Shown here: one piece after another, positions 1 to 64,000 of the stretch
Numbering within the stretch: the first letter of the stretch is position 1
How the letters are laid out: every line of letters begins with the position of its first letter
Assembly: GCA_001600175.1 (NCBI GenBank)
Contig: BCJC01000003.1
Coordinates: 62,001-126,000 of the forward strand
Direction of reading: 5' to 3'
DNA: 64,000 nucleotides
Source of the DNA: Erythrobasidium yunnanense
Taxonomy: Eukaryota > Basidiomycota > Cystobasidiomycetes > Erythrobasidiales > Erythrobasidiaceae
Translations under genes and position numbers: made by a program
The notes under the pieces: generated by a model
What the model was told of the DNA's origin: nothing
Seen by the model: the letters and a program-made list of their open reading frames with translations, nothing else
Databases searched by the model: none

Positions 1-250
1 CAGCATCGGCAAAAAGCGTATATTGCACCTCGCAGAAGATCTTGAAGATCCGGCGAATAGTTGCAGAGCGCGCCCTCCCTCCGTCTCAGACAACGAAAGT
101 AAGGCCTTGTCGCGCTGTAGTGCAAAGCATACGTTTTCAGTACAGTTTCTGCTGGGTGTAATTCGATACATACGATCTTTGACGCGAAAGCGTCGCATAG
201 GTAAGTCACTCATATTTTCGGACCTTCCAAGCGTATGAAACAGCCTCTAA
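1..250 (+). CDS. 3' end of an unidentified gene (partial)
   Basis: The window opens inside an exon read from base 2 (SIGKKRILHLAEDL...). The exon appears to end at base 98 before a GTAAGG donor, with acceptors at 140 or 145. The second acceptor gives the more protein-like continuation (SAGCNSIHTIFDAKA) and a stop reached near 204 or, after another GTAAGT intron, at 250. The first acceptor would carry the frame to a TAG at 389. The family is not recognised. The reading is supported only by frame continuity and splice signals. Confidence 0.4.
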
Positions 251-389
251 GACGATACTGCCTGCTTTATCGGCTCGCGAAGCGCACGTGCACGGACCTC
301 TTTTCATGCGCAATCACAGACGTCCTTCTGTTGTAGCAGCAGTCTCGGCTGTTATTCAGCTAGAACGCTGTGTGATTTTGTATTATTAG

Positions 390-733
390 GAAGCTCGAGG
401 TTCGGCCTTCACTGCTCGAAATTTAGCGAGTCTGAGAGCTCTCCTTTCTGTCAACCAAACCAACCGAAAAAGCAATAACGTAATGGTCTACCCTTTACCA
501 TAGCGGCGAGTTTAGCTGCTTTCGAGCTGTACGCGCAACCTGCACGGCTTGCTAGTCGAGAGTATCAGAGGTCATTTCAGCTGTGAAGCATCCTGAAAGT
601 GGTATGTTAAGGCTCAGCGGGGCTGCGATACAACTCAGCAACCTTGCTGACACTGTTATATCAGCAGAAAGAAGGCCAGCAGGACTGTAGCGCGGTGCTG
701 GACGAGTTTGGCATCGTTTCGAGGGCAATTTAC
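390..733. other. Intergenic region
   Basis: Spacer between the partial gene and the next plus-strand gene. It should contain the downstream gene's promoter and 5' UTR. No motif could be assigned. Confidence 0.4.
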
Positions 734-2003
734 ATGTCGTCGTCAAAGGTCGAATCAGGCCAGCGCAGACACAGGCGCACCAGTAGCGCCCCTGTACACC
801 AGTATCACGACTCCTGCTCTTACGGCTCTCGTTCGACATCTGCTCGCAAAGCTGGCTTTATCACGCCCGAACAGATCGATCACCCTGAATTCGGAATATG
901 GACGTGTGAAAATCGTTCAGATGGTGGACTGGAGCACCTCAGCTCGTCAAGTAGCAGTAGCAGCAGTGGTCGACTGAAACGAAAGTTTCAATCGGCAACC
1001 TCGCTGCCTGGCTTAATGGACAGCGACACCTTCAGCAGCGAATCCTACACCGAGGCATCTACATCTCGGGAATCTTCGCCTTCTTTCTCCTCCTTCTCCT
1101 CATCTTCTATACCTACCAACGATGACCCAGAAGTCTCCTGCACAGCGACAGATGTAATTGGACAAAATGGTCCTTGCACTCTCGACGCTCCGCCAGCAAG
1201 GCAGCAGGCAAACGTTGATCTTGGGACCCACGCCCATGCGAGCATGCGCTCTACTTGGACGAAAGACGACGGGCACATTTCAAACCCCTTCTCAGCGGAG
1301 GCTCTCTCCCTCATCCCGATACGCCAAGCTGTCTCCATTTCTTTCTATCTTTTCCTCTCCATCGTAACGGCTCTATCTCTCCTCGCTATTTTATTCGCAA
1401 GCTATGGCCTAACGTTGGCGGACGATGTCAAAGTACGCGTCGGGAAAGCAGTCGAACAGGCTACAGACCTGAAGAAATGGGCCAGCGTTAGCGCAAGAGA
1501 AGGCTCAGAGGCTAGTTATAGGTATAAGAGACACTCCTCGAGTGGTACGAGTACACCTTCGAGCGGGTACTCTAGCCCATCAAGTGGGACTCGTACGCCC
1601 GAAGCTAGGGAAGTCAACGATGAGAAGCCGAGTAGATCATTATTGTACACGGTCTTAAGTCTGGTGAGCGGTAGTCCATGCTTCTGCCTTCTGTGATGCT
1701 GAGCGTTCCGTCACACAGGCAAGTCTCGCTCTTATACCCTTCATACTCCGACTATTTCGTCGCAGATCGAAAGCTTCCGACAGATCGGACAGAAACAGAC
1801 ACAAATCAACCTCTTCATCCTCGAACCTCCCTCCCCGACCTCCGCTCAAAACGCTCATTCCTTCCATCATTCTGGCACTGATGGTGGCGCTTCTGGGCTT
1901 CACGACAAGCTCCTCTTCCACTGTGTTCCCATCCAATTCGAGCAAAGCGCCAAAACACGAGCAGCCGAGCGCATCTCGTCGAACTCGCAAACCAAGACCG
2001 TAG
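734..2003 (+). CDS. Membrane protein with three hydrophobic segments, unknown function
   Basis: Two exons (734-1663, 1719-2003) are joined across a 55-nt GTGAGC...CACAG intron in phase 0 and encode about 404 residues. The ATG at 734 is chosen because the longer open frame has no earlier ATG. The N-terminal half is Ser/Thr-rich and probably disordered. A hydrophobic segment lies in the middle (SISFYLFLSIVTALSLLAI). Splicing creates a second one (SLALIPFILRLFRRRSK) that follows a Ser/Gly/Thr-rich loop. A third lies near the C-terminus (LIPSIILALMVALLGF). I do not recognise the family. The gene converges on the next one, with about 200 bp between stop codons. A multi-pass endomembrane protein is plausible, but only by inference. 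Confidence 0.7.
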
Positions 2004-2208
2004 AATTTCCGTCTTAGAGAGGCTTTTTGCTAGCCAAATCTGTCTAGTATCGTAGTTTACGTCCCTGTATGGACTTTTATGCCGTGCTTGTAGCCTAAGA
2101 CACATGTATCCTTTCCGATAGGTCAACTCTGCTTTACTGCTCCGGCCTGCCTATACATCTAGTACACTATGCTACACTGACATGAAGCCTAACAAGTTTC
2201 AAGCTTGA

Positions 2209-3078
2209 CTACGCCTTAGTGAATTGCTTGAAAGGCGCCCATAGTTTCTCAAATATACTGTTACCAGGCTTGCTGCTTGACAGGCTCGATGTTGACGGAT
2301 GCGCAGCTCTCCAGTATGACCTAGCGCTGCTGAGTAGGATACCGCCAACGGCCCATAAGGCACCCTGGACAAGAGGCGAGAGTACCTATTACGCATTTCG
2401 TCAGTTTTGGCATATCATACCACCAATGAAAGGGCGTCTACCTGATCTCTGATAGTTATGTAGACTATCTTGTTCCACTCTACGGAGATCTGGTGATCTT
2501 TCGCAAAGACATCGTCTAGACCAGATCCCGTCCGGCTAGCAGGATCTTCTACCAAAGCAAGCGATTCTTCCACCCGCCGGCGCTTGTCTTTGTTAGTCTT
2601 GGAAAGTGTAGCTTGTAAGTCAGTATGCCGTGCGACGGGCTCCGAGTGGATGAAGGCTGCGATATGTCAGAGTCAACGGGGAACTGTAAGGATTGGGCTA
2701 AACAGCGCACGTTGTATGCTCATCAAGTATGACTGCTCAAAGCGTACGTCTGGAACTGGAATAGTTGGGATCTTGTTGCTTGCGCGCGCTTCTTCCCTCT
2801 CATGTCTGCTCCATCACTACTATCAGTATTTCCTTCGATCGCAGCGATGTGCTGGCCCACCTTATACGAGCTTTGTGTTGCGATATACGCTTCCTGAACC
2901 AATCCTGCTCATCTGCTTCACCTTCATCCTCTTCTGAAGATGACAGCGACGAGCTCGACGATGCCCGCCTGACCATCTGCCCGGGAAAGGGAGGTACCGA
3001 CGTATGCACTGCTGCGCCTGTTGCAGGGTCAGATGTGCGTGCAAGCCATGGGAAATGAGAGGGATCGAGGGTGGTCAT
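2209..3078 (-). CDS. Small C-terminally anchored membrane protein, six exons
   Basis: The exons are 2861-3078, 2748-2816, 2678-2697 (a 20-nt microexon), 2442-2611, 2321-2385 and 2209-2275, giving 202 residues. Every junction keeps frame, and the intron before exon 4 carries a clear TACTGAC branch site. The N-terminus is Ser-rich and then acidic (SLSSSEEDEGEADEQ). A basic stretch follows (NKDKRRRVEES). The last 45 residues include one hydrophobic segment (LSPLVQGALWAVGGILLSS) and a short basic tail, which suggests a tail-anchored protein. The tandem TAGTAG at the exon 2 acceptor allows one extra Ser. The family is not recognised. It is divergent from the uL4m gene, which starts about 460 bp away. 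Confidence 0.6.
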
Positions 3079-3536
3079 GATGCGTTAGTCGGGAGCTGAC
3101 AAAGAAACACGCCCTCATCGTACTCTATCAATCTGGTCACAAGAACCAAGTCTATGTCTACATCTAATATGAAAGCTCTACAATGCTACAGCCTACCTGC
3201 GAATCCTCATTCCCTCAGCTGAGTTGCTTGGATCCAACTGCTTGGACTAGACTGCACGGGCATGTCTGCGCTCAGAGAATCGCTACCAATACGATAATCC
3301 CATAAGACTATTGAGCAGTACCCGTATATACCCATGGACTTCAAGAGCTTTATCATACGGAAAGCTTGTACATAGACGGTTCTCTAGCGCAATGTAAAGT
3401 AGAGCCTAGACAAATTAGTAGATAATCTACTTTGGCATCAGTGTATTCATGCATGCTGCGAGCTTTTGGATTATCAAAAGTGTCATTACAGATGCGGGAT
3501 CTTCTTGCTCGAAAGCCGATACTTGCTTCAATCGAT
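3079..3536. other. Divergent intergenic region
   Basis: Shared promoter space between the minus-strand membrane-protein gene and the plus-strand uL4m gene. Only short non-coding-looking frames are present and no TATA box is obvious. Confidence 0.4.
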
Positions 3537-4634
3537 ATGGCATCTTCAGTCGTCAAGAGGAGCAGTCGCTTGCTATCTACTAGTGCGACGAGGTCTGCGC
3601 ATGCCGACGCCGTGCATCTCCCGCTCACATACTGGCCTGAAAAGCCAGCGGTCGCATCTACTTCTTCTTCATCAACAACAGCAACACAGTCAACCTCTCT
3701 TACATCCGGCTTTGTAGCGCTACCTTCTCACATCTTCGCTGCGCCTCCGCGGCCTGACATCCTGCATCAATGCGTCGTAGCACACCTCGCTTCTCTGCGT
3801 CAAGGGACGGCCGCCAACAAGAACAGAGCGCAAGTACGAGGTAGTGGGAGGAAGATCATGCGTCAGAAAGGTACAGGAAAAGCAAGAGTAGGCGACAGGC
3901 AATCCCCCATCAGGCGAGGTGGAGGAAGAGCATTCCCTAAAATCCCTAAAGACTGGTCGTTGGGCTTGAATCGCAAGGTGTTTGAACTTGGTCTACGAGT
4001 TGCGTTGAGTGAGAGATGGAGGAGGGGAGAACTTACCATCATTCTTGAAACACCATCGTTCCCGAATATTAGCACCCGCGAACTTCTGGAATCTATCTCG
4101 CAACAACCGCTAGCAGAGACATGGAAAGACTCGCTCTTCCTACTATCAGAGATCACAGACACTTTCGGGCTATCCGCTCGCAATCTACCAAAAGTCAGCG
4201 TGAAGGAAGTCGAAGAAATCGACGTGTACTCGTTACTGCAAGGGAAGCGAGTTATTCTGGATATGAAGGCAGTACAACAGCTGGAGCAACGTCTGAACGT
4301 GAAGGATGCTTACAGAAAGGTAGTCAAAGACATGAGCAAGCTGCGATTGGAAGGAGGAGCTATTCGAGGATACAACTTCAGTGCATCATCGGAAGGGCGG
4401 CCAGGAGATGAGTCAAACAACCCAGATGGAGGCATCAAGAAGCATGATGTAGTCATTGAGCAGGAGGAAGCGCCGGTCCAGGAACAGAGACACGACGAGG
4501 ATCCTTTAGCTGGACAGACTAGCAAGAAGGGAGACAGAGGCGATGCTATTCGAGAAGAGATGGAGAAGCTGAGCAAGCAGCAGCCAGAGACCGTACAGTC
4601 GGAAGATAGGCCTAGCCTGAAGGATGTGATCTGA
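3537..4634 (+). CDS. Mitochondrial large-subunit ribosomal protein uL4m
   Basis: Single exon of about 365 codons. The product is the uL4 protein of the mitochondrial 54S/large subunit, which lines the peptide exit tunnel. The diagnostic uL4 core is clear: a conserved loop (RGSGRKIMRQKGTGKARVG), then SPIRRGGGRAFPK, NRKVFELGLRVALSERW and a C-terminal Rossmann-like part (GKRVILDMKAVQQLE). I choose the ATG at 3537 because it starts an Arg/Ser-rich, acid-free presequence (MASSVVKRSSRLLSTSATRS). In-frame ATGs at 3453 and 3492 are possible alternatives. The protein carries an acidic, probably disordered C-terminal extension of roughly 85 residues beyond the core. It corresponds to yeast Yml6/MrpL4. 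Confidence 0.9.
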   Translation: MASSVVKRSSRLLSTSATRSAHADAVHLPLTYWPEKPAVASTSSSSTTATQSTSLTSGFVALPSHIFAAPPRPDILHQCVVAHLASLRQGTAANKNRAQVRGSGRKIMRQKGTGKARVGDRQSPIRRGGGRAFPKIPKDWSLGLNRKVFELGLRVALSERWRRGELTIILETPSFPNISTRELLESISQQPLAETWKDSLFLLSEITDTFGLSARNLPKVSVKEVEEIDVYSLLQGKRVILDMKAVQQLEQRLNVKDAYRKVVKDMSKLRLEGGAIRGYNFSASSEGRPGDESNNPDGGIKKHDVVIEQEEAPVQEQRHDEDPLAGQTSKKGDRGDAIREEMEKLSKQQPETVQSEDRPSLKDVI

Positions 4635-4909
4635 GTCGTAGCCTTTCTTCAGTAGGTTTCGATAGCGTGAGTGACATGCATCGTGTTGTCTGTTGTCCTG
4701 TCATCTGTCATCGTCTTCTACCTTCCCTTTCTGTCTATCTGTCTCTTTCGTTCACTTAACAGGTCAGGAACTGCATATTTACTGTGCAGAGTGCTTCGCA
4801 CATGGCTTGCATGAGGCGCCTACTAATCTACTCTCATACAAACATATGTAGTGACCCTAATACTGCTGAGAGCTCAAGCATGCGCATATACCGCATCAAT
4901 CGGTACGGC

Positions 4910-5624
4910 TTATAGTTCCAGGTCAAATACGATCTTGTCTGTTGGGCACAAGTACAAGTAACGTCAGCATATGTATACTCTCTGGTGTTGTGCCCGTGTC
5001 GTTGCAGCTGGATTACCTCCTGGTCCGCTAGCCCATTTGCCCTTTCCGAAAGCGACGAGCCTGTACAATGAGTCTCAGCTAGACTCTCGCCCTTACGTAT
5101 GACGCTAGACCTACTCTTCGTGTACCGGATGCGTTGCATAATCCTGGAAACATCGCGGCATTCCAGCGCCGGACACCTGAAGATTAGCCTTCTTTACGCA
5201 CCCGCAAGGTCTTTTCGTCCTCGAAAACAGAATACAACACTATTGATAAGTTTTGTGAGTCAGAAATCTCCGCGTGAACAGTCATGGCGCGAAGAGGTTG
5301 CGATCACGAAAAGAGATAGATAGGACGGAGGAGGAAGGAAGAGCGGAAAGAATTGAACTGAGAGACAATCTGATAAGAGGTCATACTGACTATGTGTGTA
5401 ACCAGCTGATTTGTGCTTTGAGCCTTCCATGACGGTTCCTAGCTTTATATCTGAGAGTCCGGGTATCTTGCCTGAGGCAGAGAACGCTTCAGCTCCATCA
5501 CTCGCCAGTACACATGCACATGTGATATACCTTTCATTGCTTCACCGCGTTTCGTCCATTCTGCAACGAATTCAGGCGAAGTAGATTCGTTGGACTTGTG
5601 CAGAACGATATGTACGATGGCCAT
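4910..5624 (-). CDS. Dabb-domain (stress-responsive A/B barrel) protein
   Basis: Six short exons (5531-5624, 5391-5471, 5202-5239, 5115-5143, 5017-5060, 4910-4938) encode 104 residues, the usual length for a single Dabb domain. Recognisable elements are the N-terminal strand MAIVHIVLHKSNESTSPEFV, the segment GKIPGLSDIKLG, the His-containing strand GYTHMLYSVFEDEKTL, then YATHPVHEELV, and a final strand DKIVFDLEL. The family forms dimeric alpha/beta barrels found in stress proteins and some biosynthetic enzymes. The exact substrate cannot be read from sequence. Intron 2 is unusually long for this window (151 nt). The gene is convergent with uL4m. Confidence 0.82.
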
Positions 5625-6011
5625 GCTTGCTGTACTTGATTTGAAGGTACTCTATGTACCAGAAGTGCGTAGCAAGACAAGAACGTATCGACAACTCGGA
5701 CATCTGGCTCCCGAGAAGAGGCACCGGCAAACGACGGGTGTGTCCGGCAGAAAGTCAGGCACAATCACTTCTCATCGCTACCTACTGGTACTTGCTGTAC
5801 TATGCAACAGCATTGCGCTGGCAGATATGTTGATGCCGCCGTTCACAGAAGATAGAGCCCTCGCAGCAAGCTGGGGCGCGGCATCTGCATGATACAAGAA
5901 TACAAATCATTCATCAACAGCTTTTGTACACGAGCACCACTTCTAGAAGAGCATGAAGGTAGTCTGACCACTAGATCATGCCTTTCAAGCGTTAAGTCTT
6001 CGAAGCTCTGT

Positions 6012-6549
6012 CTACGCTGCCAAATTTGCGATCCAGTGGCTTCGTGCATTTGGCTTTCCAGCCAGTCTCTTGATGATACTGGAAGACTTGTCGTTCTTTG
6101 CCGTCCTGATCTAGACATTAGCAGCCGAAACAGACCGCAAGTCTTTCCGGTGAGGCGAGTAGAGCTCGACATGTCCTGATGCTTTTGTGAGCTTGCTATG
6201 TCGCACCTGTGCACAGTGGTCAGAGGCACAAGTAATCTTTACTTCAAGTCTGCACTAGCGCCATGTCTGTCTCGCAGTACTGCTGGCCATCCAGGCCGTT
6301 TCTATTCGTCGCGGGCCATCTTGGCGCTGTGAGCGCAGGCAAAGCTTGCGATCTACTGCGACCTGGACTAGGAAATACAGAAGGCAGATATGAGCTGATC
6401 CGCGACATTGCTGCCGAGACATCCCAGAATGGCGAGATCGAGGGAGCGCACTAGCCTTTGCAATGAGGAAGATAAATGTCGAGAATTGTTAGTGTATGTA
6501 TGTCCAAGCAGTTGATGATCGGGGTGCCGGCTTGCTAAGCGACACTCAT
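6012..6549 (-). CDS. Small protein of unknown function (112 residues)
   Basis: A four-exon model (6544-6549, 6256-6450, 6136-6206, 6012-6078) joins three open segments in frame. Introns of 49 and 57 nt have ordinary GT...AG ends and a CTGAC-type branch site. The deduced protein runs from a Ser/Pro-rich N-terminus (SSYLPSVFPSPGRSRS) to a basic C-terminus (LAGKPNARSHWIANLAA). The two-codon first exon is the weakest part. The ATG at 6408 is an alternative start, giving a shorter protein. No family is recognised. A competing 128-codon open frame (5843-6229) overlaps it on the same strand. Confidence 0.4.
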
Positions 6550-6760
6550 ATTAGGAATGGTCTGGGGAATTTGTAGTCTCCACACTCGATCTGTTGTGGT
6601 AAGCTATTGTGCAGGAATACTTTGAGCATGTTTGCATCTTCAATATGTGTCATCAGCTGTCCCTCTCTCAGAACTCCATGCTCTAACGAGCCGTCCGGTA
6701 GAGCGAGCATATTATCACATTGCGAACCGGATGTCGTACTGTTTACAGATGGATAACCGC

Positions 6761-7518
6761 TCAATGGTGAGATGAGCCTGCTCCAGCTCGCTCGAACCGA
6801 ATACCGCAGTATCTGCCGTTAATCGTTAGCGGAGATTTGGCAGAGACACAAGAAGTCCAGCTTACCCGCATGCCTTAGGGCCAGGCTTATCGACGTTGAT
6901 GTATACTACAGGGTGCCCAAGAGATCCACCGCCTGTAAAGTAAGAGAAGGTAAGCCTGCTGTCGGCGAAGTGATGCCTGTTATCCTAGCTCACCTCCATT
7001 GCAGGAAGCTATCCTGGTCTCAACCAGTCTGATAGGTTCTTCTGCAATCATTGCCATAGCAGACAGCGGCTGTGGTTGCAGATCCATGTTGGTCTGCTCG
7101 AATCGTGGTCCGCGCATTGCGTTTTGCCTGGGTGAGCAGGGAAAGCGCTCAGACTATGTCCCAGCTGTATACGACTTGCGAATCTACCTCGGATTTTGGT
7201 TAGGGCTCCAAATCGTAGCATTGTTGGGTGACTGATACTGAGGGACGTTTGGCGGAGGACGAGGCATCCTGTTGGCTTTCGAGCTTCAGCAACCTCTCAT
7301 ATCGAACGTAGAACCCTGCCAACTCACGCTACTTTAGCTGCGGTAGGCCCGCCAGATACTTGCGCTCTTTCAGCGATGAGCGACCCTCTCGAACGGCCAG
7401 CAGTCTCTTCGTGCTTCTTGTTGAACTGGACGCGGGCCAGAGGATGCTCGGGAGGCTGCGAAGCCAGCGAAGAATTCAAGCGCCGCCCAGAAAGCTGAAC
7501 AATCCGTAGTCTCTGCAT
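6761..7518 (-). CDS. NADH:ubiquinone oxidoreductase subunit NDUFS6-like (zf-CHCC)
   Basis: Five exons (7328-7518, 7188-7268, 6994-7127, 6866-6932, 6761-6812) encode 174 residues. This is the zinc-binding accessory subunit at the hydrophilic arm of mitochondrial complex I. The C-terminal zf-CHCC domain is unmistakable after splicing: RIASCNGGGGSLGHPVVYI, then NVDKPGPKACGYCG, with Cys, His, Cys, Cys as zinc ligands. The N-terminus is a typical matrix-targeting presequence (MQRLRIVQLSGRRLNSSLAS). Upstream of the zinc domain lies the motif SPNNATIWSPNQNPR. All four introns are 53-61 nt. Its presence implies that the organism retains respiratory complex I, unlike Saccharomyces. Confidence 0.92.
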
Positions 7519-7749
7519 CTCGTAAATGGTCGAATTGGTCGAAGCAAGCCTGTCAAGTCGAGATGCACGCTCTAATAATGCAAGAACACCTGGGAAATGT
7601 TTCGATGATGGAAATACCTCTCCTAGCGTATCTATCATATCTCGTACAAGACTCTCTTGTTGCTGGTGTCATCAAAGCCGGTTTCGTTGATACCGCTCCA
7701 TCCAGGCTTCAGGTTGGCTACGTCACGAGAACAAGGGCAGATTACAGTA

Positions 7750-8459
7750 CTACTGTCTGCTGCTGCCATCAATAGGCGTCGCTAGAGCCCAAGTCCCAGA
7801 TCGAGCTCCACCCTCTGGTTCAGAATGCTCTTGAGCAATCTCTCGTACGGTTGTTCTGCGGACCCGCCGGGGCCCCAAGTAAGAAGCCACAGTCCCATCC
7901 CTCCAAAGGTATACGTTGGTGACACGCCGAGCAGTGCCGTGCGAGTCTATCCACGACAGTTCTGTGCTGTAAGCCCAGGCGCCCATCTGAGCATCGTATC
8001 CGGGGTCTCCTAAACCGAGTATACTCTGTAAGGTCTGTCTGAGCTGGCCGGTCGCTACGACGAAGCTTTGGTATCGTCTGCTGGCTCGGTCGCTTGGCGA
8101 GTCGCCGGAGTTGGGCTGCGCTTGACGCTGTTGATGTGAGGCGCGACGTTCGCGGTCTGGCATCCTTTCCAAGTCGGCGAGGTGCTTCGATTGGAGGAAG
8201 AGCCAACGTACGAAAGCTGCTCGAAGCTTCGAGGAGTGCTTGCATACCTTTCGCTGCGCTGCAACACTAGCACTGCCCTAACAAGCCCTTGAAAGGAATC
8301 GCGCGAAGGAGTGAATTGTCGTCAGCTAGCTCCGGACTCCATCTCTTCTGAAGGAATGATGCAAAAGTCTCGCTGAATTGGACCTGATAACGTGTCTTGC
8401 TGGCTCCTCTTCCCCCATCAAGCCGATCAAGGGTACCGGAGTGGACGACTCACGGGCAT
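7750..8459 (-). CDS. Hypothetical protein, spliced, exon model uncertain
   Basis: The 3' exon (from about 8160 down to 7750) is clearly coding, with segments YQSFVVATGQLRQTLQSILG, YDAQMGAWAYSTELSWID and TNVYLWRDGTVASYLGPRR. The 5' end is probably the ATG at 8459 (MPVQFSETFASFLQKRW), reached over a 70-nt intron with a GTGAGT donor. Between 8350 and 8170 at least two arrangements keep frame: two introns of 50 and 47 nt, or a single longer one. I cannot choose between them. The family is not recognised. Confidence 0.55.
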
Positions 8460-8552
8460 CGCTAGCTGAAGTATAGCAGACCATGACTACAGACCCTATC
8501 GCTTCGTACCTGCCAGGCTTCGCCTTCCGTTCATGCCAATCGCTACACCAAG

Positions 8553-8792
8553 ATGCTGCATGTTGTCGACATTGCGGCCTTAGCTATCTCGGACCAGCCA
8601 TGCTCATCATCAAGCTCCTGCTTTACCATTTCAAGCTGCTGCGTGGTCTTCGCGCCACTGAGCCTTGCGTGTCTCGCGTACTATCGGCTGACCAGCAGAG
8701 ACGCTGCTCTGAAGACTTTCGTGCTTGGCAAGGCAATGCCATCCAGTCAACAATACGTACGCAGGTGCGGAAGCTCTGTCGGAAAGGTCTAG
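8553..8792 (+). CDS. Possible small ORF, hydrophobic centre
   Basis: A single ATG-initiated frame of 79 codons with a Ser/Cys-rich hydrophobic middle (CCVVFAPLSLACLAYYRL). It lies in the gap between two minus-strand genes and has no recognised family. The reading frame alone does not prove it is expressed. Confidence 0.2.
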   Translation: MLHVVDIAALAISDQPCSSSSSCFTISSCCVVFAPLSLACLAYYRLTSRDAALKTFVLGKAMPSSQQYVRRCGSSVGKV

Positions 8793-8940
8793 CTTAGCTG
8801 GCACGCCGTTCTAGCGCATAACTCGAGTAGTCTCGGTGTGATCACAATCCAAGCATTTCACTGTGTACAGTCAATCAATGGCGACGGATTCGAATACATG
8901 CACTACTGAAGCTGAAACCGAACGGACTCTCCGTTAAACA

Positions 8941-9537
8941 TCAGTGCCCCGTGTATACCCAGCAGCCGCGCCGGGAGGAGACTGGCATATCCTGCTCTCC
9001 TGATTCCAGACGCTTCCTCTTTGCGCTCTTGGGTTTTCCTTCTGCGATTCTCTTCTTCTCAAAGAATTGGTACGCAGCGGAGTGGGTCGAATTCTGATCT
9101 CCGCCATTTGGGCCAGTGAGCTTCATGAATCGGCCATAGCTGTTGCTGTTTACGCCGCCGATATCTCGCAAGAAGTGTGTGACCTTGTTGCCTTCTGCGA
9201 GGTATGCGCGGATCTTGCGTCGGATGTCGTTGCCTGCGTGTCAAAGTCAGCGCAAGTTCAGGTGAAAGTCAAGCGATGGGTCACGGACAGTCGTCCCAGA
9301 CAGGACCATCCTCATCATAGACCTCTTTCACTTTGGCGGCTTTGACTGACTTTGCTGCAGAAGGAACAAGGAGAAAGTATCAGGCTTGCTAGGAGAAGAA
9401 CATCGCACAATCAGCGGCTGACCTTTCTTGGTTGGCGCCTTTGCTGAGGGAGTTTTGACAGCTGGTACAGCATCGGAGTTCGCAGAAGATGATGCAGTCG
9501 AGACGAAGGACGAGTCGGCAGATGTCGACGAGGTCAT
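8941..9537 (-). CDS. DUF7726-like DNA-binding-type protein
   Basis: Three exons (9423-9537, 9289-9354, 8941-9233) encode 157 residues. A Ser/Ala-rich lead is followed by the conserved block VYDEDGPVWDDCNDIRRK, then IRAYLAEGNKVTHFLRDIGG, YGRFMKLTGPNGGDQN and AAYQFFEKKRIAEGKPKSAK. This matches my memory of the fungal DUF7726 homeodomain-like/helix-turn-helix module. Function in the family is not established. The second intron has a GTCCGT donor, which is weak but is the only choice that restores the conserved Cys-Asn-Asp junction. The basic C-terminal stretch (KRKRLES) could be a nuclear signal. Confidence 0.78.
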
Positions 9538-9906
9538 TGAAAGATCAGGAGATGGCCTGCATTGTGTGAAAGTGCGAGTTGTGGGTGAGGAAGCAAGAGC
9601 AGGAAGAGGTCGGCACGGCGAGGGAATCCTGCAAACGAGCAGGGACCTTCCGTGTAAACAAGCTAGGTGAGGCACGCAACCGAGACGCGTCATATAGGCA
9701 CGTGCATCAACACATTCTGGTGACGAAAGAGCAAACAGGGTGAGGTCAAGCTTGTACAGAGAGCGAAGCGTCAGGTTCTTCTACGTCACAGCAATAATGA
9801 CAAGATGTCGACGTTGCGCGCGAACTGGTTGCGTTGACCTCGAGGTGCACTCGGACTTCGACGATCAAAGATCAAGCACGCAACCTGGACTATACAAGAT
9901 CATGCT

Positions 9907-10059
9907 ATGAAAGCCCTCATTGCGCGACTGAATGCTCTGCCCTTACAAGCCGGTCATGCATCTCTAATGGTGGCCTTGTCGTCAGCTGCGCGTTTGACGG
10001 GAATGACCGCACTCACGGCTGTCGACTCATCGCAAGTCTCTCCACCTGTCTATAATTGA
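9907..10059 (+). CDS. Possible 50-codon ORF
   Basis: An ATG-initiated frame rich in Ala/Leu (MKALIARLNALPLQAGHASL...) ending in SPPVYN. The frame stays open upstream as far as a TGA at about 9835, so it could be the last exon of a spliced gene. No homologue is recognised. The rest of 9538-10208 shows nothing I can support. Confidence 0.22.
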   Translation: MKALIARLNALPLQAGHASLMVALSSAARLTGMTALTAVDSSQVSPPVYN

Positions 10060-10208
10060 GCGACAACCATCAACTGCACTGCTTAGACGGCCAATGTATT
10101 GTTCTCTGGCTACTTTGCAAACCAATCGCAAGCTTGGATTTTAACACGTACCTCCAGCTGCTGCGACCAATGAGCCTACTTCTGCTTTATGTCTCTCTCA
10201 GAACTAGC

Positions 10209-10535
10209 TTACATTTCCGCGAATCCAAGGACTAGCTCTCGAAAACTGGCGACACCGACGCGCTCGCCGTCTCGAAAGATGTCCACCCGATCGCCGTCAT
10301 CGGAGAGTATGACTGTGACATACTCAATATGCTCACGCCTTTCACCGCTCCTCCTGATTCTCCTGCTTATAGTATATCGCATGGTGCCATCCGTGTACCC
10401 GATTCCATTAGACAAGCCCAGTAGCCGTTCAAGATCTGTCATGCGCCGGCGAAGACTTCTTGAGACCAGAGCATTGTGCACTGGTCGTGGAGGGCTGGGA
10501 CACCGTGACTGTGTTGGGCCCGAGCCTCGAGACAT
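10209..10535 (-). CDS. Hypothetical small protein
   Basis: One open frame of 108 codons starting in a reasonable ATG context. The second half reads as a compact folded domain: MTDLERLLGLSNGIGYTDG, EHIEYVTVILSDDGDRVDIF and GERVGVASFRELVLG. The stop codon overlaps a GTAAGC donor-like sequence, so an alternative model splices after FAE and adds about 30 residues. An internal ATG at 10442 is a possible shorter start. The family is unknown. Confidence 0.5.
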   Translation of the reverse strand: MSRGSGPTQSRCPSPPRPVHNALVSRSLRRRMTDLERLLGLSNGIGYTDGTMRYTISRRIRRSGERREHIEYVTVILSDDGDRVDIFRDGERVGVASFRELVLGFAEM

Positions 10536-10898
10536 GGTTTGACTGCTTTCGTGATAGCGGTGTAGTGTGCCTAATAAATGAGCACTGGTGCCGTGCAGTA
10601 GGATCTGAGTTGAAGACCACTAGCACTCAATATCAGAAACGGGTTACAGCAGTGCCTTGGCAAGGCAAGAAAGGGATGTACGACAAAGGCATGAGATCGA
10701 TAAGTACAACGACAGGCCAGTTACGATTACATGAGGATGTGCTCACGGTGCGTGTCGTAAGCGACAGTCCAAGGTGGACATGTAGAGGTTGAAACTTGGT
10801 TGCTTCAGCTTCGAATCGAGGTGTTCTTATCCAAATGCGGGTGCTGCCGAAGCGATTTACAACGATAGTTTCAGTTGGTCGTGAGACGGTATGTACAC
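10536..10898. other. Intergenic region
   Basis: Promoter region of the small gene at 10209-10535 and 3' flank of the Yta7-type gene. No further feature could be supported. Confidence 0.35.
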
Positions 10899-13800
10899 CT
10901 AATCGCTCCTCTTACTCCTTTCCACTTCCTCCACAAAATCTTCCGCCATGGCAGTAATTTCCGCTATCAAAGCAGTCTTGTCCCAATCTTTGCGTGCCCG
11001 CCATATACTGTCATAACATGCAGCTCGAAGCTGTTCCAGTTCTTCTACTGTTAGTCCTGGAGTCTTCTTGACCAGTGTTACTTGCAGGTTGTCTAGCTCT
11101 TCTTCTGATAGTATGAAGTCTGGTAGAGGCTCAGGCGGAGGTGAAGGAGACTTTGCTGCAGGCTTTTCAGCTGCCGCCGAGCTAGACGATCCTGCTTGTT
11201 CTTGCCCGTTAATCTGTGTCTGAGCAGGGATGACAGGCGAAGGAAGTGATAAAGCGGGAGCCGTGCCAGCTAAAGTAAGACTGGCCGAAGTAGCATTGGC
11301 GTTGACGAGAGGAACACCTGGCTGATTAGCTGCAGGAGCTTGCGCTAGTAGAGATGCCGCCGATGGTCCCGCTTCTTGCAGCGAGGCTAAAGATGCAACG
11401 GATGTAGCTGAGGTTGCACCGGCATCTGCCATCTCGACAACCATATCATTTGTTCTAGCACGTTTGCTGGGGTCTTGAGCGTCGTCTTCCTCCCTCGGAC
11501 GCTTGAGGCTGACAGTACCGTCATCGTCCACGTTGTCCTTGGTCGATGCATCCGGTTCTTTAGCAGCTTGCAGCGCCTTAGCTTTAGCCCTCTCTTCCGA
11601 TCGCTTCTTCGCCCTCTCCTTCTCCCGCTTCGTCATCCTTTCACATTCTAGCCTAAATTGTGGCTCGAAACCTTGGTCTACGAGTACCTTTGCAGTGTTG
11701 AGCATCTGGTCTGCTTTCGAGATGTCTTCTGGGTCGCCATCGTAGTATGCGTTCTCGACTATCCGCTGAATGTCCGCCAGGAGCATGTCGGGGCTGAGGT
11801 ACTTATCGTGGTATAGCCTTTCATGCATCTTGTCAAGTCCGATGTCGTGGAAGACGAAGGTGTAGACAGGACGCGCAGCAACGGGTGCAGCGAGAGCGGG
11901 TGCGACCAAAGTTTCGCCATTTGCATCGGGTGCAGCTGAAGCCTCATCGCCTGATGTATGACCGTTTGCCACGGCTGCCGCTGAAGTCGATGGAATAGGA
12001 GCATCGATGGCGCTTGCGTCCATATCTGCGTCTTCTGCGTGGCCGTTGACTTTTTCTACCTGAGGCCCTTCCGCAGTGCCAGCGATGACCTCGGCGATGG
12101 CGTCCACTTCAGTATCCTTGGAAGGTACGACAGACTCTGTAGCAGCTGGCTCTGCGCCTGGAGGACCGACTATTTCGATTTCTTGGCCGTCCTGCAGAAC
12201 TCTGTTCAGCTGCCAGCGGCGAAGACTATGGAGAGTCAGGACCTACGTTCATGGGCTTGCTGAAGCGCTTGAACCGACGTTTTAGGTCCTGTAAGATTGG
12301 CCCGAGTCTGAACTTGAGGTATTCTTTGAGCTTAGCGTCATTCTGGGCTTGCTGTTCAAGTTCTGCTGCAGTAAGCTCGCGAGGTGGTAAAGGTGGTGCA
12401 ATCTGCAAGTCTTCGAGGATACGTTTCTTGCGTGGCATCGCGTCGGTGTATTCGGAAGGTTTGCGACGAATGGCTTCGAGCAGGTTGCCAAAGAAAGCCA
12501 TTCGTTTATTCTGTCACACATACGTCAACTCGGTCTACGCTCCATGTAAGGAAGAGCGTGAGACCTACGTTATCTGGAGACGGTAGGATCACTCTATTGT
12601 TACGAAGGAAGCCGAACCAGCCTTTCACATCTGCCGGAACTTCTTCGAATGTTCCTTCAGCTAATGCGAGGAGAAGTATAGGGTCGGAAGGGTCTAGGCT
12701 ATTTAGCAAACCTTTGACAGTGGCTTTTGTTGCGTCAGATACTGCAGCCGCCCAGCTGATGATGGCAGGAATGTAGATGATCGATGGCTTATGCCGCTTG
12801 GCTTCGTTGAAGATTTGCACAACAGCAGCTTCTGCAGTCTGAAAGGCAAAACTACGTCAGCACAGGCTCTTGACTAGGTATCCTGCGCTTACTCTGACTG
12901 TATCACCGACGAGAGTGGCGAAGTCCAGAGACTGGACGTGGAAACCCTCGAGATGATGTAGTAGAGCTGCGCCGACGAAGTTCTGGCCGGAGCCTTCCAC
13001 TCCAGCGAGTAGAAGACGTGGCCTAAAGACCCTGAGATTTTCAAAGGCTGTCCACACATCGTTAGCACTATACCTATTGCACTCGATCACAGCACAAGAC
13101 CCACTCTGCATCATCCGTTCCTGTTCAAAGCCAGCGTTGGAGTGCGGTTCGTATTCTGCTTCTTCTAGTATGTTCACTTTTCGGACTTCTGGAAGGATCT
13201 TGTTGAGAGAGGTGATCGCGTTGTTCAGACTGTCTTTCAGAAGTGGTTCTAAGTGAGGAGGTAAGGCGGACGCGAGTGAGGATGATGATCTCGCGGTCGA
13301 GGGAATGAGGTCTGTACTCAGAATATCAGCGGTATCTCCAAGCACCATAAGATGGCAACCACTCACTTTTGGCGGATATGATGAAGTCTCTTGCTACAAC
13401 GCTGATTTCCTCGGGCTTGATGACCAGTCTTTCGGGGCGCTTGTAAATTTGCGGATATTTCCGCTGTACGGCATTAAGAGCAGCTTCTGTACATAGCGCC
13501 CTGATATCTGCACCACCATAGCCTTTTGTGAGGATAGCGAGCTCGTCCAGGAACTCTTCTTGTATCGGAGGCTGCCATTTCTTCGTGTTGATTTCTAGGA
13601 TCTTCCGCCTTGCGGCCAGATCCGGTAGTGGGAAGTAGAATTCTCTGTCGAATCGTCCAGGTCTTCTCAGAGCGGGATCGACAGCATCTGGTCGATTGGT
13701 GGCACCGATAACGATGACTTGACCTCTTCCGTCCATGCCGTCCATCAGAGCCAAAAGTGTGGATACGATTGAAGCATGGATCTGATCTTGCTTACTGCTT

Positions 13801-16552
13801 CGCACAGGTGCAAGACCGTCAATCTCGTCGAAGAAGATGATGGAAGGTTGGCTGTTCTTGGCTTCTTCAAACAGCAAGCGGAGCTGCCTTTCGGCTTCTC
13901 CTACCCATTTGCTGAGCACATCTGCACCTTTCCGCATGAAGAAAGCTGGTCGCACCCAAAGGTTATCAGCATTGCTCTGATAGACTTCGGTGTAAGGTTC
14001 TCGTACAGATTTTCTGGCCTTCGGTGGAACAGCTGGCAGCCAAGGCACGCGCCATAAGGGTCTTACCCGTACCAGGCGGACCATGGAAAAGAACACCACG
14101 AGGAGGAGTGATACCAAACCGCTGGAAGACTTCAGGATAGAGGAGAGGAAGAGAAACCATTTCTTTGAGCTGCTGGATGTGCGATTGTAGGCCGCCAACA
14201 TTCTCGAACGAAATAGTGGATGATGGTAGAAGTGGATCGATATCTGCCAGATCTGTTCACGGTCAAGCATATCAGAATTCTTCTCTTGCGAAAACGATCT
14301 ATGAGAAGTGGGTCAGACTCACTCGTTGCTCCAGATACTTTGCCTAGATTGTTGCTTGTTCCGGCAGCGCCCATCCAGTCTCCTGCGCCTGTTCCACCAG
14401 TAGCCAACGCACCAGGTCCACCGAAGTAGCCAGCAGTAGGTCTTTTCGAAGGCGACATCACATCGTCATCATCCGACGAATCAGGTGGGTCTCCAAACAG
14501 ATTACTGAGTTGTTTCCCAGACATGTTGAAGGGTAGATGTTTCGGGCCTCCATAGCCTGACTTCTTCTTCTTCGGCTTCTCTTTATCTTCGGCGGTTGCT
14601 GAGACTTCGGGTTCTTTCGGTGTTCCATCTGGATTCAGGCCGAATATCGCAGGTAAGGAGTAATTCACTTGAGCGCGTTTTCTGAACCGATACTCTTTCT
14701 CGTCTTTGCCACCCTTTATCTTCTTGAGTGCAGCTTGAACAAGCTCATCTTGCGAGTCTGCATCCGTCAAGTCCGGTACTTCGTCATCTTCCGAATCTGT
14801 TTCTGTCGACGCAGCATCTCTTCGTGAGTAGGTGTTCTTCTCTTCGTAGTCTTCGTCGCTGTCATCGCCTCCTCGGCCTGCTCTTGTAGATCTTGTCCTT
14901 CTGCTCGACTCGTAACGCCCAGCCTTAGCCTTCTTCCTAGCTAATTTCTTCATCTTGTTGCGCCTCTTTGCTCGTTTTGAAGTGCCCTCATCGTCGTCGT
15001 CATCATCTTGATAGCTATTTTCTCCGTCTGAATCATCTCCTTGGTACCTCTTCGAAGACTTGCTCTGCGATTTACTCTTGTCTTTGCGCTTGCCATGACC
15101 ATCTTCTCCCAATGCCATCGAGTCGCTCGAGTCTGATTCCTCAACGACTATTGTCTTTGTCTGTCGACCAGAAGCCGTCTTGTAGGGCTGCTGCTGCACG
15201 GCTAATTGTTGTGCTTGCATGACCGCCTGCCCATTCGAGCGAGAGTGCGTAATGATACGATTCTGCCGTTGTTGCTGCTGTTGTAATGTCATTCCGTCGC
15301 TAGTGGGATCTGCTTCTTCGCCCTCTGCATCCTCTTCTGAATCTGGGATTCTCGTTTTGTTGGATTTTCTGCCATTCGTGCTAGTCGACGGCATCGGCGG
15401 AGCATTTGACCATGCTTGATGTGCGTTGTTGGAAGTCTGATAGCGAGGATCGGAGTCTAAGAGCATTGAGGCATTGGCAGATCGGGGAGCGCCAGCATTG
15501 TATTGCTTCTGATCCGCTGGAACAGCCGACACATAGTCATCCTCGTTTTCATTGTCTCCATTCGCTTCAGACGAGGAGCTATCGTCGCTATCGAATTTAT
15601 CGACAAAATTTGGATGACTGCCATCGTAAGGAACGGCTGCTTCTTGCTTGACAGCAATCGAAGGGACGGACTTAGGTGGAACGACCTGTCCCGAGCTTCT
15701 TCTACGAGCGTTGTTGCTTCCACTTGCAGAGACAGACACGGCAGATCTGTTGCGCATATCTTGATCATCCTCGTCACTTTCTTCGCCTTGGTACTCCTCC
15801 TCTTCATCGCTTTCAGCTTTCCGTCTCCTACCAGCTGACCCTGACGGACGTGTAGGGACTGTACTTCCCGCGTGCTTAACAGTATTGCGAGACGTAGGTG
15901 CTGCAGCCTTCTTCTTTCCCTTGTTTGAGCCTTTTCCTCCGTACTCGGCGTCTTCGTCTTCGTCTTCTTCATCTTCATACTCCTCCTCCTCCTCTTCGTC
16001 GTCTTGCCTCCTATTCCTTGAATTACTGTGCGGTGCAGCTGCTGGTTGTGCGTAGTTTATCCCGCTCTGACTGGTAGATCTCCGTGTCGGCACCTCCACA
16101 TAGACATTACTGCTGCTTCCTCCTCCACTCAAACGCGTGCTTCTGGGCGGCTGCTGCGCATATACTGGAGGAGCAGAGCTTGGCTGAACGTACGCCTGGC
16201 TTTCATCGTAGTTCTTTTCGCTCTTTGCGCGTAACGAGCGAGATGGATATCCTTGATTGCTGTTATAGCTTCCACTGCTGTTTCTGCTTCCATTTGTGCG
16301 CGCCATGTCTGTACTGCCTGGACCTCGGTCTGCTGCAAAGTAGGGAGAAGTCGTTGCCGGAAGACCAGTATGCTGATAGGTAGAGTAGTCTGTAGGAGTA
16401 ACGAGAGATGGACTCGGTAGAGCTTGCCTACTTCCGAGCTTCAAAGTGATCTTGCTGGGATTGACGGTCGCTCCAGAACTGCTCTGGCGGTAAGGAGCCG
16501 AGGCAGAAGAGCGATTAAACGGCGCAGAAGGACCGTTATTCGACCAGGACAT
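10899..16552 (-). CDS. YTA7: Yta7/Abo1/ATAD2-type AAA-ATPase with bromodomain
   Basis: Eight exons (14323-16552, 14007-14252, 13367-13945, 13105-13311, 12893-13047, 12569-12838, 12247-12510, 10899-12191) encode about 1747 residues. The family comprises hexameric chromatin ATPases that load or remove histone H3-H4 and regulate nucleosome density. Order: a long disordered, acidic N-terminus with [16 protein letters not shown]1 with Walker A GPPGTGKT (about 801-808) and Walker [10 protein letters not shown] (about 861-869); a degenerate AAA2 without a normal Walker A (GVEGSGQNF); and a bromodomain near 1426-1510 ([18 protein letters not shown]). In the bromodomain the position normally occupied by the acetyl-lysine-binding Asn reads Asp ([10 protein letters not shown]), as in the non-canonical Yta7 bromodomain. 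Introns cluster in the ATPase region. Confidence 0.95.
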
Positions 16553-17100
16553 ACGCCAGCGTTGTTGACTTCAGCTCGCGTCGCTGTTTCTTGCAAGTAA
16601 GTCCGTTTTCGACACGGGCCAGATGAGGCGCCGTCGAGAAGTCGAGCCAGCACGGAGAGCTCTGGGCAGGGTCGTACGTCGACGCTATGATGTATATCTT
16701 GCTTTCACTTTACTAGCAACTTGCGTACCTCAGCTTTTCTGCGACTTTGCTTCTCGCAATTTACGCCTCTTCTTGCTGGCGGCTCTCTCTCACCTCGCGA
16801 GTCGATGTCAGCGCGTCTCTTTGGCGAATGCTCGACCGCGAATTGGCTGACGGTAGACTTGCTGCTAACGGGACAGCAAAGACAGCGAGCAGTCGAGCAA
16901 AGGCAAGAAACATTGCACAAGTATATTTCAAGTCATTGGAGCTGGACTCGACAGAACAGTGACAGGCCAGCTCATGTCGACATCCTGCGATCTGCCATCC
17001 AAACAAACCAGCGACTGGAAAGTACGAAATCAAACGAAGCTAGCCACGCACTGCAACGCGACTGGTACAATTCGCCAACACGATGGTTATAACGACAGCA
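16553..17100. other. Intergenic region upstream of YTA7
   Basis: Promoter space for the Yta7-type gene. Several overlapping open frames occur on both strands, but none starts with ATG and looks convincingly coding. Confidence 0.35.
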
Positions 17101-17316
17101 TCACATCACATGCGCTTGGCGCCACGATCCTGTGCTATCAAAGTCAAGTGGACCTCGATCTATACCTCTTGCCATCGACTCAAAGTACCCCTCCTGCACT
17201 TGAGGAAACCAATATACACGTACTAATGAAGATATCATCGGTGCTCTCCAGCAGCGGCCAGCCTGAATGTCGCATCCACCTTGTTCGGCCAGCACTTCAA
17301 AGCTCGACTTCAGCAT
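17101..17316 (-). CDS. Possible small protein or last exon
   Basis: A 71-codon ATG frame whose second half looks like real protein (VQEGYFESMARGIDRGPLDF, then SWRQAHVM). The frame stays open upstream, and another minus-strand frame at 17320-17480 (SHQQPAFEGEVVKGLRQTK) could supply a first exon. No splice model is compelling and no family is recognised. Confidence 0.3.
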   Translation of the reverse strand: MLKSSFEVLAEQGGCDIQAGRCWRAPMISSLVRVYWFPQVQEGYFESMARGIDRGPLDFDSTGSWRQAHVM

Positions 17317-17541
17317 CTGAGCCCTGCAACGAGCAAATACTACACGATGCGACCCTCTGCTCTGTTCGACTAAAGTCCTTTGACTGCCGATGCCTTTCTG
17401 TAGCCTTTGTCTGCCGGAGTCCTTTTACGACCTCCCCCTCAAAAGCTGGCTGCTGATGTGACAATGCGCTCTTGGCTCCCATACTCACACTAGGCTCTGC
17501 GATACCAATTGAGACCAAGAGGCTACCGATCCACTAAAGCT

Positions 17542-18393
17542 ATGCCTACACACTCTATGCAATCCCCCAGGAGATCTGGAAGAGGTAGCACTGCATCAAC
17601 GCAATCATCACGCTCCAGTCTATCTTCGATGGTATCGATCGACTCCGTCAGATCCGCAGACTACAGGTGCTACACGATACCACCACCAGCCGACTTTGTT
17701 CCACCTGGACTCGATCCGAAAGTACTCTGCAAGGTAGTCGGCACAGTAACTAAGGTCGATGAAAAGCGTACTCCTGAAGATCCCAGATATCTCAGTATCC
17801 ATTATACGGACGTTAATGGACAGCCTGCGGACGCCTCGCCGATGAAAATGAGGGGAAACACGCTTCCGGCAGTGGGAGAGAAGCTGTATAGAGTTGCCGA
17901 GCCGCACAAATACAGATACTACAGCGCAACGGACCTCAAAGCGAAGCGCAAAGCAAGAGAGCAGAGAATACTCAATGATGATACCGTCTCCGAGGTAGTC
18001 ACCCTGGAGCACGGTTATCTACTGGACGATACCGCAGCGGGGACACTCAAGAAAAAACAGAGAGTAACCTACACAAAGTATGGCGACGTGAAGAAAGTCA
18101 AGAGTCAGGACAACTCGACACCTGGAATGTGCATGGTTAGGACTTGGAATGTCCATGAGCGGGACTGGCAACCTCTAAGATACGATGAAGGTGAGATCGT
18201 AGGGCCAAACACGCCCACCTATTTCCAAGAATGGACAACAGACTCCGGCGAACAGGTCGAAAGGCTGCTAACCAAGGCTGTGGTAATGAGGCAAAAGAGA
18301 AATAGACGTGCGGAGTGGAAAGGAGAACTTGCAAAGAAGGCCGAGCTAGTAAAGAAGGCTGTAGGTCACAAAAGCTCCAAGAAGGGCGTCTAA
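17542..18393 (+). CDS. Hypothetical protein, 283 residues
   Basis: Single exon. The ATG at 17542 is the first in frame. The first 45 residues are Ser/Arg-rich. They are followed by a predicted folded region with DFVPPGLDPKVLCKVVGTVT, PRYLSIHYTDVNGQPADA, KLYRVAEPHKYRYYSATDL and TPTYFQEWTTDSGEQVERLL. A Lys/Arg-rich C-terminus ends in KAVGHKSSKKGV. The mixed strand pattern and basic tail could suit a nucleic-acid-binding protein, but that is inference. Nothing matches a family I know. Confidence 0.6.
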   Translation: MPTHSMQSPRRSGRGSTASTQSSRSSLSSMVSIDSVRSADYRCYTIPPPADFVPPGLDPKVLCKVVGTVTKVDEKRTPEDPRYLSIHYTDVNGQPADASPMKMRGNTLPAVGEKLYRVAEPHKYRYYSATDLKAKRKAREQRILNDDTVSEVVTLEHGYLLDDTAAGTLKKKQRVTYTKYGDVKKVKSQDNSTPGMCMVRTWNVHERDWQPLRYDEGEIVGPNTPTYFQEWTTDSGEQVERLLTKAVVMRQKRNRRAEWKGELAKKAELVKKAVGHKSSKKGV

Positions 18394-19149
18394 TGCTTGA
18401 AGCCAAAAGCTTCAAACCGTTATTCTCGCGTGCGACATGGCACATCTATTGTAACAGTAACGCTCACAAGTACGCTGCTCTGCGAATGGACAGCATTTCG
18501 GTGCTGAGTGATCTTGACAATTTTGTGCCAACCTCTCTCTGCTTTCTTCAACAAACGCAAAAAACCACGGTCCAGTTCAAAAAGCACATCAAGTAGAGGA
18601 CGAGGGTGCATCACTGCATTCATACAAGAGCATAGCTAGAGTTGCAGGACGTTTCCTAGCTGCAGGCTCCCTCTTCGCGAGGTTGTCAGCTCGCGGCCTG
18701 GAAATTTTCTGTCGACTTTGGCTAGGCTTTCTTTTCGTTTGATGAAGATATTGGTGCCGTCTCTGGACACGGAGAGCATAGTCGTCTCGCCTCTTACGGT
18801 CTACTCTTTCTACTGCTTATGGCGTGCAAAGATGGGCTGTTTGGGAACGAGACGACCTGCTGGAGCTTGGGTGCGGCGGTCATACCGCTGTTGGCGTATC
18901 ACAATACAGCCAGCAGTAATGGAGACGGGCGCAATGCTCTGCCAGACATTCTCTCGTTCTTTTCACCATCTTTCGTTGTTTCTGTGCAAATATCCAAACT
19001 GTTTTCTCGACCTCTCCTTGCGTTGCTTTTACTCCATGTCATGGCCAACTAACACCTTACATAGCTATCATACTGTACTATTATAACGACCACGGCGCAA
19101 GGCCTCACGAAGAAGCGGTGCGAAACAAGGCCGCGAAGCAATTCTCGAC
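18394..19149. other. Intergenic/5' region of SPP1-like gene
   Basis: About 750 bp with no gene I can support. It holds two overlapping plus-strand frames (the best from an ATG at 18819) with no recognisable motifs. It probably contains the promoter and a long 5' UTR. Confidence 0.35.
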
Positions 19150-22113
19150 ATGCAAGCTGCTACAGATCTGTCGCAGCCAGATCTTTACGATGACGACCTA
19201 CACGCTTCTACGAACAAGAAACCCAAACTTACGAACGCGGAGTATGACCAAGAGATGATGATTCACGAGAGTCCGGCTCACGACCCGTCTTTTGCGACTG
19301 GAGGTTCGCACGGCTTGACCGATAGCGTTACAGATGTCCATGAAGCTGGAGATATCGAGGTATCAAGAGCGCAAGGTGATACGACCGATGTTCTTCGAGA
19401 AGGTCAACAAGGCAATTTAGACGATACAAGCGCGAGCGCGACCCAGTCGTACGGCAAAGATGGAGTCAACGAAGTAGAACAAGCAGTAGGAGGATCCATC
19501 AGCGAAAAAGCAAGAAGCCGCACGCCTCCGCGGGCTTCAGCTGCTTCCACCCAGAAGAACGTCAAAAGCGCGAGCAAATCAGCTCGCAATCCGGACAGAG
19601 TGTCACGCGAGCTTCTTCATCTGCTCGATGATTCGACAATAAGCTTCTCTCCTCGAGGATCCGCCAGAGGGAATGTAGATGGATCGCCGTACAGCGTAGA
19701 AGGCGTTCGCAGAGCCGCTGCGATGCATTCTTCGTCTCCTTATACTCCTCAGATAGTGCAAGAGGAGGATGCGATCATCATTCCCAAGCCGAAGAAAGAA
19801 TCTAGCATCCATGGCAGCTCGACGCCTTCGGAGACGGGAGGACTAGAGATGGTAGTAGGATCGCAAGTTGACGCCTTTTACGAAGAGGCAAGCAAGACGA
19901 AGAAAGCAAAAGCCTCAGGTGGTGCCAAGAAACTGTCTACGACAAAGACGAAGAATACGAGCGCAGCTTCTTCGCAGACTGGCGAGCCATTCGATCCCTC
20001 TTTCACGATAGGCGGGAAATCAAAGGTAACTATGCACAATGTTATTCCACTTCAGCTATCGATGCTGATACTCGCACGTAGAAATCGTCTAAATCAAGAC
20101 CGCCAGAGGACCCCAACAAAGTCTACACAGAAGAAGAACTCGCTGCCAGAGCGATTACCTTCGCCAAGAAATCAGCTTCGTCAAAAGCGGCCTGGGAGCG
20201 GAAGAAGGCCGCTCTAGCGGCATATGAAGCAGTCTACTCGGCGGCGCCTCAGCTGGCAAGTGATGTCCAGAGCCAGAGAGAGCTTTCAGTTCCCAGTCAG
20301 GCGGGATGGTATGGTCCTGCCGATGACGTCTCGAATGTTGGCAGTGACACAGCATTCGATCCATCCGCATCGAAGCAGTCCAAGGTAAGCAAGCTCCACG
20401 CAGCACAAGTCTACCTCCACGCATCTGAATCTACGGTGTAAACAGGCGTCAAAAGCTAAAACGGCCAACGCGAAAGGACAGGCTAAAGTTTCCAATAAGT
20501 CCAAGAAGAAGAAGGCCGCCTCTCCAGCTGCTTCCGATGCTTCCTCTATCCCGATGCTAGCGCTCTATTCAGCGGATGGCACCGTCTCGAACTTCGATGA
20601 TGCGCGTGTGAATCTGGGTGCCTCGACTTCTAAACGGAACAGCAAGTCACAGCTACAGCAGCAGCAACAACTGGCTCCTCCCACGCCGCCCCTGCCCGAA
20701 GAGGAAGAGGAAATCGATGATCGGCTGTACTGTCTTGTAAGTCTCGCTTGCGCAGACTACACGCCTCACCCGACCAAAGCTAATATTGCTTGTCATCGAC
20801 AGTGCCAAGAGCCGTACGACTCGGAAAAGCTGATGATTGCCTGTGATCGATGTGACGAATGGTACCATACAGAATGCATCGGTCTTTCCGAAGATGCGGT
20901 CGCACTCGTAGATCGATTCATATGTCCAGCTTGTGAAGCCGGTGAGGTGGATAAACGCTTCTTCGCATATGCAAGGTTCTGATGAAAGATACTGTCCTAC
21001 AGCCCTAGGCGAAAAGACCACCCACCGTGCTGCTTGCGCCAGGCAGGAGTGCGGAAAAGCGGCCCTCAAACATAGCAAGTACTGCAGCGACTGGTGCGGT
21101 CTATCAGTAGCGGCGTCGCGTCTCGACCTACATAGGGATCAAGTAGACTCCGGAAAGCTGTGGAAAGCTGTTGAGGGATCTCAGCGGCAAGAAGCGTTCG
21201 TCACCGTTCTACTACCAGATGGCTCGGTGCCCGTTCATCATGCCAAGACCTCTGCGTACAATACGGAGCAAGAGCTGCATTCTCTGAGCACGTCGCTAGA
21301 TCAGCTCGTAGCTAAAAGAATGTCGATCGAAGCTCAGCACTCGGTAGTCGAGCACCGGCTGCGCTACCTCCGCCTCGCTCTGCAGCGGTGGCAGCGCTCA
21401 TGCGCCGCTTTCAAAGAGACAATGCCCGCACAGCCTTCAAAGAAGAACAAGACTAAATCCGGAGCTACTGCCTCCGCAGCTGATGGCCCATGTGGTTTCG
21501 ATGTCCGCTTGGTATGGGAAGACAGGGACTTCGCAACTTGGCTAGATAGTGACAGTGGCAGGAGAGTATTTGCAGCGGAAAGTCAAGTCGGTGGGTTAGA
21601 ACCGGAAGGAATCACCATGGAGACAGTCAACGACGAAGAAGAAGAGGGCCTGGTCTGCAGTCTGAGCAGGAAGAAATGCGACAGGCATACAGGGTGGCAG
21701 AAGATGCGTGAAGCGGACTATGAAGGTGAGTCTTGCTACGTTTTTGCGTAGTCACAACCGCTGACTTTCCTCACCACGATCAGTCGAGAAATCGGTCTTG
21801 GTGAGTAATTATAATGCGTATGTCGCGTTCACACGCTGATGATTCACTCAATCACTTCCGACAGGCTCGCAGATTGGGCGACCTAGCCAAGAAGGAACGA
21901 CAGCTGCGGCGGCGAGTCGAAGACATCTCTGACCTCTTGAGATGGCAGCAAGAGCGGTCTACAAAAGCCTCAGAACACATCAACGTGCTCTCGCATCCTT
22001 CTCCCGCTGCTTCGGAGACTCTCGAAATGTCAAATATCGTAAACATCGACAGCGAGATGGCAGTCGAGGAGCACGCTGAGGATGTGGACAACATCATGAT
22101 CGAAGTGGCATAG
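19150..22113 (+). CDS. SPP1: COMPASS subunit Spp1/CXXC1-like PHD-finger protein
   Basis: Seven exons (19150-20025, 20082-20384, 20446-20736, 20803-20941, 21003-21725, 21784-21800, 21865-22113) encode about 865 residues. The PHD finger (about 488-540) is assembled across an intron: RLYCLCQEPYDSEKLMIACD, then CDEWYHTECIGLS and FICPACEA. PHD fingers of this subfamily bind H3K4me. A second Cys-rich block typical of Spp1/CFP1 follows (CARQECGKAALKHSKYCSDW, then CGL), then a coiled coil. A 17-nt exon encodes only a few residues. The protein is much longer than yeast Spp1, mainly because of a roughly 480-residue acidic/Lys-rich N-terminal extension. The role is inferred from domain order: a component of the Set1 H3K4 methyltransferase complex. 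Confidence 0.88.
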
Positions 22114-22444
22114 CTAAACAAGTAGGACCTGGCTTTCACGATACCTGTACGCCTTCCGTTCACATGGAGCTCCGCTTTCTGAAGCGAGTACTGCAGGTCC
22201 AACTGCAGCTGTTATGATAGCATGAGTGTGTTGTTGTGAAGATAGAAGACTGTATAAAGCGTTACGACTGACGCCTCGGTAAACTTCTGTCTAGTCAGCG
22301 GGTTCATCCGGGACTCTCTTCAGCATACGGCTAATCGCGAGAAAAGTCTTTTCGCATCGCAACACTCTTGACGGCTCCTCTGTTACAAACAGCGATCAAA
22401 GCTGTATAGCGAGGTCGTAAAGGCTCGTCAAAAAGCTCGATATC

Positions 22445-25400
22445 ATGGAAGACCGGTCAATGCAGGATGGAGAAGTCGATAAGGCAGTGGAGGAGCAACA
22501 GCAAGATCAAGAGCAAGAACAGCTGGAGCACTGTATGCGAATCTCAGGCTTCAAGACAATATACAGCAAACTGATCTAAGGTTATTCAGCCCACTTCGAA
22601 TTGACGATCTTGATACCGAAACCAAATTTTGGCAAGTCGAGCTGGGCGACGAGCAGTGTGAAAGCAGGTCAAGATCTAGATAACTATATCCCTCTGGCTT
22701 TCCCAACGAGTGGAACAGACTGCATTCGCGACATCAAGCAGACGGTTGCAGAAAGTCCTGAAGGCTTCTGGATCGGATCGCATTCGTTCAGGCGCATCCT
22801 GCTCAAGGAGAAGCCTGCTGCGAAAGAAGGAGAAGAACCTACCGTCATCGTTGATGGAGAGCCTTCTGAAGTCTTCAATGAAGCTCTTGATCTGGCTCAC
22901 GTGTTTCCAGAAGAAAGCTACAAGAACCTTGAAGTGCGAAGGGTTCTCATCGCAGTAGCCAGTGCGTAGTTTCACTCGCTATGTATGCTGTCTAAGACGG
23001 GCTGACCTGCTCCTTCTAGCTTCCTACACCGATGCGGAAGCTCGGGCGCATCTTCTGCGTTTACGCGATGCAAGCTTGGGTTACTTGACAGCTCTGCAAG
23101 CGAAACGACTGTACCAACCTCCTCCATACGATAGCTCCTCCTTGGCCATCGATGCCGGCCTCACGCTTTTTCCTTTCGTCAGCGGAAGCAACAGCAGTTC
23201 AGCAAACGAGCAAGAGAAGCCCATTATAAATGGCCAGGGAGATGCTGTCAATGGACATGATGGAAACAAGTCTGGCAAGCGACCAAAGGGCAAGGGCAAA
23301 GGCAACCCTCCTCCAGCTAAAGCTAGCAAGCCAGCTTCTTCACCTTCGCCGGCTTCTTCCAAACAGCCCGATAGCAGCTCAGCCGAGTGGCTCACAGCGG
23401 AGGCCGACCCGCTCCAGGTACACCTCGACAGGAAGAGCTATCTTCCCTCCACCTCCTTGCCTAACTCAGCCTACAAGCATCTTGCCCTTTCAGTCTGGAA
23501 TCCACCACCCCAACATTTGCGCTTGAGAGGCCACTTCCTCTATATCACCGTCAACACTCTTGAGGGAGAGAACTTCCAGATTACCGCTTCCGAGAAGGGA
23601 TTCTACATCAATAAATCCGATAATCATCATTTCGACCCATCGCCCCGGACCTCGTCGGCCAAGTCGCAGGCCGCTCAACAAAACTTCCACTCCATTTTCG
23701 ATCTTCTTTCAGCAGTATCACCCCAATTCTTGCAGAGAACAGAAGCGCTTGTCGCAGATGCCCCGACCGACTTCTTGGAATTCTTCGCCTCAGCACCTCT
23801 AGCTACTTGCACCCCTGCAGCTCCTTGGCTTGTCTCACCACCTACCAATGTGGCCGATGGTACTCGCTCGCAGCTGGCGTACCTTTACACTGGCTCCACG
23901 AATGCCGACACCTTGCCTTCAACCAGAGATTGGAATGAAGAGCTTACTTCCATGCGAGAGCTACCTCAAGCTACCAATGATGATCGTCTCTTCAGGGATA
24001 GATATGCCGCAAAGCTGTTCTCGGACTTCCAGCTTGCAGCGATGCGAGCGGTTCCGTCTATCGCCAGGGGCGATGTCCCTCCCTTGAACGCCATCGATCC
24101 AGCAGAAGCCAAGTCATACCTCGTCAGCAACATTCTCTTCACACAAGCGCAGGATTCCGTCGATGCTTTCGCGCATCTGGGCAGAGATGAAGCCGCAAGA
24201 GTCACAGCGGGAAAAGATCTATGGGCTGCCAAGCTCCTCAATGATGCCGATATATCGAAGTTGAATCCCATCGCGACCGCTGTGGTCGACTACTGCGGTG
24301 CCCGATGGGTTGCACAAGCTATTCCTCCCGGTATCTTCGACCGCGGTTTGACGAGCACCGACAAGGAGTCCTCTGCAGAATCTGCAGAAGGCGCGAAAAG
24401 CGAAAGCGAGGAGGAGAGGGTCGCCAACGGTGCTTTCGATGCAAAGAAGGACGGCAAGAAGGATTCGACACCTGCTCCAGCTGGACTTCGAGCAGTCTAT
24501 GGACCTGCAAATACCGACAAACCGCAGGACGGCTACGTTGCCGAAGCTGTCTTTGAGCCTCTCGCCAAGCAAATTGCTCAGCACTTCCATCTCGCCAAAC
24601 ATACAGTGATAGACACGAAGGGTCGGGAGACCGAATTGTGGACACCTGCTGATGTTCATGGTATCATTGCTGCTGACGGCCGCGCCTACATCATCGATCT
24701 ATGTGCGTGATCACAAATGTCATGATGTAATAAACTAATATCGTAAGTTTCATAGTCCGCCTATTCCCGGTCGATGTCAACTTCTTGGAGCAGAACATGT
24801 CAGGAAAGCTGTACGGAGCAGAAGAGGCTTCAGACGCAACAGAAGCGGATGCATATCCTCATCGTATAGCGCTGTTGCGGCCCGAGTTGATTGAGCTCTA
24901 CCACGGCTTGAAGGCTCGGGAATGGATTGAGCAACAAGTCAAGGAGTCCACGAACAAAGAAACATCCGAGGCAGTAAAGGGAGATGCTAAGGAGATCACA
25001 GATGGTACAGATGGTCCCGAAGATAAATCCTTCGAAAAGCCAGAGTCTGCAACTTCGGAAGAGTTTATAAAGGTAGAGAAGGAGAACGGAGCTGAAGCGA
25101 CAGAAGGAGAAGCGTCAGCAACAGCATCATCGACAGAGCCAAAGAAGCAGACCGTCATCGATGTTGGCAACTTCAAGCTAGCTTTCAATCCGGATGCCTT
25201 TGTCGATCGGCCCGACAAGCCTCAGCATACTGCTGATCTGGCCGACTCGTCGAAGGAAGAAGACTCGACGAAAGCAGTGCGCGATGCCTCTACTTATCTT
25301 CGCGAAAAAGCGATACCTTCATTGCTGCGGGACGTGATCACAGACGAAATTGTTCCTCTAGACAGTGCACATCTGTCAACTACCTTGCACAAGAGAGGTA

Positions 25401-27316
25401 TCAACATTCGCTACCTCGGCCTCATCGCAGAGGAGACCAAAAAGCCCTTCCCCATGCCAGGCGGCGGTAAACTGTCGGAAACCGCTGCCAATGAGGTCGC
25501 TGCCTTCTTGGCCAACTTCAGAGTGAGTAGTCATCATTGAGGGACATTGCAATTCCGCTAATGATTCTCTAGGCGTGTCTCATTCGAGACATGGTTGCCA
25601 GAGGTGCCAAGCACGTTCTCCGTCGCACCATATCTGGTCTCTGCAACGCTGAACTCACCGAAGCCATCTCACACTTCCTCAACTGTCTCTTCGGACCATC
25701 TTCGCAAAGTCCCAACCTTGTCAATACTAGCGCCTCATCTGCCGAATGGACTCGCTTACAACCCGAGTCGCTGCAGAAGGAAGTAGCAGCTGAAGTCCGT
25801 CGGCGTTTCCGCTACAATCTGCCTGCAAGCTACTTCGAGGATCCTACCAGCCATAGTCAATTACTGCGCGAGATTGCACTAAGCTCTGGTATACAGCTTG
25901 CCCTCAAGCAATATTCTTTCTCAGCTTCGAGCGCTGCTGTAAACGGCGCTGCGAGCGAGGAGCAGACTAGCCATTCCAAACAAAGCAGTAGCGCGAAGAA
26001 ACACAAGACTGCCCAGGTCAACGGGCACACGGACGCATCCTCGCTTTTCAGCCCTGAAGATGTACTTAATGTCTTCCCCATATCTAAGAAGGCTCCTTTC
26101 AAGGTAAGATCGATCGCGTCTGCTACATCACAAACGCTGATTGGCCTTCTTGCAGAGCGCATTTGTCGAGAATCTGTTCGAGCAAGGCCAAGTCTGCTAT
26201 ATGCGTGGCCAGCATGAACATGGCGAAGCCTTCGTCACCGACGCTCTCGGCTACTACGAAACCATATTTGGATCCGTCCATCCAGAGCTTGGCGAGGCGT
26301 ATCGAGCTCTAGCCAATCTCTACCATCGCTTAGCAGGACAGCTGTCCAGGCGTATCCAGCTATATGAAGCTTCAGCTGCTCTTCCCAAGGATGAAGATCG
26401 AAAGCGAGCTCGCACAGAAACAGGTTTCGCGGATGAAGAGGCTCTCAAAGTCGCCAAATCACACTACGATGCCTACTGCGAGCAGGCAATCAAGCTTACA
26501 CGGCAGGCAGTCATCATCGCCGAGCGTACTACCGGTATCGATAGCCATGAGACGCTGCAATGCTACTCAGATCTGGCTATCTTCGAGAGCCAAGTAGGCA
26601 ACGGTGACGGGGCTCTACGGTGCCTGCAGCATGCGGTAGCTCTCAGTAATGCTCTGTATGGAGACAATCACCCTGAGAAGGCCAAGGCAGCGGTATGCTT
26701 CATTCCGTTAGAGTACTTCATATCTTGCTGATTCTCGTCCCTACAGTTCTTCGCCGCTCAGAGTGTCAAGAAGCCGAATGTCTCCACTGTTCCCTTCTAC
26801 AAAGCCGCGCAGACTATCTCCAGCAAAGCCTACGGACCCAACTCAATCATTAGTGCAAACTCCGCGTATCAGCTAGGGCAGTCCTACATTGTCGACAACA
26901 ATCTGGCCGGGTCGATTCCATTCTTCGAAGAAGCTATCAGGATCTTCGAGACTAGACTTGGAAAGGACAGCGAGAATGCTCGAGAGGCTTCGCAGTTGCT
27001 TGGGGCAGTCCGTCAAGCAATGGAACAGAAAGAGCGAGGGGAGCTCGAGAAGGTCCAGAAACTAGCGAAGAGGCTAGGTAGCGATTCAGCCCGTGCTAAG
27101 GAGCTCATGTCGCGTATGGGCGGATCCTCGACAGCGAGGAAAATGCCAATCACTTCCGCCTCTACAACGCCTGGGAACGTTGTGCAAGCTGTGGAAGACC
27201 GGGCCGGCAGCAGAGGGCACCTTGCCGTTGATGAACTAGTGCAGTTCATCGAGGGTAAGCCTTCCGCAGCTAGCAAGGCCAGCAAGAACCGCAAGAAGAC
27301 AGTCAAAAAGCAGTGA
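22445..27316 (+). CDS. CLU1: CLU1/clustered-mitochondria family protein
   Basis: Seven exons (22445-22532, 22590-22961, 23020-24702, 24756-25522, 25573-26103, 26156-26692, 26747-27316) encode about 1515 residues. Members bind mRNAs for mitochondrial proteins, associate with translation (yeast Clu1/eIF3) and keep mitochondria distributed. Visible features are the CLU N-terminal region (HVFPEESYKNLEVRRVLIAV, then DAEARAHLLRLRDA), the central CLU domain with a conserved core spanning an exon junction (AYIIDLFRLFPVDVNFLEQN), and C-terminal TPR-type repeats (AFVTDALGYYETIFGSVHPE, then ALYGDNHPEKAKAA). The C-terminus is basic (KNRKKTVKKQ). All introns are 50-58 nt. The assignment is secure from domain order. 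Confidence 0.93.
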
Positions 27317-27633
27317 TCATTATATAATGTACATTCTCTCGTCTGGAAAAGCAGAAACTCGTTAATAGCAGAGCGAAGCATTTGGCTTAACCTTCGTTAG
27401 TAACCCCGCAATGCATAGCACCCCTCATCTCGAACGCTGTACGCTGGCTCTACATGCTAACAGACGTGTCAGTCTGCACATTTCTGCGGATCCCAACAAG
27501 CGACCATCGCGCTGGCGACATTTTCAAGGTCGTGGCTGTGTCATGACTGGTCGAATATTCGTTGTGTATCTGCCAGGTCCTCTTCATGCGAGACGCTGCA
27601 GTATATATGTCTTAGACTAGAAACACCTTCGAG
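27317..27633. other. Intergenic region
   Basis: An ATG frame of 69 codons (27411-27620) runs through it, but no motif supports it as a gene. It could also be 5' sequence of the next gene. Confidence 0.3.
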
Positions 27634-27969
27634 ATGCTGATCCCGCCTAGATTGGCTAAAGGCCGCAAGAAGCGCCTGGACTCGTCGACAGAACAGTCGG
27701 AGCCTGGCCCAGAAGTACTTGCAGAGGTTACAACTACCGTTAAGCACGTATTCCAGAGAGGCGCGGGCAGTGATGCCAGGGTGATCATAAAGACGGAAGG
27801 CACGGACGCAAACGGCAGCAAGGTGAAGGGAAAAGTGAACTTACGCGGCATACACATAGCTGAAGGCGTACCAAAAGTGGTCGAGACAGGCTCCCGTTTA
27901 CGAGTGTTTCACGCTCGTCGAAAGGACAAGAGGAAGATCAGCGGCGGAACGTGGATCCTGCTATCGTGA
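27634..27969 (+). CDS. Small basic protein of unknown function
   Basis: An ATG-initiated frame of 111 codons. It opens with a basic segment (RLAKGRKKRLDSS), passes through an ordered-looking centre (VTTTVKHVFQRGAGSDARVI, then KVKGKVNLRGIHIAEGVPKV) and ends in a basic stretch (HARRKDKRKISGGTWILLS). The alternation of hydrophobic and charged residues is more protein-like than a random frame. The family is not recognised. An upstream exon cannot be excluded. Confidence 0.5.
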   Translation: MLIPPRLAKGRKKRLDSSTEQSEPGPEVLAEVTTTVKHVFQRGAGSDARVIIKTEGTDANGSKVKGKVNLRGIHIAEGVPKVVETGSRLRVFHARRKDKRKISGGTWILLS

Positions 27970-28342
27970 AGCACGACCACTTTGCAATCGGGACAGGCGA
28001 GTCTGCAGAGCAATGAACAGTGGAGGGACAAGGATGCGCGATGCTGAAGGGCGAATGTTGTATTGTGCAAACTGGACTCTTCGCATGTAGGATGTAAGGT
28101 TCGGATGTCTGCCTGGGACGTCTTGAGGCAGACAATGGACGGCTGGTACGCAGCCGGGCAGCGCAAGAAGAGTCGCTAATGCTGTTGACGGACCTTGGAG
28201 AGTTGGACTGAGGGTTTGAGCGTCCCCTCTTTTCAACTTAACCAGCTAGCCGGTCTAGCGAAAAGAGCACGCCAATTGTCCGTGAACAGGAAGGTCTTAC
28301 TCTGCAAGCCCCCACAGATTGAGAAAGCTCTTCACAATCACT
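27970..28342. other. Intergenic region
   Basis: Promoter region of the secreted-peptide gene. A few overlapping minus-strand frames are present without motifs. Confidence 0.35.
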
Positions 28343-28577
28343 ATGAAAGCTGCCCCTCTCATTCTCGCTGCAGCAACTCTGCTCGCTCCCTTCGACGTTG
28401 CAGCTATCAATGTCGCTCGAGATGCTGGCATGGCAGCTCGACCTGACGATCACCTTGTCAAGAGGGCTCCGGCTTGCGAAGGGAATCCCTGCGTGGTGAG
28501 TGTCGCAGACTTTCAGCTTGTAGACTGCGCTGACATCGAAGACCAGCACCCCCATGACCAGAATATCCCTTGCGTAA
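28343..28577 (+). CDS. Small secreted prepropeptide with Kex2-type site
   Basis: The ATG at 28343 begins a clear signal peptide (MKAAPLILAAATLLAPFDVA). A short pro-region ends in Lys-Arg, a typical Kex2 cleavage site, after which the mature part begins APACEGNPC. A 46-nt intron (28496-28541, GTGAGT donor, CTGAC branch site) is removed in the preferred model, giving a short C-terminus STPMTRISLA and about 62 residues in all. If the intron is retained, the frame runs to about 28585 and the mature peptide gains two more cysteines. It may be a secreted peptide or effector-like product, by inference from architecture only. Confidence 0.55.
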
Positions 28578-28855
28578 TAGCTTGAAGGCAGCGTATACTT
28601 TGTCGTATCCGTTGTGTTGATAGCTCTCATACTGCATCAGTATCGTCTGCAAGCCATTAGCCGATGAACGCGGGCCAGCGAAGCAGAGGGAGCATATCGT
28701 CCATTGATGTAGCGGCATTGTATATCGCAGTTCTAGTCTTAGCGCAGCGCCGATGTTGGTGCTGGATTTGCTTTTGAATAGTTAAGAGTGAACCAGCGAT
28801 TCGCATTTTGGCATCAGACGCATTCTACAGATCCGGAAGCTTTCGCAAAGCCGGC

Positions 28856-30064
28856 ATGTCGGAGGCACCTGCTGCATCAACGTCAACAGCTCGTCCGCCA
28901 AATCCTCTTTTTGCGCCCATCAGTGACGACGAAGATGAACCTACGCCGAGCTCGTCAAAACTAGATGGCCCAAGCAGCCCAGGCAAACCAGCCGACGTCA
29001 AGATGAGCTTTGATGAAGCTGCGTACGTCGACAGCGATCCAGACTCGGATCCAGACGACCCGGTAGTGCAAACTTTGCCTGTCTTTCTTACTCCTGCTCT
29101 TGCGGAATCTCTCGCTCTACTACAGTATCCTCATCGACCACCAGCTCCTCATACGCATCATCCTCTACTTCCGCCAGCTTTGCGACCGGAGCCTGGTCAG
29201 CCGGACGACAGACCTAGAAGCGCGCGTCTTACAGCACGATACAAGCCGAAGGTGGGACATCTAGAAGTTTCAGTGCCTATAGAAGTCAGAGAAGGGATAC
29301 GACAGCAACGCTACAACGAAGAGCGGGCGAGAGACCTTGGAAGGGGAATACAAGCGACAGATCTGAACGAGAATGGGAATCCACAACCTATAAAGACAGT
29401 CAACGGCGCAGGAAAACAGAAAGAAAGCATGCTTTTGTATGAGAAGGGTAGCGACGAGCCGCTGGAACGTATGCTACTAGCTGGAGAGACTATTCCCGAT
29501 CAGACGTGGTACGCGTGTGCCGTGGTGAAGGACAGTAAGTCAGCTCATGCCGTCGCCATATGCTACTCCTATTGATCCACAACACCAGACGAAGTCCACC
29601 TCACACCCATGACCAAGACTTTGCAGATGCGACCGCACCTATCATATCTGGATCGACTGGGTGCTATGACTAAGGAGAATGCGCGAAGGGAAAGGAAAGC
29701 TGCAGAAGGCGGTGATTCAGATGACGATTCGGGCGGAGGCGCTTCAGATCACGAAGAAGAAGCTGCGACTACAGCACAAGAAGTCGCTGCCCGGAAACAG
29801 AAGAAGCAAGCTGCAGCAGACAAGAAGAAGGCAGCTGGAGAAGTCAAGGGAGTCTATGCGAGTATAAAAGGACCTGGAGATGCTGGTCAGGGCGTAGGAG
29901 ACGCAAAGACTGGTCGTGCTGCGGCTTCTCTCTTTGGACCGCTCAAGGCGGCCGAGCAAGAACAATGGTTGAATTTGCCTGTCTATGATCCCACGGTGCG
30001 CTTACAGTCGAAATATTTACTGAGCGCCGCGCTGACGTCTGTTTGGAATCGGATAGACGGATGA
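28856..30064 (+). CDS. RPC37: RNA polymerase III subunit Rpc37 (RPC5/Sin-like)
   Basis: Two exons (28856-29534, 29589-30064) encode 384 residues. The product is the C37 subunit of RNA polymerase III, which dimerises with C53 and works in initiation, termination and reinitiation at tRNA and 5S genes. The RPC5/Sin signature is present: DDPVVQTLPVFLTPALAES, then KVGHLEVSVPIEVREGIR, TWYACAVVKDNEVHLTPMTK and LQMRPHLSYLDRL. A low-complexity acidic/Lys-rich linker separates the N-terminal dimerisation part from the C-terminal segment. The ATG at 28856 is the first in frame. The intron is 54 nt with a GTAAGT donor. Confidence 0.85.
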
Positions 30065-30271
30065 AGCGAACACTATCTATGACCGGCTGTTTGCGCAGAA
30101 GCAGGATAGACTATCTATGGTGACCAATGCGACAACTTATCTTCGCTTGTAGCTACACTATACCTTGACACAGCGGTCTACCTGGAAAGTGTCCGGCTAT
30201 TATAGCGCGGAAGCAGTCATCAGTTCTGCAGCTTTCGCTTTCCCTTTTCCTTTTGCATAGTATACGACAAC

Positions 30272-31156
30272 ATGGCACCTAGAGGTCTCGCAATCCTGAT
30301 GGGCGCCGGCCCAGCAGCTGTATATGCTTCTTCAGTCGTAGCTCGCGAGCTTCTCTCACTGATGACGATCTTTAGGGCGCTGGAATTGCGCGAGTGCTGG
30401 CCAATCCCTCCCAAGGCAATCTTGCAGTTGCATTGCTAGCTAGAAGACCTGAAGCCTTGCAAGAGCTCGTTACCTCTTTGAAGAGCTCGCTGCCTCAAGG
30501 AGCCGTCATCGAGGCGTTCCCTACGGATGCAGCGTCTGAACCATCAATCAGGAAGACATTCGAAGATATACAATCACATGAGAGCTTTAAAGGTCTAAAG
30601 GCCAATCTGGCCATCTACTCCGTCAAGCATAGCTCAAAAAAGCCTTTCCTGACTGAGACCTACAAGGTATGCAACTCATACAGCTATCTGTAGACCAGCG
30701 CTAATAATCAGCTAGGAATTCACCGAATCCCTTGGTACCTACGTTGGTGGAGCCTTCGTCTTTGCGCAAGAAGCTATCAAGCTCTTCTTCAAGCATAATG
30801 GCGAAACTCCCTTATCCGAAGGTGGCCAGAAGAAGGGCACATTGATCTTCAGCGGCACACTAGGAGCTCTTCGATGCAGTCCGGAGTTCGCAGCCTATGG
30901 TGCTGGCCGGTCCAGCGTCAGGCAATTGGCACAGACAACTGCAAGAGAGCTCAGTCCGAAAGGCGTGCACGTAGTGCATACTATTCTGAATGGAGGCATC
31001 GTGGATGCGAAAGAAGACGCGGATGTCAAAGCTACAGCCGAGGGCAAGAAGATGCACGCAGAGGCGATCGGCAAAAACTACCTCTGGCTATCTGAACAAG
31101 AGCCGACTGTGTGGACGCATGAGCTGGACCTCAGACCCGCACAGGAGAAGTTCTAG
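30272..31156 (+). CDS. Short-chain dehydrogenase/reductase
   Basis: Three exons (30272-30319, 30376-30666, 30716-31156) encode 259 residues, normal for a classical SDR. The cofactor loop GAGPAAGAGIAR (about 11-22) is completed by the first splice. The substrate-side serine lies in FSGTLGA (about Ser159). The active-site tyrosine is in YGAGRSS (about Tyr174), and the position of the catalytic Lys is Arg178. The C-terminal His/Gly pattern (GVHVVHTILNGGIVDA) is usual for the fold. The Arg replacement may be family-specific or may reduce activity. The substrate cannot be inferred. Introns are 56 and 49 nt. Confidence 0.83.
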
Positions 31157-31515
31157 TATACATGAAGCATGGAAGGTCGGTATACGCATTTTCTGAAGGT
31201 GTTATATCAGCACTCGAATGCCGGAATCGCTGCAGACATAGACCAGGCATCATGATTCAACCAATGCCTTATTCAAGATACTATTTTCAGGTCTCCTCGG
31301 TAATGCATAGTCGGGACGGCTATATTCGCATGATAGTCATACCTAGGTGGCACGTCAATCAACACTTACTTCCCTCATATTTTACAATCACCACTCACGC
31401 GCTTCACTGTTGGTGGATCTGGCTATGCTCGATGCTCCGCTCGAAGGTTGTGTTGCGCTGGTCATGCCTGCCAAATCTGCCATCTAAGTTACGATCCCGA
31501 ACGAAGATATGCCTC

Positions 31516-32482
31516 TCACGTACCTGCCCTGCTGCTCAAGCGCTGAGGAACACTCGACGGTCCGTCGTTAGAGGGCACGCTGCCCGTCGAGCCAGCAGCT
31601 GAAGTTCTTCCACCTCTAGCCTCCGACGATCCAGAGAAGATAGGCTCATAATCCTGCTCGCCGACAGCAGTGATCGAAATATGGACTGAGCCTCCTTTAC
31701 TGCCATAATTCATGTCGCAGATCACCGCATTATAAGCCGGGTCTTTGGCCAGACAAGACGAACTCAAGCTCTTCACGGCTTTCATCAAATCGGGTCTGGT
31801 GAAGGTGATAGGGTCGTTTCCAAGGTTTGAGCTGCCATGAATCATTGTCAGCTCCCTCGCTCTGGAAACTCCCGGGTAGCCACTCCTTACACTACGACTT
31901 GGCATGGTGTCTGGTCGCTGGCCTTGTAGGGTCCTATAGCTACGTAGGGTCCGAGCTCCTCCTGGTTACTATCACCGTAGCTCTCAGCTACTAGGCTGCA
32001 AGCGTCCTGGCGCCGGTGTCAGCACAATCCGTAACGTATAGCACCTCCTTCAGCTTACAGCTGTGAAGCCTTTCTTGATGGCTGGATTGACGGTCTGAAC
32101 ATACAGGCGCTCAGTACAATCGCACTGACATATCGACCTGCTCACTCACGCAAGGTATGGGCTGTCTACAATTTCCCCACAAATACGAAGGGATCTCTAT
32201 CGTCCCTGCCTTTGGCGAAGCTGCTGATGATTCTTTTGGCGCTGCAGAACTCTGCCGGGGCGAACTTGCATCCGAAGAGATAGGGCTAGCTTGTCGAGCG
32301 TGGTGTGCTTGACGGTGATACCAGGGCGATCTGGCTGCACTGACTGTGATGGTCAATCTTAAGGTCAGTCACTCACCTTCATCCCATCGGGCCACCTATT
32401 TACCTTCAGATACGCCGTCGCAGCTCAGCACAGCCAGCGATAGCGTCACCAAGCGGAAGAGTCTGACTCGTTTCGTTGTCAT
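31516..32482 (-). CDS. Secreted six-cysteine protein, tandem paralogue A
   Basis: Five exons (32404-32482, 32150-32343, 32059-32094, 31891-32006, 31516-31831) encode 246 residues. A signal peptide (FRLVTLSLAVLSCDGVS) leads into a Ser/Ala-rich linker. The domain shared with the next gene follows: IPSYLWGNCRQPIPC, then DACSLVAESYGDSNQEELGP, AIGPYKASDQTPC, FTRPDLMKAVKSLSSSC and AVICDMNY. Six cysteines are conserved with paralogue B and intron phases match (1,0,0,2). The C-terminal tail is Ser/Gly-rich. A GTACGT at the stop could be a donor, so the last residues are uncertain. No known family; candidate effector or cell-surface protein by inference. Confidence 0.72.
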
Positions 32483-32944
32483 GAAGAGCCTCCACTAAGA
32501 GTACTGGACATGCAAACCTCGCTCGAAGCCCGGCTATTTACTAAACGAAAGTGTTCTTGCCGCTGCTTGGTGGAGTCTTGGCTGGTAGTACACTCCTCGT
32601 TCCTGCTTACTTCGTCGATGAACGACTAAAGGTGGGCTAGACACACTGGTCTTCCCTAGTGTACTGCATTGTGCCTTTCATCCGATATGGCTGCGATCCT
32701 TTCCACCACACTAATCTCGGAAATCAGCCTTTACCGGCAAAATTCCCTCAGATGGCGACAGCGGTGATGCAGGAAGTTATACGTCGGCGGTGGTTGCTAA
32801 AGTCTGTTCTGGTCCTGAATCCAGTTGCGAAGCCTTGGATACAGTATACTGTATGCAGAAATCGGACAAGCTAACCGACTACACAATGGGAGGCTGCAGC
32901 ATTCACTACCTGCTTCGTGTAATTTGTGTCCCATCTACAACGAC

Positions 32945-33754
32945 TTAGATTGCAGGTTTGTCTCCCTTCGCAGTGATCTGCAGATTCAAGGTCGTGCCTT
33001 TGTAGACGACATCGCAGCTTGCGACATTATAGCTTGCATCTCTGTCAATGCACAAAGCACTCAGCCTTGCTATCGCCTTCATGAGATCTGGTCTTGCGTA
33101 GGTTAGGTTGGCAGGACCGTAGCCGGATCTCATTCAGCAAGTAGGGCCTGGAATGTGAGCAGCTGAAGTGCAGAGAAACAGTAGTGGTACGTACACTACA
33201 GCTTGGCAGGCATTGTCGGCAGCTGGAGCTTTGTAAGGTCCAACTGCAAGCCGCGGCTCCAGCTCTTCCTTCAGATCATCTCTGTATGCATCCGATACTG
33301 CTATACAAGCAGCCTGTAGATGTAGAGTAGCCTCATCAGCTGACGCACGTCACCATGATATTGTCAAATACCTTCGTGAAGCTTGGTAATCCCGCTTTCT
33401 TCTCCTGTACAGCATGAGAAGCGCAGTGACAGCATCAGAATACGTACGTAGGAGTAGAAGGTAGGCCTCACACAAGGCAGCGCCTGAGCGCACTTGTCCC
33501 ACGCACTGGCTGGAAAGTCGATAGCATCCTTGAGAGGTGTAGAGTCTGCTCGAATATGCAGATCGCGAGCATAGAGTAGCGGCGCTGTTGATGAGTCGAC
33601 CCAGGTGATTAGGAGAAGACCAGTCAGACGGGATAAAAAGGGAAAGCGGGCTTAGAAAGTGGCAATGGTGCGAGCCCAATACATGCTTACATGCTGATGT
33701 GAAGCTCGATGATGATAACCCCAGTAAAGTCAGCAGGACGAAAGATCTGAGCAT
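32945..33754 (-). CDS. Secreted six-cysteine protein, tandem paralogue B
   Basis: Five exons (33691-33754, 33472-33584, 33372-33404, 33195-33313, 32945-33128) encode 170 residues. It has a strong signal peptide (MLRSFVLLTLLGLSSSSFTS) and the same domain as gene A: FPASAWDKCAQALPC, then AACIAVSDAYRDDLKEELEP, AVGPYKAPAADNAC, YARPDLMKAIARLSALC and VASCDVVY. It ends shortly after the last strand and lacks A's linker and tail. The first intron is long (106 nt). The last acceptor (GAATGAG) is chosen because it alone gives the frame matching paralogue A. The function is unknown. Confidence 0.72.
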
Positions 33755-34459
33755 CCTGGGGCAAGCTAAGAGACCCTTGTGGAGGCGGCAGTGAGACAGG
33801 GAGATGTCAGATGGAAACGAGCTGAGAGCTGCAGAGGGTGAAGGGACTGTGATGTGTATGGTGTGGCCGTAGTGCAGTATTTGAGGCAGAAGAGCGTCCC
33901 TGACAGAAGAGACAGATGCGCAGCACAGCTTGAGGAGACGAGATGACAGCATGCTCTACTCAGCGTCTGTCAGCCGATAGGGTGTCTACCATACCAAGTT
34001 TGGACAACTCGCTTCAGCAGCGACACTCGGCATGCAGGCATATCCCCGACGAGCACCGATGTCTCGGACATCTCGAGCAGAAAATGAGCTGCATGGGCGG
34101 CCGAAGTCACTTGTGTAGATAGGCTTTCTGCTTCTACCTCTCATTTGCGGCTCAGACGGACGTTGCCGGTTTCCAGATAGTCTGCAGATCTAGTCCGAGG
34201 GGTAAGGCCTGTTGAGTGCTGAAACTTGAGCATGTCGACAGATATCTGAGCGTAGTCTCCGTGTCAACTATATTTTATCAGCTGTCCCCTGCGCCCGTAA
34301 TGCCTCCCAAAGTATTGCTGAACCCTAGCGAATCTAGGTCGCTTGTGACGAAACTCCGGATACAACGAAAGAGCAGCGTGACAGGGAGCGTTTTGAGATT
34401 TTGCGAGTAGAACGAAGTGAAGCCAGAGAAAAGGAGTAAAGCCCAGTCGGATGTCCCAC
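33755..34459. other. Intergenic region
   Basis: About 700 bp between paralogue B's start and the eL43 stop. It contains B's promoter. A 36-codon ATG frame at about 34300 (MPPKVLLNPSESRSL) is the only readable piece and is not supported as a gene. Confidence 0.35.
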
Positions 34460-34991
34460 TTATGCCTCGGCGAGTTCTCGAAGACGTCTCATCGTGCTGT
34501 AAGGCGCATATGTCCGTTAGCGTAGTTCCTCCATGTACCTCCGTATGTAGTAGCCCACCTTCTGACGGTTGCGGCAGCGGTCGTAGATACGGTCCATGCA
34601 CCTCCAGCTACTGTCTTCCTGCATGCCTTGCAATGCCAGATTCCTACTGCCGTTCTCTTTACTGAGTCCTTTCCGCAGAATGTGCATGTGTATCGAGCGT
34701 GCTGTGTACAGATCCTGCCATATTAGCCAGAGATTCGGCTGACTCTTTCGACGGGGTTCGCAGCTTGCCTGAGAGATCAACATCTTCTTGGACTCTTTAC
34801 GCAGAGAGGCACCATAACGGGTACCGTATTGACCAGTGATACCGGCTTTCTTGCTGTTTTACGTCGATACGTCGTAGGGCGAGTAGGTCGAGTTCGAGAT
34901 TGCCAGGAAAGGAGCGGGAAAACAGAGGGAGCGTCTAAGCAGACGTTCTCTGTATGCTACGTTGCATCAACACCTACGTTCTCTTGGTCAT
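34460..34991 (-). CDS. RPL43: Cytosolic ribosomal protein eL43 (L43/L37A)
   Basis: Four exons (34978-34991, 34769-34853, 34559-34701, 34460-34496) encode 92 residues, the standard eL43 length. The whole protein is conserved: [20 protein letters not shown], then [57 protein letters not shown] and [15 protein letters not shown]. The zinc ribbon is Cys-x2-Cys...Cys-x2-Cys. Intron 1 is 124 nt. Intron 2 (34702-34768) starts with GCAAGC after CAG, a GC-AG intron, and is needed to restore the invariant SQHARYTC. The mRNA starts coding with a 14-nt exon, a layout common in ribosomal protein genes. Confidence 0.95.
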
Positions 34992-35363
34992 CTTGTCGTG
35001 ATTTGCAGTCGAAGAGTTGGCGGGGTCTAGAAACGAGCTTCCCTCGAGAACTTCCGCCGAGCTTTTGGGAAAAATTGGAGGGCAAGGGGAAATTTGGCCA
35101 ACTCGCTCTTGCAAAAGGAGCACTTGACTAGCAAGGAAGATGTTCAAGGTCTGCACAGTCTCTTGCAGATGTCTGCATTTCTACCCGGCCTTTCCTACGA
35201 CTCTGAAAAGCCCTGCCCCGAAAGAGCCACTCGAGACTAGAAGGCCTTGCCATTCCACCCTCAACGCGAAAACCAGCTGCTATGTGCCCATATCTACCAT
35301 GAACCACATCTCTCATACGGCTTCCTGGCACAGGCGCCATGCTTGTTCTGCATCCATCTTGAA

Positions 35364-35578
35364 TCAGGCCTGAAAAGCTATCGACTCTTTCTGCGGCGTC
35401 CTTGTCTTGGGAGAGTCTACATACCAGCTACTCGTATGACTTTGATGCAATATCGTCCCTCACCTTCCTTGCGCTTTGCTCGCCAGACATTGCGCCGCAA
35501 TTGTCCTGTGATCTGCTTTTTGCGGAAGGGAGAGCATCTTTTGCAAATAGCATCAAGTAAAGTGCAAGTGGTGGGCAT
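35364..35578 (-). CDS. Small basic protein, 55 residues
   Basis: Two exons (35464-35578, 35364-35416) are joined across a 47-nt GTGAGG...GTAG intron. The product begins MPTTCTLLDAICKRCSPFRK, contains a basic run (LRRNVWRAKRKEDSPK) and ends KESIAFQA. A Cys-x2-Cys pair is present. The opposite strand carries a 113-codon frame that could compete, but it has no ATG in a spliceable context that I favour. The family is not recognised. Confidence 0.4.
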
Positions 35579-35761
35579 GGCGTTTTAGTGAGAGATTGAG
35601 GAAATCGTAGACTGAAGCAGCTTCATTGCATGGAGTAGAAAGCGAATCTCCAAGACAGGGGATGTATCACAGGCAGCCGACCTGTGCCATCGCATTGCGA
35701 AATGTCTTGAATGTGTCAGACCGCCTCGCTACGTCTGCCAGCGGTTGGCACTACCTCGGAA

Positions 35762-36655
35762 CTACTGATTGCCCGTCTTCACTATGATCTCAGTATTCAA
35801 ACATAGAAACCACGCATCCTCATCTGCACTCCAGCTTTTCCATGCCTCAACGATCTCCGCTAACAAGTCTTTACTAGCATAGCCTTTCTCGAGTGCCGTC
35901 TGATGTAGACCACTTTCGGGATTTCCTGTTCTCTCTGCCCATAGTTTCCCACATGTCTCGCGCTCTTTCTGAGCATCTGGCCCACCTCCTCCATAAGTCA
36001 TTGCTCCAGGCTTATGCAGTATAACATCTTTGCTTGCAAAGCCAGCCTGGCGAAGTAGAGCGTGCAGTTTCCGCCCGCATTCAGGGTCGCCGCCGTTCGC
36101 TCGTTGCACAGAACAGTAGATGCGATGCCAGTCATCGTTGATGAGTTTGTTGTATGGGTGAATGGTAGGATTGCCCATGTCGCCTTCTCTGAACGAGACT
36201 ATGCCGCCTTCAGGCTTGACGAGCCTCTTCATCTCCTTGAGTATTTTCAAGGGCTCTTTGACATGTTGAATGACTTGATGTGCATGCACGACATCGAAGC
36301 TCCCATCTTCAAACTCGTCTAGCCGCTCCAGAGCGTTGCCGACCCGGAACTCGACATTGCTTTCCAATGCTTGCTCTTTGGCTTTTGTACGAGCTTGCTC
36401 TATGACTGCAGAGGAAGCATCTACTCCGATAACTTTGCCTGCTGAGCCGATGAACGGTGCAAGAGAAAGGGTGATCGTGCCCGGCCCGCATCCAATGTCG
36501 AGTATGCGCTGACCGCTGGATAGGTAGGGAATGAGGTGAGAAGCAGAGTTGTGAACATTGCGAGCGGCGTGTGCTGCAACGACGGATGGATGATGGCCTT
36601 GCGAGTATGCTGACAGGCCAGCCTCTGTTTGAGGCTGTTTCGAAGAGCCGGACAT
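35762..36655 (-). CDS. SAM-dependent class I methyltransferase
   Basis: Single exon, 297 residues. Motif I is RILDIGCGPGTITLSLA (about 50-66), followed by the acidic ribose-binding VIGVDASSAVIEQAR and motif IV FDVVHAHQVIQHVKEP, with KRLVKPEGGIVSFREGD as post-motif. This is the UbiE/Methyltransf_11-type arrangement. Related fungal enzymes methylate small metabolites. The acceptor cannot be read from sequence. No presequence or membrane segment is visible, so it is probably cytosolic. Confidence 0.85.
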   Translation of the reverse strand: MSGSSKQPQTEAGLSAYSQGHHPSVVAAHAARNVHNSASHLIPYLSSGQRILDIGCGPGTITLSLAPFIGSAGKVIGVDASSAVIEQARTKAKEQALESNVEFRVGNALERLDEFEDGSFDVVHAHQVIQHVKEPLKILKEMKRLVKPEGGIVSFREGDMGNPTIHPYNKLINDDWHRIYCSVQRANGGDPECGRKLHALLRQAGFASKDVILHKPGAMTYGGGGPDAQKERETCGKLWAERTGNPESGLHQTALEKGYASKDLLAEIVEAWKSWSADEDAWFLCLNTEIIVKTGNQ

Positions 36656-37193
36656 CGTGAAGCAGAGCTAGCGAGGTCGCTACAATGCTGATCTCGTAGG
36701 AAAGCAGCAGCTGTGATAGATTGGTGCGGGAGGAAACGAGGGATGACAAATCCTATGATGTATTTTCGTACTCCAAGCTGTTGCTCCTAAGTCTGCCCTT
36801 TCTTCTGAGTATGATTCATACTCATTGTCAGATGGTTGGGATGTACAAGAGAATGTAAGAGATCCTTTGTAGCCAAGGTAACTTACCCACAATTCCGAGC
36901 TGTCACTCAGGCACGCCCTCAAGGCACGCGTCACGCTCCGATCGCGTGCATTCCTCGCTCTCTCTCCTGTTTCTGCAGAGGCTTTTGTCTGGCTTTGACC
37001 CTTCTTCCTGCGCATACTCCCCTTACTCCAATTCATTCAATCTCACACAAGAAAGCTGCCTGGTCGCACGCTCCCTTCCTCCTCTCACCTCAACTCTACA
37101 CACACCTCACCGCAAGCCCAGCGGTCAACACAGTCTTTACTCGACCAACATCTACCGTACAGCCTGCTCACGTATTACCAACATCAGCAAGAA
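36656..37193. other. Divergent intergenic region
   Basis: Promoter space shared by the methyltransferase (minus) and the secreted cysteine-rich protein (plus). The plus-side half is rich in CT tracts, a usual basidiomycete core-promoter feature. No TATA box is obvious. Confidence 0.4.
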
Positions 37194-38174
37194 ATGCTCT
37201 CTCTATCTTTCGTCACTGCTCTCGCTCTGGCTGCTGGACAGCTAGCAAACGCCCTCGTACAGACTGGCGGATCATGCACAATGAACGGCGCGCTCGCTCA
37301 GTGAGCATGAAGTCCCATCGATAATTGAGTACTATGCTCAAGCTTGTCAATGTGTGTAGATGCATGGGCTATGATGCCAGCAAGGGCTGCAACTACGCTG
37401 CCTACGATGCATGCGCGTCCAAAGGCAGTCTGCGTGCTCAGGGTAAGGATATCGAGGAGGTCAGCCTCAGGCTCGAGAATGCTGATTGGCTTGCTATGCA
37501 GCCCAATGCTACTGCGATTTCTTCCAACTTCAAGCCGATTGCTGGGGACAAGGTGTCTGCTGCACCGGTGAGTCAGCCTCATTAGAACGATCCAAGAGCA
37601 TCCCGCTGATAAGATGTCAACAGAATGGCCTGCTCATGCCGCTGTTGCCGCCGATGTCTGCCGTTATGCCCAAGGGTGCGGACTGAAGAGCTCCATCCTG
37701 AAGTCCAAGGTCGCCGATGCGTACGCGGTCGTAATGCAGACGTAAGTCATATATCAGATGTATCATATTGCATTAGCTGAGCTGTCTCCTCTACAGGTGT
37801 AATAATGAGTAAGTGTAGCCATGAGGCTTTGTCAGGCAGCGTCCTGATGATGTTCTCAGCTGCGGTACCGATATTCCCTGTGTCTCGTCCGAGCCAGCGC
37901 CAAAGAATGGTCAGGACGCTAACGGAAACTGCCAAGCGCGTTCCTACTGGGACAATGGTATGTCTGGCGCCTCTGCACATAGGTTCGTCATCCACTGACA
38001 TCACGTCCGCTATTGTCTTCAGGTAACTGCTCGGTAAGCGACGCCGTCTTTGGCCTGAGTGCTGGAAATGAGGCTGACTTGCTGTGATAGCGACACATGT
38101 GCGCCAGCTACGACAAGCGGGGCCTCGGAGCGGTCTCAGAAATCCGCCGATCAGTACATCAGATGTCTATATAA
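37194..38174 (+). CDS. Secreted cysteine-rich protein with microexons
   Basis: Seven exons are proposed: 37194-37300, 37360-37567, 37614-37741, 37797-37808 (12 nt), 37860-37957, 38023-38033 (11 nt) and 38091-38174, about 215 residues. The signal peptide is MLSLSFVTALALAAGQLANA. The mature part has many cysteines (SCTMNGALAQCMGYDASKGC, AADVCRYAQGCGL, TCNNDCGTDIPC, NGNCSRHMCASYDK). Exon 3 begins at GATAAG rather than the next AG, because only that keeps the EWPAHAAVAADVC frame. The 12-nt exon can be skipped without frame change. The C-terminus depends on the last junction. No family is recognised; a secreted effector-like role is inference. Confidence 0.62.
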
Positions 38175-38496
38175 GCTGTCAAAAAGGAATGACGAGCTGG
38201 ATCTCGATTAAATCGAGGCTTGATGCCTCGACGGGCATGATACGAACGCAATGGCGAGAAACGCAGAGGCAGGACCTTGCGAGTGCATAGTGAAACGAGT
38301 AGTATATCAGTAAATAGCCCGGTCGAAACGTTGTGCATCGAAATGCCAGCAGTATCGAGCAATGCGATTGACGGGAAACAGTAATGCGAGCACATGGCTA
38401 CGCTACCGTTGACTTATGAAGCACTGGATCATGCTGGCGACATGCATTTACTGTCGTTGTAACTGCGAAGGGTCAGCTCTCCTTCATCCAACTTGA
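38175..38496. other. Intergenic region
   Basis: Spacer between the secreted protein and the arrestin-like gene. It should contain the latter's promoter. Nothing else is supported. Confidence 0.35.
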
Positions 38497-40227
38497 ATGG
38501 ATCCGCCCGGATATGCCAGCAGGACAGATGGCGATGGCGATAGCGATTCTCCAGCATGGCCCGTCTTGCTCAACTTGATACCACAGCCTGGCGAAGTCTC
38601 GTTTCAGCATGGCTATCTCGGGATCTCGAGCACTTCGTGGATCAGAGGTGTCTTGCAGCTCAAGTTCCCGGACAGCTCGTACAGATCATCAGTCAATAAG
38701 GTGGACGTCCAGTTGCTGGGCGTTGAGCGTATCAAGGATGCAGGCGAAGGTCCCAGTAAAAGCCGAAGGGAAAGTGACAATACGGTCGAGTTGATACGAG
38801 AAAGCAAGACACTCTGGGAAAGGAACAATGATGTTGGGGCAAGTGATGGATCAAGTAGCAGCTCTGGACTAACTGGCAACATCGACTTCGAGTTTAGATT
38901 GACCGATGACCTACCTCATTGCTGTCACATCGGAAGCGGCTCGCTCGAATACACTCTGACTGCTCGCATATACGGCAGCAAGACCTACAGCTGTTCTACT
39001 CCCATCCACCTCTCCCGTACTTCCAGACCGCCCCCGTCAAACAAAGGCAGTGCTTCCTCTTCCTCTTCGTCTTCTAAAGTTCCTTTGTCTGCATCTCTGC
39101 CACCTGAGGTGTACATCTCACAGCATCCAACAGAGATGGCTGTGTTCTTTCCTCATGGAAGAACCCACTTTCGCAGAAGCGAGTCTATCGAGCTGCGCGT
39201 CAGGATACCGCCTCCGGACGTATTACTTGTGCAAGAGAAAGGCTTGAAATTGCGTAGCGTCAGCGCAGAGCTTATTCGTACTATATCTATACGCGAAAGC
39301 GATGTTTCTGAAGAGAAGGAGATTTCAGCGATGCTCGACACTCCGGCCCTTACAACGCTGATATCGCATACTGGCAAAGCAGCCGCTTTCTCTCCTCTCC
39401 GGAGTGTCTTTCTCAATATGTGGCTACAACCAGTCCCGCAAGAGTCCTGCGAATGCATTACGCAATCGACTATCTTTCAGGAAATTAGCTTTTCTATAAA
39501 GGTCACTGCCAATGTGATGGGACGAGATGGAGATCGAGAAGATATCACAATCTTGGACAGAATCGTCGATATAGTGCCCGACTATCCGCCCGCCTCGACC
39601 AAAGACCTGGATCTCCCGGAACTGGACCCCGTGCCGTCTTCTTCACTCGGCCTTTACAAGCCAGCGGCTTCGCATGCTGTCTCATCAGCGACGAATATAG
39701 ATTCTTCGCTTCTGCGCGCCTTCGAAGAAGAGGAGGAATACGATGGGTACGAGCAGCTTTCTGAAGGGCCGGCTACTGAACAAGCGCCGCCGACTATCGA
39801 TGCAGATGAGCCGCCGCCATCGTTGGAGGCAGAGTCAGGTAAGCTAGCACACCTCACGGTGCAGGTGTTGCCAACTGACTTTCATCCAGGCCCACACAAC
39901 GCGAGCGCAAGTAGCTCAAACACGAATAACATCGACAATGGCCATACGCAACACTCTGGCCCTCCTACATCCGACGAAGCGCCTCCATACAGCAGCGAGA
40001 CCATCTCAGCTGCTCAGCTACCCGAGACTGCCGTCGAGACCACCTCCAGCATACCTATTCAGCCACCTTCACACCAAGATCACCATAATGACAGCAGTTC
40101 TGTGCCTCCACCTCCACCCTACGAGCGCGAACGACACGCAGACATACGGGAAGAAGGTTTGGATGAGCAGGACCAGCAGACGCTTCGCGAAATCAGGCAG
40201 GCGATGCAGCACATCCTTACATCGTAG
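38497..40227 (+). CDS. Arrestin-like protein with PY motifs
   Basis: Single exon, 576 residues. The first 380 residues look like an arrestin beta-sandwich pair: EVSFQHGYLGISSTSWIRG, then VDVQLLGVERI, IDFEFRLTDDLPHCCHIGSG, SLEYTLTARIYGSKTYSC and EISFSIKVTANVMG. The C-terminal third is acidic and Pro/Ser-rich, with PY-type motifs (DEAPPYSSE and PPPPPYERE), the usual docking sites for Rsp5/Nedd4 ubiquitin ligase WW domains. The architecture fits an alpha-arrestin (ART/Ldb19-like) adaptor that recruits the ligase to plasma-membrane transporters. The precise orthologue is not assigned. The lack of introns is unusual for this window. Confidence 0.72.
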   Translation: MDPPGYASRTDGDGDSDSPAWPVLLNLIPQPGEVSFQHGYLGISSTSWIRGVLQLKFPDSSYRSSVNKVDVQLLGVERIKDAGEGPSKSRRESDNTVELIRESKTLWERNNDVGASDGSSSSSGLTGNIDFEFRLTDDLPHCCHIGSGSLEYTLTARIYGSKTYSCSTPIHLSRTSRPPPSNKGSASSSSSSSKVPLSASLPPEVYISQHPTEMAVFFPHGRTHFRRSESIELRVRIPPPDVLLVQEKGLKLRSVSAELIRTISIRESDVSEEKEISAMLDTPALTTLISHTGKAAAFSPLRSVFLNMWLQPVPQESCECITQSTIFQEISFSIKVTANVMGRDGDREDITILDRIVDIVPDYPPASTKDLDLPELDPVPSSSLGLYKPAASHAVSSATNIDSSLLRAFEEEEEYDGYEQLSEGPATEQAPPTIDADEPPPSLEAESGKLAHLTVQVLPTDFHPGPHNASASSSNTNNIDNGHTQHSGPPTSDEAPPYSSETISAAQLPETAVETTSSIPIQPPSHQDHHNDSSSVPPPPPYERERHADIREEGLDEQDQQTLREIRQAMQHILTS

Positions 40228-40418
40228 CAGAATGGTACAATAAGCATGCAAAACTATACTCACATCGTTAGCTGAATCCTTTGTATCGATTAGTGTACTT
40301 ATAGAAGAAATCGGGAAAATTTCCGGGCTCGTACAGAGCAAAGACCTACGCTATAGTTGGATCGCTCAGATGCTACTGGCCTGCGATGCTATCGTTTTGC
40401 CAGGCGAGATTGTAATGC

Positions 40419-41873
40419 ATGCTCGCCAGGGGCAAGCGCTTGAGCCCTTCCGATCACTCCGAGCTCGGACCTCCTGTCAAGAAGCGAGAGGTTGAACCAG
40501 ATACCGCCTCTTTCTCTCTTCTTCCCCAACTGGTGCGTTTACACATTCGACTTGTGCCGCTCGAGTGCTCTGCGGGACCATGCGACCTCGTAAGGCAGCA
40601 AGTGCCAAACTCTGAGTGACACTGACGAGATGTTGCGGCAGAACGAGCAGCCAAAGTTGCAGCTGCAGCTTCTATCGCTGAAACAGCAGCAAACGATCTA
40701 GCCGACGAGCCCGTTCCTAGCAAGAAACCTAGCCGCCGCGACAGCGGGTTCGACGGGGCCTCCTCGCCGACTCCATCTCAGTCATTCTCTCCTCCTCCAG
40801 AACCTGCTCCAGAGTTCGCCATCTATCGCCTTCCTACGGAAATCCTGCTTGACATTATCTCCTATCTTGACGACAGTCCAGTCTCAATCCTCCACCTCCT
40901 TTTTGTCTGCAAAGCTCTTCGTAAGCTCCTTCTTGGCCCATAAGAGGACAACTCGACTCTCGGCTCGCGAGCTATCGAAGCCGAACAAAAAAGGGCCGAA
41001 TTGGCTTGGAAGAGAAGGGTAGCCACGATAAGGGATCCATACAGCAAGTCTATCACATTGAAAGGTCTTCGCAAGTCTAATAAAGTCGATACATGGTACG
41101 GCACCTTCATGTGTACTCTCGGAAGCAGATGCATCAAGTGCTGCGACACAACTGCCGCCAAATTTGGTTCTTTATGGCCGTGGGCGCCGACTTGGGCCGT
41201 CATGTGCAGAGGATGCCAAAACGGAATTTTCAGATGCATTCAAGCCGCTGGAGTCGGTCTGGATGAGGATATTCTAGAGGCGAAAGGAGTACCTTTCAAG
41301 TGGGTCAAGTACGATGGATATGTACGTCACGGCAAGAACTACTACAAAGAATTTCTGGCAATCACCCTTCAGCCTTACGTACAGGAGAAGAGATTGGAAG
41401 AAGCTAGAATGGCTCAAGCAGCTGCAGAGGCCCGTCGGAAGGCAGAGCGAGAAGCGGAGGAAGCAGCAAGGCGAGAGCAGGAAAGGAGGGAGACCATGTT
41501 CTCTCAATTTAAGGGCAATAAGGACCATCTCCGAGATGCCATTACAGCCGTAGAGGAGGACGATGAAACCTATTCATGGAAGCTCCCGAACCTCGTGCGT
41601 ACTCTATTGGCTCAAGATCCATTCACTGCGACCGCTATGAAAGCTGTCGCAAGCTACTATGGCCAGCTCATCGCGAAGGAGGCAGAGATAGAGGCAGAAT
41701 TGGGAGCACAAGGATTGTTCGAAAGGGCCGGCTATCCTAGCCTGGGCGATAAGTACACGGAGAAAGGAAGATTGACTCACCTCGATCATCTTGTGGGTAA
41801 AGGCTCGGTAAAAGACTTCGTTGCTCTGGTGCGTAATTCGCATCGTCAACGACAAATAAGCCAGGAGGTCTGA
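40419..41873 (+). CDS. F-box protein with paired-cysteine region
   Basis: The F-box core is clear (YRLPTEILLDIISYLDDSPV, then SILHLLFVCKAL), implying an adaptor of SCF ubiquitin ligases. Secure exons are about 40642-40920 and 40972-41873. Downstream lies a Cys-rich segment (CTLGSRCIKCC...MCRGCQNG) resembling a zinc-binding fold, then a long Ala/Glu/Arg coiled coil (ARRKAEREAEEAARREQERR) and a C-terminal helical part. The N-terminus is uncertain. The frame from ATG 40419 (LGPPVKKREVEPD) looks real but needs an extra 7-nt exon to keep phase. Alternatively translation starts at ATG 40580 in a 10-nt first exon, giving 396 residues. Confidence 0.7.
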
Positions 41874-42067
41874 TGATACGAGCGGGAGAGACCAGACGAG
41901 GAGAATACGTTCGTGTTAGGTGCTTTAATCTGCAATGCCGGAGACATAGACCATGGGTGCTTGTGCTTCTCGTTTCCGTATGCCCAACTGAAAAGCGCTT
42001 GGATCTCCGACAAGCATTTCCAACATGTCCTTACTCATCGCACTTTGTCCTTCTTGGGATACCTGCA

Positions 42068-43491
42068 ATGTTTCGTCTAACCTCGAACAGTCTGCTTCCT
42101 ATGACCGCCTGGCTTCGACCTGCGATAGGGATTCGCTTGGCCTCGTCTCAGAGAGCTAAGAAGAAGTTCAAGAAACGCCGCTTCTCACCACTCCCAGAAC
42201 CTCCAATACTCACGCGAGATGTCGTGGGAAATAACCCAGCTGCTGCTATGAGACTGCTCGAAATCAATCCCGAATGGGCGCGTGAGCCTTTGGTCCGTGA
42301 AAGCGTACCTTACGTATCAGCAGCAGTATCGCATCTTATTACGCGCCTCTGCAGACCTATCTAAACAAATACATAATAGCGAGCGGAGGCAAGGCCATTC
42401 CACGGCCCTCGAGAGTTCGTACTAACAGAGACGACTTGGATCAATTCGATAACTGACAATAACACCTCTTCGAATGACCCTCTAGAAGAAGAAGAAGCTC
42501 ATGGTGAAGGGCTCCGTCCGGCGGCACGCGTACAACGATGAACAAGGCCTTGGTAGGCGTAGTCAATTCCGGTATGTTCGCCCGCCGCCAATCCAATCCT
42601 TTCTGATAACCGCTGTTCACACTCGTCAGTGTTGACTTGGGTGTAGATCCCAAGCACAAGGTAGAAGGCGTGGGACATGCCATCAATTTTGATCAGGCTC
42701 TGAAAGCCGCGTGCATACATGCTATGCTACGATTGGTGGAGAGAGACCTCATTGGAAAGGATGGACTTCCGAAAGCACAGCCCGCGAGCGTACACGTGGC
42801 CATCGCACATACCCTCAGTACGGGTCCAGCTGCTCCAGCAGCCGTAGACGATGACGATGGAGACGAGCCAGACGACTTCCTACGAAGAGTCGCTATAATG
42901 GACGAGGATGATCCTTACTACCACTTCCCGTTTGCCATCGGTATGTATGATGACGGACGCACTTCTGTGGAATGGCCATGGGCTGGTCCTGACCCTTACG
43001 ACGAACGTCTTGCCCTCGACGATTTTGGAGACACCGACACGCATAGGGTATCAACTCGGTCCGCAAGTCAGGTGTCAGATGAAGCGAGCTTACAGGTCTC
43101 CGTGAGCGCTGCCGATACCGCCCATGGATTCCTACGCTTCTATAGCTCGTTGACCGGCAAGATGCTCTCAAAGCCGAAGGTAACCAACATGGGACTCAGT
43201 CATGTGTGCTACAATAAGGTGGTCGTCAAGATGGACAAGAAAGCTCTAGGCACCGGAATCGCCAGAACCAAGCGAGAAGCATTGCGAAAAGCTTACGTGA
43301 AGGCGTGGCACCGCATCACGATTGAGGAGCCAGCGATCGCGGAGCAATACAAAGCTAAAGTGGGCGAGACGATGTGGAGAGCCGTGGAAGAGGAAAGCAG
43401 GAAGCTGTGTGAGCCTAGTACATTGGCCAGAGAGCCAGCTCCGCTTGCGGGTGACGGGAGTCCAACTGTAGGCATAGAAGCGGGATTGTGA
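42068..43491 (+). CDS. Helicase-less paralogue of the adjacent DEVH helicase N-terminus
   Basis: Four exons (42068-42304, 42355-42414, 42486-42571, 42630-43491) encode about 414 residues. It begins with a presequence-like segment (MFRLTSNSLLPMTAWLRPAI, then LASSQRAKKKFKKRR). Its body parallels the N-terminal region of the next gene: PLPEPPILTRDVVGNNP, then VDLGVDPKHKVEGVGHAINF, KAACIHAMLRLVERDLIGKD and TGIARTKREALRKAYVKAWH. These blocks have the look of dsRNA-binding-like domains. No helicase motifs follow, and the frame ends at a TGA. It is probably an RNA-binding protein, perhaps mitochondrial, born by partial tandem duplication or split from an ancestral helicase (inference). The exon 2 donor is GTTCGT, a weak site. 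Confidence 0.68.
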
Positions 43492-43660
43492 TCGATGGAG
43501 GATCATGTCAGTGGTTCCCAAGCGGTCTTGCAAGGCAGGAGTCGTGGCAGACCTCCATCAGGAAGTCTGGAGGAGCAGTAGCTTTTCTGGTAGTAAAGCA
43601 TTGTGCAAATCTGTAACATCATGATTCGTGACTAGCAGCGAGGGCGCACTTAGGAGCGCA

Positions 43661-46600
43661 ATGGATTGCGACTTCCAGTTTCATGCGTCGTTGAACCAGC
43701 TCTTGCCTTGTCCGACAACTTTGGTTCTGGCTTCAGTATGCTTCTGAACGATTCTTGCTAGCACATCGAGAGCTTCCTTGCAGTGTGGCAGCTACTGGCA
43801 AGAGGAGCTGCGCTCTCGAAACTCTGGCGGCCTCGACACCAGAGTCATGCTGGACGACCGCCTGCCTCCGCTGCCAGAACCGTACATGTCCGCCAAATAT
43901 GTCGTGCAAAGCAACAGAGAAGCTGCCAAGAGGATGCGAGAGATCTCGACCGACTGGGTTGCTCGACCTCAAGTTCGTTGACCGAAAGCCTGGACGTGCA
44001 AGCTTTCGCGCTGATCCGCAATGGTTGTCTCTTCAATTGTGCGACCTCTTTGAACAGACGTATGTTGCTGGCTATGTTCGAGCTCTCTCCGGCAAGGTGT
44101 GTTAGGCGAAAAGTGAAAAACAGAAAGCAACATGTCTAATCTTCCATGTCTGGGCGCTACAGGAACCCAAATACGTATCTGGCACCTTTGCCTATGTTGA
44201 AGATGGAGCGCCTATCATAACAAGGCGGTCAGTCCGAATAATCGAAACCGGCCCGCATCTTCCGTTGGCTGATTTGTATACACATTGTCCTGCATACAGC
44301 GTACGAGTCGTAGTCGACTTTGCTCATAGTGTGGAAGGTATTGGCGATGCCGAAGACATCGAGAAAGCCGAGAAGATAGCAGCTTTGCACGCGCTTCTCA
44401 AGCTTGTGAATGCCGATCTGATAGACAACAACGGCTTTCCCATCGAAGAGATACCTAATGGCAAAGGAAGCAAAGCTGGCGAGCCGCATCCTGTCCCTGC
44501 ATCCTCCGCAATCCCTCCTTCAACAGCTTTCACATTCCGCAGCCCCGTCGCAGCATCACCCGCGAATGCAAGCTCCCTCACTTCGTTGAACGTAGCGTTG
44601 CCGGAGAGGAACTTCACATCCATGACAGATGGATCAACATATTCCCAGACTCAGCCAATCCAGAAAGACCTCGGATCTGAGAATATCGAGATCCACCATG
44701 CACAACCGCCACAGCCAGCCGTTCCTTCTGGATCATTCACTTCTACTATGCCGTTACCAGCGACATCAGGTGCTGCCAACGGTCATGCGCCAGTTCCAGC
44801 TGGTGCTGCCAAAGCCTCGATCACAGCGGACCCCATGCAACGAGCCATTGAGGAGGTCTCGAAGAGCTTCTCTACACAACGAATCTCGATTAGCGAAGAT
44901 AGCGGCCTTCCGATCTCCAAGCCCAGTCAAGGGGAAAGGAGCGGTGCGCTCTTCAGCGTGGAAACAGCAAGAGAATTTATGGACTACTATTGCAAGAAGT
45001 TTAGCTATGCTAGAGCTGACTTGCAATATCGTTTCGTACCACAAGGCGGAACCACCTTATGCACGGCTTTGCTAGTCATCATGGGCCGCCAGATTGGCAA
45101 AGGAGAAGGCCTTACGAAGCAACAAGCGACATCAAATGCTTATCTGGACGGTTGCGCTTGGCTGGCGAAATGCGATACGAAATTATGGGACGAATACACG
45201 CAACATTGTGCGATCAGAGCATCTCGAGAAAAGGCACCCACGATAGCAAGCATGTCGGCCGTAATCAGGACACCTTCGCTCAGTTTCAAGTTCACCGAAG
45301 CTCTCGACAGCAAGTTGCGCGATGTCATCTGGGAAGCCCGAGAAAGCGAGCTATACAAGAAAGCGGAGGAGCTGGTTCGCAAGGATCACCAGCGTAGGAA
45401 GGAAGTGGCCGAAGCGAAGAGGGCGAGGAAGCAAGCTGGCCAGCAGCCAGATACCGTCCGCAGTGCAGCAGATACATGGCAGATGGACCGCTCGAGCGAG
45501 CTCACCCAAAAGTCGCGCGAGCTTAAAGATCGCTTGGACGGCTACAATAGCAATCCTTCATATGCTAAGATGCGGAAAGATCGAGCAGCACTGCCTGTCT
45601 CGACCTACGCGGATGAGCTGATGGAGCGCATCAACCGCAACTCGGTCCTTGTGATTGTAGGCGTAACACTCCCGACGTCCACACGACAGTGAGCTGATGA
45701 AAGACATAGATGGCCGCAACCGGTTCAGGCAAGACTACGCAACTTCCTCAGATCATCTTGGACCACCACATTTTGAAAGGAGATGGGGCAAAATGCAACA
45801 TTGTCTGTACTCAACCTCGACGGTTGGCTGCTATCAGTGTAGCTCAACGCGTTGCGAACGAGAGATACGAAAACTTGGGTAGTAGTGTCGGCTATCAGGT
45901 CCGCTTCGACAACAAGCCGCCTCAACCCGATGGCTCAATATTATTCTGTACGACTGGTATCTTCCTCCGACGTCTGCAGCTTGGCTTCGAAGACAGCCGA
46001 TCCAGCAACTTTTTGAATTCTGTTACTCACGTCGTGGTCGATGAAGTTCACGAGCGAGATGTGGATGTCGATCTGCTGCTATTTGTTCTGAAAAGACATC
46101 TCGCAGAGCAAAAGAAAGCAGGAAAGGAAGGTCTCAAAATCGTTCTGATGTAAGCGGTACCTTTCTAGCGCAGACCGCTCTGACTGATGCGACACCTGTG
46201 TCCAGGTCCGCCACGATCGACCCTAGCCTTTTCTGCCGCTACTTCAAGAACACTGACAACGGAAAGCCTGCTCCTGCTGTCGAGATACCTGGCCGATCTT
46301 ACCCTGTGCAGAAGTATTACCTTCAAGATGTTCTGCAGATGATCGACATCAACAGGCATGGCTTCGCAAGAGCAGGCTGGGTTCTGGACGATAAGGATGT
46401 GAAAGCCTATTTGACGAGAGAATTGGCTAGTCCCCTTGATCCGAAGACCGTAGCACGAACGGATGATCAGCTTAAGCTTCCTGTCGCACTCATAGCACTT
46501 ACAATCGCATACGTAGCCAAGAAGAGTTCTGCGCAACGTGACGGGCATATACTAGGTGAGGGTCGCTACAGCTTAGATGACAGGCCAGCTAATTTGCAAT

Positions 46601-49600
46601 GCAGTCTTCTTGCCGGGCTTCGATGAGATAAAAGCCGTTCGACGGACTCTTGAGGACGACAAGCAATCTCTGTTGGATGTACCTTTCGAGCGATACGACA
46701 TTCATATCCTACATAGTGCTATCCCTATAGCAGAGCAACAGGCTGTCTTCGCCCCGGCACAGAAAGGAGAGCAACGCATTATTCTGGCTACGAATATTGC
46801 AGAGACTTCGTGAGTCTCAATTTCCGCTTCATCGTCTCCTAAGAGAAAGGCTGACCTTGCCTAGTGTCACTATACCTGACGTGGTCTGCGTCATTGATGT
46901 CGGAAAGTGCAAGGTGAGCTTATGCCTGTTCTAAATATCTTGTCAGCAGACATAATAATTCGCGGACTATGCAGGAAAGGCGCTTCGATCCAGAAAGACG
47001 TATGTCTTCGCTGGTTTCAGCCTTTACAGGTACTTCGAATATGCAGCAAAGAGCCGGCAGAGCGGGTCGGCATCGTGCCGGCGAATATTACTCCCTTGTC
47101 TCCGAACAGCGTCGAGCGAGTCTGCCTGTCAACCAAACTGTCGAGATGAAGAGACTTGACCTCAGCAGCGTGTGAGTAGGCTCATTCGCTGCCGAAACAT
47201 GCTATTCTTACTTTCATTCGTAGGGTCATGCACGTCAAAGGAATGAACATCGAGAACATGGAAGTAGAGGACGTTCTAGAAGCCTGCATCGAGCCGCCGG
47301 AACGAGAGCGAATTCTGGCAGCTATACGCCTCCTAAAGATGGTGGGAGCGTTGGACGATAACGAAACCTTCACTTCGCTTGGACACGTTCTGGTACAGCT
47401 ACCTGTAGAAGCGGCGATAGGGAAGCTATGTTTGCTGGGATGCGTATTCGGCTGTCTAGGTGCGTTTATGACGGACTGCCGGCTGCACGGCTGATTAAGC
47501 CCGCATACATCAGAACAAACACTAGCAATCGCTGCTATCCTTACCAATCGAGACCCATTCATCGCACCCTTCGAGAAACGGGCAAGTCGATGACCTATCT
47601 GTCTTTCGAAATATATTGACTTTCTCATAGGCTCAGGCGAACGAGGCCAAGATGAAGTTCTCGACACAAGGTTTCCGGTCAGACGTCCTGACTGTTCTCA
47701 AAGCCTACAACACCTGGTCGGCGCTTCCCGACAATTGGGAGCGTGGTCGTTTCTGCGACGAGTTCTTCCTCTCTCGCCAAACATTATATGCGATGCAGCA
47801 AATCCAAGATCAGCTTGCGCTGTGCCTTTATCGATCCGGCGTGCTTCAGATAGCAGCGGGTCCTACTCCCATCGTACTACATCGCAGTCGTACGGGACGA
47901 GTAATCGTACCGGCTTTGTTCAACATCAACGGAGAATCTCTGCCTCTCATCACTGCACTCATGTCATCAGCCCTAGCGCCTAACTTCGCTGTACGTCGCA
48001 CTGCTCGTTTATTACGAAGTCCACAGGATCCCGTAAGTCAGAACTGTGTCGCTTCCTCTGCACACTCTCATGATGCTTTACCCAGGGAGCTATGATTCAC
48101 CCGTCTTCTATTCTGGGCAAGCCATCCAAAGCGCACGATAACGAGGGAGTCAAGAATCAGGTGTGCTTAGCGCGTTGCATAGTGAACGTAGACTGACTGC
48201 GTATATGAAGGTCTACGCGTTCGCCGAAGCGACAGTGAACAACACTAAGATGGCCGCAACACGCTCGACGGCGAGAGAGCCCTCTTTGCTTCGCTCGGTG
48301 ACTCTCTTGGACACGTTGGGCCTGCTCTTATTCGGCATCAGCAAGATAGCTCCTACACGAGAAGGGTAAGTCCGCAGACTTTGCAACAATACACATATGT
48401 TTTCAGCCTGACAGTCGTCTGCTCAGCTTCACTTGCGATGGCTGGTTGCCAGTCACCGGAAATGTTGCTCTCCTGGACGACATAGAGCGCTTCCGTCACG
48501 TACTGCATATGTGCATGCTACGAGTATTTCAAGGTCTACGAGTAGCCATCGGCAGTCTTGCTGCCGGCTCCGAAGATGCCGATTCAGATCGAGAGTAAGT
48601 CTTCCAGGACGCCAATGACAGGATTACAAGCTGACATGCTATATAGTATGGCGGACCCGACAAAGGAATTTGACGATCCTCCATTGAGCGGACAGGAATA
48701 TCGCAACCTCAGTCAACTCAGTCGAAACCTCGTCAATGTCTTGAACAGTCATGCTATTGAGCATGGTCTTCCAGCCTACACCAAGATCGCGCGAGAAGCG
48801 TCTGCCGATGATGTAGCAGTAGACACGATTCCGCGTCCCTTCAGGAACAGCGTTCGAGCGAGCGCACCGGGACAAACTACGCGTATTCAGCCCAGGCATA
48901 CAAATGGCACTCCGAGCTATGGGCAAGGTAGTGAATGGGACGCGTGGGGCCAGGACGACGCTCAAGCGGACGTTCCTGCCATGCCTGAAACTCCATCGGA
49001 GACAAGAGCAGCGACTCCGAGCAACCACGCCGCGGCTCCGCCGCCTACAACGACTCAGAATATATTACAAGAGGACGATTGGTCAAGCTATAAGCCTGCA
49101 GCAGATGACAAGGATGCATATGCTCGTCGGGCAGCCATGACGGCCGGGCCTAGCATACGACCCGCGACTCCAGCAAAGCACATGCCTGCGCATGAAGGCG
49201 TCAGAAGCCCAACCACCGGCCAGAACAACGGCTGGGGCCGCTTACCAACGAGTCTACGAGCTTCTGCTGAGATCCAGAACAGAAATTCCAACTCTCCAGA
49301 GCAGGCCAAACCAGCTTCTAGCAGCAATTCAGAAGTGGCTAGACCAGCATCCGCCAAGAAACAAGTGCGCATTATGGAAGAGCCTAAAGAATATGATGCG
49401 CCTGCTGTTTCGGTACAGCCTGCTGCAGTTGCAGAAGATCCTTGGGCAGCTTGGGCACCTACGACCTCGGACAACGATGCATACGATCGCAGACAGCAGA
49501 TCGGAGTCGGTGCAGATGCGATGCGACGGACAAGCGTTGTCGACGTTATGCCAGCTAAAGCTCAGCCGATACCAGCAAGGCCTACATCCAGTTCTGGTGG

Positions 49601-51131
49601 ATCAAAGGGCGGAATGAACTCCACTGGTGACGCGAACAGCAATACGACCAAAGGCTGGGGACAAGTGATCGATGACATTCCGCCTGCTCCTGCCGACATT
49701 CAGAATGGCTGGGATGAGCCAATCCGCCAGGTCCCTGCGCCCTTTTCAGCTCCTATCACAGAATCTTCAGGGCGGCATCCTTCTGTAGACAGTCCGACCA
49801 AGCCTGTTGCTGGATGGGAACCGTATTCAGGCTATTCGTCCAATAGATACCCAATTGGCGGTAACAGAAGTCCAGCAAATTCCACTATTACATCGTCTAA
49901 TACAAGTCGGACTCGCACTGTCAACCCACTCCCGCCGACCGACCTGTCTTCCCAGGCAGAGTTTCCAAATCTGCCGCCGTCTCAGCATCAAATGCCTCAG
50001 CCAGCTGTTGCGGCTCAGCCAGCTCCTGCTGCAAGTGATTGGGACTCTTGGCAGCCTTCTGCTCCGGCTGAAGAGACTGGAGAAGAGGCTTTCAAGCGTC
50101 GAGCTATGAAGACTCGCAGCGGCTCTGTAGCATCTTCTGCCACCCAGACTCGACTTGGATATACACCTCTTTCCGAAGCTCCGCTACCCTCCTCCGAGCC
50201 GCCTGCTGAGAACGGTTGGAACGCTCCGCAGTCTTCGCAGCCTGATAACAGCTATCGGGTTGCGGAAGAGAGCAACTTCGCAATCTCTGGTTCAGGCTGG
50301 GAAGCGCCGTCCGCGCACCCTGAGCGCAACAAAGGCTGGGGAGTTCCCGCTCGCGCCTCCCAGGAGCCTACACGAGCGAAAAGTCCGATGCGTGCACAAA
50401 CTCCTAAGTCAGCTACTACAGCCGCTGCTACTGCTACCAACGAGGATGACGGCTGGGGAAGCTATACGCCAGCAAAGTCAGCTGTCAATGAGGGCGAAGC
50501 GGCTTATCAAAGACGCATTCAGATGTCGGGCGGCAGAGGCATGCCTTATGCTGGCAATCAAGACAACTACATGCGCCAGCAGCCAGCACCACCCTTATCG
50601 CCTATCCGACGCCCTGACTCGCGTGCATCGACTATTCAGCGACCCGATTCGCGAGCATCAATGCATTCTAGAGTCTACTCCAGATCAGACTCGCCTGCGC
50701 CCAGTCATATATCAAGATCGAAGGGCGAGATCTCTATCAAGGGCATAGCTTCTCGATCGCGCAAACGAGCTGAGACACCCATCACATCTACACCAAGTAC
50801 ACCAAGAACACCTACGAAGAGTACCGTGAACGGTGCTCCAACGCCTACTCCTATTCCAGCTCAAATCACCGAAGTCGTTATCGACTGGAAGGCGATTGAA
50901 GCTATTACCGGGAAGATGGGCGGTCTCGCTCTGACTCCCGACAGTCCAGCTCAGACTGTTAAAGAAGAGCCTAGCTCTTTCTCCTATTCAGCTATACACT
51001 CTCCTACTATTATTAGGCAGCCTGAACTGCCTGCTACCAACGGTCACTTCGACGAAGCAAACTTTGCAAGTCGAAGAAAGGTCTCTTCTCCTCCTCCTCC
51101 GCCGCAAAACGGGTATATCGGATTGGAGTAA
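43661..51131 (+). CDS. DEVH/DEAH-box RNA helicase with W-rich repeat tail
   Basis: Sixteen exons are proposed, encoding about 2208 residues: 43661-43735, 43784-43972, 44058-44096, 44163-45656, 45710-46149, 46206-46555, 46605-46809, 46865-46913, 46975-47171, 47224-47459, 47514-47581, 47631-48032, 48086-48160, 48211-48365, 48427-48594 and 48647-51131. N-terminal dsRBD-like domains precede an RHA/DHX-type core: motif I AATGSGKTTQ (about 600), THVVVDEVHERD (DEVH rather than DEAH), LMSATID, ILVFLPG, ILATNIAETS and MQQRAGRAGRHRAGEYY, then HA2/OB-fold (APNFAVRRTARLLRSPQDP). The exon 11/12 intron (47582-47630) is GC-AG. From about residue 1382 an 827-residue disordered tail carries WG/GW motifs and four related modules. 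The first exon and the tail junction are the least certain parts. Confidence 0.82.
48931..50525 (+). repeat. Degenerate W-rich protein repeat in helicase tail
   Basis: The tail encodes many WG/GW/WD pairs (EWDAWGQDD, GWGRL, GWGQV, GWDEP, GWEPY, NGWNAP, GWGVP). Four copies of a longer module occur at about 49075-49140 (DDWSSYKPAADDKDAYARR), 49435-49500 (DPWAAWAPTTSDNDAYDRR), 50035-50110 (SDWDSWQP...EEAFKRR) and 50445-50525 (DDGWGSYTP...EAAYQRR). The pattern is acidic-W-x2-aromatic-x-P, an acidic spacer, then A-aromatic-x-RR. The nucleotide sequences have diverged, so the module is old and conserved as protein. Confidence 0.75.
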
Positions 51132-51481
51132 CGTAGTATTATGTCGTTTCGTTGAGAAGTGTCGATCTTTGTTATTGTCAAACTTATAGCTTTTGTAGCA
51201 TAGTCATCTTTTCAGACGGTGTAGAGCAATAGAGCCGCGAAAGAAGCTCTCGACGGAAAGAAGGGCTCCATACCCCAATGCTTCGATAACTTCTGAGAAC
51301 GTATTGTTACGTGGGCCAAGACATATCAAGGCTGATGCTATGCTGAACTATTATCTGGGGAGGCCGCACATATCCTCAGTCACTACGTACAGCACTCATC
51401 GATCCTCGTCTCATAGATCTATCGTTGTATAGTCTTTCGGCGTATAATTAGGTGTAAAAAGAGAGTTACTACGGAGCAAGC
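51132..51481. other. Convergent intergenic region
   Basis: Shared 3' flanks of the helicase (plus) and PNS1 (minus). It is AT-richer than its surroundings and should hold both polyadenylation sites. No gene is seen. Confidence 0.4.
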
Positions 51482-53800
51482 CTAAACAGGCTGTACGACC
51501 TGAGGATATGCTTGCACAATATGATTGAATAGAGCAGGATCCTTTTCTGCAAGAGCTTGCGGTGCTTCGGCCAAGCTGTCGGACTCGAGAGTCAGCTAAT
51601 AGTTCATGACATAATGCCGAAGCGGTACTTACGCAACGAAGATCGTAGAGACGCCCGATGAAAGAGCGACGTATCCCACTGCGTCGATGGGAGAAGCATT
51701 TTATCAGCATTGCTGGCGAAAGAACAAGCCAGTTAGGTATACTGACATGAGTGCGTAAGTTGGAAGCCGATCAAGAATGCATAAAGCAGGATGATAGCAT
51801 AGAAGTTCGAGTTGTCCTCGATGTACGAAGGTCGGACCAGATGCAAGTAGAGGTACCTACATATCATTCCTTGTTAGATAGCGAAATGGCTGGAGCAGTG
51901 GAAGAGAAAGCTTACGCGAAGAGAGAGGTGAGTACACCGACTGCATAACTGCCGAATGTCCAGATGATATTGACGAGGGAGTCGTTGATGAGTGCATCGA
52001 TACCTCTACAAAATGCGCAAAGGAAAGAAAGAGCAGGGGAAGCGTCAGCCTCGGCAGAGAGATTATTGTATTTGGTGAAGAAAGAGCGCACCTCTGCTTG
52101 AGCAGATTCCAGGCATCTTTTGCAGCCTTGATGTAAGACTTGCCAAACATTGCAATCTGGATGTAGGCGTATCTGAAGCACGCACAGAGAATCAGCTGAG
52201 TCCCTCGTCTACTTTCTCAGAAGATGTTTTCCCTACCTGTTGAAATAGTCCACTAGTCCTCTCACGCATCCCACAAGGCAGCTAGCGCAGCATGCGATAA
52301 AAGCACCAATAGCATCTCCACTCATAGCCTCCTGCTGCTGTACGATGTTCAACCCTGCTCTAATGACGTCCAATAGCGCTACTATCAGACTTCCTTCTGC
52401 GATAGAACCGAAGGAGTATGTCATTGCGCGCTTGAAAGAACTGAGTGCTGCATGTTTTGTCTTCTGATCCGTCATGCTGAAATACCAGGTGCCGAAGATA
52501 CCGGCGATGGTCGTGAGGGAGACGTTCGAGATGACTTGGGTGGTCCAGCTGGAAAATGGAAGTGTAGTGTCAGCATCGGCTTTTGGCTGTACATTGACGA
52601 GACATACTAGAACGAGAAGACGCTGAAGATAACAGCTGGAATCAGGGATCCATTCCCACAAGCCCCTCCGCCAGTTTGGCAGCCTCCAGCAGAGTTGGGT
52701 GAGTATTTCTGCGGATTCATAACGCGTCTCTCAGCTTTCTTAATCTTCTTGGGGTGTATTAAATCGTCTATTGTTATACCTGATACAGCCCAACCACGGT
52801 GAACGACCACCAGACAGAGTACAGACCCTGTTGTTGCAGATCGTACATTATCAGAACTTGCTCTCTCCTGATGATGCGGCGAATGCGAGGGGACTGACCT
52901 GCACGAGAGAAGTGAGAATGGCAGCGACATAGACGCTCTTGTACTGTTTGGCGATACGGAACACGAGCTGGAGGAGAAGCTTGCTGAAGGGGATACGGCG
53001 GCGCTGGTAGCGAAACAATACATCAGCATTTGTATACATAGATAGGGGTAGTGCGAGAAAGAGTAATTTACCATCGGGAAGTAGCAGATGACGCTAATGA
53101 CGGCGAAAATAGTAAAGATAATTGCGCCTGAGTAGAACTTCTGTATCCACAGATAGACAGCATATCCCACCGAGAAGGCGACCGACAAGAAGAGTGAAAT
53201 TTCCAGTATGATCTTCGTGAACGTCTTTGTTATCCAGAGGAAGATCAGTGCGCATACGAAACCAGCTGCGCAGATCAGAGCGAGGAGATAGGCCGTGTTC
53301 AAGTTTAAAGTAGGGCCATTGGCGCCGTCGCCTGCTAAGGTGCCGCCTGCGTTGCCCACTGTCCGTAGAGCTATGACGGAAAGTGCTATGAAAGCCGCAA
53401 AGTGCGCCCAGAAGAGGATCGCAAAGATGAGCTGTGGTAATATATCAGTTAGGATGTCGATGGGAGCAGGGAAAACAGGCTGCGAACATCATTCCACTTG
53501 GGTTTCGAAGGTGTAAACATTTCGGCCCTAGGAAGATCGGCAGGCAATCAGCTTGGAAATATAGCTTCGCAGTATATCTACACACTCTGACGGTTTAGCA
53601 CCATAGTTGACTGGCGCCTGTTGCTGCTGCTGCTGCTGAGGTGGTGCTTGGGGCTGAGGGTAGTTGGGGGCATTCATCGTGTATGGCCCTTGAGGAGGAG
53701 GAGCGCCCTGAGGAGGACCATATCCTGGCTGATACTGTTGCTGACCATAGTATGGCTGCTGCTGCTGCTGCTGCTGCCCGTAGTAGCCTTGCTGGGCCAT
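51482..53800 (-). CDS. PNS1: PNS1-type choline transporter-like (CTL) membrane protein
   Basis: Twelve exons encode 533 residues, close to yeast Pns1: 53586-53800, 53488-53527, 53072-53431, 52899-53003, 52780-52827, 52608-52708, 52237-52548, 52092-52172, 51916-52005, 51747-51856, 51633-51678 and 51482-51575. The N-terminus is a Gln/Pro/Tyr-rich cytosolic tail. The body has about ten hydrophobic segments, including LIFAILFWAHFAAFIALSVI, YLLALICAAGFVCALIFLWI and AIILLYAFLIGFQ. Family landmarks are ISNVSLTTIAGIFGTWYF, TYSFGSIAEGSLIVALLDVI, CVRGLVDYFNRYAYIQIAMF and SYIKAAKDAWNLLKQRGI. Members sit in the plasma membrane. Choline transport is established for animal CTLs but not for yeast Pns1. The exon 2 donor is GTTCGC, a weak site. 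Confidence 0.93.
53620..53776 (-). repeat. Two CAG/CTG trinucleotide runs encoding polyglutamine
   Basis: Two short CTG-rich runs on the plus strand (about 53622-53640 and 53756-53776) encode Gln tracts in the PNS1 N-terminal tail. They are likely length-variable microsatellites. Confidence 0.8.
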
Positions 53801-54432
53801 GATCTCTTCAACTCGTCGTGATGATGAGAGGCAGAAGAAGTGTATTTTCAGATCTAGGCTAGCGCAAACTGCAGACTTTTCCGACGCAGCTCTTCAGCGC
53901 TACACTCGAAAGGTAACAAGGATGCAAGATGTATACTGCAAACGCCGAAAAGCTGTAGCACGGCATGGACCCCTGCGACCTTGGCGGGCTTGCTGTCCTT
54001 TCAAAGGCCGGCTGGGCATAACGACCTCTTACTAACGGTAGGTGAGGAGTGCTACAGGAAACCGATGAAGAAGCACTTTGGCAGTAGTAACATCTAAAGG
54101 AAACGCGAAAAGCAGAAGAAAGTCCGATCCCGACAGAATGTCTCTTGCGCATTATGCCCAAACAAAACGTGTCTCAGCGGCTTCCTGGCAAGATCCGCTC
54201 AGCTTCAATATGAACAAGTTTTCTGATATGCTCAAAGACTCTGGTGAAGCATGCATGCTACCTCAGTTTCGCATTTGAGTCCGAAAGACGACCTGGAGCG
54301 CATAGATTACCATCTTCAATGGGCAGCCTTCTGTCATTGAGCAAGCATTCCAATACTGCTAAGTTATCACAAGAGAATCATTAGCATTCCAAGCACAAGG
54401 CTCTCGGCAGTAGAACTCTGAAAGAGCCGCTT
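53801..54432. other. Intergenic region upstream of PNS1
   Basis: PNS1 promoter region. The longest frames (minus 53859-54161, plus 54078-54278) show no motifs, and no splice model joins them convincingly. Confidence 0.35.
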
Positions 54433-54847
54433 TCATCCTCGAGAAGGTCCATTGCGAATACCGGAAGGCACTAATGGCAGGTCGATCTGTAGAAGACCAG
54501 TATCTGTGATGAAGGATCTAGAACAAGGCCTTGTTCGGTGAACCGCTTGCGGGCAGAGGCATCGGTTTCTGATCTTCAAGCTGCTGAAGACGCTGGGACA
54601 TCTCTACAGGTGGCTGCATGCTCTGTCAGGCTTAGAACCAGCCTCACCTCCGATGAACATTGCGAGCTGTATCAAGGCGAAGTCGCAGCTCGACCTAGCA
54701 TGAACCGATCTGAAAGATATGAATTCAGACTCAGAACGGGGGTTTGTCTATCAGCTTGAGAACATCATAGAATACTGAGTCAGCGGCAGAGGGCTTCTCT
54801 GAGGCCAGGTCATAGTAGAAAAGGGCGAATGAGACGCGTCGTTCCAT
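54433..54847 (-). CDS. Small protein of unknown function (95 residues)
   Basis: Four exons (54738-54847, 54648-54694, 54544-54603, 54433-54503) are joined in frame by introns of 43, 44 and 40 nt. The product reads MERRVSFALFYYDLASEKPS, then VFYDVLKLIDKPPSSCDFAL, IQLAMFIGEMSQRLQQLEDQ and GLLQIDLPLVPSGIRNGPS. A helical, coiled-coil-like middle sits between ordered ends. The introns are shorter than the local norm, so the model is tentative. An alternative last splice would end in EFYCREPCAW... instead. The family is not recognised. Confidence 0.42.
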
Positions 54848-55152
54848 CTTCGTGGTTTCAAGGTCGAGCCTTCGAAGTCGTGCATGAGACAGCAAAACAT
54901 ATCAAACTCATCAGTCCTCTCTGTTTCTTCATGAACGTGTCAGAATGGGATGATGTCAACCTTGGACTGAGGGTGCAGAGAGACGCGCTTGATATTGGCC
55001 AAACAAACCTGGAAGATAGGGGTTATCCGAGGACCCGCCTGAAAAATAATCAATTGTGTTTCTCGTTTTCGTCTCTTTCTTTCCTTCCAACCACTTCCCC
55101 CAAACCACTTTCGCTCACACCAACCTCGCAAGAACAATAATAAACGTTCAAG
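54848..55152. other. Divergent intergenic region with pyrimidine tract
   Basis: Lies between the 95-residue gene (minus) and the next plus-strand gene. A CT-rich stretch at about 55058-55130 directly precedes the plus-strand start and probably marks its core promoter. Confidence 0.45.
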
Positions 55153-56201
55153 ATGACTTACAAAGTGAGTAGAGTAAAATTGATGCTGTTTGCGACTCGT
55201 GGAGTGCTTATTCTGATGTGTTGTTCACTCCCTCCTGCTCTGTCCTCTCTGCATTCGCTCATCCCTTGCTCGCTCGCTCACGTCTGACGCGCGACGAAAA
55301 ACAGGTCGATGACCACGTTCGTATCACTCTTACTCTGTCACAGCATCAATGTCGTTCTGATATATACTTGTACGGACAGGTCACCTACGCCAGGACGACC
55401 GAGAACGCAAAGAAACAGTTGTGAGTTGGCAGAGTTGAGATTCTCATCTCTTTCTGCAGTATCTACACGGAACACCTTGCTGACGTATCGCTTAAATTAC
55501 TCTGTCCACCTCTCACCCTTCTTCACTCTCTGCTCTCGCGTATCTGTCATTCCACTTCGCACAACGCTGAATGGACGCGTCGACCCTATAGGACATGTGG
55601 AGCTCAGATCCTTGAGGTGAGCTCGTATTTTATCTTCCTTCTCGCAACTAAAAGTACTGATCCCTCTTTCTCCGCTTTCAAACAGATCTTCACGGATGTA
55701 GACGATGTTCCCAAACCCACCAAGACCAACAAGATCTCCAAGACTCTACTCGTAAGCTGTCGATCCCCCCCTTGTACATGGTAGAATTACCTCTTTCGCA
55801 TGGTAACTGATGAATGACTATACCGCTTCCACTTGCAGAAGGAAGATGAGCCTTCTTCAGACAATCCATGGGCTGCATTCCTTACCATCAGCACCGGCAA
55901 GACAGCTTACTGTACGTGAACCACACCACTTTCATCTTATTCCTCTATTTCTCATCTCTCCTGACTATCTTTACGCGCGAGCTGATGCGTTTCTTCTCTT
56001 GCAGACCCCGTCAGCCGAATCACAGACTACAAAGAGCTCACTGAAGACGAAGAAGCTAAACTCGCCAAATGGTTGAAAGCAAGATCATTATCCTCTTCAA
56101 CATCATCGAGCGGCAGCAATAAGAGAAAGAGCGATGATTCGAGCGACGATGATGGAAGAGCTGCTCCTGCTCCCTCGAAGAAGACCAAGAAGAGCAAGTG
56201 A
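55153..56201 (+). CDS. Small nuclear-type protein of unknown function
   Basis: Six exons (55153-55164, 55380-55420, 55592-55616, 55686-55751, 55839-55911, 56005-56201) encode 137 residues. The protein starts MTYKVTYARTTENAKKQL, continues CGAQILEIFTDVDDVPKPTK, DNPWAAFLTISTGKTAYYPV and ITDYKELTEDEEAKLAKWLK, and ends in a Ser/Asp/Lys-rich tail (KRKSDDSSDDD...KKTKKSK) that resembles a nuclear signal. Introns 1 and 2 are long (215 and 171 nt), and intron 1 could hide a small extra exon near 55305. Strong CT-rich leader and large 5' introns suggest high expression. The family is not recognised. Confidence 0.58.
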
Positions 56202-56635
56202 AAGTACCATACATCAACATGCTGCATCTCGTTTCTCCTCTTTTATTCCTCCGTTAACCGCTCTCCTGCATTCGCTCTTCTTTGGTGGGATATAGGATAG
56301 GCTTCGAGGATGAAGGATTGGAGAGAAGCAAGAGGCCATTTCAATTAAAAAAAGACAGTTGATAACATAGTTCGAAGTGTTCTTTTCCAGACTTCAAGAG
56401 AGGTGTAGCACGTCGGTCGTCGATGTTGTCGTTCCCATTTTCCCTTTTCTTTTCCGATTCTAAGCGTAGTCGTTGTTGGTAGTAGATTCGTTTCGGTAAT
56501 GTTAGCATCCCCATATATCCTCGTCTATGCGATTTGGCGAGTATCTGGTTGGTCGTCGTCTGACGATGAAGCTTCTCGAAAGTGGCCAAGTTGGATGGCT
56601 CTTGCTTCTTCAACAAGCACCATCACCCAGGCGCA
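56202..56635. other. Intergenic region
   Basis: 3' flank of the small nuclear-type gene and promoter of ferrochelatase. The minus-strand frame at 56341-56616 lacks motifs and is not supported. Confidence 0.35.
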
Positions 56636-58228
<1,593 letters not shown>

Positions 58229-58557
58229 ATTCAGACGAGGTGTTGTAGGTCGTACCATAGCATTGGATCGATCAAGGATTATTCCAAAGCTCCTCCTCGG
58301 CTAATGCTTCGGACGTGCTCGTGACAGATCGCTGCCATCCTGAGGCTCCTCAATCTCGGCTAACAAACGATAGCATCAAATCAACGTCACATCAGCATCA
58401 CGTCCGCCAAAAGCATGTCACATCCACATCACATCACCCATTCTCCCTTTGTCTTTCAGCTATATAAATCAGCTTTCTGTCTTTTCTTTTCTGCTTTCCT
58501 TCACCACAGATAATCGTTTCCATTCCTACTATTCTTCAACTTCACTACCAGTACAAC
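58229..58557. other. Intergenic region with core promoter
   Basis: Spacer between ferrochelatase and the SMP-like gene. It contains a repeated ATCACATC-type stretch (about 58384-58440), the TATA box listed separately and a CT-rich initiator region. Confidence 0.5.
58461..58467 (+). promoter_or_regulatory. TATA box of the SMP-like gene
   Basis: TATATAA lies about 95 bp upstream of the ATG at 58558 and is followed by a CT-rich tract. TATA promoters are typical of strongly regulated or stress genes, which fits the product. Confidence 0.55.
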
Positions 58558-58902
58558 ATGCCCAACCGAATGCAAGGAAGTGATGCCAGCCGAATTCAGA
58601 GCGCTAATGTACAGACTTTCGGTCCCAATATCCTCCTCCTCTGCTGACGGTCATCTTCTGTACATTCAGGCCAAGTCTGGAGGGAACATGAGCTCCGGTG
58701 GCTTCCCTGCTCGAGCTCAATCAGCAGCTGCTACTAATGCTAACGCCTCAGCTGGCAAGAGTGTGAGCGTCTCTCTCACTGCACGCTATCTCGCAGTAAT
58801 ACAGAAGCTCATTGGTGCATTATTGGATAGTCTGGTGGATCAAGCAAGTCTGGCGGAGGCTCGTCAGGATCAGGCGCAAAGGGAGGATCGAAGAGCAAGT
58901 GA
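58558..58902 (+). CDS. SMP-like (seed maturation/LEA-type) small stress protein
   Basis: Three exons (58558-58608, 58670-58762, 58831-58902) encode 71 residues. The N-terminus carries the fungal SMP-type pattern: MQGSDASRIQSANAKSGGNM, then SSGGFPARAQSAA. The C-terminus is Gly/Ser/Lys-rich (SGGSSKSGGGSSGSGAKGG) and disordered. The long unspliced frame to 59017 is rejected in favour of the GTGAGC...GATAG splice, which yields the Gly-rich tail. Related small fungal proteins accumulate in stationary phase or stress, so a protective LEA-like role is inference. It has a TATA-containing promoter. Confidence 0.68.
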
Positions 58903-59186
58903 AATACTTGCGCTTATTGCTCAGGAAAGGTTTCTCGTAGACATGGCGCTTGCTAAGTTGTACTTCCTAGCCTTGGAGGTCTCTAGTGTACCTAAGCTAT
59001 GTTCTGCTACCTGCTAAATAACCGCTATAGCTACAACAACATTCAAGATATACATAATTTTTCCGCTGTCTGAGTCTACGCTCTAGCATCTATGCGCGTG
59101 CCAAAGCTTTTTTTTTCCCAAAATTGCTGAACGCCTTTTGCCATTCGGTGCAAACTTACCTGATCAGATGCCATGAGTCTTCAGCG

Positions 59187-60777
59187 TCACCGCACCTTCT
59201 CAGCTTGCATAAGGCGCATGACAGATTCCCAAACGAAAAGGGCAGAAGCATTCTGCACAATCATAAGTTCAGCATCACCGCCCTCTCAGCCTATCAAAAG
59301 AACCTTACTGTCGGGAATGCTCTCAGTATGCACGGTACGAAGCCTCTATACACCGATCTGACACCACCTTCTGCCCATATTGCACGAGCTGCGGCTGTCC
59401 AGCTAGGATACCGAGGGTTTATGATGGAGTCTGCCATAAGACGGCTATAAAGCACGTTGAGTGAGGTGCGATCGGGAAGAGTAAGCGGGTGACCTACTTT
59501 TTCACATTATCGAATGGGTAAGCAAACATCCAGAAGAGGTCTATGGAAAGGACAAAGCTCAGATGAAGCGTCAGTATATGAGTCAATGTCGACTCACTGC
59601 TACTTAAACCACCAGCCAGGAAATTTGCTGTCCCTTCTTTGATTCTCGGTCCATAACTCCCATCTTTCCGCTTTACTTCCGTCCTCGCATAATGAAGCAT
59701 GACGTCGTACGATCCAAACATGACTCCGAACCACGCTCGTTGCGCCATCGTCGCTCGTACACCATGCCAGAAGCCCGTTATACCTTTTGAAGAGTAGATC
59801 TGCCGCGCGAAACCGAGGGGTGAGATGTATTTCGTTGGAATGGCGTTAGGAGAGGAGGAGGAGGAGAGGAGGGGGGAGGTGGGGACTAGTTGCATTTGGA
59901 GCTGTACTTTTACGAGCTCAACGGGAGTTGCAGCCACAGCAACGGTCAGACCAGCAAGCGTACCAGCTAGCTGCAACATATTCAGCGGTCATCGACTCAG
60001 ATATTGACAGATTACCCACCGCATGACCTGGCACGCTGAGCTTCGCACTTGTCCCCGGCGCATCGCTTGCGCTGCGCGGCCGGACCAGAGGTGTATGTTT
60101 CGCAAGGAGCAGACGATAGTTATGAAGCGATCCAAGAAGTACGGCGTCCGTGATACACCATCCTACAGCTGAGGAGGATTGTGTCAGCTTATAATTCTCA
60201 TGGATGTCTTCGCTTGCAGCCGGATGGGCAGAAGACGAGGAGCACAACGATGAATGGAAGAGGATAAAGAGAGCTCACCGGGTGGACTCGCGCCCTTGTA
60301 CAGCGCTCTCAGTCCCTCCCCCCGAATGACAGTCTTCAAGCACTCCAGCGGTCCGGCATATGTTCCAGGCGGAGAGCACTGCATGCGCGTCTTGATCGTA
60401 CTGCGTACAAATGCGTATAATCAGCATACGAACGCTTCTGAAGAGGATTTACATACTCGAAAGGATGTCCGATCGCGAGCTGATTGATGCAAAGTCTCAG
60501 CTTCCTACGCACTTCTTCATCTTCATCTAATGCTTGGAAAGGCCACCTTCGTAAGACCACTAGCCGTGCCAGCCGCGAAGCCTTTCAGTCCTTCTACGCT
60601 CGACCTCGTCTTTTCCGGCTTCGCATCTTCTGAATCTACCACGCCGTCGTTTGATAGATCACTAGCTGATGAAGGAGGTCTCACTTCCAGTGGATTCGGG
60701 GGAGGTGCGTTCAGAGGCTCGACGTTAAGAGCTTTCTGTGCACTTGACCTCGAAGGACCAGCATCGGAGGTTGGCAT
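59187..60777 (-). CDS. Mitochondrial carrier family (SLC25) protein
   Basis: Eight exons (60547-60777, 60457-60479, 60279-60400, 60020-60168, 59604-59970, 59498-59540, 59309-59444, 59187-59252) encode 378 residues. All three carrier repeats are visible: GHPFDTIKTRMQ with GEGLRALYKGASPP; TPVELVKVQLQMQ with KGITGFWHGVRATMAQRAW; and AYPFDNVKNRLMAD with EGGVRSVYRGFVPCILRAFP. The second has Glu in place of the usual acidic Asp, and the third is split by an intron inside the signature. A disordered 65-residue N-terminus precedes repeat 1. The pattern recalls the amino-acid/carnitine branch (Ymc/Crc-like), but substrate is not assigned. A 23-nt exon encodes the start of repeat 1's signature. Confidence 0.87.
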
Positions 60778-61173
60778 AACTTGGCAGCAAGATTATAAGG
60801 TGCAGACCAAGAAGTAGAGAAGAGAAGCAAAGAGGTTCAAGGAAGAGAAGATCGAGATAAAAGCATCATATCGGCGAAAGAGCAAGCAGTCAGGAACGCC
60901 GACAAGTCAAATGTGTATCAGAGACAGTATCAAAATGGAGCAGGAGTGTATGTATATTACAAGCTATCCTTCTTTTCTAGCAAAACAGCAATTTATCGTA
61001 CAGCCCGTGGACGTACACTATCGTAGATGGAAAGAGGGGGAGGTGTATAGAATGTAAAGAATGAGGTAGTATCTACCGGAAGCGTGAGATGAGTATCAAA
61101 GCTAATGATCTGCTAGCTCCTATTCAGAATGGACGACCGGAAAAAGAGGGAGGAACGGTGCGAAGTCGTGCGC

Positions 61174-62597
61174 CTAATCCTGCGCTCCACTGCTCTCCGC
61201 ACCACTACTTGGGCTCATTGCATTCTGCGCCCCTACCGCGCTTGCGCTCGCCCCTTCCGTCCTATTGACAATATCGAAATACGGGTGACCCGCCGCTTCT
61301 TGCGCCGTCATTCTTTCCTGATGGTCATATCTGAGTAACTTATCTAGGAAATCCACCGCTTCATTACTTATAAAGCGCTGGTTTTCAGATGTGATGAAAC
61401 GACTCCATGGTTTGCGCTGATAGCGCCCGAGAATATCGTCGTATTGCGCATCGAGATCGATGTCGTATTTCTCTAAATAGGAATATAATTCGTCGGTTCC
61501 TAGCACTTTCGTGATCTTTACGAGCTGGTCATAGTTGTCATGGCCGTGGAAAAAGGGTTCTTTGCGGAAGATCTGCACATCACAGACCCCGTCAGCCAAT
61601 GTATACAGAAAGAGACAAGAAGAACAATGACGGTACTAACCATACTGGCAAACATGCATCCTAGACTCCACATATCGAGCGAGTAGTCGTACTCTTGGAA
61701 ATCGACGAGCAGTTCTGGACCCTTGAAATAGCGAGAAGCGACTCGGACGTTGTATACTGTATTTGGATGATAAAACTCTGCGAGTCCCCAATCGATGAGT
61801 CGGAGCTGCACATCCACTCCCTCGTTAGCTCTCTCTTCAAGATAAGACAGAAGAAGAAGCGGGTTAGGAACGCACCTTCCGCTGCTCGTGGTCAATCATG
61901 ACATTGTGCGGCTTTACGTCTCTGTGCATTATTCCTCTCGAATGACAGAAATCGAGTGCTTTTAGGAGCTCAAGAATGTAGTATCGCACGTCGTAGTCTG
62001 AGAATTTGGGGTAGAGAACCTTGAAGTCTGTATTGTTGACGTATTCAAAGATGATGGAGGGTGTTTTGCTCTGCAACATCGCATTTAGCATCTATGCATT
62101 GGGGAATCAGGGGCAGAAGAGTGATTCTACCTGCGGATCCCGAACCACGTCTAGCAGTCCTACGATGTTAGGCCCTCCCGCCAGATTCTGCAATATCTTG
62201 ATCTCTCTCTTTATCTTCTTCTTCTTTACCGGTTTGAGCACCTTGATGATGCATTTATCATCGCTGAGTACGTTTACACCTTCAAAAACCTCGCTGTATT
62301 TCCCGCGCCCTACTTTGCGCAGGATCTCATAGTTGTCTTGTTGTCTATCGTTACGGAGAGAGTGCGTTAGCTTGTAGATAGTATGCTAGGATATACTGCC
62401 TGTCTCACCCCCAGGAGACCATCAGGTTGTCTAGAAGCACCAGAAACGTCGTTCGAAAGGGCAGGGAGTGATGATACATCATTCAGATTGTTGTAATATG
62501 ACTGTAGATGTGTTATCTGCCCACCGTAATCCCACCATGCTCTTCCAAACTTGTCGTTGACGCCTGGGTAGACCCTGGCCTGGGAGCGAGCGGGCAT
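61174..62597 (-). CDS. CKA1: Casein kinase 2 catalytic subunit alpha
   Basis: Six exons (62525-62597, 62409-62430, 62131-62344, 61876-62070, 61641-61805, 61174-61572) encode 355 residues. CK2 alpha is a constitutive Ser/Thr kinase with acidic-site preference. The conserved CK2 features are [19 protein letters not shown] (completed by a 22-nt exon), [31 protein letters not shown] with the ATP-site Lys and substrate-binding Lys cluster, [25 protein letters not shown] (DWG replaces DFG, diagnostic for CK2), [19 protein letters not shown] and [13 protein letters not shown]. The C-terminus is Ser/Ala-rich. It is divergent from the nucleoporin gene, with only 173 bp between starts. Confidence 0.95.
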
Positions 62598-62770
62598 CTT
62601 GACCAAGGGAGGACTGGTAGCTTGTGTACTCTGTAGTGATTGATTGAGTGATGGATTATGTAATCTCCCTGATTGGCCCTTCTTGTTGAATGGTTGTATC
62701 GCTCTGAAGGAGAAGAGAGCTTGCCTTGTCCCTCTGCAAGACGCCAAAGAGCAGACATCTGATATCTGGG
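62598..62770. promoter_or_regulatory. Compact bidirectional promoter region CKA1/nucleoporin
   Basis: The ATGs of the casein kinase gene (minus) and nucleoporin gene (plus) are 173 bp apart, so both must share promoter sequence here. No TATA box is seen. Confidence 0.5.
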
Positions 62771-64000
62771 ATGAGCAACAACAATGAAGTAGCAAGGAGT
62801 AACAACAACAACGACAACAACAACAACAACAATCAAGATAAAGATAAAGAGCAATCCCAAGAACGACCGGCCAGCGACTCGCATTTCGCAAGATTACAAG
62901 ATGCAGCAAAGGAACTGAGCAAGAGGAATCAGCTGGATGCAAGCATAGAACAAGCTGCAGAACTGTCCAATCTGCTCAACTGTGCGCGGGAATCCCGTTC
63001 ATTCTGGAGGTTTTGGGTCTGATATAGACGAGATGCTCTATTCCCCACCCTTCCTCGTATGTGACTGCAGCCTCTGCTTCTCAAGACTATGTAGAACCAC
63101 CCAACTCGGCATGGTACCCGTTCATCAAGAAGGGAACGACCCATTTCCCAGATGCCCTCTTTGACGAATATGATGGTGCGACTCCCTTCCCTACTTCGCC
63201 TTGGTATGTGAGCTGATGTTCGTATGCTAGTCCAAGCCAATTCGTGCTACATGGGCTTGTTCCCGGAAATTGAGCGCGCTTGGGTCTCGATAGACAACCG
63301 GCTCTACTTCTGGGACTACCAGGATGGGTGAGCAGCTTATACTGTTGATCTTAGATACACATTGACATCGTCACTTGCTGCAGCTCCGCTTTAATCAGCT
63401 TCGAGGAGCTGCAGGATATCATCATAGCTGTTGGCCTTGTCCGTCCGCGACCAGGTGCGTCAATCACAATGCCTCTGCCTGACTATATACTCAAGCATAT
63501 TGTTTCAGGCATATTCATCGACTCGATCACGCATCTTCTTATCATTTCCACCCGCTCTGCCGTCCATCTAATCGGGCTATCCTACGCTCCTCCTTCCCCT
63601 AAGACACAGAACAAAGCGGTATTCGAGCTCTACATGCTCGACATCAAGATTCCCACTGGCGAAGGTTGGTCGCTCAACAATCTCTGCAGCACGAACAACG
63701 GGCGTATATTCGGATCTTCTATCTCGCAGCCTGGTAGTAGTTCTGCGAAAGGTGGTGGTGCAGCAGGGGCAGGAGATCTATATGAAGTCATCTATCAAGC
63801 TAAAGATGGGTGGTTCAGTAGTAAAGCATACTTGAACAACTTAAGTAGTGGAGGAATGGTCGGCGCAGGAGCAGTCTGGGACAGCTGGCCTTCTCTCAAA
63901 CTAGGTTCTGGGACCTCAAATCCTGAAAACACAATCCTTCAAGTGTTGATCGACAAGGAACGTGAATTGCTCTATTTGAGAAGAAGGAATACGTCCATCG
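62771..64000 (+). CDS. Nucleoporin Nup155/Nup170 family (5' part, runs off window)
   Basis: This scaffold nucleoporin of the inner pore ring is recognisable from 63100 onward: NSAWYPFIKKGTTHFPDALF, then YMGLFPEIERAWVSIDNRLY, DIIIAVGLVRPRPGIFIDSI, THLLIISTRSAVHLIGLSYA and the start of the N-terminal beta-propeller. Secure exon boundaries are 63175/63231, 63327/63384 and 63454/63509. The N-terminal exon from ATG 62771 is Asn-rich (an AAC repeat) and ends in a helix with IEQAAELSNLLN. Between about 62980 and 63100 three coding-like segments occur in three different frames and no ordinary splice model joins all of them, so the exact N-terminus is unresolved. The gene continues beyond 64000. Confidence 0.85.
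62801..62833 (+). repeat. AAC trinucleotide microsatellite encoding polyasparagine
   Basis: Repeated AAC triplets with one interruption encode an Asn tract at the start of the nucleoporin. It is likely to vary in length between strains. Confidence 0.85.

Follow-up and report, generated by a model that had tools for sequence, protein, structure and literature searches.

The locus examined here raises the question of how an RNA helicase gene comes to end in a long tail filled with tryptophan motifs, and what such a tail might do. We have analysed it within a 64,000-nucleotide stretch of Erythrobasidium yunnanense DNA (the window); all coordinates are window positions and all features lie on the plus strand. 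Our reading, held with moderate confidence, is that a known type of DExH helicase carries a lineage-specific, multivalent tryptophan docking tail, which probably grabs partner proteins.

Our gene model begins at position 43899, with a putative start codon and an uncertain N terminus; the frame of the ATG at 43661, the first position of the span given in the earlier note, closes after 28 codons if read without an intron. The product of exon 1 (43899..44096; FEQTYVAGY...) aligns with the NPKGVIANY region of the orthologs, and exons 2-13 (44163..48594), which encode the dsRBD-like region and the DExH helicase core, are separated by introns of 49-61 nt, one of them (47582-47630) modelled as GC-AG. 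Through a 52-nt GT-AG intron (48595-48646) the core is joined in frame to the last exon (48647..51131), a single open frame that encodes the conserved terminal helix common to the orthologs (aa 1361-1384, 48690..48761) and then the disordered tail with its tryptophan motifs; the three frames of this exon contain 39, 1 and 13 stops, the single one being the terminal stop. Counted from MADPTK, the tail comprises 827 residues (aa 1347-2173, 48648-51128), and the in-frame join bears out the claim that a tail of this length belongs to the helicase. Its length speaks for the view that it is a separate gene or a fusion created by gene prediction: 847 residues follow the RVFEG-type element here, against an ortholog median of 144.5 (112 of 120 parsed). 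However, the conserved terminal helix precedes the tail in the same frame, with no stop between them, and the tail therefore belongs to the helicase; we have rejected the separate gene, which the earlier note had named as fatal to its proposal, as barely credible.

The core itself is canonical, as had been proposed: the motifs GSGKTT, TQPRR, DEVH, SAT, TNIAETS and QRAGRAGR are all present, the Pfam domains DEAD, Helicase_C and HA2_C are found above cut-off (HA2_N and OB below it), and helicase motifs I, Ia, II, III, V and VI occur together with Helicase_C and HA2, as is characteristic of DExH helicases of the RHA group. By its sequence, the gene encodes a basidiomycete member of the RHA/DHX36/DHX29 group of DExH RNA helicases. 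Among solved proteins, the family profile scores highest with DHX36, RNA helicase A (DHX9), MLE and DHX29 (616, 581, 579 and 541 bits); these matches span the core, whereas the tail has no Pfam match. The N-terminal dsRBD-like domains of the earlier note come down to two matches: a candidate dsRBD-like domain (aa 342-400, 44988..45164) that matches PF00035 with E 6.7e-4 and 20.6 bits, below the cut-off of 23, and a stretch at aa 122-161 that matches Dicer_dimer very weakly (E 0.061). Precomputed PF00035 matches occur in many of the listed orthologs.

The tail is rich in alanine, proline (12.3%) and serine, and AlphaFold2, run on the single sequence, gives 784 of its 827 residues a pLDDT below 50 and predicts one longer helix (aa 1361-1384), in agreement with the disordered context proposed earlier. 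Its 16 tryptophans include nine in a WG/GW context, forming 13 WG/GW dipeptides, a count that was reached by none of 20,000 composition-preserving shuffles; the tail is indeed packed with WG/GW, and it has the several WG/GW motifs in a disordered segment by which Argonaute-hook proteins are recognised. These include two GWG motifs (49230..49238 and 49653..49661) and a GW motif within GWEPY (49812..49817). Four of the eight GW dipeptides have a proline three residues after the tryptophan (GW-x2-P): GWDEP (49707..49721), GWNAP (50214..50228), GWEAP (50295..50309) and GWGVP (50334..50348). Four such copies were reached by 0 of 20,000 shuffles, but given eight GW and 12.3% proline the binomial p is 0.011, so that the abundance of GW accounts for most of the GW-x2-P excess; W-x2-P taken by itself shows no enrichment in the tail, its count being reached by 2,639 of 20,000 shuffles. 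GW-x2-P is thus a possible, weaker second repeat of the tail; as a family-wide motif we have rejected it (three in the tails of 120 orthologs versus 2.4 by shuffling). DPW, which has an endocytic reading, occurs once in the tail.

The four-copy module noticed earlier, W-x2-[YW]-x-P followed after 4 to 14 residues by A-[YF]-x-RR, has been confirmed, with its tryptophans at aa 1491, 1612, 1811 and 1949: copy 1, EDDWSSYKPAADDKDAYARRAAM (49071..49139); copy 2, EDPWAAWAPTTSDNDAYDRRQQI (49434..49502); copy 3, ASDWDSWQPSAPAEETGEEAFKRRAMK (50031..50111); and copy 4, DDGWGSYTPAKSAVNEGEAAYQRRIQM (50445..50525). A W-x2-WG half module (WDAWG) is located upstream, at 48936..48950. Not one module arose in 20,000 shuffles of the tail; 1.7% of the shuffles contained one or more A-[YF]-x-RR and 0.02% two or more. 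The copies share just 44-58% of their DNA sequence and, of the invariant W, P, A, R and R, the two arginines use three and four different codons; we have therefore rejected a recent tandem duplication. The retention of the invariant residues in divergent DNA suggests constraint on the protein, four copies being few for an argument from codons. In a search for relatives of the tail (proteins of about 455-1447 aa), 7,992 candidates were scored and none reached E <= 0.001, with a sensitivity limited by possible crowding with low-complexity words; the protein search with the module region gave five candidates, none at E <= 10, and the only PDB hits for the module were two designed AlphaRep proteins, matched weakly (E 3.4 and 5.7). 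Among three candidates scored in its own genome the tail matched only itself, and a DNA pattern for [DE]-A-[YF]-x-RR, for which only the first places were listed, had 267 matches against 353 in a backward-read control, i.e. no excess. The literature search did not find the spellings AYxRR, DAYxRR, EAYxRR, WxxYxP or WxxWxP, and the composite ligand motif is absent from the sources searched.

The history of the tail has been followed in 120 listed orthologs of 4,037 hits (7,981 candidates scored), 118 of which gave usable rows (P0017 and P0025 gave none, and P0035 is aligned at the N terminus only). Over the part aligned, their cores are 44-53% identical to that of the window protein, and they share the DEVH box, the terminal helix and a disordered-looking tail that often ends in W-R; some are annotated as DHX36-like or "nuclear DNA helicase II". 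At most 382 residues follow their RVFEG element (112 parsed), against the 847 of the window protein. The earlier note had counted absence of the module from related species against its proposal, and the module is absent from all 120, but even the nearest of these share just about 50% of their core residues with the window protein. An AYARR at the end of P0031 (one of 120) was set aside: comparison by eye with P0021 suggests that an unspliced prediction has probably read through an intron there. WG/GW dipeptides in the ortholog tails (all 120 used, with the last 100 residues taken where the helix was not parsed) occur at the level expected for composition, 56 versus 52.1; the array is therefore no ancestral feature of the family. 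A tryptophan is present within the last 12 residues of 50 of the 84 orthologs parsed for it, against a shuffle mean of 14.6, which suggests that a C-terminal tryptophan contact is older in the helicase family.

In the docking-tail reading, the disordered C-terminal tail would have lengthened in this lineage, so that about 790 residues now follow the conserved terminal helix, and would have gained short tryptophan motifs in an array: the four modules and the GW motifs, half of them GW-x2-P. The tail would provide multivalent docking, its tryptophans inserting into hydrophobic pockets on an mRNP partner, with the A-[YF]-x-RR half as a second, basic-aromatic contact; the helicase would be brought to structured RNA, or would bring the partner there, with the Ccr4-Not subunit Not9 and Argonaute as candidate partners. 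Alternatively, the tail may be a low-constraint, compositionally biased extension with no specific partner, its repeats having arisen by chance and slippage. Its restriction to one lineage among the proteins searched, its A/P/S-rich composition and its predicted disorder are compatible with such an origin, but the module count never reached by shuffling, the differing codons of the invariant residues and the low DNA identity of the copies make it quite improbable.

As to the partner, an Argonaute hook, in which WG/GW motifs dock in the tryptophan pockets of PIWI and couple the helicase to RNAi, as reported for SDE3, is possible but rather unlikely. The objection that the genome might encode no Argonaute, raised in the earlier note, falls away, since three Piwi loci are found, with PAZ at two of them, along with paired RNase III and an RdRP. 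Two of the three Piwi copies have been aligned, and the C1 piece aligns with human AGO3 at 132.2 bits and with human AGO2 at 131.6 bits. Of ten positions taken here to line the tryptophan pocket, C1 keeps or conservatively replaces eight: P590, L650, F653 and K660 are unchanged, while Y654 is replaced by F, R688 by K, L694 by I and Y698 by F. It has, however, T in place of V591, R in place of F659 and, by the AGO3 alignment, N opposite F587; the C2:2877600 copy keeps fewer, with I in place of L650, F659 and Y698, V in place of Y654 and N in place of K660. An interaction of RNA helicase A with RISC is on record as a title in the reference list of PMC12388510; against this, the pockets of fungal Argonautes are described as variable (PMC12477606), and Ustilago maydis, stated in PMC12511879 to lack RNAi, retains RHA-group helicases. 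Cryptococcus deuterogattii, reported to be without AGO1, AGO2 and GWO1 and to have GWC1 lost or truncated (PMC4778953), keeps the helicase (P0112) with a WG-rich tail, four of its six tryptophans being in a WG/GW context; in this one lineage, whose tail is not the module-bearing one, neither gene nor tail has gone with Argonaute. Of the proposed link to small-RNA or mRNP machinery, the appearance of a disordered tryptophan-motif docking platform stands, whereas a link to Argonaute in particular is not supported.

Recruitment of deadenylases, in which the tryptophan motifs would bind Not9 of Ccr4-Not or PAN3, another possible binder of such motifs, and link unwinding to the turnover of mRNA or the control of its translation, is a tentative alternative. 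The genome encodes a Not9-family gene, and the DFW motif of S. pombe Puf3 (DFWIP), predicted to engage the aromatic/tryptophan pockets of Not9, many of whose interacting residues are reported as invariant in eukaryotes (PMC12819147), resembles by eye the DDWSSYKP and DPWAAWAP of the tail. Related fungal DExH helicases are reported to contact the ribosome: YLR419W binds the 40S subunit near h16 (PMC10997966), and ribosomal proteins are among the partners of Neurospora MSP-8 (PMC11809369). The Puf3 likeness is, however, a resemblance only, and the likelier counterpart of YLR419W is the other RHA-type gene of the genome (C4), because of its sub-threshold RWD match (19.2 bits, cut-off 22.8); a UBA domain suspected by eye in C4 had no Pfam match. 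The Not9 pockets are a candidate at least as good as Argonaute, itself a possible partner. That the composite motif, interleaved with GW, evolved independently and recruits Argonaute and/or Ccr4-Not directly, a counterpart of the SDE3 hook carried by a motor of unrelated type, would be an unlikely extension of these readings.

Among known systems, the disordered region of S. pombe Puf3 has, as in the tail, a tryptophan motif with acidic and proline neighbours, but the protein is unrelated to the helicase and the likeness has been judged by eye. GW182/TNRC6 and the Cryptococcus proteins Gwo1, found in complex with Ago1, and Gwc1 are also GW proteins, but are not known to be helicases. Plant SDE3 is likewise an RNA helicase with a described AGO-binding function; its Ago hook has been shown by experiment, whereas the present tail would be a candidate hook, and SDE3 is an SF1 helicase of the Upf1/MOV10 type, whereas the core described here is of the DExH type, with DHX36 and DHX9 as its best solved relatives. 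If the tail binds Argonaute or Ccr4-Not, helicases bearing a silencing or decay hook of their own would have arisen a second time, independently of SDE3, to our knowledge the one known case; if it binds, the four-copy module would also supply a peptide with which a new pocket could readily be sought. A natural test is offered by C. deuterogattii, where, according to PMC4778953, the GW proteins that serve Argonaute, Gwo1 and Gwc1, are lost or truncated together with AGO1, whereas the helicase stays.

The helicase gene has been modelled as 14 exons and 13 introns at positions 43899-51131 (2,173 codons); 12 introns are GT-AG, and one (47582-47630), located in the helicase core, is best taken as a probable GC-AG intron, since the conserved frame, as judged by eye, is lost in a GT-AG reading. 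Exon 1 is uncertain: the start at ATG 43661 that an earlier note on this DNA put forward leads to a stop 28 codons on when translated without an intron, and the stretch near FEQTYVAGYVRALSGKEPKY, in exon 1, aligns to the NPKG..NY region of the orthologs.

In the encoded protein, the Pfam domains DEAD, Helicase_C and HA2_C exceed the cut-off, while dsrm, HA2_N and OB are sub-threshold. Our search with the core (aa 440-1420) returned 4,037 matches from 7,981 scored; the 120 orthologs listed from these share 44-53% identity, are 1,197-1,779 aa long, and all their named organisms are basidiomycetes. A 19-ortholog profile, compared with solved structures, scores DHX36 (616 bits), RNA helicase A (581), MLE (579) and DHX29 (541) within a range that assigns the helicase to no single one of them; basidiomycete helicases of the DHX29/57-type and the DHX9-type are named in a U. 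maydis study (PMC12511879). The likelier counterpart of YLR419W is a second RHA-type gene of the same genome (C4:163149-164829), with a sub-threshold RWD match and a UBA-like stretch, seen by eye, that has no Pfam match. Upstream of the helicase, on the same strand, an open frame (42610-43491) contains a diverged copy of a portion of the helicase N terminus (48 aa, 48% identity, E 8e-10), with a weak dsrm match (E 0.043) and no motor; it is perhaps a stand-alone dsRBD-like paralog.

The tail is part of the helicase, as the earlier note had proposed. The orthologs end in an acidic linker, followed by the helix LSxxEVxDLDxLTxxVVxxLN (12 aligned; consensus of 19); the equivalent helix (aa 1361-1384) is encoded in the last exon (48647-51131), in the frame of the entire tail, and is the sole long helix of a single-sequence AlphaFold2 model (block means 65-77; overall mean 37.3). 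The three frames of this exon contain 39, 1 and 13 stops, and the lone stop of the open frame is the terminal one. A basic scan for introns, which recovers 7 of 12 modelled ones, finds none here, a null that is weak evidence taken alone, since shuffled tails average just 0.83 introns.

The WG/GW-rich, four-copy composition described in that note is correct and beyond chance: the tail contains 16 tryptophans, nine of which form 13 WG/GW dipeptides, and four copies of the module W..[YW].P.{4,14}A[YF].RR, while none of 20,000 tail shuffles reached 13 dipeptides or even one module. Four copies of GW-x2-P (4 of 8 GW) were likewise reached in 0/20,000 shuffles; conditional on the GW present, the proline excess has a binomial p of just 0.011, so that a second repeat is only suggestive. 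The module copies share 26-48% of their protein and 44-58% of their DNA sequence in pairwise comparison, and their invariant arginines use different codons (copies 1-4: CGT/CGC/CGT/AGA for the first, CGG/AGA/CGA/CGC for the second), which speaks for old copies retained for their residues; four copies are no proof. The tail also contains EFPNL (49959-49973, in the context SSQAEFPNLPPS), which we take to resemble the FPxL-type motifs of mRNP proteins.

Among the 120 orthologs listed, the module occurs in none, A[YF]xRR in one, at its very C-terminal end, and W..[YW].P only in four Rhizoctonia proteins, outside their tails. Past the RVFEG-type element, the window protein has 847 residues, against an ortholog median of 144.5 and maximum of 382 (112/120 parsed), and the tails of the orthologs contain about as many WG/GW dipeptides as chance predicts (56 observed, 52.1 expected). 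A tryptophan lies within the last 12 residues of 50 of the 84 parsed orthologs (500 shuffles: mean 14.6, maximum 26), a count that exaggerates independent cases, as the orthologs are related by descent. It is plausible that an ancestral C-terminal tryptophan contact was built up into an array by the E. yunnanense lineage. In many of the basidiomycete orthologs, e.g. P0003, P0006, P0044 and P0060, the chain closes with W-R(-R), and in some others with a different aromatic residue.

Candidate partners of the tail are Ccr4-Not, Argonaute and others. For the Argonaute-hook idea of the earlier note, the genome does encode Argonaute, at three diverged Piwi loci (C1:3802638, C2:2877600 and C2:2964859), with PAZ near the first and the third, RNase III domains that include an adjacent pair (C7:39522/40133), and two RdRP loci. 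We take the tryptophan pockets of human AGO2 to be lined by F587, P590, V591, L650, F653, Y654, F659, K660, R688, L694 and Y698. Of the two copies aligned, the C1 Argonaute retains more of these residues than that of C2:2877600: in its alignment to human AGO2, eight of ten are identical or conservatively replaced (P590, L650, F653, Y654F, K660, R688K, L694I, Y698F), the departures being V591T and F659R, with N opposite F587 in the AGO3 alignment; the latter keeps F587, P590, F653, L694 and R688K, and departs at V591T, L650I, Y654V, F659I, K660N and Y698I. Fungal Argonaute pockets are variable, according to a structural survey (PMC12477606). The helicase family is not bound to RNAi: Cryptococcus deuterogattii, described in PMC4778953 as having no AGO1, AGO2 or GWO1, with GWC1 lost or truncated, retains its helicase ortholog (P0112; 1,687 aa, tail WG-rich). 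This species is a single natural test, since other Cryptococcus and Kwoniella species are described as apparently RNAi-proficient (PMC11185503), and its loss of RNAi may not be old enough to have shaped a tail. As for Ccr4-Not, a Not9-family gene is encoded in the genome; the Not9 protein combines a pair of tryptophan pockets with a peptide groove, its interacting residues are in many cases reported invariant across eukaryotes, and the Puf3 DFW motif is predicted in the tryptophan pockets (PMC12819147). In the tail, DDWSSYKP and DPWAAWAP are examples of motifs similar to it, by eye only.

The safest account is that of a lineage-specific, multivalent tryptophan-motif tail carried by a known DExH helicase. 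On present sequence comparisons, what appears new is the composite module, found in none of the sources searched (protein searches, the genome itself, PDB, literature and the 120 orthologs listed), close relatives lying beyond the reach of the searches; what is known is the DExH helicase.
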